In this document: positions 1-40,739 of the stretch, piece after piece
How positions within the stretch are numbered: the stretch's first letter is position 1
How the letters are laid out: each line of letters begins with the position of its first letter
From: a virus
DNA: 40,739 nucleotides
IMG/VR virus record: IMGVR_UViG_3300031673_000174
Span: 1-40,739 of that record
Direction: 5' to 3' (one strand)
The notes under the pieces: model-generated
Database searches by the model: none
What the model saw: only the letters and a program-made list of their open reading frames with translations
What the model was told of the DNA's origin: nothing
Translations under genes and position numbers: made by a program

Positions 1-127
1 CGTCCGCGACCTTGTGAAAATCGGCGGCCCCCTTGTCCGCCCCCTGGACATCGACTCGTGCGGTAAGATGCTGCTCGCCCGCCATACCGCTCTCCTATGC
101 CGCCGCGAATACGAGGAGGCGGTCGCC
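1..127. repeat. 127-bp exact direct repeat of 2775-2901
   Basis: Bases 1-127 are identical to 2775-2901, and identity stops abruptly at base 128 (a here, g at 2902). On the minus strand the repeat holds the last codons of the tail-tube gene, the short spacer, and the start codon and first codons of the tape-measure gene. The copy begins exactly at the first base of the window. Its length equals a common maximum assembly k-mer, so an assembly-graph overlap is a likely explanation. That last point is inference. Confidence 0.97.
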
Positions 128-631
128 AGAAGTTGCGGCACGGAACTGCTCGACCTCGAATAACTGACCGGCCCCCTCGACGTGCTCGGTCCAGGTCTGG
201 AGCCCGTTCGCGAACTGTTGGAACTTCGCCCGCTTGCCGGCGACGAACAGGTCAATGCCTTCGGCCTCCTCCGGCGGTGGCCTCTTCGCTTTAGCCGATT
301 CAGCCTTCGGACGCCATTTGTGGGGGGTGAGTTTTCGAGGGCGGCTTCCGACCGCTTCAAGGCCTACGGCTGACAGCAACCGACTCGGGTGATAGCTCTT
401 GGCGATGTACTCAGGATGCAACGTCATGACGGCAACTGCGTATTCGCGTGGGCACGCCGCCGCCGGCAGTTCCGCAATTGCGACCGCCGCTTGTCGAACC
501 TGCGGCGTGAGTCGCTCCTTGGCCTCTGCGAACGTGTAGGGCGGCCTGGATGTGCTTCCGCCACGCGGAAGTTCAACCGGCTTGGTAAGGTTCTCGCCGT
601 TGCCGAGCAGAAAGTTCGTCGTCTTCGCCAT
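95..631 (-). pseudogene. Truncated S8 (subtilisin-like) peptidase, N-terminal region only
   Basis: The frame encodes 178 residues. The first 167 or so (MAKTTNFLLGNGENL at the start; PPYTFAEAKERL and CPREYAVAVMTLHPEYIAKS further in) match my recollection of the N-terminal region of bacterial S8 peptidases encoded just downstream of an AAA ATPase. The subtilase catalytic domain with its Asp/His/Ser triad is missing. At base 127/128 the frame runs in phase into the last codons of the phage tail-tube gene (SGDRLLVFAAA), so the last 11 residues are borrowed. The start lies 18 bp after the AAA gene stop, consistent with a two-gene operon. The family call is from memory of the motif, not a search. 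Confidence 0.6.
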
Positions 632-649
632 CGTTCACACTCCTACAAC

Positions 650-1765
650 TCAAGGACGAGAGCGGGCTGTGGCCTTTCGAATCGTGTCCCGGCTCACTCC
701 GGTCAGGTCGTGAATCTGCCGCTGCGAGAGACCGAGCTTCGTTAGCGTCGAAGCGACAGCACCCCGCTCTGAGCGGGGCAGGCCGCCGATGCGACGCCTG
801 ACCAAGTCGTGCAAGGACTCTTCGAGGGAGTGCCCGCGAATGACCGCGTTACGTCTCATCGCGGTGAGTTCACGCTCGATGTCGCTAAACGACAAACCCT
901 GAAGAAGAGAAGCCAGCGTGCCATTCCATTCCGTGGGAAGCGAACCGTTCGGCCCCCAATATGCCGCTATCGTCTTTCCAACCGCCTCGCTATCCGGCAT
1001 CGGAAATTCAATCTTCATCTCGAATCGTCGCCAGACCGCTTGGTCGAGCAGGTCCGGGTGATTCGTTGCTGCGACCAGCAACCCCGTGGCAGGCCAGTCG
1101 TCTATCTCCTGCAACAGCACGGTTACTAGTCGCTTGAGTTCGCCGACTTCAAGGATGTCGTCGCGTCGCTTAGCGACGGCGTCCAACTCATCCAGCAAGA
1201 GAATGCAATCGACGCTCTTGGCGTAGTCGAGAACGTACCGCAGGTTGGTTCCGGTACGCCCCAGAAAGCTGCTCATCACAGCCGAGAGGTCCAGCACAAC
1301 AAGCGGTTGCTCCAGCCGCCACGCCAGCCAGCGAGCGGCGAGCGATTTGCCGACTCCAGGCGGGCCGGTGAAGATTACGGTTCGCGTTGGGGCCAAGCTG
1401 GCCTCGGCAAGTTCGTCTTGTCGTTGACGTTCCTGAACCAGTTGCTCTAATCCGCTTCGGACGCTCGCCAACCAAACCGGCTCGATATCGAGGGCCGAGA
1501 CGTGGTCAAGGCGAACCAAGTGCAGTCGCGAGTCGAGGTCAACGGGGATGGGTGCCACGCTGTCGCGGCGGAGGGGCGATTCCCTGGTGGGAGCCTCGCG
1601 GAGCAATTCCGACAGGCCCTTGGCAACGTCGGGAATCGAGCCGCGATAGCGTTTCGCGAGGCGTCGGACGAGCATTTGCACGTCCTGCGGACGCCCGGCT
1701 AAGGCGAGCCGGGCGAGGTGGACTAAATCTGAGCTTGAAATCGCTTGTTTGTCCGCTTGGGCCAT
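650..1765 (-). CDS. AAA-family ATPase, partner of the S8 peptidase
   Basis: This 371-residue protein has Walker A GPPGVGKS at about 134-141, Walker B LLLDELD at 189-195, a sensor-1 Asn in AATNHPD near 233-238 and an arginine-finger region WRRF at 245-248. It therefore looks like an active AAA+ ATPase. The C-terminal 30 residues (LGLSQRQIHDLTGVSRDTIR) form a helix-turn-helix, suggesting DNA binding or autoregulation. The N-terminal 120 residues are unrecognised. A GAGGAAAG ribosome site precedes the ATG. Such ATPase/subtilase pairs occur across bacterial genomes and have been proposed as conflict or stress modules; substrate and trigger are unknown. The gene is bacterial-type cargo, outside the phage gene order. 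Confidence 0.85.
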   Translation of the reverse strand: MAQADKQAISSSDLVHLARLALAGRPQDVQMLVRRLAKRYRGSIPDVAKGLSELLREAPTRESPLRRDSVAPIPVDLDSRLHLVRLDHVSALDIEPVWLASVRSGLEQLVQERQRQDELAEASLAPTRTVIFTGPPGVGKSLAARWLAWRLEQPLVVLDLSAVMSSFLGRTGTNLRYVLDYAKSVDCILLLDELDAVAKRRDDILEVGELKRLVTVLLQEIDDWPATGLLVAATNHPDLLDQAVWRRFEMKIEFPMPDSEAVGKTIAAYWGPNGSLPTEWNGTLASLLQGLSFSDIERELTAMRRNAVIRGHSLEESLHDLVRRRIGGLPRSERGAVASTLTKLGLSQRQIHDLTGVSRDTIRKATARSRP

Positions 1766-1796
1766 TTTTCGCTTTCCTCATCCACTAGACAGCGTA

Positions 1797-1846
1797 CCAC
1801 CTGGTGGACTAATATGCAATGCCTATCGTCAAAGTAGTCCACCTGG
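1797..1846. promoter_or_regulatory. Operator-like inverted repeats between divergent genes
   Basis: The 125-bp gap between the divergent AAA and DUF2188 genes contains CCACCTGGTGG (1797-1807, an odd-length palindrome). It also has GGTGGACTA (1803-1811) with its exact inverted copy TAGTCCACC (1835-1843), and a direct repeat of CCACCTGG at 1797-1804 and 1839-1846. The placement suggests a regulator-binding site for the ATPase/peptidase operon, possibly bound by the ATPase's own C-terminal HTH. Function is inferred from position and symmetry only. Confidence 0.5.
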
Positions 1847-1890
1847 CTTGAGCCGACGGTCGGCTGGCCGGGGGGACAAGGAGAAAACGC

Positions 1891-2124
1891 ATGCCAGGAA
1901 AAAACGTCCACGTGGTGAAGCATGATGACGGCTGGGCCGTCAAGAAGGAAGGAAACGAGCGGGCGTCGTCCGTTCACGGAACGCAGCAACAGGCCATTGA
2001 CGCCGGCCGCGACGCGGCGAAGTCGGAGCGGTCGGAGCTCGTTATTCACGGTCGCGACGGGAAGATTCGCGACAAGGACAGCTTCGGAAACGACCCCTTC
2101 CCGCCCCGCGACACGAAGCACTAG
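1891..2124 (+). CDS. DUF2188-family small protein
   Basis: This 77-residue protein (N-terminus MPGKNVHVVKHDDGWAVKKE) has the pattern of DUF2188: a V-x-H/P-x-x-x-GWAV-K-EG strand pair, then Q-x-x-AI-x-x-(A/G)R-x-x-A, then an ELVIHGRDGKIRDKDSFG segment. AAGGAG lies 7-8 bases before the ATG. It is the only convincing plus-strand gene in the window and is divergent from the AAA gene. The family is widespread in bacteria and of unknown biochemical function. The phage tape-measure fragment resumes within about 20 bases of its stop codon, so the gene marks the edge of the foreign segment. Confidence 0.8.
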   Translation: MPGKNVHVVKHDDGWAVKKEGNERASSVHGTQQQAIDAGRDAAKSERSELVIHGRDGKIRDKDSFGNDPFPPRDTKH

Positions 2125-2859
2125 CCGGCGTTCGCTCACAGTCACCGGGGCCGGCTCCACGGTTTCACCGGCCCGTGACATTTCCTCGATCTCGCGCTGC
2201 GTCCACCTTCCAACCCCCGCAACTACATTGCTGATAGCCTCATCGCGTAGGTGCGCCGGCAAGATGTCGCGCAGGACCGTCAAGAGTTCCCGCGCCGTCG
2301 CCACTTCCTCCGATGTAAACCATTTCTCCCTTCGTGTGCCCGACAGCTCATAAGCCTGTTGAACCATCTCATTTAGCTGTTCGGCTTGCTCAGTGTAGTA
2401 ATCTAGCGTTCGTTTCTGCTGTTCCTCCAATTTGGCATGGGCCTCGCGGAGGCCATTGATCGCGCTAGTGAGCGCCATCACCCCCGCGTAGGCGATCCCG
2501 CCCGCCCCCAACAAGCCGAGCACCCCACTGTATTTCGAGATGCCCGATGCTAGAGCGGAGAAGGTGCCCTTGAGGCTTATATTCTTGGTAGCCAGATCGC
2601 CCGCGATCTTCGCGCCCTTTTCCATAGACGCAATGAACGCACCCAGCATCGGATTGACGCGAGAGCCTAATTCCGCGTAGTCGCCGACCGCCGCCGTTGC
2701 TTTGGTCTGAGCGGTAGTGAACTCGTCAAGAGGTGGAGCAGCTTCGGTTATCTTTTGGGTGAACCGATCCTGGGCGTCCGCGACCTTGTGAAAATCGGCG
2801 GCCCCCTTGTCCGCCCCCTGGACATCGACTCGTGCGGTAAGATGCTGCTCGCCCGCCAT
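2125..2859 (-). pseudogene. Second tape-measure allele, 3'-truncated
   Basis: The start ATG at 2859 follows the tail-tube stop by 9 bp. The first 70 or so residues match the tape-measure protein at the right end of the window. The sequences then diverge steadily (ATKNISLKGTFSALASGI here, ATKQMTLRGTFSALASGI there) and share only scattered residues further on, such as AGETVEPAP versus AGETIDIAG. Phage-like coding ends near 2125-2145, where the frame runs backwards through the plus-strand DUF2188 gene. The long open frame continuing to 1723 is therefore read-through, not protein. About 240 residues are genuine; the intact allele is about 430. Confidence 0.75.
2693..2811. repeat. 119-bp exact repeat of 40611-40729
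   Basis: Identity to 40611-40729 is complete over 119 bp. It is bounded by single differences at 2692/40610 and 2812/40730, after which another nine bases match to the end of the window. The 2812/40730 difference is synonymous (GCG versus GCT alanine codon in the tape-measure frame), as expected for two natural alleles. This is the natural place to close the map into a circle of about 37.9 kb. Confidence 0.95.
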
Positions 2860-2901
2860 ACCGCTCTCCTATGCCGCCGCGAATACGAGGAGGCGGTCGC
2901 C
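2775..2901. repeat. Second copy of the 127-bp repeat (tail tube / tape measure junction)
   Basis: Exact copy of bases 1-127, here in its natural context: the intact tail-tube gene on its right and tape-measure sequence on its left. It overlaps the 119-bp repeat shared with the right end of the window. Confidence 0.95.
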
Positions 2902-3831
2902 GGAATCCCCGGTCAGGACGTTGGTGGTGGTCCCATCGTCATCGACGTATGCACACGTCCCTGTCGCCGCTACCTGCGTGTACGGGTGCTGCATATCCCG
3001 GCCACCCTCCCGCCAGTTGATGTTCTTGACCGTCAGAGTCTGAGCGGCTTGCGTTCCAACGCCCTCCAGAGTCACGATCAGGGACTTGAGCGGATTCGCC
3101 AGCATGTAGGCCAGGATATCGGCGTCGGTGGCGGCATACTCTTTGGCGTACCGCAGAGTGGCAGCGACCGACAACTGCCAGCCAGAGATATCCACCGCCG
3201 AAAGCGCCACGTCACCGTCACCGTAGTCTTGCCGGACGATGGCGTTGGCATTCACCGTGAAGTCCATCGCGTGATACACGTCGATGCTGTTGTAGGTCAC
3301 GGCAGTTGGCTTCCACAGCGATGCCGCCAGAACCAACGCCGGGACACTACCCGCCGCGATACCTCCCTCCGTCTTCAGAAGATCAGCGAAAGTATCGCTG
3401 TCATTTACCGCGCGACAGATTGCTTGGATCGTGCCCTGCGCGTAATTGCCCCGCGAGAATGCCATGCTCAGCGAAATCGGCACGGGATACATCAGGGACG
3501 CCTTTGACCACGTGGCCGCCCCTGATTCTCGACCGTACCAAACCCAGTCCCGGTTCGCCTCCAAGCCTGGACCTAGGAGTACCTTGGGGATCAGTTTCAG
3601 GATGTCGCGCGTGATCAGGGTGGCCCGCACGATCTGCCCAGCTTGATCGACCGCCGCCGGACCGCCAGCCCCGACCATGCCATCCTCTTCCGAGTCGATC
3701 TGATCGACGAAGCCCCGCGAGACTGTGATCCGCGAATTGCCCGCCAGCGTTGCGGTGTTCGCATCCGCCCCGCTCCAGCACGCGCAGTGCACTACTTCGT
3801 CGAACACCCGTTTGTTTACGATAGCAGCCAT
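2869..3831 (-). CDS. Probable tail tube (major tail) protein
   Basis: This 320-residue protein starts MAAIVNKRVFDEVVHCACW. I chose this ATG because it overlaps the upstream stop as TGATG; an upstream in-frame extension would run through the neighbouring gene. It lies directly before the tape-measure gene and after the head-tail connector genes, the usual position of a tail tube or major tail protein. The sequence alternates beta-rich stretches (AMDFTVNANAIVRQDYGDGD, QTLTVKNINW), compatible with a tube fold. I recognise no specific family. No frameshifted chaperone gene lies between it and the tape measure. Confidence 0.55.
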   Translation of the reverse strand: MAAIVNKRVFDEVVHCACWSGADANTATLAGNSRITVSRGFVDQIDSEEDGMVGAGGPAAVDQAGQIVRATLITRDILKLIPKVLLGPGLEANRDWVWYGRESGAATWSKASLMYPVPISLSMAFSRGNYAQGTIQAICRAVNDSDTFADLLKTEGGIAAGSVPALVLAASLWKPTAVTYNSIDVYHAMDFTVNANAIVRQDYGDGDVALSAVDISGWQLSVAATLRYAKEYAATDADILAYMLANPLKSLIVTLEGVGTQAAQTLTVKNINWREGGRDMQHPYTQVAATGTCAYVDDDGTTTNVLTGDSGDRLLVFAAA

Positions 3832-4346
3832 CAGCTTGCCTCCACTTCGTGAGTTTGAAACCGGCAGAGCATGACTGCGTTGCCGGACGAATGCCAGATA
3901 ATCTCCGCACCTTGGTACATGATGATGTCCGAGTACCAGCCCAGGTTGGTCAGCAACTCCCCTTCCCCATCCACGGGCCGCTTGTTGTGTAGCGCGTTTA
4001 TCAGTAACTCTCGCATCCGATTCGTACCTGGTTTCGTGCCATCGCCGCGCCGGGCTGTCCCTGGTCTGCGGTTCTTGATTCCGACCCACACATCATACTG
4101 CCCGTTCCGCCGGACAAGGCCCTCTTCCAGCGGCTCGGCAACGTCGCGGTTGAATCGCACCTGGACGGCCAGATCGCGCTTACCGTCTGACAGGTGGGTA
4201 TTCACGAAGTCGATGGCCTCTTCGTCGGAGCCGTCCCAGGCCGCGACCTCGACCGCCTCGAATACCGCGCCGCTGTCCGTGATCGCCACGATGGTATCGA
4301 CCAGCCAGTCCTCCACCTGCGATGCCAGGCTACCGTCAGTTGCCAC
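3831..4346 (-). CDS. Mu gp37-like (DUF1834-type) tail protein, tentative
   Basis: The GTG at 4346 is preferred as start: GGGAGG lies 8 bases upstream and the gene then overlaps the SpeD-like stop by only 11 bp. That gives 171 residues (VATDGSLASQVEDWLVDTI at the start). The protein has a strand-rich middle (RDLAVQVRFNRDV) and ends in a segment on the site of action, WYSDIIMYQGAEIIWHSSG. Size and position after gpG-like and gp36-like genes resemble Mu gp37/DUF1834 tail-completion proteins. The family call rests mainly on position. Confidence 0.5.
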   Translation of the reverse strand: MATDGSLASQVEDWLVDTIVAITDSGAVFEAVEVAAWDGSDEEAIDFVNTHLSDGKRDLAVQVRFNRDVAEPLEEGLVRRNGQYDVWVGIKNRRPGTARRGDGTKPGTNRMRELLINALHNKRPVDGEGELLTNLGWYSDIIMYQGAEIIWHSSGNAVMLCRFQTHEVEAS

Positions 4347-4641
4347 ATTCGGCCTCCCAAGCCTGCATCGCTGCCTGAAACGCCGCAAGGTCCGCAGCAT
4401 CGCCGCAGGTTGCCAACTCTACCCAAGCAGTCCCATCCTCGGGCCACGTATGGATCGCGGCATGACTTTCACCCAGCAGCACCAAGCCCGAAAACCCGCT
4501 ACCCGGGAAGGAATGGTGACAGGTGCCCATAACTGTGACACTGAGGCGGTTCACGGCTTCCAGAAACCGCTGCCAAACCAGGACCGAGTCGGCCACATCG
4601 ATCCGCATGGTAAGCGAAACTGTGCGAACATGGTTCGTCAT
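4336..4641 (-). CDS. SpeD-like S-adenosylmethionine decarboxylase family protein
   Basis: This 101-residue protein contains the hallmark of bacterial SpeD, a small self-processing pyruvoyl enzyme: GESHAAIHTWPEDG followed by WVELATCGD. Glu58-Ser59 is the expected autocleavage site and Ser59 would become the pyruvoyl group. His64 and Cys79 align with the processing histidine and the catalytic cysteine. It lacks about 20 C-terminal residues of typical class 1B SpeD (120-130 aa). The start overlaps the upstream ParB-like gene as ATGA. Its place inside the head-tail operon is unusual for a metabolic gene. Substrate cannot be told: phage and bacterial SpeD homologues may use S-adenosylmethionine, arginine or ornithine. 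Confidence 0.88.
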   Translation of the reverse strand: MTNHVRTVSLTMRIDVADSVLVWQRFLEAVNRLSVTVMGTCHHSFPGSGFSGLVLLGESHAAIHTWPEDGTAWVELATCGDAADLAAFQAAMQAWEAECGN

Positions 4642-4796
4642 GCTAAGGCTTCCGAAACACAGACGATCGGCTTCTGCTGCCCGAACTCCAGCAGGGATGC
4701 CTTGATCGTTTCCAAGTTGCGCGGCGGGTGCATTCGCACGTTCGCCGGGTCTTCGTGCAGGTCCGCAATCGCTACCGTTTCGATTTCGAGCGTCAT
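4638..4796 (-). CDS. Truncated ParB N-terminal-like domain protein
   Basis: From the ATG at 4796 (GGCGAGGA upstream) the gene encodes 52 residues, MTLEIETVAIADL then EDPANVRMHPPRNLETIKAS and FGQQKPIV. This is the opening of a ParB/Srx-type domain, found in partition proteins and in phage DNA-modification-associated proteins. The GxxR nucleotide-binding segment and everything after it are absent. The stop overlaps the SpeD-like start (ATGA). It could be a minimal functional peptide, or a decayed gene whose 3' part was replaced when the SpeD-like gene arrived. Confidence 0.65.
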   Translation of the reverse strand: MTLEIETVAIADLHEDPANVRMHPPRNLETIKASLLEFGQQKPIVCVSEALA

Positions 4797-4810
4797 GGCA
4801 TCCTCGCCTT

Positions 4811-5440
4811 TCAATCCTTCAACCCCATGAATGTAGGCCATAGTTCCTCGAAGATAGTCCGCCGGTCCTCAGCGTCCATGAACAAATAGGGCCGTGGCCT
4901 GTGGGTCACTGAGGGTACGAGGACGTACAGCACGCCCGTTCCGTGCCCTAGCGTGCCCTTATCGTCTACCAGATACCCCACCGCCTTGCCGCCCGGCTTC
5001 GCGGGCACGAATCGCAGAACCTCTTTCGCCGGGTCTAGGTGCCGGGGCATGATCCCGCCGCCCAGGCGCAAGGAACGCTTGCGGGGAATGGCCAAATACT
5101 TCCGGGGCGGTCGGGCGACGATAGTGCCCCCGTAGTGCACATGGGCCGCATACGGCAGATTCGAGCCGACCTCCACGCTAGTCAGACCTTGCCACCAGAT
5201 TGTGTGCTCGGACCCACCTCCCTTGTCTGCCGCCGCCAGGCTGGCAGACAGCCGCCCCGTCCGCACCACGTCAGCACCCATGCTGAGCACCTGTGGTAGC
5301 CGCCGTAGAGCGGAACTCATGACATAGGCACCAGTAGTCTTCAGGAAGTCCGAAAGGTCATTCAGTCGCGCGGCTGAGCGGTGAAACATCTCCCGGTCGC
5401 CGGTATGATCCCAATGGATTGTGAGCGACCGGAGAGCCAT
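4811..5440 (-). CDS. Phage virion morphogenesis protein (Mu gpG-like)
   Basis: This 209-residue protein starts MALRSLTIHWDHTGDREMF. It has the layout of Mu gpG-type virion morphogenesis proteins: a helical N-terminus (RLNDLSDFLKTTGAYVMSSA), a central VRTGRLSASL and YAAHVHYGGTIVARPPRKYL segment, and the conserved C-terminal RPRPYLFMDAEDRRTIFE. In Mu-like phages this protein acts in head-tail joining or tail assembly. It starts one base after the stop of the gp36-like gene, so the two are clearly co-transcribed. Confidence 0.8.
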   Translation of the reverse strand: MALRSLTIHWDHTGDREMFHRSAARLNDLSDFLKTTGAYVMSSALRRLPQVLSMGADVVRTGRLSASLAAADKGGGSEHTIWWQGLTSVEVGSNLPYAAHVHYGGTIVARPPRKYLAIPRKRSLRLGGGIMPRHLDPAKEVLRFVPAKPGGKAVGYLVDDKGTLGHGTGVLYVLVPSVTHRPRPYLFMDAEDRRTIFEELWPTFMGLKD

Positions 5441-5441
5441 G

Positions 5442-5885
5442 TTACAAGTCCTCCATGTTCTCCCGCGAAGCCGCCCTCGTAGCCGAATTGACCTCGATAG
5501 CCGGTGGGTCCGCCGTCGCCGATGCCGGAGTCCCCGAGGCTGCCGGGAGAGGATGCACGCCGCTCCGCACGTCCGCCAACCACGCCTTTACGTGGTCATA
5601 CAGTTTCTGCTTGGCTCCGCTGACCAGACCCCGGCGCTGATGTAGGAAAAAATCCACTAGGTCTAAAGCTAGTGCTCGGAGCGTGGCTGCAAGACTGGTA
5701 TCGCCCGTTACGTCGACGGGCACCGCGTAGCGATACCCGATATCCGCGTCCATTGCCGCGTGCGCCCGCTCGATCGCATCATCGACAATGGCATAGACCA
5801 CCGATGAGCCGCTGTCCGAAGTCAACTCGATCAGCGCCGTCGAGCCCAGTCGTGCCAGCACGTCTGCTTGTGTGCAGTATGCCAC
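5442..5885 (-). CDS. Mu gp36-like protein (DUF1320)
   Basis: The gene starts with GTG at 5885 and encodes 147 residues. The N-terminus AYCTQADVLARLGSTALIEL, then a repeat of acidic/helical segments (VDDAIERAHAAMDADIGYRY) and LRALALDLVDFFLHQRRG, is the DUF1320 pattern. This is a gp6/gp36-type head-completion or connector protein. The last 40 residues (PAASGTPASATADPPAIEV) are low-complexity. The start abuts the stop of the preceding gene at 5886. Confidence 0.85.
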   Translation of the reverse strand: MAYCTQADVLARLGSTALIELTSDSGSSVVYAIVDDAIERAHAAMDADIGYRYAVPVDVTGDTSLAATLRALALDLVDFFLHQRRGLVSGAKQKLYDHVKAWLADVRSGVHPLPAASGTPASATADPPAIEVNSATRAASRENMEDL

Positions 5886-6245
5886 CTACAGCCCCTTAGC
5901 ATACGCCCCGCGTTTCGCCCGCTCCGGCTTTGCCATTGGAACAGGGGTCGGCTCCGGCACAGTGTGCGGCATGGATTCGGCCACGCCGCCGCGCCCGCCG
6001 CCCGCACGTCGCGGGATCGGATTCGTCGGCGGTCCCGTCGCGGGTATGGGCGTGGGCAGATTGAACGGCACGCCGCAATGATCCGCCCAGCGTTTGCGGG
6101 TCTCATAGATGATTTCCGCCCCATTCACCCGCCGCCCTAAACTGCGGAACTCGGCTTTCACTTTGTCCATGATGGCAGCGAACGCCAGCTTCTCATTGCG
6201 GGCGTGCACTTCGGCGTTCACGTCATCTGGTTTCGGTGCAAACAT
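5886..6245 (-). CDS. Hypothetical head-region protein with a Pro-rich tail
   Basis: 119 residues. The first 65 are charged and helical (AEVHARNEKLAFAAIMDKVK, then RWADHCGVPF), and the rest is proline/glycine/arginine-rich (PTPIPATGPPTNPIPRRAGG). I do not recognise it. It lies between the capsid-protein terminator and the gp36-like gene, where Mu-like phages encode small head proteins. Its distance from the capsid gene (93 bp with a hairpin) means its expression may be lower than that of the capsid. Confidence 0.6.
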   Translation of the reverse strand: MFAPKPDDVNAEVHARNEKLAFAAIMDKVKAEFRSLGRRVNGAEIIYETRKRWADHCGVPFNLPTPIPATGPPTNPIPRRAGGGRGGVAESMPHTVPEPTPVPMAKPERAKRGAYAKGL

Positions 6246-6258
6246 GCGTTATCCTCTC

Positions 6259-6284
6259 AAAAAAGAGCCGGGCTCCGGGGCTCT
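6259..6284 (-). terminator. Intrinsic terminator after the major capsid gene
   Basis: Read on the minus strand, AGAGCC and GGCTCT pair around a 9-nt GC-rich loop and are followed directly by a run of six T residues (6264-6259). It lies about 55 bp past the major-capsid stop and just before the 5886-6245 start codon. Partial termination here would raise capsid transcript over the downstream tail genes. Confidence 0.75.
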
Positions 6285-6338
6285 CAGTACCCCCGAGCTC
6301 AGCCGGGTCGATGGAGTGTCTCAGATTCCAGGCTCCGC

Positions 6339-7253
6339 CTATGTCCAGATATACTCGACGATCTTATAGAAGTCGCCCGGCACGAAATCGAATCTCTCTC
6401 TCAGGGTGACAAGCAAGCCGTCGTTATGGTCGATCCAATGCGGGTCGGAATAGACGATAGTTTCCAGGGGCGTCTTGCTTAGGTGTAGGATCGGCTTCTT
6501 CGCGTCACCGTTGGCGATGACATACGTGGTGTCGTCGTCGGTAATAAACGGCGAGAAGTGAGCCTCGGCCAGACCCTTGCCATAGATATTCGTGGTGGCA
6601 GCCAACTCCGTAGCCGCCAGCGCCGTGCGGATCGGGTCCGTGTGAGTGGGGGGTGCCAGGATCAGCAACTTCTGGATCGCCAGAAGATTCGGAGTCGGCT
6701 TGCCCTTATCGCTCTGGAATCGCACCATCGCTGCGATGATGACCGCCATAGCAGCAAGAAACTCCGCCGAGGTGGGGATCGTGCCAGTCGCAGCCGCCCC
6801 ACCGAGTAGGTTGTCGATGTTCGCAGAAGCCCCCACCACGCGCGTATCCGCGATTAGGGCCGTGCCGTCCCAGGCGAGGTTTGTATCGGCAGCGAGCACT
6901 TGTCCGATCGCCAACGATTCCTTATACGTAGGCCACGCCCGCCCCAGCGAATTCACCCGCGACATTAGCGCGCCGATCTGATCGTCCTCCAGCATTTCGC
7001 GGTCGATAAGCACAGACAACTCGTGGGTGTGAGTCGTCACGTCGTAATCGTACCCGTCGATGTGCTGGAGGAGCCGCCCGTCGGTCATAACGCGCGGAGT
7101 GGGCAGATCACCCGCCCATGCGAACGTCTCATTGCGCGCAGTCATCGGCAGGTTCTGACACCAGGTGGGCCAGGACTGCGGCACTTCATTGATCGCGCTA
7201 TTCAACTCGTCGCGGATACCCTTGACGAGGAACTTGTCAACGTGGATGCTCAC
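6339..7253 (-). CDS. Major capsid protein (Mu gpT-like)
   Basis: 304 residues. The features match Mu gpT-type major head subunits: an early TARNETFAWAGDLPTPRVM segment, DYDVTTHTHELSVLIDREML, the middle WPTYKESLAIGQVL and LAWDGTALIADTRV, and a C-terminus rich in beta strands. The HK97 fold is expected for the family. An AGGAG site precedes the ATG in the 77-bp upstream gap. It follows decoration, scaffold and protease genes, the normal Mu-like order, and is followed by an intrinsic terminator. Confidence 0.88.
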   Translation of the reverse strand: MSIHVDKFLVKGIRDELNSAINEVPQSWPTWCQNLPMTARNETFAWAGDLPTPRVMTDGRLLQHIDGYDYDVTTHTHELSVLIDREMLEDDQIGALMSRVNSLGRAWPTYKESLAIGQVLAADTNLAWDGTALIADTRVVGASANIDNLLGGAAATGTIPTSAEFLAAMAVIIAAMVRFQSDKGKPTPNLLAIQKLLILAPPTHTDPIRTALAATELAATTNIYGKGLAEAHFSPFITDDDTTYVIANGDAKKPILHLSKTPLETIVYSDPHWIDHNDGLLVTLRERFDFVPGDFYKIVEYIWT

Positions 7254-7330
7254 GGTTCAATCTCCTGTTTCGTGGTGTCCGAACTCGGACTAATTCTCTC
7301 ACCGTGTGCGTCGTCAAAAGCCTAGCAGCC

Positions 7331-8221
7331 CTACAGCGGGCAAGCCAGGACGAATACCTTAGTAGACCCTGCCGCGTCGCCGTTGGCCGTTGCCGTGCTA
7401 ACATCGGCGGTCACGTTTACCCCCGCCGGGATCGGCACAAGTACATCTCCGGCGGCAGCGGCACCGTGTAGCGCTGTCAGGATAGCCGGACACAAGCTAT
7501 TTGCGACGGCGACTCCAGCGCCACCATTTGCCGGGGTGATCGTGATCCCCGTCGTGGTCCCCGACTCCGCCGCACCCCCGAAAGCCGTGGTGTGGTACAG
7601 CGTAATGATGCCTTGATCCTGGCTGGTGCCCGCGTGGGGCGTGACCACTACGCCCCAAGCTGCCACGATAAGGAGCCCGTTCTGATTCTCCGTTGCCGGG
7701 ATCACTTGGACCAGATTGAGCGCCGATACCGTGATTGCCGGAGTCGACCGCAGGATCAGTTCGCCGGGATTCAGGCCGAATTGACTGCACAGCCGGATCA
7801 TCGCCGTGTTGGTTGTAATGTATCGCCACACGCGACCCATGAACAGGCCAGAGGTTGCATCCTTGCTCAGAGTCCCATCGTCCGTCAAGAATACGGGCGC
7901 CCCGACATCTGTTATGGCCACCGCCGTAAGCGTCGCCTGGAAGATGCAGTCGGTGTAAATCTTGGCATCCACGGAGGCACCGATCGCGCCCGCGCTGTTG
8001 TCAACGTGGTTATCGGCAATACCGACGAACGTCGTCCCACCGACTAGCGTAGTGCCGACAGTCGGGCTCGTGTATGGGACGACCCCGCCCGTAAGGTCCA
8101 AGCCAACGTAGGAGCCCTTATAGATCGTGGTCGCTGCCGCAACCGGCAACTCAATCCAGTCGCCCTGCGGGTCCGTCCGGCTCTTCATGTTGATGTTTCG
8201 ATCAGCCGCTAAGGCAGTCAT
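7331..8221 (-). CDS. Head decoration-like protein (DUF2190-type N-terminus)
   Basis: 296 residues. The first 140 resemble DUF2190 capsid-stabilising proteins (PVAAATTIYKGSYVGLDLTG, then TTFVGIADNHVDNSAGAIGA). The second half (from about 150) is a separate Ala/Thr/Val-rich beta domain without a family I know. Two domains in one chain suggest a decoration protein with an exposed extension. It sits between scaffold and major capsid genes; a second, single-domain decoration-like protein is encoded at 10323-10742. Confidence 0.7.
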   Translation of the reverse strand: MTALAADRNINMKSRTDPQGDWIELPVAAATTIYKGSYVGLDLTGGVVPYTSPTVGTTLVGGTTFVGIADNHVDNSAGAIGASVDAKIYTDCIFQATLTAVAITDVGAPVFLTDDGTLSKDATSGLFMGRVWRYITTNTAMIRLCSQFGLNPGELILRSTPAITVSALNLVQVIPATENQNGLLIVAAWGVVVTPHAGTSQDQGIITLYHTTAFGGAAESGTTTGITITPANGGAGVAVANSLCPAILTALHGAAAAGDVLVPIPAGVNVTADVSTATANGDAAGSTKVFVLACPL

Positions 8222-8242
8222 TTGTGTTCTCCCGTGGTCGCC

Positions 8243-9001
8243 TTACAGCGACTTCTTTTCGTCGTCAGTCAAAGGCGGTAACCCCGCGTCTCGCAGCGTG
8301 CCCGCCACCCACGATTCTTTCGCCGTCACCTGCGCGCTAGGGTTCTCAGACCAATCCTTCGCGCTGGACGCGATGATCCGGTCCCGACCGGCCTTAGCAT
8401 CCGGCCCCACCGGCGATAGCTGGCCTTGCGGAACCTTCACAGCCATTGTTTCGAGAATCTTCTCGGCGTTTTGACTATTCGCCTCGGCCTGCTCGCGGAA
8501 CCACTTTAGTGTCTCCGCATCGTTGGGCAGGAGCTTGCCTTCGGTGAAGCCTTTGCCGATTAGCGTTTCAACTTTGCTGTCGCGATCGGCCTTGTCCCGC
8601 GCGTCCAGCCGCGATTGCAATCCCTCCGTTGCCGTCTTGAGCGCCTTGTATTCGCTCATGGGCACCGCGTCCTTGCCCCGCTCGGCAAGGGCCACAAGCA
8701 CTTGCTCTTCAGTCGCACCCTTCTTAAGCCCGAGCCTCGCCAGCACCGCCTCACTCGCCGCGACCTCTTCGCCCGCGCCCTCGCCGCCGCCTTCTTCGCC
8801 TTCCGGCGCGCCCTTCAAGAAGGCAATCACAGCCTGCAGGACTTCCGGGATGCCCGCGCCCTCTGGGATTTCGACGCCCTTGACCTCCAGCAAGGCCTTG
8901 ACCTCGCCGACCAACTGCTCTGGGGTTGCTCCCGTAGCCACGCCCTCTTCGCTGCCGCCTTCTTGGCAAACTACAAACCGCTTGTTCGGGTCCATCGTCA
9001 A
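8243..9001 (-). CDS. Scaffold protein (separate C-terminal part of an I-like protein)
   Basis: 252 residues, acidic and helical, with a flexible Glu/Gly-rich stretch near residues 70-85 and a long charged helix (MSEYKALKTATEGLQSRLDA). The end is typical of the C-terminus of Mu I-like protease/scaffold proteins (GFTEGKLLPNDAETLKWFRE). In Mu the protease and scaffold share one gene, with the scaffold made from an internal start. Here they are two adjacent genes separated by 7 bp. The protein is expected to occupy the procapsid interior and be removed on maturation. Confidence 0.78.
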   Translation of the reverse strand: MTMDPNKRFVVCQEGGSEEGVATGATPEQLVGEVKALLEVKGVEIPEGAGIPEVLQAVIAFLKGAPEGEEGGGEGAGEEVAASEAVLARLGLKKGATEEQVLVALAERGKDAVPMSEYKALKTATEGLQSRLDARDKADRDSKVETLIGKGFTEGKLLPNDAETLKWFREQAEANSQNAEKILETMAVKVPQGQLSPVGPDAKAGRDRIIASSAKDWSENPSAQVTAKESWVAGTLRDAGLPPLTDDEKKSL

Positions 9002-9008
9002 TTCTCCT

Positions 9009-9512
9009 CTACCCGACCAAGGCCGGGAGGTTTTTGATCGCGGGCTTGTTCGTTAGCGCCACGCTGTGCAAGTCCACGAAAAGCTTGCTGGCCTTTTCAA
9101 CGAGCCCCGCTGGGCTCACGTATCGGTAAGCCCCCGTAGCGATCAGTTCCGCCGCTTCCGCCGTCCACCGAATCAGGGCGATCAGGCCCTTGCCGACTTC
9201 GTAGCGGAGCTTGGAAATCCAGCCGCTTGCGGGAGCTTTTTCGCCTGTCTTGGCGTCAACTGAGCTGTGTTCGTAGTCCACAACGATATCGACGCCCTGT
9301 GCCTCAAACTTCGCGATGACCTGCTTGGCCGCCTTGGCATTCATTTTGAGCGTATCGCCGTTGGCAGTCTGATTCACACCGTCGGGGACAATCACTACCT
9401 CTTGCTCTCGGACGGCGTCCAGCCAATCGCCGCCGTCATTGAAAGCCCTCACCTCTACAGCCGGGCCGATGACTCGAGCACAAGACCGTTTGTGCGGTTG
9501 CTTGCGAAACAC
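9009..9512 (-). CDS. Prohead protease, Mu I-like
   Basis: The protease part of a Mu I-like protein: DIVVDYEHSSVDAKTG, APASGWISKLRYE, RWTAEAAELIATGAYRYVSP and a C-terminal SVALTNKPAIKNLPAL all fit the family. The start is uncertain. The GTG at 9512 gives 167 residues without invading the upstream minor-head gene (stop at 9529); a longer in-frame start at 9572 would overlap that gene. The protein ends just before the scaffold gene, so the protease-scaffold polyprotein seen in Mu is split here. Confidence 0.75.
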   Translation of the reverse strand: MFRKQPHKRSCARVIGPAVEVRAFNDGGDWLDAVREQEVVIVPDGVNQTANGDTLKMNAKAAKQVIAKFEAQGVDIVVDYEHSSVDAKTGEKAPASGWISKLRYEVGKGLIALIRWTAEAAELIATGAYRYVSPAGLVEKASKLFVDLHSVALTNKPAIKNLPALVG

Positions 9513-9528
9513 CCGCGTCCCGAAAGTT

Positions 9529-10308
9529 CTAGGCTGATACCTTCTTGGCTGCATCCTCAAACCTATCGGCAATCAGCCGGGCGAGCTCCGCCTTGACCCC
9601 CGTCATCATAAACTGCGACATCCGATCCACGTCGACAGGGTAAGCGAATTCGGGGTCCAGTTGCGTTTCTACGGCCTTACCCTTACCGTCTGATCTTACC
9701 ACCGCACCCGCCATATTCAAGGTGTACAAGGGTGCGCTCATACGCTTGAACGTCCCAGCAGTCAGTGCGGTCACGGTGCATCTACAGTTCCAGCCATTTA
9801 GCGGCGTCCAGAACAGCCAGAAGCGATCCGTCGCTAGAAATACTTTACCGTGTAGTGCGGCGTGCTCAGGCCGTACCCCGTTGATCCCCGGCTTGCCGTT
9901 CCCGACCGTCATGTACTGCCAGTAGGGCAGCCCCTTCAGTACCGCCGGGTCGCGGAGTACCCGATCACGAGCTACCGATGCCGCCCCGAGCATGTTCTGC
10001 CTGAGCACCACGCGGAGGTGCCAACCAGCCAGCGGCTTGACTCCCGCCGCCCGGAACGCCGTGTTGATGCGATTCCGGATAGCCTCGTTGCCCAGCCCGT
10101 CCCGCAGCCCCCGCGTTATGATCCGCTGGGCCTTCTCAATCAGCGTGATTTTCGATACCCCGGCCATGCGGAAGGCCCGCGCCTTGGCTTCTCTCTTGAG
10201 TTGGTCGAACGCTGCCGAGGTCAAGGGCGTCTTGGTGCGCAGGAGTGCCCCCGCCGCCTCCATGCGCTTCGGTAAGAAATCCGCAGGTTGAAGATCGCTT
10301 ACGGGCAT
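9529..10308 (-). CDS. Minor head protein (Mu gpF / SPP1 gp7-like)
   Basis: 259 residues. The diagnostic C-terminal block is clear: LPYWQYMTVGNGKPGINGVR, then RPEHAALHGKVF, FWLFWTPLNGWNCRCTVTAL. This is the gpF/SPP1 gp7 minor head family, including the conserved Cys pair in GWNCRC. Such proteins are injected or line the portal and take part in head assembly and DNA ejection. The N-terminal 100 residues are basic and helical. It follows the portal region and precedes the protease, as in Mu. Confidence 0.85.
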   Translation of the reverse strand: MPVSDLQPADFLPKRMEAAGALLRTKTPLTSAAFDQLKREAKARAFRMAGVSKITLIEKAQRIITRGLRDGLGNEAIRNRINTAFRAAGVKPLAGWHLRVVLRQNMLGAASVARDRVLRDPAVLKGLPYWQYMTVGNGKPGINGVRPEHAALHGKVFLATDRFWLFWTPLNGWNCRCTVTALTAGTFKRMSAPLYTLNMAGAVVRSDGKGKAVETQLDPEFAYPVDVDRMSQFMMTGVKAELARLIADRFEDAAKKVSA

Positions 10309-10322
10309 AGTGCACCGCCGCG

Positions 10323-10742
10323 TTAGTTAGCCGTGAGCGCCAGCGCCGTTGCTTTGATCGAAAGCTGGAACGTGGTCGCCCCCGTTGCCCAACCGAGCAA
10401 CGTCACGTAGTCGCTGGTCGTCAGATCAGCATGGGGCTCAGCCGCGCCCGGCGTAGTGCTGAGGAACAGCAAATCCCCGATGTTCGTGAATGCCGCCGCC
10501 TGAACAGTTATCACCCCGGACGCCGTGTAATTGATCGGCTGACCCGCCGCAGTCGCCGAATTCAAGGCGATACCGACCACGGCGGCTTTCGCCTCTGTGC
10601 TGTTGTCCGCCAGCTTCGCCTTATTCGAGTCCGTTGAATCCTTATAGATGAATTCCCCTGCGTCGATCGCCTCCCCTGCCACCAATGCGTTGCCGACGCC
10701 CGTAGCCATGACCGCTGTCGCTGTAAACGAATACGCTGCCAT
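10323..10742 (-). CDS. Small head decoration-like protein (DUF2190-like)
   Basis: 139 residues, Ala/Thr-rich and beta-like, with GEAIDAGEFIYKDSTDSNKA and VVGIALNSATAAGQPINYTA followed by GVITVQAAAF. This is the pattern of short phage capsid-stabilising or decoration proteins whose strands repeat around a trimeric axis. It is encoded between the Zn-ribbon protein and the minor head protein, earlier than usual for a decoration protein, which normally lies by the capsid gene. The family assignment is by pattern only. Confidence 0.6.
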   Translation of the reverse strand: MAAYSFTATAVMATGVGNALVAGEAIDAGEFIYKDSTDSNKAKLADNSTEAKAAVVGIALNSATAAGQPINYTASGVITVQAAAFTNIGDLLFLSTTPGAAEPHADLTTSDYVTLLGWATGATTFQLSIKATALALTAN

Positions 10743-10743
10743 A

Positions 10744-11064
10744 TCAAGCCCTTTCAGTTGAATTGCCTAAGTCTGCCGCCACGCCGCCTTCGCCTCCATT
10801 CGCCGACGCCTTTCTTAGTCGATACGCTTCTTGAATCCGTCTCTGCCGTTCCGCCCGGCACTTCGATTGACCACAGTAAATCGGCCTACCGTGGCCCCAG
10901 ACTTGGAACTCGATCCCACACGCCTTGCAGACTACCCGCCGGTCGCCCCGTGGGTTCTCCAGGTGCAACTCGTCCGCTTCCGGGTCACGTCCCGGCGGGT
11001 CTTCGAAGTCCACGCTCCGGTAGGTGTTTGGGTTCGGAGTCGTATCTAATTCGTCGTCGATCAT
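10744..11064 (-). CDS. Small protein with one zinc ribbon
   Basis: 106 residues: an acidic N-terminus (MIDDELDTTPNPNTYRSVDF), a treble-clef-like zinc site VCKACGIEF ... IYCGQSKC (four Cys at about 47, 50, 64 and 69) and a basic helix CRAERQRRIQEAYRLRK. It probably binds nucleic acid, but I can name no family. It is the first gene after the repeat-rich gap at 11065-11338, so it may be the first gene of the unit transcribed from there. Confidence 0.6.
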   Translation of the reverse strand: MIDDELDTTPNPNTYRSVDFEDPPGRDPEADELHLENPRGDRRVVCKACGIEFQVWGHGRPIYCGQSKCRAERQRRIQEAYRLRKASANGGEGGVAADLGNSTERA

Positions 11065-11081
11065 CCTTCAACCCCGGCGAT

Positions 11082-11110
11082 TACTACTAGATATAACACT
11101 CATAGTAGTA
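11082..11110. repeat. Inverted repeat TACTACTA / TAGTAGTA
   Basis: An exact 8-bp inverted repeat (11082-11089 and 11103-11110) with a 13-nt A+T-rich spacer lies 18 bp upstream of the zinc-ribbon gene start at 11064. It stands out in otherwise GC-rich DNA. It may be an operator or the core of a promoter for that gene. No run of T follows, so it is not an obvious terminator. Confidence 0.55.
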
Positions 11111-11117
11111 GTATGCC

Positions 11118-11346
11118 CTGTGAAATTGTGATATCTTGGCTTCCGAAAATCATAAGTGCTGTGTCAGCATAGGCTTATGATTTCGGACCCTGTTACTTTC
11201 CTGTGATATCTTCTGTGATATCTTGGGGGTTTACTCACAGGGGCGCGCCCGCAACTGGGACGCCTGTGAGTAACTTGCGGTTTACTCACAGAATTACTCA
11301 CAGGCAAAGCTCGGATATCACAGGTAACTCACAGGTTGTCACAGGC
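11118..11346. repeat. Cluster of TGTGA/TCACA motifs (iteron- or operator-like)
   Basis: About a dozen TGTGA or TCACA cores occur between 11118 and 11430. They include a perfect tandem of CTGTGATATCTT (11201-11212, 11213-11224), TTACTCACAG at 11231, 11282 and 11294, its exact inverse CTGTGAGTAA at 11264-11273, and GATATCACAG at 11314. TGTGA forms dominate the left part and TCACA forms the right part. The segment is largely non-coding. Possible roles are a replication origin with initiator sites, an array for a late-gene regulator, or a packaging site; the sequence does not decide. Confidence 0.8.
11142..11187. other. Long nested hairpin (cruciform-like)
   Basis: The arm at 11142-11156 (TCCGAAAATCATAAG) pairs with 11174-11187 (CTTATGATTTCGGA) with one bulged A. 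Immediately inside, TGCTG (11157-11161) pairs with CAGCA (11165-11169) around a TGT loop, leaving a 4-nt bulge. It lies inside the TGTGA repeat cluster. There is no T-run on either side, so it is not a classical terminator; a protein-binding or replication structure is more likely. Confidence 0.75.
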
Positions 11347-11446
11347 ATCCCGCCGTCACTAGGAGTGAAGCCATCACGCCGATCCAGACCACCCACACGA
11401 GTACCGGAGCCGCCGCCGCCCACTCACATTGTCGTTTGCTGCTCAT
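11339..11446 (-). CDS. 35-residue single-pass membrane peptide
   Basis: A small frame from ATG 11446: MSSKRQCEWAAAAPVLVW at the start, then a hydrophobic span to the end (WIGVMASLLVTAGC). The basic N-terminus followed by about 22 hydrophobic residues is a plausible transmembrane segment. The start overlaps the 3' end of the upstream gene in another frame, suggesting translational coupling. Its stop codon is part of a TGTGA repeat. A GGAGGA lies rather far (about 13 bases) upstream. It could be a holin-like or membrane-anchoring peptide; conservation has not been tested. Confidence 0.4.
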   Translation of the reverse strand: MSSKRQCEWAAAAPVLVWVVWIGVMASLLVTAGCL

Positions 11447-11777
11447 CGTTCAATAAGTCCTCCATCGTTAAGTCCTCCGCCTCCGGGATCACTGCCGGGG
11501 TAGCTGCTACTGCCGCCACCGCCATGCCCTGCATCAGGGCGCTCGCCACCGCCTGTTCAAAGCGCTTGCCGTCAGGACGTAGCTCCATCGCCGCGAAAGC
11601 GTCAGGCAGCTTGGCGAGCATTTCCTCCGGGCTCACATCCGCGTGTTGCTCGATCCAGTCGAGGAGGGGGGTCACCGCCGCCGCGTCAAATACCGCCTCC
11701 ATCTTGTCCGCACAGCGGTCGGCCAGCCGGACAAGTTCCTGTTGTGCCTGCTTGTGGCTGTGGATCGTATCCGCCAT
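11424..11777 (-). CDS. Detached C-terminal region of the DUF935 portal, or small head protein
   Basis: 117 residues, helical: ELVRLADRCADKMEAVFDAA, LLDWIEQHADVSPEEMLAKL, FEQAVASALMQGMAVAAVAA. This pattern (WIE/PLL helix, then a SPEEMLAKLPDAF helix, then an Ala-rich membrane-like helix) is what I expect at the C-terminus of DUF935 (Mu gp29) portals. The upstream portal gene ends early, after a Pro/Ala-rich linker. The 8-bp gap between them suggests the portal has been split into two polypeptides. Alternatively it is an independent head protein. Confidence 0.55.
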   Translation of the reverse strand: MADTIHSHKQAQQELVRLADRCADKMEAVFDAAAVTPLLDWIEQHADVSPEEMLAKLPDAFAAMELRPDGKRFEQAVASALMQGMAVAAVAATPAVIPEAEDLTMEDLLNDEQQTTM

Positions 11778-11785
11778 GTTAGGGT

Positions 11786-13120
11786 TTACCCAAACGCCCC
11801 GCCCATACCCGGCATAGCTGCCGGAGCGGGCACCGGCAAGTCCGCCACGTCCAGCACGGCTTCGCCCGGCTCCGGCTTCGGAAGCCCTACCAACTCGTAA
11901 ATCTGATCCCGCGCCACCGGTAAGCCGAGACGGGCAATCACGCCTTCCAGGGTCCGCAAGTTCCGTTCGGTGTCCGTCTCCTCGCGGAACGTCCGCACGA
12001 AGCGCGGAATGGGCACGCTCTTGCGGGGGAACTCGAAAGCGATCATCGGGGCGAAAAGCTGGCGCTCAATGGTATCCGCCTCCGCCCGTACATCATCTTC
12101 CGTAATCGCCCGCCGCACCCGGTCGTGGATTGAAGCCGCCGCGTATGTGCCCGTCCCGCCGCTGGTATCTGTAGTTAGAGTCTGACCGAGGTATCCGATC
12201 GACTGCTTGCGCTCGATCCAGTCGATGAATTCCTTATACGGATGTGCCGTGCGATTAGCCTCCAGGAAATTCAAGTTGACGGCTTCGGAGACCACCGCGT
12301 AACCGTCGGACCCGAGTGAAGCCAAGGCAGTCTTAATATCATTTTTCTCCTGTGGCGTGGCGTTCGGTCCATGTTTCCCTACGCGGATGGGCATCCCGTA
12401 GACCTCAGCAAAAGTTGCCCAGTCGGCAATCGCCCCCGCTTTGATCAAGTACAGCTTCGCCTGTGCCCGTGTCAGGCAGGAGAGGAACGGCCAATACCCC
12501 GCGCCTTCCGGTCGGTGGATAATGAACTTCCCCGGCGCGGCTATGATACCGGTCCCCATATCCTCCATTGTGAGCACGCGGATATCCGGGCTTTGCGAGT
12601 AGTCGATGTTCAGCCGATGGGCGGGGATGCTTAAAAACCGCACGGGTCGCGTCCCCTCCCAGACGATTTCCGCCACCGCCAGATTCGGGCCGATCGCTTT
12701 GGCTAGATGACGGCATAGGCTTGGCAGTTCGGGGTTGCGATCGAAACACCCCGTCACGTATTCCGCTGCCGCCGCCGCCAGGCCCGCATCTTGATCCGCG
12801 TGCGTGTCGCCGGGCTCGATCGTCCAGTCCATACCAGTCAAGGCCATGCGCCGGGTAGCCGCGACCGCCTGGAGGTGCAAGTCCTTGGATTCGATCTCCT
12901 CCGACAGCCGGACCATATCCGCCGCGTTGCCCGTATCGGCACCCTGGAGTAGCGTAGCGAGCCCTGTGAATGTCAGGGCGTCCGTCACGTAATCCAGGCT
13001 GCTATCAAGCCCCTGTGACCACTGGAAGATCGCCCCGGGGAAGGGATGCTCACCGTATTCCCAGCCACCCGGATATGGGCTGGGCTGAATCTTGCCGCGT
13101 AACCATGCTGGGTATCCCAT
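11786..13120 (-). CDS. Portal protein (DUF935, Mu gp29-like)
   Basis: 444 residues. DUF935 signatures: IESKDLHLQAVAATRRMALT and GMDWTIEP near residues 90-120, GMPIRVGKHGPNATPQEKND in the middle, then IGYLGQTLTTDTSGGTGTYA and DDVRAEADTIERQLFAPMI. It forms the DNA-translocating dodecamer at the head vertex. It starts 1 bp after the large-terminase stop. The chain ends in a Pro/Ala/Met-rich tail (PVPAPAAMPGMGGAFG), and the expected C-terminal helical region appears to be the next gene (11424-11777). Confidence 0.9.
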   Translation of the reverse strand: MGYPAWLRGKIQPSPYPGGWEYGEHPFPGAIFQWSQGLDSSLDYVTDALTFTGLATLLQGADTGNAADMVRLSEEIESKDLHLQAVAATRRMALTGMDWTIEPGDTHADQDAGLAAAAAEYVTGCFDRNPELPSLCRHLAKAIGPNLAVAEIVWEGTRPVRFLSIPAHRLNIDYSQSPDIRVLTMEDMGTGIIAAPGKFIIHRPEGAGYWPFLSCLTRAQAKLYLIKAGAIADWATFAEVYGMPIRVGKHGPNATPQEKNDIKTALASLGSDGYAVVSEAVNLNFLEANRTAHPYKEFIDWIERKQSIGYLGQTLTTDTSGGTGTYAAASIHDRVRRAITEDDVRAEADTIERQLFAPMIAFEFPRKSVPIPRFVRTFREETDTERNLRTLEGVIARLGLPVARDQIYELVGLPKPEPGEAVLDVADLPVPAPAAMPGMGGAFG

Positions 13121-13121
13121 A

Positions 13122-14450
13122 TCACATTCCTCTCAGTCCAGACGATCGGAGAGGCGGTCCGCGCGTAACCTCGACTGGACCCGCGTAACCAGCCGCCGCC
13201 GCCTCCAACGCCAACGCCGCCGCAATGGCCCGGTCGCTGTGACCGTCGGCGGTGAACGGCGCGGCATACGTCACCACGCCACCCGTCGATACCACCCGTT
13301 TCAGGCCATAGAAGTCCATCGCCACATCGTCCCCATCCGGCAAACTAATTGTATGCGTTTGGACGGCCTTTTGCAGCCGTTGTACAAGGCTCAGCTTTCG
13401 GGCTGGCGTAAAAACCACCGGCAGGATGGCCCCGCGAGGCGATTCCCCGAACCGCCCGACCGCATCCTCCGCTGTCTGGGGGTTGTATGTCGCGTCGATG
13501 GCGATGCACGCCACCGCCGGGGTCTTGCCGAGCACATTAATCGCCGCCGCCTGATCGCGGAAGGATACCCCCCGCATTTCGACGATGCCTACCGTCTCGT
13601 AACCCGCGATCTCTCCCGCTCCCGCCCGAATGATCCAGATCACCGTCAAGCTCTGTGTCCGCCCGATGTCGATACCCGCGAAGAGCGGACCCGCCTGATT
13701 CAGCAATACCGCCAGATCAAGACTTCGTGGTATCCCCGCCCGTTGACAGGCCAGGATGTCCGCCCACGCCATGACCGCCGTGGTATCTTCGACTGCCCAT
13801 CCATCAACGTATTGATTCGCTAGGTCCGGGCCGTACTCCGCTCGCATCAGTGCCGCCTGCGCCCGCATTCCCGGGTTGTCAGTCGTCGCCCCCCGGAAGA
13901 TAGCAAAGCCGGGCCGAGCTTGCTTTTCCCACCGCAACCATAGCCAGGACGCCTTACCTTCGTGAGTCCCGGTGACCATGATCTGCCGCAGGTGCGATGC
14001 CACGCGGGGATCGCGGGTCCGGGCCAGGGCGTTGAACCACAAGTTCCGAAGTGGGCTGGCGTGCTCAGGGATGCGGGCGGGTTCGTCGATCCAGGTGCGT
14101 CCGACTTCAAAGCCGGTGATTCGCTCCGGTGCAGTGCCGCTGTATATTAGGATTCGGTTATCGGTGGCGGGTGTGCTGATTTCCATCGGGTTCAGCCGCA
14201 CCTCAAACGGGATTTCAGCCGCTCGCAGGTGTTCAACCAAGGCCGGGATCGCCACCTGGGACGCCAGGGAGTACGTGGGCTCGATGACAAGCGAATCGAC
14301 TCCGGGTACGTGTACATGGTGAGCAAGTAGCTTCGCCGCCCCGCCCCAGGTCTTCCCGCCGCCCTGACCCATGATAAGGGCTGGAAATCGCGCCGCCGAC
14401 CGCAAGAAGTCAGCCTGAGCACCGGGGTTCGGATGAAGTTCAAGGGGCAT
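13122..14450 (-). CDS. Terminase large subunit
   Basis: 442 residues with both terminase activities visible. The ATPase has Walker A GQGGGKT at 28-34 and Walker B RTWIDEPARI near 118-127. The RNase H-like nuclease has acidic residues in FAGIDIGRTQ (Asp261), CIAIDATYNP (Asp319) and a late HSDRAIAAALA block near 410. It packages DNA into the prohead through the portal. It overlaps the small-terminase-like gene by 11 bp. A terminase rather than a DDE transposase is the packaging and DNA-mobility enzyme here. Confidence 0.92.
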   Translation of the reverse strand: MPLELHPNPGAQADFLRSAARFPALIMGQGGGKTWGGAAKLLAHHVHVPGVDSLVIEPTYSLASQVAIPALVEHLRAAEIPFEVRLNPMEISTPATDNRILIYSGTAPERITGFEVGRTWIDEPARIPEHASPLRNLWFNALARTRDPRVASHLRQIMVTGTHEGKASWLWLRWEKQARPGFAIFRGATTDNPGMRAQAALMRAEYGPDLANQYVDGWAVEDTTAVMAWADILACQRAGIPRSLDLAVLLNQAGPLFAGIDIGRTQSLTVIWIIRAGAGEIAGYETVGIVEMRGVSFRDQAAAINVLGKTPAVACIAIDATYNPQTAEDAVGRFGESPRGAILPVVFTPARKLSLVQRLQKAVQTHTISLPDGDDVAMDFYGLKRVVSTGGVVTYAAPFTADGHSDRAIAAALALEAAAAGYAGPVEVTRGPPLRSSGLRGM

Positions 14451-14841
14451 CCCCCGCCTCGTCGGGTTTATCGAATCCGGGTGGGAAGTCCATACGCGGG
14501 GTGCCCACCCGGATCGTGCAATCCACGTCCAAGACCTCGAATCGCTTGTTCAGGTCTCGCACGTGCGGGTCCAGCCATTCGAGTAGCATCTTGACGCCGG
14601 GGTGTCCTTGCCGCATCAGCCACTCCGCATAGGTCACAAGCAGCCCCGAATCGACTAGATGCTCCGCGATCTCGCCAAACTGAGCTTGCAGCGACCGCAT
14701 ACCCCGCCGCGAGCCCTTAATGCTACCCGGCCCGCCGCGCCAACCCTTGACGAATCGCCCGGTATGCGGGTCCCGCCCCGTCGACGCGGAATCGCCATTT
14801 GACGTTGGTTTCAATGGCGCTTTCGCCTTACCCATCTTCAC
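14440..14841 (-). CDS. Probable terminase small subunit
   Basis: 133 residues. It starts with a basic, disordered segment (MGKAKAPLKPTSNGDSAST), then GRDPHTGRFVKGWRGGPGSI, reminiscent of phage proteins that bind DNA ahead of the large terminase. A helical core follows (LQAQFGEIAEHLVDSGLLVT, YAEWLMRQGHPGVKMLLEWL). Position directly before the large subunit with an 11-bp overlap is the main support. No clear family signature is visible. Confidence 0.65.
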   Translation of the reverse strand: MKMGKAKAPLKPTSNGDSASTGRDPHTGRFVKGWRGGPGSIKGSRRGMRSLQAQFGEIAEHLVDSGLLVTYAEWLMRQGHPGVKMLLEWLDPHVRDLNKRFEVLDVDCTIRVGTPRMDFPPGFDKPDEAGDAP

Positions 14842-15164
14842 ACTCTCAAAAGACGAAATACATCATCATCAAGTCCTCCCGTTTCTGTTAGGTCGAGGGG
14901 CACTACCGCGCCGTTGACCGCCGCCTGGTAGCCAACGATGATCCCCTGACAGCGCTTAACCTCCCCGATCAGATCATCCAGAGCCTGATACCAATCTTTC
15001 CACCTCTCATCCGAAGAGATTGTTGAGCGTCGATCGGATTCTATGCGAGCCCGTAAATACTGCCGCAACTGTTCCAGCGGCGGTATCGGCGGGGGCAATA
15101 TCAGGCGTCTGCCGCAACTCCGGCAGTACGTGCTATCATGCTCTCGTCCACAGCACTCAATCAT
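14838..15164 (-). CDS. Hypothetical protein with N-terminal Cys cluster
   Basis: 108 residues. The N-terminus ECCGREHDSTYCRSCGRRLI contains a CCG...CxxC zinc-ribbon-like cluster. A proline hinge (LPPPIPPLEQ) and a helical region (QLRQYLRARIESDRRSTISS, WYQALDDLIGEVKRC) follow. It overlaps small terminase by 4 bp and the next upstream gene by 4 bp, so it belongs to the packaging operon. A regulatory or terminase-accessory role is possible but not shown. Confidence 0.6.
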   Translation of the reverse strand: MIECCGREHDSTYCRSCGRRLILPPPIPPLEQLRQYLRARIESDRRSTISSDERWKDWYQALDDLIGEVKRCQGIIVGYQAAVNGAVVPLDLTETGGLDDDVFRLLRV

Positions 15165-15406
15165 AGGCCACCTGCTTTCGGGTATTCGCTAGGGCAGGTG
15201 ACTTCCCCGCGATTGAACGCCGTCACCCCGATCGGGTGGGGTAAGCCCGCCCGCTCGCAATCCATCTGCAACCGCACTGAGGCATCGCGGAGCTTCACCA
15301 TCGAGACGTTATCATCAGGCCTCTCGATCCGCAGGATGCCCGCGAGGCAAGCGACGTAATCCTTCAGATTCTCGTGCTGGGTCTGTCCGTCCGGTGCGTG
15401 TGGCAT
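15161..15406 (-). CDS. Hypothetical small protein
   Basis: 81 residues from the ATG at 15406 (MPHAPDGQTQHENLKDYVAC). I chose this start because GAGAGGACGAAAC directly precedes it; longer in-frame starts lie in the structured non-coding gap. The protein is helical with a conserved-looking LRDASVRLQMDCERAGLPHP segment. No family recognised. It is the first gene after the 15407-15665 gap and may open the packaging/head transcript. Confidence 0.55.
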   Translation of the reverse strand: MPHAPDGQTQHENLKDYVACLAGILRIERPDDNVSMVKLRDASVRLQMDCERAGLPHPIGVTAFNRGEVTCPSEYPKAGGL

Positions 15407-15665
15407 GTTTCGTCCTCTCGTCAAAAGAGGGCTGGCCGGTCGCCGATCGTAGCAAACCGGCCAACCCGAAGGAGGGGAATCGTTCCCCGTGGTTTTCAAA
15501 CGCGGGGCGGGCATCATGGGCCTATCAGCTACCGTCCGATCCGTCAGACTACTCACCTTAGACCGGACACCCGCCCCGCTGCCAGGGAATCAAGGTGGGG
15601 CGGGGGTCGCGGGGAGTGCTTTTCGGGTCTTAATGCGAGCACCCCGCCCCGTACCTGTAAGGAGC
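15407..15665. other. Non-coding gap with three GC-rich inverted repeats
   Basis: 259 bp with no supported gene. It holds TGGCCGGT/ACCGGCCA (15433-15440, 15456-15463), GGGGAA-TCG-TTCCCC (15474-15488) and CCCGCCCC/GGGGCGGG (15570-15577, 15597-15604). It separates the recombination genes from the packaging genes, the place where an early-to-late switch is expected. I saw no copy of the early promoter here and no T-run typical of an intrinsic terminator. Confidence 0.6.
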
Positions 15666-16499
15666 TCATTTCGATGCCTGAACCGCAGGCTCCGTCTCTG
15701 CGGCGATTGTCGCCGCCTTTTCCGCTACCCGGTCAGCCAGGTCAACTGCCCCGGAAGCGTCGATAGATTGCTCCTCTGGGATCGTCCGCGATTCCTCGAT
15801 ACTCGGGAAGCCTAGCAGCACGTCTCCAAATTCCTTGCGGAGAGCGTAGCCGCGCGCTCGCCAAGCCAGCATGCGCTGCGGGTAGGTTTGCCAGGTTCCC
15901 TCTTTACCAAACAGCCCAGCCCGCTTAGCATCCAAGATCGAAAACTCCTCAGTCACCGGCGCACCGGGGCCATACCGGCGGACAGTGCAGCAGGCTTTCC
16001 AGGCATCGGTGTTCGGCTCGCCTTCCATCCATTCGCGGAAGTGTTCGGCATCGAAAAGCCCGGATGCCCGGACGATCGCCAGTTGAAGATCGCCAAATAC
16101 GGAGGGTCGCCCGTTAATCACCGCCGTGTTGGCGAGAGCCGCCATCGGAGGTACCCCCAATTCAAAGCCCATCTCTAAAGCGATCAGAATCTTCTCGGGT
16201 GTATCTAGCCCTTTCGGCGCCAGCCGGGAGTTGTGGACTGCCCGCGCGAACCGAAAAGCATCCTCCAGCGTCGATAGTTGAATCCCCCGGTGTCCGATCC
16301 GTAGGGGAGTAGACCGTGCCAGTGTCGACCCCGGCACGGTAGCCGGGGGCTTCAATGCCACTTGTGCTGGCTCATTCTGCGTGGCCGGGATGACTGTGAC
16401 TACCTCGCCGCGCGAGATTGACGTTGCCTTTCCCTCCCCGCCGAATAGGGGGCCGACCGTGCCTCCGCGACCGTCCGGTGTTTCCTGTCCATCGACCAT
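15666..16499 (-). CDS. RecT-family single-strand annealing protein
   Basis: 277 residues. The RecT pattern is recognisable: a saS/NSRLAP-type start of the core (ARAVHNSRLAPKGLDTPEKI), LEMGFELGVPPMAALANTAV, INGRPSVFGDLQLAIVRASG, and a C-terminal YPQRMLAWRARGYALRKEFG. N- and C-terminal 50 residues are low-complexity. Members anneal single strands during phage recombination and pair with a 5'-3' exonuclease; the YqaJ gene lies immediately upstream (4-bp gap). Confidence 0.82.
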   Translation of the reverse strand: MVDGQETPDGRGGTVGPLFGGEGKATSISRGEVVTVIPATQNEPAQVALKPPATVPGSTLARSTPLRIGHRGIQLSTLEDAFRFARAVHNSRLAPKGLDTPEKILIALEMGFELGVPPMAALANTAVINGRPSVFGDLQLAIVRASGLFDAEHFREWMEGEPNTDAWKACCTVRRYGPGAPVTEEFSILDAKRAGLFGKEGTWQTYPQRMLAWRARGYALRKEFGDVLLGFPSIEESRTIPEEQSIDASGAVDLADRVAEKAATIAAETEPAVQASK

Positions 16500-16503
16500 G
16501 TGA

Positions 16504-17412
16504 TCATCGTCCTTTCTTGATCCGCAACGTCCTCGCGGACACCGCTTCCGTGAATTGAGCAGCTACCTCGGGCAACTCCGCCCGTAACCTTGTGACATTG
16601 AGCCGGTTACTTGTCTGCTCACTATAATCTGCCAGCCGCCCATCCGGCAAGGGCGCCCAACTACAATTCCCCAGCGCCGCAATCACGCTAGCCTTAACCG
16701 TCTTCTCAATCCCCGCCGCTGACTTGCGGGCTTCGACTGCCGCTTCATATTGTTCGATAAGTTCCATTGCGATCGTGGCTCCCAGCCCCTCCGGCTGCCT
16801 CCGGACCCGCCGCAACAGGTCCAGGGATGGCCGGGAATTGCTCGGGGCCACATTGCCGACTACGTGCAGCGTCCACCACGCGGGTAGGCTCTCCGCTATG
16901 TGCTGTCCGATCACGCGGTCGCGGGGAATCAGGTAATCGCAGTCACCCCGCCCGCCGAGGAACGCGACTACATGACCTTGCTGGACCTCCTCGGGCACGC
17001 AGAGCAACTGAGCCTGCACCTGCATTGTCACCCGCTCGGGAACCTCAGCCGTACCCGGCTCCCCCCAGCCCGGCTCCAGCCGCCAATAGAGTCCCGCCGT
17101 CTTGGCCTCGACGATCTCACCCGTGGCCAGCACCCGCCCGTCCAACGTAGCTGTCAGCACCGGGCACGCCCCGGAAGTCACCTCTACCCCCCGTTCCAGC
17201 GGACCCAGCCGGTCTTCCGCCCGGTCAAGCAAGTGCCGCTCCAGCGTGTTGCCCATCGCCATCGCGGGGCTTTCGGGTGCGGGCTCCACATCCTGCACCT
17301 TTTCAATCCACACGTCGAACTCAGAGCGGAATGGGTCCAGGTCGAAAATCGCGGCCACATCAGAAGCCCCGATCCGACCCCGCCTTGCAACTATCTGATC
17401 CTCGGTGAGCAT
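16504..17412 (-). CDS. YqaJ-type (lambda-like) 5'-3' exonuclease
   Basis: 302 residues from ATG 17412, chosen because GAGGAG lies 8 bases upstream. Early RRGRIGASDVAAIFDLDPF, then AMGNTLERHLLDRAEDRLG, ATLDGRVLATGEIVEAKTAG and VTMQVQAQLL give the Glu, Asp, Glu-x-Lys and Gln residues of the YqaJ PD-(D/E)xK nuclease core. The C-terminal third is helical and specific to this protein. With RecT it forms a complete two-component recombination system for end processing, concatemer formation or repair. Confidence 0.85.
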   Translation of the reverse strand: MLTEDQIVARRGRIGASDVAAIFDLDPFRSEFDVWIEKVQDVEPAPESPAMAMGNTLERHLLDRAEDRLGPLERGVEVTSGACPVLTATLDGRVLATGEIVEAKTAGLYWRLEPGWGEPGTAEVPERVTMQVQAQLLCVPEEVQQGHVVAFLGGRGDCDYLIPRDRVIGQHIAESLPAWWTLHVVGNVAPSNSRPSLDLLRRVRRQPEGLGATIAMELIEQYEAAVEARKSAAGIEKTVKASVIAALGNCSWAPLPDGRLADYSEQTSNRLNVTRLRAELPEVAAQFTEAVSARTLRIKKGR

Positions 17413-17642
17413 TTCGTCGGCTCCTCGATCCATACGTCCGGGGTGTCACCCGCGTCTATCGCATCGGCAATTGTGCGGGCGGACTCCAGTAATTCCGTCA
17501 GCATTTCGATCCCGTCGTCGGGTCCGGCGATCGCCGCCTGCCAAATGATATCATTCAAGGCCGCTTGGCTGACGCCCAGGTAGTTCGCCAGCGCCTGTAC
17601 GTGCTGCTCATGGTGTTTCAGGGCTTCGTTCGTTTCCTGCAT
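17391..17642 (-). CDS. Hypothetical small helical protein
   Basis: 83 residues, MQETNEALKHHEQHVQALAN at the start. LANYLGVSQAALNDIIWQAA could be read as a weak helix-turn-helix or a knob-like helix pair, but I do not assign a family. Its last codons overlap the start of the YqaJ gene by 22 bp, and its start overlaps the preceding gene by 35 bp. That indicates translational coupling in an early operon. Confidence 0.55.
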   Translation of the reverse strand: MQETNEALKHHEQHVQALANYLGVSQAALNDIIWQAAIAGPDDGIEMLTELLESARTIADAIDAGDTPDVWIEEPTKCSPRIR

Positions 17643-17862
17643 TGTCGGCTCCTTTCAGTATCAGGTCCGCCCCCAACTCGGCGGCAGCCTCGATGATGTG
17701 CTCGACCAAGTCCGCGTCAAACCGCCGACCGTCCTCGTACTGATTCACCAGCCCGTCCCGCAGCGCCTGCCGGGCCGCTGTCTCATCGAGCCCCGCCTGC
17801 CGCGACAGGATATAGCTGTTAGCTGCGAGCCTGATCCACGCTTGCCGCTGCTTTGCGTTCAT
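17608..17862 (-). CDS. Hypothetical small protein
   Basis: 84 residues (MNAKQRQAWIRLAANSYILS at the start), helical, with QALRDGLVNQYEDGRRFDAD and an acidic C-terminus. The two helices around RLAANSYILSRQAGLDETAA are reminiscent of small phage DNA-associated proteins, but no family can be named. It overlaps genes on both sides. Confidence 0.55.
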   Translation of the reverse strand: MNAKQRQAWIRLAANSYILSRQAGLDETAARQALRDGLVNQYEDGRRFDADLVEHIIEAAAELGADLILKGADNAGNERSPETP

Positions 17863-18115
17863 GGTGCCTTACCTCGCCCTTGTGCCGCTCGGCTCTTTTC
17901 GCTTGCCGCGTTGCAAACCGAAAGCCCTCCCGTATATCGAGGAGAGCGTGATAATTCGCGGTGACCCATTCGAGGAATAGCTCATGGCCGGTCCAGGCCC
18001 GCCACTTCCACCATGGCAGGATCAGTGCCTGGAACTCCTCGCGGGTCCAGAACTGCGCGTTATCGGCGTGGAGCCGCTGGAAGTCCTCATAGGTGAATAT
18101 AGCGTTGTCACTCAT
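17819..18115 (-). CDS. Hypothetical Trp/Phe-rich small protein
   Basis: 98 residues from ATG 18115 (MSDNAIFTYEDFQRLHADNA), with AAGGG upstream. Aromatic residues are dense in the middle (FWTREEFQALILPWWKWRAW), and the C-terminus is strongly basic (RFATRQAKRAERHKGEVRHH). It overlaps the next upstream gene by 8 bp. No family recognised. The basic tail suggests nucleic-acid contact; this is inference. Confidence 0.55.
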   Translation of the reverse strand: MSDNAIFTYEDFQRLHADNAQFWTREEFQALILPWWKWRAWTGHELFLEWVTANYHALLDIREGFRFATRQAKRAERHKGEVRHHERKAAASVDQARS

Positions 18116-18332
18116 CACTAGCCCTTTCACGAAACAGTCGGGCCTCACGTTCGGTCGTCTTCCCCAGAGTACCAGTGTCCTTCAGAATCTGGCATTCGAC
18201 TTCGCTGAGCCACTCACATAGCCTCACCCGCAACTCCTGTAGGTAGTCATGTGATGGATCGACTAGCGATCCTATCCGTGCCTGGGCCACGCGCGCCCGA
18301 GCATCATCATGTGTTGTTGTCTGTGTCGTCAT
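18108..18332 (-). CDS. Hypothetical protein, first gene of early operon 1
   Basis: 74 residues from ATG 18332, MTTQTTTHDDARARVAQARI then LQELRVRLCEWLSEVECQIL. The start is fixed by GAAAGGACGAAC directly upstream, the same leader that precedes 26574 and, nearly, 28291. It is the first gene after promoter copy 1. No family recognised. Confidence 0.6.
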   Translation of the reverse strand: MTTQTTTHDDARARVAQARIGSLVDPSHDYLQELRVRLCEWLSEVECQILKDTGTLGKTTEREARLFRERASDE

Positions 18333-18432
18333 GTTCGTCCTTTCGCCTGAGTTATCGTGTCCTATCCTTACGCCTTGATTATACCACATTCCAGCCAGCG
18401 AGGGAATTATAAAGCTCCGCGAAGTTTATAAC
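18333..18432 (-). promoter_or_regulatory. Early promoter/operator, copy 1
   Basis: Read on the minus strand: an inverted repeat ATTATAAA-11-TTTATAAC (18406-18432), a -10 hexamer TATAAT (18383-18378), and a conserved leader ending in GAAAGGACGAAC just before the ATG at 18332. The stretch 17 bp upstream of the -10 is TTCCCT, a poor -35, and the inverted repeat abuts it, suggesting a regulator binds there. Two more copies lie at 26575-26673 and 28292-28393. Confidence 0.8.
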
Positions 18433-18491
18433 CGGCGGAGCAATCAGGGAAAGAAGCGGGGCGGGTAGGTGGACGAAGACCCCCCGCCCCA

Positions 18492-18509
18492 GGACGGCTT
18501 GCGCCGCCC
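18492..18509 (-). other. GNRA-capped hairpin
   Basis: On the minus strand GGGCGGC and GCCGTCC pair around a GCAA tetraloop (7 bp with one G-U). It lies between the stop of the 18528-18776 gene and promoter copy 1. No T-run follows directly, so it may be a 3'-end protecting or Rho-associated structure rather than an intrinsic terminator. Confidence 0.5.
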
Positions 18510-18527
18510 GGACACGAAGCCGAAAAC

Positions 18528-18776
18528 CTAATCGCCCGCCGCGTCATTGTCAACCTTTTCCGGTGCCGACTCCGGCCTATCAACGTATTCCAATAGCCCG
18601 CCCGCCGTGATCCATGCCAACGCCCCGTAAGTGGGTAACGCCTGACCGAGTATCGAGCCATCCGCGACAAAGTCCACCGTCCCGTCCGGCTTACTCGGTA
18701 TCGGTATCCGGGCGACAAGCCCCTGGAGGATCGCTGCCGTCATCGCCAATCGCTCCGCCCTTTGTTCCTCAGTCAT
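18528..18776 (-). CDS. Hypothetical protein, last gene of early operon 2
   Basis: 82 residues, MTEEQRAERLAMTAAILQGL at the start, then ARIPIPSKPDGTVDFVADGS and a C-terminal acidic tail. No family known. Its ribosome-binding segment is part of the 29-bp cassette repeated at 21533-21561 and, in diverged form, at 22245-22271. The next downstream element is the hairpin at 18492 and promoter copy 1. Confidence 0.6.
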   Translation of the reverse strand: MTEEQRAERLAMTAAILQGLVARIPIPSKPDGTVDFVADGSILGQALPTYGALAWITAGGLLEYVDRPESAPEKVDNDAAGD

Positions 18777-18802
18777 CGTCTTACTCCTGATTCCACCACT
18801 TC
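18774..18802 (-). repeat. Translation-start cassette, copy 1 (29 bp)
   Basis: These 29 bp are identical to 21533-21561. On the minus strand they contain codons for KWWNQE and a TAA stop, an AGGAG site inside those codons, and the next ATG. Because both stop/start context and upstream codons are repeated, it looks like a duplicated intercistronic junction. Confidence 0.85.
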
Positions 18803-18803
18803 G

Positions 18804-18928
18804 CTACCCAGACACGCCCTTTTGTATCTCGCCGTGCAGCGCGTCTATCGCCTGGCGCGCCGCGTCGAGCCGTCGCAATAGCTCGGCGCCGCCAGCACTG
18901 CCGTGGGACCATCGCCATTTTCACCCAT
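18804..18928 (-). pseudogene. Small frameshifted gene remnant
   Basis: An ATG at 18928 with GGAG 10 bases upstream starts MGENGDGPTAVLAA. About 40 nt later the protein-like frame is a different one, GGAELLRRLDAARQAIDALH, ending at TAG 18804-18806, and it has no start codon of its own. A single-base indel in the GGCGG-rich stretch would join the two into a protein of about 40 residues with an amphipathic helix. It could be decay, a sequencing error or programmed slippage. Confidence 0.3.
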
Positions 18929-18978
18929 GATATGATCTCCAAACTACCATAACGCCATACCACGCAGACACGCCAAAG

Positions 18979-19881
18979 TCAAGCCGTAACCTTGGCGAAC
19001 GGTAGCATTTCATCATCGACCTTATCGCGCTGGCTTATCGCGTCGTCCAGATTGCTTATTGCCGCCGCGTAGTATTCGTCCTTGATCTCGCAACCGTAAA
19101 ACCGTCGCCCCAATTTCAGCGCCTCGTAACCTTCAGAACCAATCCCGGCAAAGGGCGAAAAGACGATCTCGCCCGGCAAGGAATACAGGGTAATCAAACG
19201 ACGAATCACCTTAAGCTGCAAGGGGCATATATGCTTCGTGTCATTTTCGCCTCGTCCGGCAACCACATTCAGGGTGTCCGTCTCCCTGATTTCGTGCCAC
19301 GTCCATACGCCCTCGGCCCATGCAATCCAGTCATTACGGCTAACTTCCGAGCTGCGGATTGGGACGGCATTCTCACCGGCACCCCGGAATTTGATCAAGT
19401 AATCATTCAGGGCGGGTCGACTCTTGGCGCGGTCACTGTCCAAACCCGAAAACTGCAACTCTCGGCTTTTCGTTCTGATTGCTTGCGATTGCGGGTTCTT
19501 GGTCACCGGAATATCAGTCTCGTAAATCAATCCGGCACGCTCACCCAAGCGGATATTCAGTCCCCGGAAGTCGTGCAAGCCGTATTCTCCACTCCTTTTC
19601 ATTCGGGGTATCTGGGCGACGTGGACCATCGCCACTCTACCGGGTTTCAGCACGCGGCCTAATCCACGGTAAAACCAACTCAGGTGTAATGTTGTCTCCG
19701 TTTTGAACTCCTCACTGTTTCCGATGTCTTCAGCAAGAGACGTATAAGCATACAAGCTCGGGAACGGCGGCGAAAACACGGCCATATCCACGGAGTGCAT
19801 TGGCATCGCTTCCCACATATGAGGGATGCAATCCCCCTTGTGGAGCTTATATTCCGCTTCGCCCGTCAAAGGCGTATTCAT
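18979..19881 (-). CDS. DNA methyltransferase, predicted N4-cytosine type
   Basis: 300 residues. The catalytic motif IV is MAVFSPPFPSLYAY (SPPF at 37-40) and precedes the SAM-binding motif I FSPFAGIGSEG (241-251). This is the permuted beta-class order. SPPF favours N4-cytosine over N6-adenine methylation, but this is not certain from motif alone. It overlaps the SNF2-like helicase gene by 35 bp. No restriction endonuclease is adjacent, so self-protection of phage DNA or a role in the helicase system is more likely than a restriction-modification pair. Confidence 0.85.
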   Translation of the reverse strand: MNTPLTGEAEYKLHKGDCIPHMWEAMPMHSVDMAVFSPPFPSLYAYTSLAEDIGNSEEFKTETTLHLSWFYRGLGRVLKPGRVAMVHVAQIPRMKRSGEYGLHDFRGLNIRLGERAGLIYETDIPVTKNPQSQAIRTKSRELQFSGLDSDRAKSRPALNDYLIKFRGAGENAVPIRSSEVSRNDWIAWAEGVWTWHEIRETDTLNVVAGRGENDTKHICPLQLKVIRRLITLYSLPGEIVFSPFAGIGSEGYEALKLGRRFYGCEIKDEYYAAAISNLDDAISQRDKVDDEMLPFAKVTA

Positions 19882-21343
19882 TGAAAAGCCTCTCCTGCTC
19901 CTCTCCGTCCTCTTGGACTCGGTGCGCTTTCCTCAACACGGTATCTATCATAGGCTGCTCGGCGTCGGTGATCGGAATATGCACATTCAGCGGCCTAAGT
20001 GATCCGATACGGTTGGACCGTTTGACGGCCTGATAGAACTGCTCATAGGAATCCTGTAGGCCGCTGAATACTTGCCTTGTAGCAATTTGCAAGTTCAGCC
20101 CGAAGCCTAGTATCTTCGGCTTGGTTATCAATACTCGTTTTGCCCCGGCCTTGAAGTCGCTTATTAGCCGCATCCGCTCGGCGTGGGGAGTATCCCCAGA
20201 GATGTTTGCCGCCGCGGGGAATGTCTGCCGCATTAGCTTTTGTTCCTCGTTGTAGATGCACCAGATGATCGTCGATTCCCCCGGCCATGATTCGATCAGC
20301 TTGCGTATAAATGCGGGCTTGTTGGTTGCAATGCTCTGCCCGTTGTGTCTGCCTTTGGCTATCTGCCCGATCTTTGATCGTGTACCTATTCCACCAACGG
20401 CAGTCACGATAAGCTCGCCCGTCAACTCCTGAATTGCGATATGCTGTGCATCCGTAGTTGGCACATTTTCTATGTGAATGTGTATGGGCGGTATGTCGTC
20501 TGAATGGTCCCGCCAGCCGTACGTCTTCGGGTTCGTCAAGAATATACACCAATGCGACAAGCCCCGATAGAATGGTCCGATGGCATGCGGTTTCAACACC
20601 CATCGTTCTGACGTTTGCCCCTTATTGACAAAGAACTTAGCCAAGAACGCATTGATGTTGGGGTAAGCACCCATGAGTATGGCGTGGTTTGCATATTCGA
20701 TCCGGTCGTTTGGAGCTGGCGTGCCAGTGCCGCACATCTTCCACTGCAAACCGCGCCCAAGCCGCAGAATCGTTTGGCCCCATTTCCCGTAGTGCGACTT
20801 CAGCATAGACGATTCGTCCACGATCAACGCCCCTAGTCGCCCCGTTGGGATATCATTATTCAGGGCTTCATAATTCGTGATACCTAATCGCCCGCCCTCG
20901 ATCAGCCACTGTCCCAGATCCTTCGATGCTATTTGTTCGGGTCTGAAATCTTCACCGTACCATCGGGCAAACTCGGCTTGGGTTTGCTCAATAACCATCA
21001 AGGGGCTGATGATAAGTATCGCTTTATCGGCGGCCAACAGCTTGTCGATGTGTCGAATAAATTCCGCATAGATGAGCGTTTTCCCTAAACCACAATCAGC
21101 GAAGATGCTGAATCGCCGCTTCTTGATTGCCAATCCAGCAATGTCCCGCTGGTAATCAAATAGGAATGGCGACGGCTCGTAACTGGCATCGGGTTCTAGG
21201 CTTGGCGCATCTACTTGTAGCAAGTGGGCGTATTCGTCCGGTACTATCGCCGTCCGGCCAATGAACCGATATTGTGGCAGTTGCTTAATGGCCAGAAATC
21301 GGCGATAATCATCTAATGATTGCGATGATAGCGTATACTCCAT
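19847..21343 (-). CDS. SNF2-like DEAD/H-box helicase
   Basis: 498 residues. FADCGLGKTLIYAEFI (Walker A, 83-89), LIISPLMVIEQTQ, ITNYEALN, LIVDESSMLK (motif II DESS) and MCGTGTPAPN (motif III) make up the first RecA domain. IWCIYNEEQKL, ISGDTPHAERMRLISDFKAG, ILGFGLNLQIATRQVF and YQAVKRSNRIGS (motif VI) make up the second. The ITNYE and RSNRIG forms are those of SNF2-type translocases. Coupled by overlap to the methyltransferase. Phage genomes often carry this helicase for replication or recombination. Confidence 0.88.
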   Translation of the reverse strand: MEYTLSSQSLDDYRRFLAIKQLPQYRFIGRTAIVPDEYAHLLQVDAPSLEPDASYEPSPFLFDYQRDIAGLAIKKRRFSIFADCGLGKTLIYAEFIRHIDKLLAADKAILIISPLMVIEQTQAEFARWYGEDFRPEQIASKDLGQWLIEGGRLGITNYEALNNDIPTGRLGALIVDESSMLKSHYGKWGQTILRLGRGLQWKMCGTGTPAPNDRIEYANHAILMGAYPNINAFLAKFFVNKGQTSERWVLKPHAIGPFYRGLSHWCIFLTNPKTYGWRDHSDDIPPIHIHIENVPTTDAQHIAIQELTGELIVTAVGGIGTRSKIGQIAKGRHNGQSIATNKPAFIRKLIESWPGESTIIWCIYNEEQKLMRQTFPAAANISGDTPHAERMRLISDFKAGAKRVLITKPKILGFGLNLQIATRQVFSGLQDSYEQFYQAVKRSNRIGSLRPLNVHIPITDAEQPMIDTVLRKAHRVQEDGEEQERLFNEYAFDGRSGI

Positions 21344-21346
21344 TGC

Positions 21347-21535
21347 TTATCCTCCCTCTCGGCTCATACCTAATACGCTAAGGCTGATAACGATCGCGCC
21401 GACGAAGTACGCCGCACGATGCCATCGCCTCTCGATCACTGATTGCACAACGATGATCGCATAGAAGCCAATCAACACCCACATCGTTACGGTAGAATCT
21501 AACATCAATTGGGTTATACCTTCGCGGTCCTTCAT
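21347..21535 (-). CDS. Small two-helix membrane protein
   Basis: 62 residues: MKDREGITQLMLDSTVTMWV then hydrophobic VLIGFYAIIVVQSV, a basic turn IERRWHRAA, and YFVGAIVISLSVLGM. Two transmembrane segments with a positively charged loop are predicted. Size and topology would suit a class II holin, but it lies in the early region far from other lysis-like genes. It starts at a translation cassette copy (21533-21561). Confidence 0.6.
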   Translation of the reverse strand: MKDREGITQLMLDSTVTMWVLIGFYAIIVVQSVIERRWHRAAYFVGAIVISLSVLGMSREGG

Positions 21536-21561
21536 CGTCTTACTCCTGATTCCACCACTTC
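21533..21561 (-). repeat. Translation-start cassette, copy 2 (29 bp)
   Basis: Exact copy of 18774-18802. Here the repeated KWWNQE codons do not belong to a recognisable upstream gene, because the pentapeptide-repeat gene stops at 21567. The segment therefore looks like a transplanted gene end plus ribosome site. Confidence 0.85.
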
Positions 21562-21566
21562 ACGGC

Positions 21567-22247
21567 TCATGCTTCTCGCAGCAACCGTCCACCTACATCA
21601 ATTCGCCAACCCGCAGGCGCATCCCTTGATAGACATGCGCCTGAAAGGTTCGCCCCGCTGAGGTTCGCCCCGCTGAGGTTCGCCCCGCTGAGGTACGCCC
21701 CGGTGAGGTACGCCCTGCTGAGGTCTGCCCCGCTGAGGTTTGCCCCGCTGAGGTTCGCCCCGCCGAGGTCTGCCCCGCTGAGGTTCGCCCCGCCGAGGTT
21801 CGCCCCGCTGAGGTACGCCCCGCTGAGGTACGCCCCGCTGAGGTCTGCCCCGCTGAGGTTTGCCCAGCCGATATCGGCGTCTTTCGATAACGAGCGCATG
21901 GTTGCGGCCAGGAATGCGCGTAAGCGTGGGTAGGCGCACAACAGAGGATAATCGCGGGTCACTTCTATGAGCAATCTGGCGCGCCGAACGGCTATTTTCT
22001 CCGAGTTATCACTACAACATCCAACATCACTATCAGTTTCCGCCAGAAATAAACGTGCTTTCGGCCTCCACCAGCGCAGCGGGTCACTAACAAGATGCAG
22101 GCCGGTTTGGCAGATTACAGGTGCAACTCCGCAATCATACCATTCGCCGGGCTGGTCATCGTATGGTAGGGGCCACTGCCCATTCCCGCCGTGTATAGAT
22201 TCACCGTTAGGCCCGAGCACTTTGAACAACTGTAAAGATATTGTCAT
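21567..22247 (-). CDS. Pentapeptide-repeat protein with N-terminal domain
   Basis: 226 residues from ATG 22247, whose ribosome site lies in the diverged cassette copy. Residues 1-125 form a compact Trp/Gly-rich domain ([53 protein letters not shown]). Residues of about 130-210 are 16 tandem A(N/D/Y)LSG pentapeptides, which fold as a right-handed quadrilateral beta-helix. Some pentapeptide proteins (Qnr, MfpA) mimic DNA and bind gyrase; most have no known role. The phage might use it on gyrase or on host nucleases, but nothing here shows this. Confidence 0.85.
21631..21873 (-). repeat. Tandem 15-bp repeat encoding the pentapeptides
   Basis: About 16 near-identical 15-mers of the form cgccccgctgaggtn (plus-strand reading), with substitutions mostly confined to the third base triplet that changes Asn, Asp and Tyr. 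The DNA-level regularity implies recent expansion. Copy number here is prone to both slippage and assembly error. Confidence 0.9.
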
Positions 22248-22271
22248 CGTCTCACTCCTGATCCCACCACC
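22245..22271 (-). repeat. Translation-start cassette, diverged copy 3
   Basis: Matches 18774-18800 except for two substitutions (a T-to-C in the stop triplet region and a T-to-C in the Asn/Asp codon). Here the KWWNQE-type ending is real: it is the RWWDQE C-terminus of the dockerin-like lipoprotein. This copy may therefore be the source of the others. Confidence 0.75.
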
Positions 22272-22797
22272 GCACAATCCACGCCACGCCGCTACCTAAC
22301 CCCATCCACGTGCAACAACCGTTCGCATCAAGCTCGCAGACAAGCTCCGACTGAATCACACCGTCATAGCTGAAGAGAAACGCCCACCCGGTGCACGGCT
22401 CGCGGGGAGGGCCGCAATGCGTGAAACATACGCTGATTATCCCTAGCGGACTCGCACGCCAGAACCACGCTTGTAACGCTGCGAAGTCCCATAGGTCCAC
22501 GTCGCCGTCGTTGTCGAGATCGAACTTCATACAGTCGTCGGTGCGGAAACCCATGTCCGGCCCGGACAGACATTCACAAAAGTTCATTGGCTCCTGAGAG
22601 AGATCACACGCCAGGGCGCGAGCGAGGAAATGCTCGGCATCATTCATCGGCTTCTCAGGCAATGGGTAGCCTTTGACGACCGGGCATGGCAAGCCTGTCG
22701 GCGTCACGTACCGAGCTACTGTGGTCACCGGGCAAGGTGGGCACAGGCGCCGGCAGCCAGTGAGTACAATCAATGATATGTACATATATCTACTCAC
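22252..22797 (-). CDS. Dockerin-like lipoprotein of planctomycete type
   Basis: 181 residues if the GTG at 22797 is used; an ATG at 22785 is better spaced from GGGGAG. A short hydrophobic leader ends in LIVLTGC, a lipobox with Cys15. Residues 74-110 hold [16 protein letters not shown] and the calcium loop [13 protein letters not shown] followed by AALQAW, a motif set common in planctomycete secreted proteins. The last part is beta-rich with [13 protein letters not shown]. Function unknown; a surface-exposed phage lipoprotein could act in superinfection exclusion. Strongest pointer to the host. Confidence 0.75.
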
Positions 22798-23173
22798 GGC
22801 TCCCCCATTCGTCTAAACGCATACGATCCAAGGCATCTCGCACTTCTCGTAGAATAGCCATAAGAACCACGGCTTCACTAACATCAAAATCTAACTCGGC
22901 AAACCAGCCGTAGCCCATGCTACCAGTTGCTTGACTGCCCCTGCTAATGTCATGTCGTTCTCCTCGAAACACAGTATCAGCCGGAAACAGGTTCCCGCAC
23001 GGGATCGAGTACAGCCTACCGTCGATCACTACGCCGTGGTTCCGTGGGCCTGGCCCCTTGCTGACTATTCGCACGGTGCCCGCCTTATTGTGTATGGGCT
23101 TCATATAGGGTCGTTTCCGTTTGGCAAAACGAACTATCACACGTTCACCGATCTTCGGCCAGCGGAACATCAC
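22790..23173 (-). CDS. Hypothetical basic protein with SH3/KOW-like start
   Basis: 127 residues. FRWPKIGERVIVRFAKRKRP, then HNKAGTVRIVSKGPGPRNHG and VVIDGRLYSIPCGNLFPAD suggest a small beta-barrel. A helical C-terminal part follows (ELDFDVSEAVVLMAILREVR). No family assigned. It overlaps genes on both sides by 4-8 bp in operon 2. Confidence 0.55.
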   Translation of the reverse strand: MMFRWPKIGERVIVRFAKRKRPYMKPIHNKAGTVRIVSKGPGPRNHGVVIDGRLYSIPCGNLFPADTVFRGERHDISRGSQATGSMGYGWFAELDFDVSEAVVLMAILREVRDALDRMRLDEWGSRE

Positions 23174-23376
23174 TCACCCTTCCGATCATTACACAAGCGC
23201 AAGGCTTCTGCCCGCGTGGCGCGGCTTTTCGTGGCAGGCACAACAGGACATTTCGGATTGATGCAGTGGAAGTAGACGGCATGGTTGCCTGCTGGATACC
23301 AACGATGACTTTTCATCGGTCCCCCACACCACGGGCAGGGCTTCGGCTGCTCAGGGCTTGGTTTGTTCTTTGGCAT
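23170..23376 (-). CDS. Lar-like restriction-alleviation protein
   Basis: 68 residues from ATG 23376 (MPKNKPSPEQPKPCPWCGGP), with GAGGAG upstream. CPWCGG and HCINPKCPVV form a four-Cys zinc ribbon, and the ending TRAEALRLCNDRKGE is the EA-x-x-L/W-N-x-R tail of Lar-family proteins. Lar of Rac prophage relieves type I restriction and enhances modification. The position near a methyltransferase fits a DNA-protection role, but many Lar-like ribbons have never been tested. Confidence 0.65.
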   Translation of the reverse strand: MPKNKPSPEQPKPCPWCGGPMKSHRWYPAGNHAVYFHCINPKCPVVPATKSRATRAEALRLCNDRKGE

Positions 23377-23387
23377 CGTCTGTCTCC

Positions 23388-23711
23388 TCACCATGCAACC
23401 TCGGTTTCCCAGGGCTCGATGTCCCACAATTCCATAACACGATCCCAGTCGATGTCACTCGGCTTGGCGTCCGAATTGCCCGCCGCCATTACACGGACAA
23501 ACTGCTCACGTACATGTGGAAGGCGCAAAGCTTCTGGGAGTACCACATCAACTGTTCCGGGAGGATATATGTTTGATATCTGTTGCAAGGACGAGATGAC
23601 GCAGCACTCCGCGCAGAATCCCGTCTGTGCGCGACGTAGTATTCGGGCATCAGGATTCCCCTCTCCGCCTTGCGCCGGACGCCCGCAACGCTTACATGCT
23701 GTGGAACTCAT
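23388..23711 (-). CDS. Hypothetical protein with zinc-binding Cys pairs
   Basis: 107 residues from ATG 23711 (MSSTACKRCGRPAQGGEGNP). CKRCG and FCAECC form two Cys pairs about 27 residues apart. They are followed by an ordinary globular part (SSLQQISNIYPPGTVDVVLP, LRLPHVREQFVRVMAAGN) and an acidic end (DIDWDRVMELWDIEPWETEV). Unrecognised. The stop lies just before the Lar-like gene start. Confidence 0.55.
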   Translation of the reverse strand: MSSTACKRCGRPAQGGEGNPDARILRRAQTGFCAECCVISSLQQISNIYPPGTVDVVLPEALRLPHVREQFVRVMAAGNSDAKPSDIDWDRVMELWDIEPWETEVAW

Positions 23712-24078
23712 CGTCATCTCCATTCATTGCGGCGGGCCGGGCTTCCGTGCCGATCCTTATCAGCGCACCTATGAACTGCGGGGACCGACGACCACCGCAA
23801 ACTGGAATGGGTAGGAGTCGAACCTACGTTCTCTTGCGCCGACGGAAGCAACGCCGCCGCAGGCAAGCCGCTCTCCGAATGGCCAACTTGGCGCCTTATC
23901 AGGGTTGACCATACCACGCCGCCATCCCATATCACACGCCCCGTGGGGCTCGCTTCGGCACGGGCCGTGTTCCGGTGTTCCAGACAGTCGTATTTCTACT
24001 TGCGATATCACGAGGGTTCCCACCTTTCGTTTACGGGGCTTCGAGCCCACCCCCCGACCGCCAGGGAGCCCGTTAGGG
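23712..24078. other. Gap without a confident gene; contains tRNA-like element
   Basis: 367 bp. One minus-strand frame (stop 23769, best start GTG 24023 after AAAGGTGGG) could encode about 84 residues, MISQVEIRLSGTPEHG at the start. Its second half coincides with the tRNA-like sequence, as tRNA regions often fake open frames. A small hairpin GGGCT-TCG-AGCCC lies at about 24037-24049. I see no promoter copy here. Confidence 0.45.
23803..23827 (-). other. tRNA 3'-end-like sequence (T-arm plus acceptor strand)
   Basis: On the minus strand GTAGG-TTCGACT-CCTAC is a perfect tRNA T-arm with the universal TTCRANNC loop. It is followed by a 7-nt acceptor strand CCATTCC and an A discriminator, with no encoded CCA. 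Candidate 5' acceptor strands are GGGATGG (23928-23922, all seven positions pairable) and GGTATGG (23915-23909, one mismatch). These give lengths of 126 or 113 nt, and no normal D-arm or anticodon loop with a purine 37 could be folded. It may be a degenerate tRNA or an attachment-site remnant. Confidence 0.5.
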
Positions 24079-24435
24079 TCAAGTCACCAGGGCAATTATG
24101 ATGTCGTTACGTGCCGCAACTGGATAAACGAATATGTTGCAGATTTCGTTTCGCCATCGCTGGGCCTCTTCCTTCGAGTCAAACGACTGCGGGCTGATTG
24201 TGGCTGCACCTACGGAGCCCGATACTCGCCACTTCGGTTTCTTGTCCGGTGGCGCAGGAACCATCCAGCGAAGTTGCTCGGCGATTCTTGTGGGGTATTC
24301 GACGGCCAGTTGTGGCGATCCATCATCAGCGCACAATGTCACACGAGTCCAGAGCCTTTCTGTGACATCTACGACGATAGCAAGACCTTTTTGGAGACGA
24401 GCTTCAAGTGGATTATTGATTGTATGCCACTCCAT
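24079..24435 (-). CDS. Hypothetical protein
   Basis: 118 residues from ATG 24435 with AAAGG upstream; a second ATG sits one codon earlier. Sequence features: MEWHTINNPLEARLQKGLAI, beta-rich ERLWTRVTLCADDG, and FDSKEEAQRWRNEICNIFVY near the end. Unrecognised. It overlaps the 3' end of the DUF5131 gene by 23 bp. Confidence 0.55.
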   Translation of the reverse strand: MEWHTINNPLEARLQKGLAIVVDVTERLWTRVTLCADDGSPQLAVEYPTRIAEQLRWMVPAPPDKKPKWRVSGSVGAATISPQSFDSKEEAQRWRNEICNIFVYPVAARNDIIIALVT

Positions 24436-25207
24436 CATTCACCTTTCCTTTGGGGTATTCCCTTATCATCAAGTCGTCCGGTATCGGTTCACCGCCGGAC
24501 ATCTGCTTCATGAAGAACGGCACGTCGGCCATCTTGCACTGGTCTCGTATGCCGCGTGGCCAGGCCGGGTCCATAGGTCGTGCACCCGGCCCGGTCTCAC
24601 CGCCGACGATGACCCAATCGAGCTTAACCCAGGGTACATAGGGCGTCGTGGTTCCACCCGGTAGGTACAATAGGCATGGCATTGCATTCTCTACCGGCTC
24701 TAACAACGGCTCCAAGCTCGCATACCGCACCGCCGCCGGGCATTCCAGCAACGCCGGTACACGCTCGTCAAAGCACTCCTGATTCTCCGCAGAGACGCCC
24801 AGCCAGACATTTGGCAGCGGCCAGGATACCCATCTAGCGAATATCCGGTCAGCCAGAGTCTTTTGCATTTGAGCCGGGCGTTTCGTGAGTACCTGAAATG
24901 TGTGCCAATATGCGCGCTTCATGGTAGTGAATACTTGGAGAACAAACGCAAACGACACATCTTCGTGGAATAAGTCCCCCATGCTGCAAACCAAGACCCT
25001 GGAGGGTGCCCGCAGGTGCAAAGGCTCCTTCAGCCGGTCAGCGTGCAACGTCACGCGAAAGGGATCGTCTACCGGATACCCGAAGCGCCCGCGCATTCGT
25101 TTTGCCGTGCGGTCAGCGTAGCAGTGCTCGCAGCCGGGACTTACCTTGGTGCAGCCGGTAACAGGATTCCAGGTATAATCGGTCCACTCTATCTTCGTGC
25201 GGTTCAT
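24413..25207 (-). CDS. DUF5131 family protein (phage Gp37/Gp68-like)
   Basis: 264 residues. IEWTDYTWNPVTGCTKVSPG and GCEHCYADRTAKRMRG give the conserved C-x6-C-x2-C cluster of this family, which resembles a radical-SAM iron-sulfur site. VLVCSMGDLFHEDV, FQVLTKRPAQM, VWLGVSAENQE and WVIVGGETGPGARPMDPAW follow as in homologues. The family is common in phages and proposed to act in nucleotide or DNA chemistry. The reaction is not established. It overlaps the tiny 25204-25302 gene as ATGA. Confidence 0.88.
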   Translation of the reverse strand: MNRTKIEWTDYTWNPVTGCTKVSPGCEHCYADRTAKRMRGRFGYPVDDPFRVTLHADRLKEPLHLRAPSRVLVCSMGDLFHEDVSFAFVLQVFTTMKRAYWHTFQVLTKRPAQMQKTLADRIFARWVSWPLPNVWLGVSAENQECFDERVPALLECPAAVRYASLEPLLEPVENAMPCLLYLPGGTTTPYVPWVKLDWVIVGGETGPGARPMDPAWPRGIRDQCKMADVPFFMKQMSGGEPIPDDLMIREYPKGKVNDGVAYNQ

Positions 25208-25302
25208 CCTACCCTCCGAAACTGGCCCGTCTCGATCAGCTCACGATACGCCCGCACGGTGGCCTCCCACGCCAGGATCATTTTCTTGCTATATGGTCTC
25301 AT
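25204..25302 (-). CDS. 32-residue peptide between SbcC-like and DUF5131 genes
   Basis: A small frame from ATG 25302, MRPYSKKMILAWEATVRAYR then ELIETGQFRRVG. GAGGA lies about 9 bases upstream inside the 3' end of the SbcC-like gene. Its TGA overlaps the DUF5131 start as ATGA. Both junctions are the coupled type used throughout this genome, so translation is likely. It is basic and amphipathic-helical. Function unknown. Confidence 0.6.
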   Translation of the reverse strand: MRPYSKKMILAWEATVRAYRELIETGQFRRVG

Positions 25303-25305
25303 GGT

Positions 25306-26574
25306 TCATTCCTCTACTGCCATCGCCTCGTCACCGCTCGCGTACCCGTCCTCAATCACCACGCCGATCGGTTCGCCGTCCGTTGCTCGCTCGACCCATA
25401 TCTGTACGTCGTGCTCCTCAGCCATTGCCCCGAGCAACGTCAGGTTCTCGCTGTCGAGGAGCGACCCGTCACGAATCAGCATGACCCGCAGTTCCGGGTT
25501 TATGGCGATCCCCATCGCCACCGATGCACGCAACTGTTCAGACGATGCGGCCTGCTCGAATGGTAAGCCTTGTAACGTCACTGCATCATCGTCAAAGCCG
25601 AGTTCCTCGATCGGCAGTTTGGCAGCGCCGACCTGAGCCGCTTTGTCTTCGTCGATCTTGCCGATTTTCCGGGTCAGCGCGTCCGCCCGTTCCGCGTGAT
25701 CCTTCTCGTTGGCAACGGCTTGATCCCGCTCGCGCTTGTCCCGCACAGCCTGGTTGGTTTCCTGTGCGGCTGCAATCTGCACGCGGATCGTATCGCAATC
25801 AGGGGGGTCGGCCAGCCGGGTTATCGCCTCCCGAGCCGCGATCATCCGCTCCGTCGCCTGCGACATCCGCCGTTCAATCACTGCAATCTGTTCCCGCGAC
25901 TCATCATGGATTCGTTTTTCCTCCGCCTTGGCGGTCTCATGTTCCGCTTGAGTCGCGCCCCACGCTTGACGCTCTTTGTACGCGGTATCCAACTCCGCTG
26001 ACAACGCGGCAACGTCAACCTCCGCGTCCGGAGCATCGACTTCCGGCATAGCCGCCAAGCTCCCGCGAATGTCCCGCAGAGTCCGATTCACGTTGGACCG
26101 CTGAGCGAACAGGCGTGCTCTCTCTGTGTCGATCTCCGCGAAGTCCAGCCCCGCCACGCGCTTCAGGACCGCCAGTTGATCTTTTGCCGCCATGCGAGCA
26201 AACGCCAGCGGGTCAAAGGTCAGATCGCCCACGAGGCTATCGAGGACGGCTTGCGGACTCGGGTAGCGGCTGCCGTCCTTCGATTCGACGATCAGCGAGT
26301 CGATACCCTTCTTGCTTTGCTGCCATCGGATGACCTTATCGCCCAGGTCTACCTCGACCCGAGCCTGTTTCGCACCCTTGCGGACTGGCTCTCCCGGTCG
26401 CGCCCGCTTCCCCCCGATTGCATACATGATGCTGTCGAGGACGGAGCTTTTGCCCTCACCGTTCCGCCCCGTGATCTGCACTAGGTTCCCATCCGGTCGA
26501 ATGCAGACCGCGTGCAATCGCTTCACGTTCTCAGCCGTGAGCTGCACAATGTGCATACCGCTTGTCTCTGCCAT
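25306..26574 (-). CDS. SbcC/RecF-like SMC-type ATPase
   Basis: 422 residues. IVQLTAENVKRLHAVCIRPD leads into Walker A TGRNGEGKSSVLDSI (36-43). A coiled-coil middle (about 150-320, with IAVIERRMSQATERMIAARE) follows, then a C-terminal half with EQAASSEQLRASVAMGIAIN and LRVMLIRDGSLLDSENL in place of the ABC signature and Walker B. It is shorter than SbcC and resembles phage AAA_23-type proteins associated with recombination. It is the first gene of early operon 2, directly after promoter copy 2. Confidence 0.82.
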   Translation of the reverse strand: MAETSGMHIVQLTAENVKRLHAVCIRPDGNLVQITGRNGEGKSSVLDSIMYAIGGKRARPGEPVRKGAKQARVEVDLGDKVIRWQQSKKGIDSLIVESKDGSRYPSPQAVLDSLVGDLTFDPLAFARMAAKDQLAVLKRVAGLDFAEIDTERARLFAQRSNVNRTLRDIRGSLAAMPEVDAPDAEVDVAALSAELDTAYKERQAWGATQAEHETAKAEEKRIHDESREQIAVIERRMSQATERMIAAREAITRLADPPDCDTIRVQIAAAQETNQAVRDKRERDQAVANEKDHAERADALTRKIGKIDEDKAAQVGAAKLPIEELGFDDDAVTLQGLPFEQAASSEQLRASVAMGIAINPELRVMLIRDGSLLDSENLTLLGAMAEEHDVQIWVERATDGEPIGVVIEDGYASGDEAMAVEE

Positions 26575-26673
26575 GTTCGTCCTTTCAAATGAGTTGTCGT
26601 GTCCGTATTTACACCTTAATTATACGACATTCCAGCTAGCGGGGGAATTATAAATCCCCGCGAAGTTTATAAT
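26575..26673 (-). promoter_or_regulatory. Early promoter/operator, copy 2
   Basis: The best copy. Inverted repeat ATTATAAA-11-TTTATAAT (26647-26654, 26666-26673; perfect 8-bp arms), TATAAT -10 at 26624-26619, and a leader ending GAAAGGACGAAC before the ATG at 26574. The spacing between repeat arms (11 bp) and from repeat to -10 (22 bp) equals that in copy 1. The upstream arm overlaps the stop codon of the 26667-26795 gene. Confidence 0.85.
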
Positions 26674-26795
26674 CGGCTGAAGCCGAGCCAAACCGCGAAC
26701 CCCAGGGCGATCAGAAGCAAGAGTACCGGCAAGAGCCAGCCCCGCCAGAAGGCGAGCAACCACGCCAGGATCATCCGCCAGCCACTCGGGAACAT
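26667..26795 (-). CDS. 42-residue membrane protein
   Basis: A small frame from ATG 26795: MFPSGWRMILAWLLAFWRGW then a hydrophobic LLPVLLLIALGFAVWLGF and SRL. At least one transmembrane helix is clear. The start overlaps the upstream stop as TGATG and GGGAGG lies 9 bases before it. The stop codon is within the operator of promoter copy 2. With 26795-27046 it could form a small membrane (holin-like) pair; this is inference from size and topology. Confidence 0.6.
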   Translation of the reverse strand: MFPSGWRMILAWLLAFWRGWLLPVLLLLIALGFAVWLGFSRL

Positions 26796-27046
26796 CAGGT
26801 GGCCTCCCGTAAACAAGGTCGCTGCAAGAGCTTGTCGTTGATTCCTCGCAGCAAGTTCATCGAATCCGATGCCACCTTATGGCTCTCGCGAATGGCTTGG
26901 GTATTCGCCGCTATGACCCGTCCATTTTCTTTTAGGACGGTCAGCAACTGCCGGATCAGCCACACGATGATGCAGATGAGCACACCGCAGAATCCCTGCC
27001 AACCATACTCCGTTATGATTTCGAGCAACCCGGTCTCGGTCATCAA
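26795..27046 (-). CDS. Single-pass membrane protein with charged tail, holin-like
   Basis: 83 residues: MMTETGLLEIITEYGWQGFC then a hydrophobic span GVLICIIVWLIRQLLTVL and a hydrophilic helix (VIAANTQAIRESHKVASDSM). The layout resembles small phage membrane proteins of the XhlA or superfamily-III holin kind, but in reverse of usual order. Its place in an early operon next to regulators weakens a lysis role. TGATG coupling to the 42-residue membrane gene is clear. Confidence 0.55.
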   Translation of the reverse strand: MMTETGLLEIITEYGWQGFCGVLICIIVWLIRQLLTVLKENGRVIAANTQAIRESHKVASDSMNLLRGINDKLLQRPCLREAT

Positions 27047-27313
27047 TCAATCTTCCGCATGGAGCCCTTCGGTATCCTGCGTCCGCCTCCGTCCTATACT
27101 CCAGGAACTGATCGAATCTATCGACACCCCGAATAACCGGGCAAGCTCCCGCCGCCGCAGCCCCTCCGCCCGCGCGTGACAGATCACGCGGATTGTTTCA
27201 CGTGAAACAACGCACTCGCGGTCGCGGCACTTTCGCCGCCCTTGCCGTTCCAACTCGCAGGCGACCTTCCGCAGATAGTCCCCACGTTCAAACTGGCGTG
27301 CACCTTGCCGCAT
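27047..27313 (-). CDS. Helix-turn-helix DNA-binding protein
   Basis: 88 residues. The N-terminal half is basic with a Cys/Arg segment (RQGRRKCRDRECVVSRETIR). The C-terminal half ends in RAEGLRRRELARLFGVSIDS then ISSWSIGRRR, a standard HTH followed by a basic wing or tail. It is the only clear transcription-regulator-like gene in the phage part and is encoded directly after the resolvase (26-bp overlap). It is a candidate for the factor acting on the three early operators. Confidence 0.65.
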   Translation of the reverse strand: MRQGARQFERGDYLRKVACELERQGRRKCRDRECVVSRETIRVICHARAEGLRRRELARLFGVSIDSISSWSIGRRRTQDTEGLHAED

Positions 27314-27824
27314 AGTCCTGGGCCTTCCCGTATTGCTGCCAGCCGTCCCGCGCGATCAGGATGGCGTCCGCCCGCCCGTCCTTGGGCACCCTGCAACCCT
27401 CCGGCGTCAGCAGTACCTCCGGATATGTCTTGCGGACCTGCTTGATCGCCCGCTGTTTCGTCGTCTGGGACGGACCTGGCGGTAACTGCCTGCGCTGCCA
27501 CGCTTTCGCGTGGACAAGCTCAGGCTCGCGGCCAGTCACCGCGCAGATCACGCCCCGAATCGCTCCGAAGTCCTCCCAAGTCTTAGCGTTGCCCCGTTGC
27601 ATCCCCTGACCCCCCTGAGCAAGCTCCAGGCTGATCGCGTGGTGGCCATTTGCTTGCGAGAGCATCCCACGGAGTATCGCCGCGAGTTGCCCAGCATCGA
27701 CTTGTTGACCTGCGCGCACTTGGCATGGCTGGCTCGGCATGTCTACCACCGCCCGGAACCCCCCGTCATCGTCGAGGGCCGCGACGGCGCCTTTGTGGCC
27801 GGGGTCGATACCGATGTGGATCAT
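27288..27824 (-). CDS. RuvC-like Holliday-junction resolvase
   Basis: 178 residues from ATG 27824 (AAAGGG 6 bases upstream). MIHIGIDPGHKGAVAAL holds the first catalytic Asp (Asp7), ISLELAQGG a Glu (Glu67), and DGRADAILIARDGW the C-terminal Asp pair (Asp149/Asp153) of the RNase H-fold RuvC family. It would resolve branched DNA made by RecT/YqaJ recombination before packaging. The start overlaps the preceding stop by 4 bp. Confidence 0.8.
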   Translation of the reverse strand: MIHIGIDPGHKGAVAALDDDGGFRAVVDMPSQPCQVRAGQQVDAGQLAAILRGMLSQANGHHAISLELAQGGQGMQRGNAKTWEDFGAIRGVICAVTGREPELVHAKAWQRRQLPPGPSQTTKQRAIKQVRKTYPEVLLTPEGCRVPKDGRADAILIARDGWQQYGKAQDYAARCTPV

Positions 27825-28060
27825 GCCAGCCCTTTCGCTTGCATCGCAGCGACCGCCTCCATCAAGCACTGCGCCGTCCGAGTCGCGCTGTCCGCGCTCA
27901 TAGCTACCGCTATGCCGATACCGGGGTAACGTAAGACTACCGCCGGGATCGTCTCCTCGATGCCGATGGCCATGCCCGTTTGTGGACCGATGACGATCCC
28001 CCCGCCGATCGGAGTTTGGGCTGTAATCCTATTCGTGCGAAACCAGTTAGGTGCAACCAC
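27821..28060 (-). CDS. Hypothetical protein, GTG start
   Basis: 79 residues from GTG 28060, favoured because GGAAGGG lies 7 bases before it; a TTG at 28075 is an alternative. Content: VVAPNWFRTNRITAQTPIGG then GIVIGPQTGMAIGIEETIPA and a helical end (SATRTAQCLMEAVAAMQAKG). The repeated GIVIG/GMAIG/GIGIAVA strands suggest a small beta sheet packed on a helix. No family recognised. Confidence 0.5.
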   Translation of the reverse strand: MVAPNWFRTNRITAQTPIGGGIVIGPQTGMAIGIEETIPAVVLRYPGIGIAVAMSADSATRTAQCLMEAVAAMQAKGLA

Positions 28061-28138
28061 TTTTGACCCTTCCAAGATGGGCCGGACGAGCCATAGGCCG
28101 CCCGGCTACATTGTGTCATACCGGCGGCGCTTTGCAAG

Positions 28139-28291
28139 TCAATTCTGGCGGATCATCGCGGTGATCACTTCCCAGAGCACCACAACCAGGGTGCCCAGCC
28201 CGCATACCGTGACCACGACGGCGGGGAAGATCGCGTACTTCCGGGTACCGCACACTTGGCAATCGTGTTTAATTGTTTCGTTTGTCGTCAT
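28139..28291 (-). CDS. 50-residue Cys-containing membrane protein, first gene of early operon 3
   Basis: A small frame from ATG 28291: MTTNETIKHDCQVCGTRKYA, a hydrophobic span IFPAVVVTVCGLGTLVVVLW, then EVITAMIRQN. The CxxC near the N-terminus could bind metal. It starts 5 bases after AAAGGACG, in the leader of promoter copy 3. Its position matches 18332 and 26574 as the first gene after a copy of the promoter. Function unknown. Confidence 0.65.
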   Translation of the reverse strand: MTTNETIKHDCQVCGTRKYAIFPAVVVTVCGLGTLVVVLWEVITAMIRQN

Positions 28292-28393
28292 CGTTTCGTC
28301 CTTTCGTCTGAACTGTCGTGTCCGTTCCTTACGTTTTAATCATACGACATTTGGCAGCGAATGAGAACTAGAAAATCGGACGATATTTATAAC
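28292..28393 (-). promoter_or_regulatory. Early promoter/operator, copy 3
   Basis: Shares the leader (GTGTCCG..., CCTTTCG in plus-strand reading), a -10 of TATGAT (28344-28339) and one operator arm TTTATAAC (28386-28393). The second arm at 28367-28374 (ACTAGAAA) keeps six of eight positions. It is the weakest copy and lies at the start of the whole early region. The C-terminal codons of the 28368-28877 gene overlap it. Confidence 0.7.
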
Positions 28394-28877
28394 GCCCCGA
28401 GCCAGCCCAAGATCGAAGAATTAGAATACCCGGATGGCCGGGGAATCGACCCTGAGGACAGGTGAATCGCTGCAAACGGACCATCCATCGAAGCTGGGCT
28501 GGAACCCACCACCGCCGAACAGGACAGCCGCAGCGGCTAATCGCGGGTCCGCAATAGGCCCGCCCGGCGCTCATACGCCGCTGTGAGCAATTCCGGCATA
28601 CTCCAAGCCGCTCGGACAATTCCAGGCTGCTCACCGGCCCCGCAAGGTGTGCCAGCGCAAAGCTGGAGGCCGCCGGGAGCCACCGCAGCCGCGCCTGAGC
28701 GTAGAAACGGTCAGGGTGCCGCAAGATCGCCAACGCCAAATCGACCGGCCACCACGCGATCGCCACGATCCGCACGTCAAGCGGCGCCCGTCGCGGTGGC
28801 GCCGGTTTGTGAGTTGTTGCACTTTTTGCAACAACTGCCGGTGGTTGTCGGTCGTTCGTCGGTGCGGTTACTAACAT
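28368..28877 (-). CDS. Hypothetical protein with Cys-rich C-terminal domain
   Basis: 169 residues from ATG 28877 (MLVTAPTNDRQPPAVVAKSA). A Pro/Arg-rich start leads to a helical middle (ARLRWLPAASSFALAHLAGP). Then come VCRNCSQRRMSAGRAYCGP, ISRCGCP and RFTCPQGRFPG, six Cys in zinc-finger-like spacing. It is the last gene of the late unit and its 3' end runs into promoter copy 3. AGGAG is about 11 bases upstream. No family known. Confidence 0.5.
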   Translation of the reverse strand: MLVTAPTNDRQPPAVVAKSATTHKPAPPRRAPLDVRIVAIAWWPVDLALAILRHPDRFYAQARLRWLPAASSFALAHLAGPVSSLELSERLGVCRNCSQRRMSAGRAYCGPAISRCGCPVRRWWVPAQLRWMVRLQRFTCPQGRFPGHPGILILRSWAGSGRYKYRPIF

Positions 28878-28891
28878 TGAATAAGCATCTC

Positions 28892-29191
28892 CTAGTAGAT
28901 ATAGACTCTCCAAGGAATCAGCTCAATCGTTGTACTCTCACCTACGAACTGGACCCGGATGAGATGTGCACCAAGATCAAGTCCTGCTTTGGCAGTTAAG
29001 GTACTCAAACATGATAGACAAATGACTCCTAACTGATGCTCAACTGGAACAACTCGATGCCACAATTCATCACTGACTGTATAATCAAAAGCGGTATGAT
29101 GACCACAATGCGAACAGGGCAAACAGAGCCCATCGCCGATGCCTTCCGGCCAAGCTTCCCCGTCTGCAATGTGGTGAACTTCTATTGTCAT
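28892..29191 (-). CDS. Hypothetical zinc-ribbon protein
   Basis: 99 residues: MTIEVHHIADGEAWPEGIGD, CLPCSHCGHHTAFDYTVSDE, then ICLSCLSTL. Four Cys in two CxxC pairs are consistent with one zinc ribbon. The remaining part ends in IELIPWRVYIY. It lies between the large Trp/Cys-rich virion protein and the Cys-rich 28368-28877 gene. Function unknown. Confidence 0.6.
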   Translation of the reverse strand: MTIEVHHIADGEAWPEGIGDGLCLPCSHCGHHTAFDYTVSDELWHRVVPVEHQLGVICLSCLSTLTAKAGLDLGAHLIRVQFVGESTTIELIPWRVYIY

Positions 29192-29216
29192 GGTCTCTGC
29201 CGCAGTTAAGGTGCTT

Positions 29217-30656
29217 TCACGAGCATGGCGTAGCGTCCAGTCCGCAGATTTCTCCCCAGTTCAAGTACCCATTGATATTAAGATTCAGGCTGACGGTACC
29301 CTGCCACAAGTCCAGGTCTTCAAGGTCGTCGAAGATCGTACCGGGGGGTAGGGCCGTGTACCGCGTTCGCTTGGCCGCGATATGCTGATCGTGCAGGTTC
29401 CGGGCGAAACAGCAACAGGTATTCCCCGGATCGGCGTTGCCGGAACCCGGATCGTCTACGTCCGGCCATAGCGGACTTGTTAAGTGCCCCAACTCGCCCC
29501 GCCATTCGACGCTGGGAATGCCCGAGATACTGACGGGCGGCAAAAACCAGCCGCCGCGCTCGGCTACTTCCGCCCCCAGTGCCGCCGTGGCTTTGACTAC
29601 CGCAGTGCCCGGTGTGATTTCCGCACCCTGATCGTCTGCGAGATAGGTTTCGCCCGTGATCCGTAGCTGTATTGCCGCATGGACCCAGCCCACAGACGGG
29701 CTCCCGCCGCCGATGCGATTCACTAGCAAGAGCCACATTTGAACTTGGGCCGCGCGTAGCCGGAAGCTACCCGCTAGTTCCGCCGATGTGCCCGCCAGCC
29801 GGTACGTGACGGGTACGATCTCCTCGTCGTCGTCCCACAGGATCGACGCCCAGTAGTCCCCGTGGTCCAAGTCCCATATGTTACCTTCGCCAGGTATCTC
29901 CTCCCAGCGGTACACCCGGTCCAGCGTGGGCTGGGCCGTGATCGCATCCAACGCCAGGTTTCGCAAAGCCCGAATCCCCGGATGCTCGATCTTGCCGGGA
30001 ATCGTCCGATAGCGCGGACGCTGGAAGTAGACTCCGATCTGTTCCCAAATCGCTTTGTGTGCGTTGTTGGGATATGCGCCATGCACGCCACCATTTTCAA
30101 TCTCGCGGCCCCAGCACCAGTGATTCAGCAGCCCCGTACACGTATGCTGATCGTGGACTAAGATCAGCCCCTCCGCGTAGCTGTCCCCGTACATGGTTAC
30201 GTCGATGGGCGTCCAATGGATTCCGGTGTCCGGATGTCCGTGCCAGTTGCTCGGTACGCACCAGAGGTCGTGGCCTTGCACTTCTCCTGATCCCTCGATG
30301 ATCCGGGCACACGTCGAATTGAGGCCGCTCCACGGCAAACACCCCCACTCCCTGTCAGCGCCAGACGGCTCAGGCATGTAGCACGGAGCCATCCAAAAGT
30401 ACGTCGCCCCGCCACCCTTGAATCGCCGAAACTGATTTGTATACCAGGTGACCCGATGACCGTAAGCATCTACCCCGTCGCCATACCAGTTGGGCGTTCC
30501 AGCGACTTCTCTCGCCACGGGATACAATCTCCGAGCGCCGGTAGTCAGTAACGGTCGCGGAAGACTGCCGGTGAAGTCATTGCAGTGGTCAGTACCCGGC
30601 TCGCAGTCCGGGCAATCCTCCAAGCACCACCAACAGAAGTTATCCCAACTTCCCAT
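29217..30656 (-). CDS. Large Trp/Cys-rich virion-associated protein of unknown type
   Basis: 479 residues. It begins MGSWDNFCWWCLEDCPDCEP and is rich in Trp, Gly and Cys throughout. A middle with HPDTGIHWTPIDVTMYGDSY, LILVHDQHTCTGLLNHWCWG is followed by a beta-rich C-terminal half (GSFRLRAAQVQMWLLLVNRI, AAIQLRITGETYLADDQGAE). The ending GTVSLNLNINGYLNWGEICG is fibre-like. It lies at the distal end of the tail operon and is probably a surface or fibre protein. An enzymatic role cannot be excluded. No family recognised. Confidence 0.55.
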   Translation of the reverse strand: MGSWDNFCWWCLEDCPDCEPGTDHCNDFTGSLPRPLLTTGARRLYPVAREVAGTPNWYGDGVDAYGHRVTWYTNQFRRFKGGGATYFWMAPCYMPEPSGADREWGCLPWSGLNSTCARIIEGSGEVQGHDLWCVPSNWHGHPDTGIHWTPIDVTMYGDSYAEGLILVHDQHTCTGLLNHWCWGREIENGGVHGAYPNNAHKAIWEQIGVYFQRPRYRTIPGKIEHPGIRALRNLALDAITAQPTLDRVYRWEEIPGEGNIWDLDHGDYWASILWDDDEEIVPVTYRLAGTSAELAGSFRLRAAQVQMWLLLVNRIGGGSPSVGWVHAAIQLRITGETYLADDQGAEITPGTAVVKATAALGAEVAERGGWFLPPVSISGIPSVEWRGELGHLTSPLWPDVDDPGSGNADPGNTCCCFARNLHDQHIAAKRTRYTALPPGTIFDDLEDLDLWQGTVSLNLNINGYLNWGEICGLDATPCS

Positions 30657-31099
30657 CAGCCTTGATCCCCGGCCATCGTCGAACCGAACAATGCCTCATA
30701 AGTGAACGGCAACTCGAACGGCGTCAGCCCCAGCAACTCGCCTAGACCGTCCGCGTCCTCGTCCGGCGTGTTGACATACCATTCGCCCAAAGTGTAGTGT
30801 GCCATCCCGCGAATACCTGAGCAGAGTAATGGGTGCATCGAACCGTCTGAGGGGTCGATGATCAGGCCCCAGCCCAGATGCTGCATACAACCCGGCCCGC
30901 CATCCGCTTCTGCCTCCTCCAACGAGAGTAACTGCATACCGCTATACGGATCGGCATCCGGTTCGCCAGCAGGCAAGATGACCGGCTGCATCGTCAGGAA
31001 CCCGCAGCGGTCGATGGGCGTCGTCCGATCCCATTCGTCGGCATCGGGCCAGCCATCATAGGGCTTGGGGGGCGGTTCGGTTCCCGGCTCAATCGGCAT
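30656..31099 (-). CDS. Hypothetical acidic protein
   Basis: 147 residues, strongly acidic with a Pro-rich start (MPIEPGTEPPPKPYDGWPDA). LIIDPSDGSMHPLLCSGIRG and HYTLGEWYVNTPDEDADGLG follow. The stop overlaps the ATG of the 29217-30656 gene (TGATG-like join at 30656). It is in the tail operon between two other unknowns. Function unknown. Confidence 0.5.
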   Translation of the reverse strand: MPIEPGTEPPPKPYDGWPDADEWDRTTPIDRCGFLTMQPVILPAGEPDADPYSGMQLLSLEEAEADGGPGCMQHLGWGLIIDPSDGSMHPLLCSGIRGMAHYTLGEWYVNTPDEDADGLGELLGLTPFELPFTYEALFGSTMAGDQG

Positions 31100-31103
31100 G
31101 GCG

Positions 31104-31541
31104 TCACGCTCCGCACCCGCTCCGCGTCGAATCGACGGGCACCGCGATCAAATGGATTTTCGGCAAGTCGAGCACGTACTTGTAGCCGCCGATCGTGATC
31201 GCCGCCAAGATCGTGGCACTTTCATCGGGGGTCTGATCGGGGTCCGGCCACAGCAATCCCGCATACCAGGACGACGGAATCCACGGCCAGGCGTAGTACG
31301 TTTCGTCCGTTTCCCCGACTTCATAGCCGCCGCTGTCGGCATCCGTGATCGACACCTTGCGCCCGATGAAGGTGTAGGAGTTGACCTGGCTGACCAGCAG
31401 CACGAACTCAATCGAACCGCCCACAGCCCCGCGATGACTGACGGGAGTACCATGCTCTTGCACAAGGGGCGGCTCGCCTTCGCGGTAAGCGCTGCGGAGT
31501 CGGTCCTGCCGTCGCTGCTCATCGGGTACGTTTACGGGCAT
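31104..31541 (-). CDS. Hypothetical tail-region protein
   Basis: 145 residues. A charged start (MPVNVPDEQRRQDRLRSAYR) is followed by beta strands GSIEFVLLVSQVNSYTFIGR, SITDADSGGYEVGETDETYY and TILAAITIGGYKYVLDLPKI. It overlaps the preceding gene by 10 bp. Probably a structural component of the fibre or baseplate on context; no family recognised. Confidence 0.5.
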   Translation of the reverse strand: MPVNVPDEQRRQDRLRSAYREGEPPLVQEHGTPVSHRGAVGGSIEFVLLVSQVNSYTFIGRKVSITDADSGGYEVGETDETYYAWPWIPSSWYAGLLWPDPDQTPDESATILAAITIGGYKYVLDLPKIHLIAVPVDSTRSGCGA

Positions 31542-32311
31542 CGGGGCGAATCCAATTTCCAGTCATCGAGGGCATAATCATAGAGCTGCAACGCCGAGCC
31601 CGCCGGATAAACGGGCGGCGTCGTGTATTCGTTTTGCTCCTCCTCATCGTCGCTATTCGACGCGCGCATTCCGAACATGATGGCTGTCGCCACGGAATAA
31701 TTGATCGGCGACCGGAAAGTATGCCGCCCTGCCACGCCGTTCCATTCCTGATAGGCCAAGGTCGTAACGGGGTCCGTCAGCGGAGTCCCCCAGTCCATTC
31801 CTCCGGCGACTGTTCCGCCATATAGGCGGAAGCGATAAGGTGTGCCGCCGGGCATCATGGGGTCAACCGAAAAGTCGATCTTAAAGCCGGTGTCGATTAG
31901 CGCCGTGGCCACTAAGTTCAAAGGCCGGTGCGGTAGCGTGTTGTCCAGGAATGATCCGCCCGAATCGAAATCCAAGCGGACGATAGGACCGGGCTCCAGG
32001 TCGATCTGACCATTGCCCTCCACGTGCCGCGCTCGGTAGTGGTAGCTCTGATCGGCGACGTGCACGAAGGTCGTATTGTTCTTGACCTCCGCCACCGGCG
32101 ATCCGCCATATTCGGCGGGCTCCGCTCCGCAAACCACCCACGCCTCTTCGCGGGGATTCAATAGCCGCCGTTCGAGAAGCAACAGCCCCTCCCCGACGCG
32201 AACCCCCAGCCCCTCGGCTACTGTCCCGCCGAGCGGATAATCCCACACGTTCTCGCCGAAAGTGTTAAGATCACGTGCCGCCGCGACTTGATGTGCTAGG
32301 TAACTGCTCAC
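31532..32311 (-). CDS. Probable minor tail/baseplate protein
   Basis: 259 residues, beta-rich: ARDLNTFGENVWDYPLGGTV, LLLERRLLNPREEAWVVCGA, VADQSYHYRARHVEGNGQID, then a lectin- or jelly-roll-like C-terminal part (GTPYRFRLYGGTVAGGMDWG). It overlaps its neighbours by 4 and 10 bp in the tail operon. Role inferred from context only. Confidence 0.5.
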   Translation of the reverse strand: MSSYLAHQVAAARDLNTFGENVWDYPLGGTVAEGLGVRVGEGLLLLERRLLNPREEAWVVCGAEPAEYGGSPVAEVKNNTTFVHVADQSYHYRARHVEGNGQIDLEPGPIVRLDFDSGGSFLDNTLPHRPLNLVATALIDTGFKIDFSVDPMMPGGTPYRFRLYGGTVAGGMDWGTPLTDPVTTLAYQEWNGVAGRHTFRSPINYSVATAIMFGMRASNSDDEEEQNEYTTPPVYPAGSALQLYDYALDDWKLDSPRCP

Positions 32312-32823
32312 GGCGTGTATTCATCCCACGTGGAAATGTGCTCGGAACCATCCAGCCCTTCAGTCTGCTTGCGGTGCATCATCACACTATCATCGCTTAC
32401 CCGGTGGAACGTATCATAGGCCGCTTCGCGGTGGAATACGTGCTTGCCGAAGAGCCGGTCGTACAGGTCCAGCAGAGTTTGATCGTCACCCACGGTCAGC
32501 GTGATAAGCTCAATCGCCGGGTCGATCCCGACGCCCTCGACGGAGAGAATCACCCAGTCGGCACCCGAGGCGAAAGCGGCGTCCGGCCAGTCGACTCGAT
32601 ATGAACCGGCGCGCGCCTCATAGGCATGATTATCCGAATGAGCGGCGTTCAGACTACCTAGAGCCGTGGCGTCAACCTTAGCAGCCACCGTCTCGCCTTG
32701 GCGCCAATAATAGAGGTCGATATCCGCAATGGTGTAGCCGGTCTCAGGCGCACCCGTCACCGCGTTGCGGAGAACAACCGGCAAGGATACGTCCGTGGAA
32801 TCAATCTTGATCTCATGGGCCAT
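32308..32823 (-). CDS. Putative receptor-binding/fibre-associated structural protein
   Basis: 171 residues. The opening (MAHEIKIDSTDVSLPVVLRN, then GAPETGYTIADIDLYYWRQG) resembles the start of many small phage tail proteins that carry an Ig-like or upper-baseplate domain (TGxxxxDidLyyxRxG). AYEARAGSYRVDWPDAAFAS continues the domain. The C-terminal 50 residues are helical and His/Met-rich. It is coupled to the beta-helix protein upstream. Confidence 0.55.
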   Translation of the reverse strand: MAHEIKIDSTDVSLPVVLRNAVTGAPETGYTIADIDLYYWRQGETVAAKVDATALGSLNAAHSDNHAYEARAGSYRVDWPDAAFASGADWVILSVEGVGIDPAIELITLTVGDDQTLLDLYDRLFGKHVFHREAAYDTFHRVSDDSVMMHRKQTEGLDGSEHISTWDEYTP

Positions 32824-34139
32824 TAGAGTTGCCTCCCGCTACGCATTCCCGCCGGTCCCCGCAAGCCCGGTGCCGACTGATAAGCGCCCAGGTCCGGGTA
32901 GCCGTAAAAGGCTGGCGTCGATGATAAGTTGGCTACCTCGTGGGCAATCGCCCGGCACAAAGCGCCACCGCCCGCTACGTTGTTCAACCGGAAGTCGCCG
33001 CCGCCGACTAGGCACTTCTTTTGGGCTGCCGCAGTTATCTGCGGGCTACAGAGAATGGCATCCGTTCCAACAGACAAGATGTAAGTAGTTTCGCTGTCGT
33101 CGAAATACACTTCATCGCCGATCTGTGCCCCCGGCCATTGCGCTCCGGTCAAATCCTCAATCGAGGTATTCGCTCCAAAGTCCGTCGCCGTTGCACCGGA
33201 TGCCCCGGCAGCCAGCGCATAGTGCGGTGCGGCCTGTACGAACGGGTCAGCCGTCAGAGCGATGACATTGCCGAAGTAGTCCGTGCCGTTGATCCCGCCG
33301 GACGTATTGCCGTAGTGAGCGAAGTTCTCCAGAAGCGGCCAGTAGTCGCTACAGTCGATGCCGTAGGTGCTGTTAAGGGCTGCGATGCAATTGCGAATGA
33401 TCGCCGTGAACATGACAAAAGGCGCCACCCCGTAACCAGTATTGCCATAGAACACACACTCATCAGCAAGATAGTACGGCCAATAAAGCCCAACGCCGCC
33501 GTTGTAAGCGAATGTACTCCGAATTGCGCTCAGAACACTATACGCGCCATGACTGCCGTTCCTTCTAAACATGCTGTCAATCACGCGGACCAGCCCGCCG
33601 CCATTCACTCCATATCGGGCATTGTGATAACCGAGGCATCGCAGTAAATGAGTCTGAGCACCGAGAATCGACCAACCGTCATAACAGTCACTCGCTTTGC
33701 AATCAATGAACCGGCAATAGTCCGCATTCGCGCCTACGGTGATACCGTTGTTCGGCGTTAAACCGTCCGTGTTCTGGAAGGTTGTCCTGAACCACAACCA
33801 GACGTCCGCCGTTACCATATCCAGAACAGGGAACGCCCCGCCACCAGCATCAATCACCACCTGAGCATCGGCAGTATCCGCCGCATTCCGCCCCACTACG
33901 TAAATCGGATTGCTTGTAGCCGCGTCGCAGTTGATCGTTATCGCGGCACCGATAGTAAGCGGCACGTCAGCACATGCGTGTATCTTGGTGCCGTTGGCCG
34001 GTGGGTTTGGATCGGCGTTGATAATATCCCAAATATCGTCGGCGGCGTTGGGGTCCACACCCGCCGCGTTAGCTAGGCTGGTGCCGTCCTTGGCGCCTTG
34101 CGGCGTCTGCCTAAACCAGAGTTCACTTGGTAGGGCCAT
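32823..34139 (-). CDS. Right-handed beta-helix tailspike-like protein
   Basis: 438 residues from ATG 34139 (GGAAGG upstream). The start ELWFRQTPQGAKDGTSLANA is the DGTSLANA opening common to phage parallel beta-helix proteins. The middle shows repeated short strand units (DYCRFIDCKASDCYDGWSIL, DSMFRRNGSHGAYSVLSAIR, DECVFYGNTGYGVAPFVMFT) typical of a right-handed beta-helix. The C-terminus AFYGYPDLGAYQS ends in the usual D/G-AxQ form. It probably binds or degrades host surface glycan; no catalytic residues can be assigned. Confidence 0.75.
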   Translation of the reverse strand: MALPSELWFRQTPQGAKDGTSLANAAGVDPNAADDIWDIINADPNPPANGTKIHACADVPLTIGAAITINCDAATSNPIYVVGRNAADTADAQVVIDAGGGAFPVLDMVTADVWLWFRTTFQNTDGLTPNNGITVGANADYCRFIDCKASDCYDGWSILGAQTHLLRCLGYHNARYGVNGGGLVRVIDSMFRRNGSHGAYSVLSAIRSTFAYNGGVGLYWPYYLADECVFYGNTGYGVAPFVMFTAIIRNCIAALNSTYGIDCSDYWPLLENFAHYGNTSGGINGTDYFGNVIALTADPFVQAAPHYALAAGASGATATDFGANTSIEDLTGAQWPGAQIGDEVYFDDSETTYILSVGTDAILCSPQITAAAQKKCLVGGGDFRLNNVAGGGALCRAIAHEVANLSSTPAFYGYPDLGAYQSAPGLRGPAGMRSGRQL

Positions 34140-34440
34140 CGTCAAACCTTCCATTCCGCTTGATTCGTAAAACCTCCCGCCGATGAGAGAGAGATATGAT
34201 GAATAGCAATAGGCCCGTTAACCCCAGCGGCATAGCGTACTCGAATCGGATGCCGGTTACACCCGCCACGTTCACCCCGCCCTGCTGGTCAGCGACGATA
34301 CTCTCCGCGCGCCCGGCCAGCGGGGCGGTTAGGGTCGCCCCTTCCCGCCCCGCTGTTACCTTGCGCAGTGACGCACAACCCGCGCTAAGGGCCGGAACGC
34401 AGAGGATAGAAAAGAGGGCGAGTACCCCGCAGAGTCTCAT
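34123..34440 (-). CDS. Lipoprotein with C-terminal membrane helix; candidate one-piece spanin
   Basis: 105 residues. Signal peptide MRLCGVLALFSILCVPALSA ends in lipobox LSAGC (Cys22). A soluble middle (LRKVTAGREGATLTAPLAGR) follows, then a transmembrane helix at about 70-85 (PLGLTGLLLFIISL) and a basic cytoplasmic end. An outer-membrane lipid anchor plus C-terminal inner-membrane helix is the topology of unimolecular spanins such as T1 gp11, which fuse the two membranes in lysis. No endolysin was recognised beside it, so the assignment is tentative. Confidence 0.5.
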   Translation of the reverse strand: MRLCGVLALFSILCVPALSAGCASLRKVTAGREGATLTAPLAGRAESIVADQQGGVNVAGVTGIRFEYAMPLGLTGLLLFIISLSHRREVLRIKRNGRFDDGPTK

Positions 34441-34709
34441 TAGTCAGGGCCGCTTGCAACGGGTTCCGCATCATCAACGGGTATCTCTTTATCACCGCCT
34501 GCGAAACCGAAGATCAACTCCCACAGCTTGTCCTTGAGCGTGATCTCAATCACCGGGTCGGTCTTCACAATCGGCGTTTGGTAGAATCCCCACTTCGTGC
34601 TCTGCTCGAACCCGAAGCTCCCGTGATTCGTCGTGCAGCCAACTCCGCCAAGCAGCCCGCACACTGCCACCAGGCACACCATCACGCTTGCAATCGTCCA
34701 TCGTTTCAT
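34440..34709 (-). CDS. Small lipoprotein
   Basis: 89 residues. A signal peptide (MKRWTIASVMVCLVAVCGLL) ends at GGVGC (Cys25), then TTNHGSFGFEQSTKWGFYQ and an acidic tail. It starts after AAGGAGACAAGACG. It abuts the following lipoprotein/membrane gene (stop and start overlap at 34440), so the two envelope proteins are made together. It could be an outer-membrane partner in lysis or a superinfection-exclusion lipoprotein. Confidence 0.6.
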   Translation of the reverse strand: MKRWTIASVMVCLVAVCGLLGGVGCTTNHGSFGFEQSTKWGFYQTPIVKTDPVIEITLKDKLWELIFGFAGGDKEIPVDDAEPVASGPD

Positions 34710-34721
34710 CGTCTTGTCTCC

Positions 34722-35984
34722 TTATGCTCTGTGTTCTAAGTAACCTTCGATACAGACCGATACGTCTGACCCCGCCACACCGCTCCCAACTTGCTCGATC
34801 TGTACGTCTATCATCGAGCCCGCCGCCGCCGAATGCGGAGTGCCCAGGATTGCTGAGCCTGTATTCGCCGCTGCCGCGATCTGGCACATGTTCCCTTGTA
34901 CGTCCGAAAAGATCGAAGCCGTATCGTCTCGCACGTCGATAATCATGGCCGCTCCCGTCGGGGCTGTGACCGCGTAGGCCGTCACCTTCGTAATGATACA
35001 CCCGCAGTTAGCCGGGACAAACCACTTGGGGTTCTGTACGGCTACCGCCGCCGCGCCATCTAAGTAGATCAGCGTGGAGAACGGGATCGAATACTGCTCG
35101 ACAGTCCCCGTCCCGCCGCGTGATTCCGGTAAGGCCGCCGCCGTGGTGGCGTTGGTATCGGAGAGGTCGATCGCCGTGAAGGCCGGGTCAGCCGCCGCAC
35201 CTTGACTGAGCAGCGGTATCCCCGTTGTCCCCGGCGCTATGGGTGTCACCGCTGCCGTGCCGGACCCGATCAGCACGTTGTGATCCGTTAAAGCCGCCGC
35301 ACCCGTGCCGCCGTCCTCGACGGCTACCGTCTTGCCCGTATGATACACGTCTTGAGCAGCTACCCCGTCGTGGAAAGTCAAGTCGGCCCCGTTGCGGCGG
35401 ATTCGCCCAATAGCGCTGGCATCCGCCACCGCATCGTCAAGCTCGATTTCGTCGACGTTCACAACGTCGTTGCCGTCCACGTCGACATCTTCGGTTGCCG
35501 CGTTCGCCGCCCAGCCCTCGGAAGAGCCCTTGCCGTAGTTATAGTGGCGGACATCCGTGACCGACGTTATCGCCGCCGCTCCCGCCACCACGATGGCCAG
35601 CGGACGATGCTCAGTACCCGGCCAGCCTACCGCGTCGGTGACGATCTTGAGCGTTTCGTCGGTATCCAGATACACATAGTTCGTGTCGCTGGCGGTGACT
35701 GCTTGGCCGGTGGCCCCCTCGAAGTGGTAGTGGGTCGCGGCGATCTCGTATCGCATCGGGAAAGCGCCGATCGTCAAACCCGCCTGGCCGATGACGTACC
35801 CGCCCATGACATCGGCCACAGCATCGCGTAGCCGCTTGCCCTCCCGCATAAACTCCCGCAAGCAATCTGCCCCCGCCGTATCCTCCGCGATATGGGGGAT
35901 CGCGCTCCGGGTATGCGTAGTGCCCTCTAGGGCTTCCGCGTCCCCGTCGCTGATCGTCTTCCAGGCCGGGAATGTCTCTGCCAT
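34722..35984 (-). CDS. Tail fibre protein
   Basis: 420 residues. Residues 1-150 include FMREGKRLRDAVADVMGGYV and a strand-rich domain (ATHYHFEGATGQAVTASDTN, YVYLDTDETLKIVTDAVGWP). A shaft follows with Gly/Thr/Ala repeats (AVEDGGTGAAALTDHNVLIG, SGTAAVTPIAPGTTGIPLLS, ESRGGTGTVEQYSI), as in many fibre and collar proteins. The C-terminal domain (PKWFVPANCGCIITKVTAYA ... CIEGYLEHRA) is a jelly-roll-like tip. The stop overlaps no gene; the next gene starts 13 bp on. Confidence 0.75.
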   Translation of the reverse strand: MAETFPAWKTISDGDAEALEGTTHTRSAIPHIAEDTAGADCLREFMREGKRLRDAVADVMGGYVIGQAGLTIGAFPMRYEIAATHYHFEGATGQAVTASDTNYVYLDTDETLKIVTDAVGWPGTEHRPLAIVVAGAAAITSVTDVRHYNYGKGSSEGWAANAATEDVDVDGNDVVNVDEIELDDAVADASAIGRIRRNGADLTFHDGVAAQDVYHTGKTVAVEDGGTGAAALTDHNVLIGSGTAAVTPIAPGTTGIPLLSQGAAADPAFTAIDLSDTNATTAAALPESRGGTGTVEQYSIPFSTLIYLDGAAAVAVQNPKWFVPANCGCIITKVTAYAVTAPTGAAMIIDVRDDTASIFSDVQGNMCQIAAAANTGSAILGTPHSAAAGSMIDVQIEQVGSGVAGSDVSVCIEGYLEHRA

Positions 35985-36484
35985 TAAGCTGCCTCCGTGG
36001 CCAGCGCCACGTCAAAAGTCGCGGTATCGGTCCCCGCGTCATAGTTGTCAAGGGTGAACGTGTTAACCGGCGTCGGATTGTCCGTCGATATCCAGCCGGT
36101 GAACTCCTGTACACCGCCAAATACGGATTGCCCGGTCTGGTCATACATCCGCAAGCCGAATTTGGCTTGTCCATAGCCGCGTGACGCTCGGAAGGCTACC
36201 ACCAAACGCGGCGGGATATTACCGTAAGGATCAACGCCGTACCGCTGAAGGCCGTACACCCCCGCCCGCCGGGCCTGACCATTCAACCGGCCCCGCCCAT
36301 ACGGATGTTTCCCGTAACCCCGCGCCCGAATCTGACCGGGGAACACGTCGATCGGAGCGCGATTCAGCGGCGGGCTCGCATAATCCACCGTCCCATCGTA
36401 TTCGTCCCAATAGATCGAAGCCTTGTCTCCGGCGTCGGCTTCATCGGGGACCGCCATCAGCAACTGAAGTACCTGATCGGCCAT
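35984..36484 (-). CDS. Hypothetical tail protein, Tyr/Gly-rich
   Basis: 166 residues. A short charged start is followed by an unusual Gly/Tyr/Arg-rich stretch (RARGYGKHPYGRGRLNGQAR, RAGVYGLQRYGVDPYGNIPP) with repeated YG-x-x-PYG units. A beta domain RMYDQTGQSVFGGVQEFTGW comes after it. The repeats may be a flexible adhesive linker. Start and stop each overlap neighbouring genes by one base. No family recognised. Confidence 0.55.
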   Translation of the reverse strand: MADQVLQLLMAVPDEADAGDKASIYWDEYDGTVDYASPPLNRAPIDVFPGQIRARGYGKHPYGRGRLNGQARRAGVYGLQRYGVDPYGNIPPRLVVAFRASRGYGQAKFGLRMYDQTGQSVFGGVQEFTGWISTDNPTPVNTFTLDNYDAGTDTATFDVALATEAA

Positions 36485-38985
36485 CAGACGAGCCCCCCCT
36501 GCTCGATACCCGCATCGAATCGCACGTCCGCGAAGTGTACCGCCGTACGCCCCGGTCGGAAGGTGTGTACAAGCGTCACGATTTCCGCCGCCTGCGGGAA
36601 AGTCACGCCCAAGCCAGCCAGCCCCTCACACTGGTCGCCCAGTCGCAGAGTCGGCTCGATCCACCAGACAGAGGGGTTGCCGGATATCTGCTGTTGCGCC
36701 GCAAGCTCCGCTTCACTGGCTGCCAACGCTTCAAGCTGCTCTGTCTGATTGAGGCTCAGGAACTCGGGATCGTCATACTCCAGGGATCGAAGCACCGAAT
36801 TGCCACTGGCCCGGTCTCGGAAGGTGAATCGCCCACCACAGTCGATGATCCGCGATGCGGGACGGGCGAAGCCTGAGGTGCTCCACCGCCAGGCGATCAG
36901 CCGCCGGTCGCCCTGGATCGTGCCCGTGACCCGCATTCGGAGCGTGCGATTCAAGATCGCGTTCAAGAAGGACTTGTTCGGCTGTTCTTTGCCCTCGCAC
37001 CACTCGCCCACGTTCTTTACCGGGTCAAAATGCTGATTATCCTCCCAACCCGGCCAGTAGAGGCGCGCCAGGTTCGGATGGCTGATCCTGATCCCGCACT
37101 CATTGTCCAAGGAGGTGATCTTCACGCCGGGGAACGGCGTCCATTCGTCATCGTCCTTGAACTTCATTTCGAGCCGTAGCGGCAGACGCCCCGAATCATG
37201 GGTCTGGCTGATCGGGTAGCCTAAAGGCCGCGACCGGCTGACCCACGGGGCCGCCGCCGCTAGGGCACAACCATAAGGATCAGTAATCGCAAGAACGTTG
37301 ATGTCCAGCGATTGAGAGATCGGCGAGTATTCATCCCATCCTAGCCAGCCGGGCAATGGATAGGTTCGCTGCCATTTCGGGTCGGTCCGGCGGCTGTCGG
37401 TGGGGAAAATCCACACCCGCCCGAGATCCGCTACGTGTTTATGGTCGGGGTGGGCGGAATCATGGATCGACCGTACCACCGGCTGATCGTCCTCGTCAGT
37501 AGCGGGGTCGATAAGATCAAGCCAGTACGCCTGGATCGTCGCCGTAATCGCGGTGACCTCATCGAGCACCGCGAACGCCGGGGGCTGCGCGTCCGCGTGA
37601 TAATCGCCTGCGTTCGCCATTATCCACGGAATCCAGCCGGGCCGCAGGTGCATCGTGACCTCATAGAGCTTGGGCGAGTCCAGGGCGATGACCTCATTCG
37701 TCGCCCGGTGATCCACAGTGAAGGCCGCTGTCTCGCCGGGGTTCTGTTGAGCCATGAGCTTGTCGGAAGGTGGTGCGCCGCCCCACGTTTCCCACGGCGG
37801 ATCGCGCGGCCAGTCGAACTTTTCAGCGCGCCCCATCTGGCTGCCCGTCGTGCCGATCGCATTGTCAGCCATCGGCCAGATTCGCAGTGAGAAGAAGAAG
37901 TCCGCAGCGGTCGTCGGGGATTCTCCGCTACCGGCCCCCTGTCGCTGACCGCGCTTGATTATCGGCACATCGACGTGGAGCCCATGCTGAGTGCAGATCG
38001 TCACGAGAGCCGCCCCCAGGTCCGTAGCGTCCAGGCGGATGTCGTCGCACCGCATAGTCAGCCGCTTGCGGAATTGGTCGGTGTCCTCGGGATCGTGCAG
38101 GTAGCCTTCGTCCTGGAACGGCATCAAGTCCCACCAGAAGCGGATTACGTCGATGTCTTGGGCGTCGATGTAGTTGTGGATCAGGTAGGCTAAGGCTTGG
38201 CCCACCGTCCAATACTCCGCCGTCGGATCGCCGTCATAGGTGAACGTATAGAGGCTGACTTCCGTATCGACGGGCTCGCCTTCCTCTTCATCGCCCAGCG
38301 GTTTCGTCGTCGTGATCGGATCGGCGGATCGGTTCGGCTTGCCGCCCGTGTTGAAATGGCAAGGCAGACTATCGACAAACTCGACATCTGGGGCGTCGAT
38401 ATCCCACTCCTCGTAAGGCTTTCGCCGCATCCACCGCCCCCACACCATCGAATCAGGATGCTGACTGAGTTGGATATCCGCCAGCGAACGGGCCATGACG
38501 GTGACCCGCTGGCGTACTTTGTCCCAGCGTATTGAGGCGGTCTCCACGTATCCGCAGAAAAGCACCTGGGCATTGCCCTCAACTTCGCGCACGATGATCC
38601 GCTTGTCCGTCACCATGCGTTCAAGCCAGTCGGTGAAGTGCACGTCCCCGATCCCGCCAGGTGCGGGCTGCCCGCCCGCGATCAAGTCTTCCCAGTTCAG
38701 ATCGACGATGAAGGTAGCGGTACTGTCCTGTCCGTCGCAGCGTACCGTTACATCCGCAGGCAGCAGCTTTTGAACGATATCGAATTCATCGGTCTTATAG
38801 CCGGTTTCCAGTAAGACATGATACGGCGTATGGCGGAAGGTCCGCGAGTCCGGGGCATTCGCCCAGCGAGCCAGCGGTCCGCCGTCGCGGTCGTGGGCGA
38901 TCGCTGTGTCCTTGACGGGCGAACGCTGACCCAGAGCAGGCGTGTTCTGCTCGGCTGTCTGGTATGCCTCGCGTACCGTGACCAT
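36484..38985 (-). CDS. Large tail hub/baseplate protein
   Basis: 833 residues, the largest protein here. Residues of about 60-170 (TDEFDIVQKLLPADVTVRCD, then VLFCGYVETASIRWDKVRQR and VTVMARSLADIQ) look like a tail-hub domain (gp27/Dit-Tal type, F-x-G-x-I/V then beta barrel). The middle carries ATVTAFTVDHRATNEVIAL-like beta regions and the C-terminus a helical LNQTEQLEALAASEAELAAQ. Position after tape measure and the distal tail gene supports a hub role. Exact family not identified. Confidence 0.6.
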   Translation of the reverse strand: MVTVREAYQTAEQNTPALGQRSPVKDTAIAHDRDGGPLARWANAPDSRTFRHTPYHVLLETGYKTDEFDIVQKLLPADVTVRCDGQDSTATFIVDLNWEDLIAGGQPAPGGIGDVHFTDWLERMVTDKRIIVREVEGNAQVLFCGYVETASIRWDKVRQRVTVMARSLADIQLSQHPDSMVWGRWMRRKPYEEWDIDAPDVEFVDSLPCHFNTGGKPNRSADPITTTKPLGDEEEGEPVDTEVSLYTFTYDGDPTAEYWTVGQALAYLIHNYIDAQDIDVIRFWWDLMPFQDEGYLHDPEDTDQFRKRLTMRCDDIRLDATDLGAALVTICTQHGLHVDVPIIKRGQRQGAGSGESPTTAADFFFSLRIWPMADNAIGTTGSQMGRAEKFDWPRDPPWETWGGAPPSDKLMAQQNPGETAAFTVDHRATNEVIALDSPKLYEVTMHLRPGWIPWIMANAGDYHADAQPPAFAVLDEVTAITATIQAYWLDLIDPATDEDDQPVVRSIHDSAHPDHKHVADLGRVWIFPTDSRRTDPKWQRTYPLPGWLGWDEYSPISQSLDINVLAITDPYGCALAAAAPWVSRSRPLGYPISQTHDSGRLPLRLEMKFKDDDEWTPFPGVKITSLDNECGIRISHPNLARLYWPGWEDNQHFDPVKNVGEWCEGKEQPNKSFLNAILNRTLRMRVTGTIQGDRRLIAWRWSTSGFARPASRIIDCGGRFTFRDRASGNSVLRSLEYDDPEFLSLNQTEQLEALAASEAELAAQQQISGNPSVWWIEPTLRLGDQCEGLAGLGVTFPQAAEIVTLVHTFRPGRTAVHFADVRFDAGIEQGGLV

Positions 38986-39485
38986 TACTCAAGCACCTCA
39001 AAGCTCATTCGGAACTGCTGCCATACCGGATAGCTGCCGATCCCCGTGGTTGCCCGCCGCCCGATCCGCTCGTAAGCCCGCAGGACGACCCGCAGGCCGA
39101 TAATCCGCGTAGAGGTCCACGACAACCGCGTTGGCTGTGCTTTCGCCATCGTGGCCGGTGTGCGGAGCCGCTCGCCGGTTATCGGGTTGTGCCACGTGCC
39201 GTAAACGTAGGTCTCGATCTCCGCCTCGATGGTATCCAGCCGGGTCGCCAAGTCCGCCCGGATAACCCCTTCGATAATGACCAGCCGTCGCTGGAAACCC
39301 ATGATCTCTTTGAACGTCTGATCGGATTCCGGCAGGGTGATATCGCTGGTCGCTACCTGGAGGGGCTGCTGGGTCAGCCGGTTTGTCGAATGGGCTTGGC
39401 TGGCGGTATGGTAAATCCCCGTCGCCTGTCCCCAGTCCAGGATGGCCACGCTGTTGTAACCGCCGAACTCCGGGTAGGCTGCCAT
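38985..39485 (-). CDS. Probable distal tail / tail-completion protein
   Basis: 166 residues. MAAYPEFGGYNSVAILDWGQ, then ESDQTFKEIMGFQRRLVIIE, GVIRADLATRLDTIEAEIET and LSWTSTRIIGLRVVLRAYER. The mixture of a beta core with one long helix, and the place between tape measure and hub, suits a distal tail or adaptor protein. It overlaps both neighbours by one base. The family call is context-based. Confidence 0.55.
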   Translation of the reverse strand: MAAYPEFGGYNSVAILDWGQATGIYHTASQAHSTNRLTQQPLQVATSDITLPESDQTFKEIMGFQRRLVIIEGVIRADLATRLDTIEAEIETYVYGTWHNPITGERLRTPATMAKAQPTRLSWTSTRIIGLRVVLRAYERIGRRATTGIGSYPVWQQFRMSFEVLE

Positions 39486-40739
39486 CAGTTACGCCCCCCC
39501 GAGCGGACGCGCTCGTTGCCGGTCTTTGCGTGGACAGTGGCGTTATACTGCTTGTTCTCGGCAATGTTGACATTGAGCGTCACATCACTTGGCCCCATAT
39601 GCCCGGTGCGACGTAACAGCATTTCTAATGCCTGCATCTGGGCCGAGCTAAAGCCCCATTCCTGCGCTTGTGGACCACCGATAAGACTCCATAGTTCAAG
39701 CCCCAAGCCGACTCCAGTCTCTCGACGTGCCTCCTCAAATAGCTGTTCCTGCGGTGTCCGCCCGGCTAGACGTGCCCTGGCATCAATTGTGATTGCGCGA
39801 TACTGTGCGTCTTGTTCGTATTTCGCGAGCTTCCGCTTATAAGTCTCAGCGGTTTCTAATACTTCTTTTCGATCCTCTTCACTTAAACCCCATATCCCTT
39901 CCTTTAGGAATTGCTCGGCTTCGGGGCCGCTGATATCCTCCCGCATACGTTGCCGCCGCATTTCCTTGTCGGCTTCCGCTCGGCGCTCTTCTTCTTCTTC
40001 CGCCCGTTCAAGCCGCTCGCGGCGGTGGCGCCGCTCGAAATCCCGCGCCCGCTTTTCCTGGCTTCCAGCGATATCAATCGTTTCGCCAGCGGCGGTTACT
40101 CGCCTCATTTCTTCCCGAGTAACGAGCCCGATACCCGCGACGATGTTCTGCCGCAATTCGTCTTGCAGGTCCGCAGCGAATCGGGGAGCTTCCATGCGAT
40201 ACATCTCTCGCGCTTGGGTTTCCTCTTCCGCCGTAAACCCCTTTTCTTTACGTAGCCGCGACAGTTCTCGCATTTGCGTCACGGCTTCATCTTCCAGTTT
40301 CACCTCTTCGGCTTGGGCGTCTTTGCGGCGTTGCTCCTCCTCCCTGAGCTTCGCTACCGCTTCCCGGTGCTGATTGATCGCCCACGTAAGCGCTATTACG
40401 CCGCCATAAGCCAGTCCGCCCGCGCCGAGCAACCCGAGCACGCCGCTATACTTTTCGATACCCGATGCCAGCGCAGAGAACGTGCCCCTCAGCGTCATCT
40501 GCTTAGTGGCCAGGTCGCCCGCGATCTTGGCGCCCTTCTCCATTGACGCGATGAACGCCCCGAGCATGGGGTTAACGCGGCTGCCCAGCTCCGCATAGTC
40601 CCCGACCGCAGCCGTTGCTTTGGTCTGAGCGGTAGTGAACTCGTCAAGAGGTGGAGCAGCTTCGGTTATCTTTTGGGTGAACCGATCCTGGGCGTCCGCG
40701 ACCTTGTGAAAATCGGCGGCCCCCTTGTCAGCCCCCTGG
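39485..40739 (-). CDS. Tape-measure protein, allele A (5' end beyond the window edge)
   Basis: The frame is open to the last base of the window; joined through the shared repeat to the start codon at 2859 it would be about 430 residues. A hydrophobic segment (KYSGVLGLLGAGGLAYGGVI) near residue 110 is followed by a long charged coiled coil (RREAVAKL..., ERAEEEEERRAEADKEMRRQ), then a C-terminal QLFEEARRETGVGLGLELWS. This is the usual tape-measure layout, but short, predicting a tail of roughly 60-70 nm if 0.15 nm per residue holds. Differs from allele B (2125-2859) after the first 70 residues. Confidence 0.75.
   Translation of the reverse strand, partial: QGADKGAADFHKVADAQDRFTQKITEAAPPLDEFTTAQTKATAAVGDYAELGSRVNPMLGAFIASMEKGAKIAGDLATKQMTLRGTFSALASGIEKYSGVLGLLGAGGLAYGGVIALTWAINQHREAVAKLREEEQRRKDAQAEEVKLEDEAVTQMRELSRLRKEKGFTAEEETQAREMYRMEAPRFAADLQDELRQNIVAGIGLVTREEMRRVTAAGETIDIAGSQEKRARDFERRHRRERLERAEEEEERRAEADKEMRRQRMREDISGPEAEQFLKEGIWGLSEEDRKEVLETAETYKRKLAKYEQDAQYRAITIDARARLAGRTPQEQLFEEARRETGVGLGLELWSLIGGPQAQEWGFSSAQMQALEMLLRRTGHMGPSDVTLNVNIAENKQYNATVHAKTGNERVRSGGRN
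40611..40729. repeat. 119-bp exact repeat of 2693-2811
   Basis: The right-end copy of the tape-measure 5' segment. The final 48 bases of the window also overlap bases 1-48 with a single mismatch. The most economical reading is a circular or terminally redundant genome whose ends were not merged because two alleles differ by SNPs. Confidence 0.95.

What the first reader, a model, noticed from the sequence alone, without database searches (positions are those of the whole stretch)
1..2901. Insertion-with-duplication or chimera at the tape-measure gene
Seen: bases 1-127 equal 2775-2901 exactly; 128 to about 2124 is bacterial-type DNA (truncated S8 peptidase, AAA ATPase, DUF2188); from about 2130 the sequence is a diverged, truncated tape-measure allele. 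A 127-bp exact repeat starting at the very first base is what a k=127 assembly graph leaves at an unresolved branch. Either a minor molecule was joined into the phage contig, or a cargo module really sits in a duplicated tape-measure region. The latter would be a phage carrying a conflict module at a virion-gene hotspot.
Basis: partly seen in the sequence, partly recalled or inferred. Interest (0 to 1): 0.72.

Follow-up and report, generated by a model that had tools for sequence, protein, structure and literature searches.

The report
Chimeric bacterial loop at phage contig end
The first 2.8 kb of this phage contig is a side loop, most likely a chimera left by the assembly: a broken piece of a bacterial defence locus between two fragments of the phage's tail-length gene. 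The phage genome closes into a circle without it, so this is not a working gene cargo.

Summary
Bases 1-127 equal 2775-2901 exactly. Bases 128 to about 2150-2172 are contiguous bacterial DNA, 84% identical to a planctomycete chromosome (PLA3), carrying a DUF2188 gene, a whole ietA ATPase gene and only the first 168 of about 752 codons of ietS. From about 2173 to 2692 lies a diverged tape-measure (TMP) fragment. The phage therefore closes at about 37.9 kb without the loop, with an intact 431-aa TMP gene and the gene order of two distant relatives that have no cargo there. The longest exact match across that closure is 119 bp, so a k=127 graph could not make the join; a 127-bp repeat starting at base 1 fits the same k. 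At the left breakpoint the phage and PLA3 ietS share 11 nt (chance about 1e-6), which points to chimeric or illegitimately recombined molecules. The IetS protease domain is absent and the flanking TMP copy is truncated, so a functional conflict module is not supported. Reads were not available, so a rare real recombinant is not excluded.

The parts
1..127 (.). Repeat R, copy 1 (contig start): end of the tail-tube gene plus the first 28 codons of TMP
   Evidence: Exact copy of 2775-2901; length equals the top k of JGI metaSPAdes runs
117..127 (.). 11-nt microhomology AGGCGGTCGCC shared by phage R and the PLA3 ietS at the breakpoint
   Evidence: fraction of random position pairs with a run of 10 nt or more about 2e-6
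128..631 (-). 5' part of ietS (168 codons), cut off by the junction at 127/128; the ORF reads on into R and stops at 95
   Evidence: PADLOC IetS E 8e-5, PHROG 3964 E 3e-22; 87% aa identity to PLA3 ietS, which is 752 aa with its S8 domain at residues 303-550
650..1765 (-). ietA, AAA ATPase, intact, 371 aa
   Evidence: PADLOC IetA E 1.5e-79; Pfam AAA E 5.8e-27; 92% aa identity to PLA3, dN 0.05, dS 0.73
1891..2124 (+). DUF2188 gene, complete, 77 aa, divergent from ietA as in PLA3
   Evidence: Pfam PF09954 E 7.5e-27; 91% aa identity to PLA3
2125..2172 (.). Bacterial flank and right junction zone
   Evidence: PLA3 homology ends at 2149; a genome of the same family matches 2131-2172 at 90%; TMP homology begins near 2173
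2173..2692 (-). Diverged, truncated TMP fragment (allele 2)
   Evidence: 64% aa identity to TMP allele 1 over residues 56-223; substitutions mostly at third codon positions in residues 56-130
2693..2821 (-). Stretch repeated at the right end of the contig (start of TMP)
   Evidence: 128/129 identical to 40611-40739; the one mismatch, 2812/40730, is a synonymous Ala codon change
2775..2901 (.). Repeat R, copy 2 (the phage's own tube-TMP boundary)
2869..3831 (-). Tail-tube gene of the phage
   Evidence: Sub-threshold Pfam Phage_tube_2 match; 31% aa identity to the corresponding gene of IMGVR_UViG_3300038678_000258
39485..40739 (-). Main part of the intact TMP gene (allele 1), which continues across the contig ends into 2822-2859; 431 aa in all
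   Evidence: Single open frame when the ends are closed; N-terminal homology and gene order as in two relatives
40611..40739 (.). Right-end overlap that closes the phage genome at about 37.9 kb
   Evidence: longest exact run 119 bp, less than 127

Best explanation
The contig is a complete phage genome of about 37.9 kb (2822-40739) with an extra side loop (1-2774) attached at its start. The loop is not a working insertion. It comes from a minority of chimeric molecules in which a piece of a bacterial ietAS defence locus is joined on both sides to the phage's tube-TMP boundary region. The joins were probably made by annealing of short identical stretches, such as the 11 nt at the left junction, during DNA amplification or library making, or by rare illegitimate recombination in the cell. 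In a k=127 assembly graph this loop begins and ends at the same 127-base vertex. The assembler ran through it once before entering the phage, and could not make the proper closure because the two strain haplotypes share no exact 127-mer there. Shown: the repeat, the end overlap, the intact closed TMP, the bacterial origin, the truncations and the left microhomology. Inferred: that the molecules are rare, how they formed, and which assembler was used.
For: Exact 127-bp repeat starting at base 1; 127 is the top k of the standard JGI metaSPAdes command (PMC11256825), and G000 is a virus record of the IMG/VR kind. The right end overlaps 2693-2821 with one mismatch and a longest exact run of 119, below k. 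Closure gives a 431-aa TMP gene and the same tube-TMP-166-833 aa order as two relatives (315-462-161-839 and 304-469-163-826 aa), neither with cargo at that place and neither with a detected ietA (a search without a positive control). The insert is contiguous PLA3-like chromosome that breaks off inside ietS before the protease domain. The 11-nt overlap at the left junction lies within the 3-13 nt range of over 95% of the overlaps in amplification chimeras (PMC5372508). The TMP fragment changes abruptly from 0 differences to dS about 2, a further switch point in the same loop. GC skew at 1001-2000 is the only positive window of the contig.
Against: Two junctions between the same 2-kb bacterial piece and the same 0.75-kb phage region are unlikely for wholly independent chimeras, so a single real molecular lineage remains possible. 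The phage encodes a RecE-like exonuclease and a RecT-like annealing protein, of types shown to make mosaics at short or diverged homology (PMC3945230). No reads or coverage were available, and it is not known whether the DNA was amplified.
Confidence: 0.75

Rival explanations
1. A real but inert insertion-with-duplication. Part of the phage population carries a tandem duplication of about 0.73-0.75 kb (TMP start and tube end) with 2.0 kb of bacterial DNA between the copies. It was made by microhomology-mediated recombination, possibly with the phage's RecE/RecT proteins, and the full TMP gene is kept downstream.
For: Both junctions involve the same two loci; 11-nt microhomology; RecE- and RecT-like genes; an intact TMP would remain.
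Against: The contig's own right end reaches the tube-TMP boundary without the insert and with a different haplotype. The sequence to the left of copy 1 is not in the contig, so nothing shows phage DNA continuing beyond it. The repeat has exactly the length k.
Confidence: 0.18
2. A functional conflict (defence) cargo at a virion-gene hotspot.
For: ietA is intact and shows purifying selection; IetAS is known in other phages, for example filamentous phage PfAC08, and a similar ATPase gene followed by a 2.2-kb gene lies in Enterobacter phage phiT5282H.
Against: IetS is cut after 168 codons and lacks the S8 domain; the two relatives have no gene between tube and TMP; TMP allele 2 is truncated and its frame runs on into the antisense of DUF2188.
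Confidence: 0.02
3. A small circular molecule of about 2774 bp (R plus loop) separate from the phage, for instance an amplified chimera circle, joined to the phage only through the shared R.
For: In graph terms the loop starts and ends at the same vertex (inferred).
Against: No replication gene and no gene suggesting an element of its own among those annotated.
Confidence: 0.05

Closest known systems
IetAS anti-phage defence system (AAA ATPase IetA plus S8 peptidase IetS)
   Same: ietA followed by the start of ietS; closest relative is the planctomycete PLA3 locus (84% nt) with the divergent DUF2188 gene
   Different: ietS lacks about 580 codons including the whole protease domain
Amplification or template-switch chimeras in sequencing libraries
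   Same: Direct join of unrelated molecules at a short exact overlap (11 nt)
   Different: Two joins to the same bacterial locus; read support could not be checked
Phage mosaicism by Rad52-like (RecT / Red beta type) recombinases
   Same: The phage has RecE- and RecT-like genes; TMP alleles switch abruptly at 2692/2693
   Different: Mosaics in the cited study depend on the length and degree of homology between related regions; here unrelated bacterial DNA is joined at 11 nt and both genes at the joins are broken
Phage-borne IetAS (PfAC08)
   Same: The same gene pair carried by a phage genome
   Different: There both genes are complete and not inside a tail gene

Membership tests
IetAS defence system | IetA-type AAA ATPase | tested here: met
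   PADLOC IetA E 1.5e-79 over residues 13-368
IetAS defence system | IetS with S8 peptidase domain | tested here: not met
   Only 168 codons present; in PLA3 the S8 domain is at residues 303-550 of 752
IetAS defence system | Defence activity | not testable with these tools
   No assay
Phage cargo at a conserved hotspot | Accessory genes at the same place in relatives | tested here: not met
   Tube and TMP adjacent, TMP intact, in IMGVR_UViG_3300038678_000258 and IMGVR_UViG_3300029258_001351; only two relatives found
Phage cargo at a conserved hotspot | Virion genes left intact | tested here: inconclusive
   The flanking TMP allele is truncated, but an intact TMP exists across the contig ends
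k=127 assembly-graph artefact | Exact repeat of length k at a contig end | tested here: met
   127 bp from base 1
k=127 assembly-graph artefact | True closure not resolvable at that k | tested here: met
   Longest exact run between 40611-40739 and 2693-2821 is 119 bp
k=127 assembly-graph artefact | Drop in depth or clipped reads at the junctions | not testable with these tools
   No reads
Template-switch or amplification chimera | Short exact overlap at the junctions | tested here: inconclusive
   Met at the left junction: 11 nt, chance about 1e-6. At the right junction only an imperfect overlap of about 12 nt against proxies of both parents

The most novel reading that the evidence does not exclude
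A replicating phage subpopulation caught soon after picking up foreign bacterial DNA: a fragment of a defence locus captured at 11-nt homology into a tail gene, with a duplication that keeps the tape-measure gene working.
Probability: 0.15. Interest if true: 0.45.

Novelty: not a real feature. Interest (0 to 1): 0.12.

Why it matters
It warns that a defence gene reported on a phage contig can be a chimera at the contig end. The check used here, whether the other end of the contig closes the genome without the segment, needs no reads and could be applied to other records. If the insertion proved real it would be a direct view of gene capture by a phage at microhomology.

Tried and rejected
Searches for other viral contigs with the phage's TMP, tube gene, R sequence or TMP allele 2 found none; near records may be left out of that collection. 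Host inference by tetranucleotides was inconclusive: a first look at 11-kb loci suggested a non-planctomycete host, but larger PLA3 pieces removed that contrast. A prophage in the donor was considered: no match to the TMP allele-2/R stretch in PLA3 or PLA6 (an uncontrolled negative). A single prophage integrated next to ietAS does not explain phage DNA on both sides of the bacterial piece. A repeat element at 2131-2172 was tested: its core pattern occurs once in 27 genomes of the family. An assembler misjoin by end overlap alone was considered less likely, because both joins would need tips ending exactly at the shared bases. Planctomycete genomes were scanned for related terminases: only weak, partial matches, no help with the host.

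Full report
Observation. Bases 1-127 equal 2775-2901 exactly and the match ends there. A match of this length is not chance. In addition, the last 129 bases, 40611-40739, equal 2693-2821 except for one base, 40730 A against 2812 C, a synonymous third-position change in an alanine codon.

What the loop contains. On the minus strand, ietA (650-1765, 371 aa) matches PADLOC IetA at E 1.5e-79, and the ORF below it matches the N-terminus of IetS. A complete DUF2188 gene lies on the plus strand at 1891-2124. The closest sequences are planctomycete: PLA3 (CP054190) aligns over window 117-2149 without a break at 83.8%, and PLA6 over most of it. Amino-acid identity to PLA3 is 92% (ietA), 87% (ietS start) and 91% (DUF2188), with dN far below dS, so these were working genes in the donor lineage. 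PLA3 IetS has 752 residues with the S8 domain at 303-550; the window holds 168 codons. The 11-kb locus in PLA3 has 61% G+C against 66-69% in five other pieces of that chromosome, so it may itself be mobile, and the donor need not be the phage's host.

The junctions. At the left junction the phage and PLA3 share AGGCGGTCGCC, 11 nt ending exactly at base 127; among 3 million random phage-PLA3 position pairs a run of 10 or more was seen at a rate of 2e-6 and a run of 11 not at all. At the right junction, PLA3 homology stops at 2149, a genome of the same family matches 2131-2172 at 90%, and TMP homology begins near 2173 with an imperfect overlap of about 12 nt. The TMP fragment itself changes from no differences over residues 1-55 to dS about 2 over 56-130, which marks another switch, between two phage alleles.

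The phage without the loop. Closing the ends gives a single 431-aa TMP frame. Two relatives found through the terminase have, in order, tube 315 aa, TMP 462 aa, 161 aa, 839 aa (IMGVR_UViG_3300038678_000258) and tube 304, TMP 469, 163, 826 aa (IMGVR_UViG_3300029258_001351); the closed window has tube 320, TMP 431, 166, 833 aa. Neither relative has a gene between tube and TMP, and ietA was not detected in them. The phage genome is therefore complete without the loop.

Reading. A repeat of exactly 127 bp starting at base 1, and a true closure whose longest exact run is 119 bp, both fit a k=127 de Bruijn graph; the standard JGI metaSPAdes command uses k up to 127. In such a graph the loop is an edge from vertex R back to R. 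Because the overlap at the left breakpoint is only 11 nt, molecules containing that join most likely existed; a k=127 graph would not make the join from the shared bases alone. Overlaps of 3-13 nt are the rule in amplification chimeras (PMC5372508). Illegitimate recombination in the cell is also possible, since the phage has RecE- and RecT-like genes and such proteins recombine regions that share only short stretches of homology (PMC3945230). The sequence cannot separate these two origins; either way the product is broken at ietS and at the flanking TMP copy.

Comparison with the known. The gene pair is IetAS by profile and order, but the membership test fails on IetS, which has no protease domain here. 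IetAS on a phage is already known: filamentous phage PfAC08 carries both complete genes. So even the cargo reading would not be a new kind of system.

Limits. Only two informative relatives were found. The identification of the assembler is inferred from the repeat length.

Noticed in passing
window 21567-22277 (-): Pentapeptide-repeat protein gene (Pfam E 7e-31) with several near-identical direct DNA repeats around 21646-21865.
   Followed up: no
window 9529-14450 (-): Head module whose portal matches DUF935-type (Mu-like) portals, next to a terminase; no transposase turned up among the ORFs scanned, but not all ORFs were scanned.
   Followed up: partly
window 18979-21343 (-): SNF2-type helicase gene next to an N6/N4 DNA methyltransferase gene.
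   Followed up: no
L053 (PfAC08, OR818368): The record's notes call the ATPase IetS and the S8 peptidase IetA, the reverse of PADLOC usage.
   Followed up: no
L007 and L008: PLA3 and PLA6 ietS are nearly identical (dS 0.09) while their ietA genes are more diverged (dS 0.37), suggesting recombination inside the locus.
   Followed up: no
window 18773 and 21532: An exact 30-bp direct repeat about 2.8 kb apart.
   Followed up: no

Follow-up and report, generated by a model that had tools for sequence, protein, structure and literature searches.

A SpeD-like gene in a phage late operon, the linkage of its relatives to ParB-associated DNA methyltransferases in other phages, and a proposed DNA aminopropylation

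The speD-like gene and its setting in the late operon

The stretch of viral DNA analyzed here (the window; 40,739 nucleotides in full) carries a Mu-like late operon in the order terminase, portal, gpF-like, protease, scaffold, decoration, capsid, gp36, neck, gp37-like and tube, some of these names being assigned by position only. A ParB-domain fragment and a speD-like gene lie between the neck and gp37-like genes. The features concerned are:

3831..4346, minus strand: gp37-like gene downstream of SpeD, named solely from where it lies in the Mu-like operon, without a family match
4336..4641, minus strand: speD-like gene for a predicted pyruvoyl-dependent decarboxylase of 101 aa, with Ser59, His64 and Cys79
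4638..4841 (likely start 4796), minus strand: 67-codon ORF holding the N-terminal part of a ParB domain only (phrog_620, 3.5e-9); its stop overlaps the SpeD start (ATGA)
4811..5440, minus strand: neck/HK97-gp10-like gene upstream of the insert (phrog_26 connector, 9.6e-9; 48% identity to relative G001)
18979..19881, minus strand: the only other N6_N4 methyltransferase (MTase) found in the window, from another subfamily, one that is common in phages, and not next to SpeD

The speD ORF (4641..4336) starts with the ATG at 4641 and stops at 4338-4336. Its product matches Pfam AdoMet_dc (PF02675; E=5.4e-18, 65.7 bits, gathering cut-off 25), the PHROG S-adenosylmethionine decarboxylase families (3e-15 and 6e-14) and the AdoMetDC of T. 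maritima (4e-12), all of them much too strong to arise by chance. Glu58-Ser59, His64 and Cys79 are present and invariant across a 27-sequence alignment, and the gene is a member of the SpeD family with the complete set of catalytic residues. An earlier note made from the letters of this DNA had described just such a 101-residue SpeD-like pyruvoyl decarboxylase, and the Pfam, PHROG and alignment results bear it out. The structure prediction that it had proposed as a check points the same way: the AlphaFold model (mean pLDDT 95.3) has an AdoMetDC fold, with the prokaryotic AdoMetDCs 1vr7 from T. maritima (TM 0.79) and 2iii from A. aeolicus as its best PDB matches in Foldseek.

The window SpeD shares its fold, the self-processing Ser, the catalytic His and Cys and the HTxPE motif with the class 1b AdoMetDCs (PF02675; T. 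maritima TM0655). It differs from them in its length of about 100 aa with a short C-terminus, in being a phage operon gene, in its score against the NCBIfam AdoMetDC equivalog TIGR03330 (60.8 bits, below the cut-off of 75.65), and in belonging to a clade coupled to a DNA MTase instead of spermidine synthase. The TIGR03330 cut-off is passed by the MTase-linked relatives L047 (101.7 bits), L055 (86.3) and L108 (94.9). The HTxPE proline (Pro67) is kept in the window protein; we assume that it is probably the proline that PMC10407285 describes as conserved in bona fide AdoMetDC and absent from SpeD-derived arginine decarboxylase; SpeD-derived ornithine decarboxylase is marked by four residues, Gln, Thr, Phe and Tyr. 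AdoMet is the presumed substrate.

SpeD and the ORF before it share the bases ATGA (4641-4638), the start of the one and the stop of the other, and the gp37-like gene probably begins at GTG 4346, still within the 3' end of SpeD and with a GGGAGG six bases before it, in agreement with the translational coupling to virion genes that had been noticed before. GC content of speD by codon position is similar to that of the neighboring genes. The only relative found through TerL, G001 (44% TerL identity), has the same late gene order; in its record the neck match runs to L181:2351 and the gp37-like match already starts from L181:2339, so that no sequence separates them, and no AdoMet_dc gene was found there. 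A search of viral contigs with the window neck protein yielded zero relatives. Since the neck and gp37-like genes abut in G001, the ParB fragment and SpeD are inserted cargo in the window, and the late position alone is therefore no evidence for a packaging role. The role in adjusting polyamines during packaging that the earlier note had drawn from this location is not supported, G001 being empty at exactly the same point. A search for spermidine synthase (PF01564) in the window and in nine related virus records, which may be fragments and of which eight carry SpeD, likewise found none. A better account of the location comes from relatives that have SpeD behind a DNA methyltransferase, next to the terminase genes.

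The ParB fragment also matches phrog_498, a DNA methyltransferase family (4.1e-9, profile positions 27-76 of 633), the later part of which matches the SpeD-linked MTases described below. Its best match among the loci collected here is the ParB of the L055 MTase-SpeD cassette (55% identity), which is weak evidence in a set consisting mostly of such loci. The 67-codon ORF is possibly a remnant of a ParB or ParB-MTase gene. No MTase adjacent to SpeD was found in the window, where only the ParB fragment precedes SpeD. The simplest reading of this arrangement is that the window cassette is probably a remnant from which most of ParB and the MTase have been lost; the MTase may have been lost, may never have arrived, or may be replaced in trans. 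The MTase at 19881-18979 was considered as an in-trans partner, which is possible and not favored; it belongs to a common family (322 phage records) and is weakly similar to the SpeD-linked MTases.

Several other features were observed in the window. Positions 95-1765 encode an IetA-like AAA ATPase (PADLOC E=1.5e-79) along with an IetS-like N-terminal fragment, either an ietAS-type defense pair with one truncated partner at the end of the phage record or an assembly join. This pair is flanked by a 131-nt direct repeat (1-131 and 2775-2905), the first 47 nt of which recur at 40693-40739 (98%). Near opposite ends of the record, 2411-2710 and 40329-40628 are 74% identical copies encoding similar starts of tail tape-measure-like proteins. 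A pentapeptide-type repeat protein with about 15 copies of a 15-nt tandem repeat is encoded at 21567-22277, and the ORF at 22252-22797 contains, by eye, a dockerin-like stretch.

Linkage of SpeD to DNA methyltransferases

SpeD is linked to DNA METHYLTRANSFERASES in other phages: immediately before its nearest IMG/VR relatives stand a ParB-like gene and an N6_N4-type MTase, or else a ParB-MTase fusion, and the SpeD-MTase loci L001, L002, L005 and L006 usually adjoin terminase genes. The linkage was recovered when loci were searched with the MTase only, using no SpeD information. SpeD is directly downstream in 10 of 17 loci of the separate-MTase family and immediately downstream in 56 of 91 loci of the fusion family, proportions that do not represent prevalence, as the loci were ranked by similarity to a SpeD-linked query (P2559S), which favors SpeD-linked loci, and the 91 include phage records looked up by name. 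In almost all cases the two genes overlap by 4-60 nt or are separated by a gap within 12 nt, short overlaps being commonest. The pair is present in isolated phages, namely Croceibacter phage P2559S (gp66-gp67) and Pseudomonas phage ZRG1 (WID42107-WID42108, followed by terminase genes). SpeD-MTase gene linkage thus occurs in many phages.

Phylogenetic analysis, another check proposed beforehand, places the window protein among SpeD proteins, in a clade of eight with 98% support in a tree of 122 columns and many unresolved forks. The other members are all MTase-linked (7/7), the partner being a separate MTase in five of them and a fusion in two. Because this clade spans both MTase families, the SpeD and MTase lineages appear to have been re-paired while remaining neighbors. 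HTxPE is retained in 62 of the 66 MTase-linked SpeDs, and the Ser/His/Cys set in nearly all of them. No MTase of the SpeD-linked kind was seen near the cellular SpeD relatives taken from genome_contigs (L012-L033), and an MTase alignment run against 396 genomes of the Actinoplanes phylum gave seven weak matches, mostly to ParB domains, with no SpeD. In the non-preprint literature searched, no paper describing a pairing of SpeD and a DNA MTase came to light.

Two of the loci have unusual arrangements. In the SpeD at L073:3822-4079 the Ser and His motif is missing through an in-frame deletion situated between two GYT-coding stretches; the adjoining MTase is 95% identical to that of P2559S, and the deletion may be a natural loss or an assembly collapse. 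At L006 the SpeD-linked MTase is found in two tandem copies (3592-4515 and 5054-5947) followed by a single SpeD.

Motif I of the SpeD-linked methyltransferases

The SpeD-linked MTases have a motif I of the FAGD[TS]VFG type, whereas ParB-MTases without SpeD mostly show FAGGSVRG, GGEQTKG or FAGDTQKG types. This difference was first spotted by eye in six sequences and then tested in 91. None of the 56 SpeD-linked fusion-type MTases has a basic residue at position 250 (P2559S numbering; F in 53, M, L or Y in the rest), whereas 30 of the 35 SpeD-less ones have Arg or Lys there (21 R, 9 K); Fisher's test, in which kinship is ignored, gives 3e-19. When all MTase columns were scanned for separation of SpeD-linked from SpeD-less enzymes, position 250 ranked first and position 252 third. 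In a model of the L074 MTase, position 250 lies where the helix that follows the glycine-rich loop begins, and an Arg or Lys at this place may touch the SAM carboxylate.

On the tree of the fusion-type MTases (family 6), six changes of the SpeD label are needed. Only four supported independent contrasts are available, of which one to three are informative; all are in the predicted direction, but with so few of them the sign test cannot reach significance and does not do so (median p 0.5). Individual cases are instructive: a SpeD-less clade nested among SpeD-linked MTases (L100, L101, L103 and L112) has Lys at position 250, and the SpeD-linked L005, situated among mostly Arg-bearing MTases, has Tyr. 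In the separate-MTase family (family 5), Gln is found with SpeD and Arg without it (L053, L056, L058). The exceptions are L057, with Gln and no SpeD, in the separate family, and L118 and L125, with Phe and no SpeD, among the fusions.

An acidic residue (D/E) is present in the glycine-rich loop of all 56 SpeD-linked fusion-type MTases. It is not exclusive to them, as GGEQTKG and FAGDTQKG enzymes without SpeD also have one; the motif-I Asp alone was accordingly rejected as a signature, being shared by the SpeD-less FAGDTQKG MTases. Phage ParB-DNA methyltransferase fusions without SpeD (phrog_498; Enterococcus phiFL3A gp36, Listeria B054 gp77) have the ParB-MTase architecture in common with the SpeD-linked enzymes, and phiFL3A gp36 is similarly encoded upstream of terminase genes; however, fusions of this type carry Arg or Lys in motif I, where the SpeD-linked ones have Phe or another non-basic residue.

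Proposed DNA aminopropylation and alternative explanations

It is proposed that SpeD supplies decarboxylated SAM (dcSAM) to a ParB-associated, MTase-fold DNA aminopropyltransferase, of which the window carries a reduced descendant, a proposal to which we give an even chance of being right. SpeD would cleave itself, form its pyruvoyl group and convert SAM to dcSAM; the partner MTase, with a motif I free of Arg/Lys, would take dcSAM in place of SAM and move its 3-aminopropyl group to an exocyclic amine of the phage DNA (N6 of A or N4 of C), and the product would be a cationic hypermodified base. The adjacency of SpeD and the MTase suggests dcSAM as the natural cofactor, DNA as the acceptor and a 3-aminopropyl base as the natural product. 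An acidic loop residue together with loss of the nearby Arg/Lys is what would be expected if the cofactor has no carboxylate. The failure to find PF01564 in the records searched also speaks for the proposal; the lack of an MTase beside SpeD in the window, the TIGR03330 score of the window protein, the small number of tree contrasts and the exceptions in motif I speak against it.

Some known transferases already work with dcSAM. One is spermidine synthase, whose motif-I Asp binds the dcSAM amine and in which a D103I substitution gives SAM-dependent methyltransferase activity (PMC3725402, PMC6514230); in another, BpsA, Asp residues of the GDDD motif hold the aminopropyl group of dcSAM (PMC12979288). 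The proposed enzymes resemble both in having acidic residues near the glycine-rich loop, which in those transferases hold the dcSAM amine. Spermidine synthase and BpsA, however, act on polyamines, whereas the phage enzymes are of MTase type with a PPY motif and a ParB domain, and DNA is their proposed acceptor. By analogy, a phage precedent for an altered-SAM donor is offered by Synechococcus phage S-B43, in which CmoA makes carboxy-SAM that is used by CmoX, a DNA-MTase homolog, as proven biochemically; ParBc domains are common in CmoA-CmoX contigs (PMC12783734). Both systems combine a small SAM-remaking enzyme with a DNA-MTase homolog whose cofactor pocket is altered, with ParBc-domain proteins nearby. 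They differ in that CmoA-CmoX employs carboxy-SAM and a C5-cytosine MTase, while the SpeD-MTase pair has an N6/N4 amino MTase, with dcSAM as its proposed cofactor.

The prediction of aminopropylation is sharp and has a sequence signature. If it is true, aminopropylation would be a base modification not previously known in nature, and DNA-modifying enzymes would gain dcSAM as a novel cofactor, with phages using this polyamine precursor to fix positive charges covalently on their DNA. Together with CmoA-CmoX it would make two cases in which phages rework SAM for use in DNA chemistry, would give a function to phage SpeD genes annotated as polyamine genes, and might offer a means of introducing primary amines into DNA at defined sites.

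An ordinary auxiliary metabolic gene, whose dcSAM feeds the host spermidine synthase and so raises spermidine for phage replication, is a possibility that we hold to be unlikely. SpeD is found in many cyanophages and other phages, speD, speE and speB occur together in Microcystis phage MaAM05, and functional phage polyamine enzymes are on record (PMC9992855). This explanation nevertheless leaves the tight MTase linkage and the motif I correlation unaccounted for; the rest of the window SpeD clade is entirely MTase-linked, and PF01564 was not found in the window or its eight SpeD-bearing relatives. Somewhat less likely still is decayed cargo, in which the cassette has lost its MTase and SpeD is a leftover with no current function in the window phage. 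The ParB ORF cut off exactly at the SpeD start with no MTase following, and the empty site in G001, are in its favor, whereas the retention of all catalytic residues, the compact predicted fold, the neighbor-like codon-position GC and the tidy gene overlaps are not what it would lead one to expect.

The remaining alternatives concern the chemistry of SpeD or its partner. Depletion of host SAM, blunting SAM-dependent defenses as phage SAM lyases do, is improbable: PMC7877911 describes phage SAM-degrading enzymes that counter restriction, yet a SAM sink would starve the adjoining SAM-dependent MTase, and it would lead one to expect neither the altered motif I nor so strict an adjacency. The earlier note had also raised a change of substrate to arginine or ornithine, and some phage SpeD homologs are indeed arginine or ornithine decarboxylases, according to PMC9992855 and PMC10407285. 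Such a switch is not favored here and is rated more improbable than SAM depletion; the HTxPE proline is kept in the window protein as well as in 62 of the 66 MTase-linked SpeDs, the MTase-linked L047, L055 and L108 (unlike the window protein) score above the AdoMetDC equivalog cut-off, and the MTase link would be left unexplained. Phages decarboxylate amino acid conjugates on DNA, and it is conceivable that the MTase-like enzyme puts the 3-amino-3-carboxypropyl group of SAM on DNA for subsequent decarboxylation by SpeD, which would give identical gene linkage and the same aminopropyl base. We regard this route as the most doubtful of all, as the loss of Arg/Lys from motif I fits a carboxylate-free cofactor better than SAM and the SpeD proteins keep their AdoMetDC core.

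Two further ORFs among the collected loci are recorded here. A faecal contig (MT839461; L068:1606-3273) contains a single ORF combining a SpeD domain with a domain that has a DPPY motif and is BpsA-like by eye. In Pseudanabaena phage Pam4 (L066:961-3450), a ParB-MTase homolog annotated as a pyridoxal-phosphate dependent enzyme has a large insertion between motif I and PPY, possibly reflecting another cofactor or an amino-acid chemistry tied to this MTase family.
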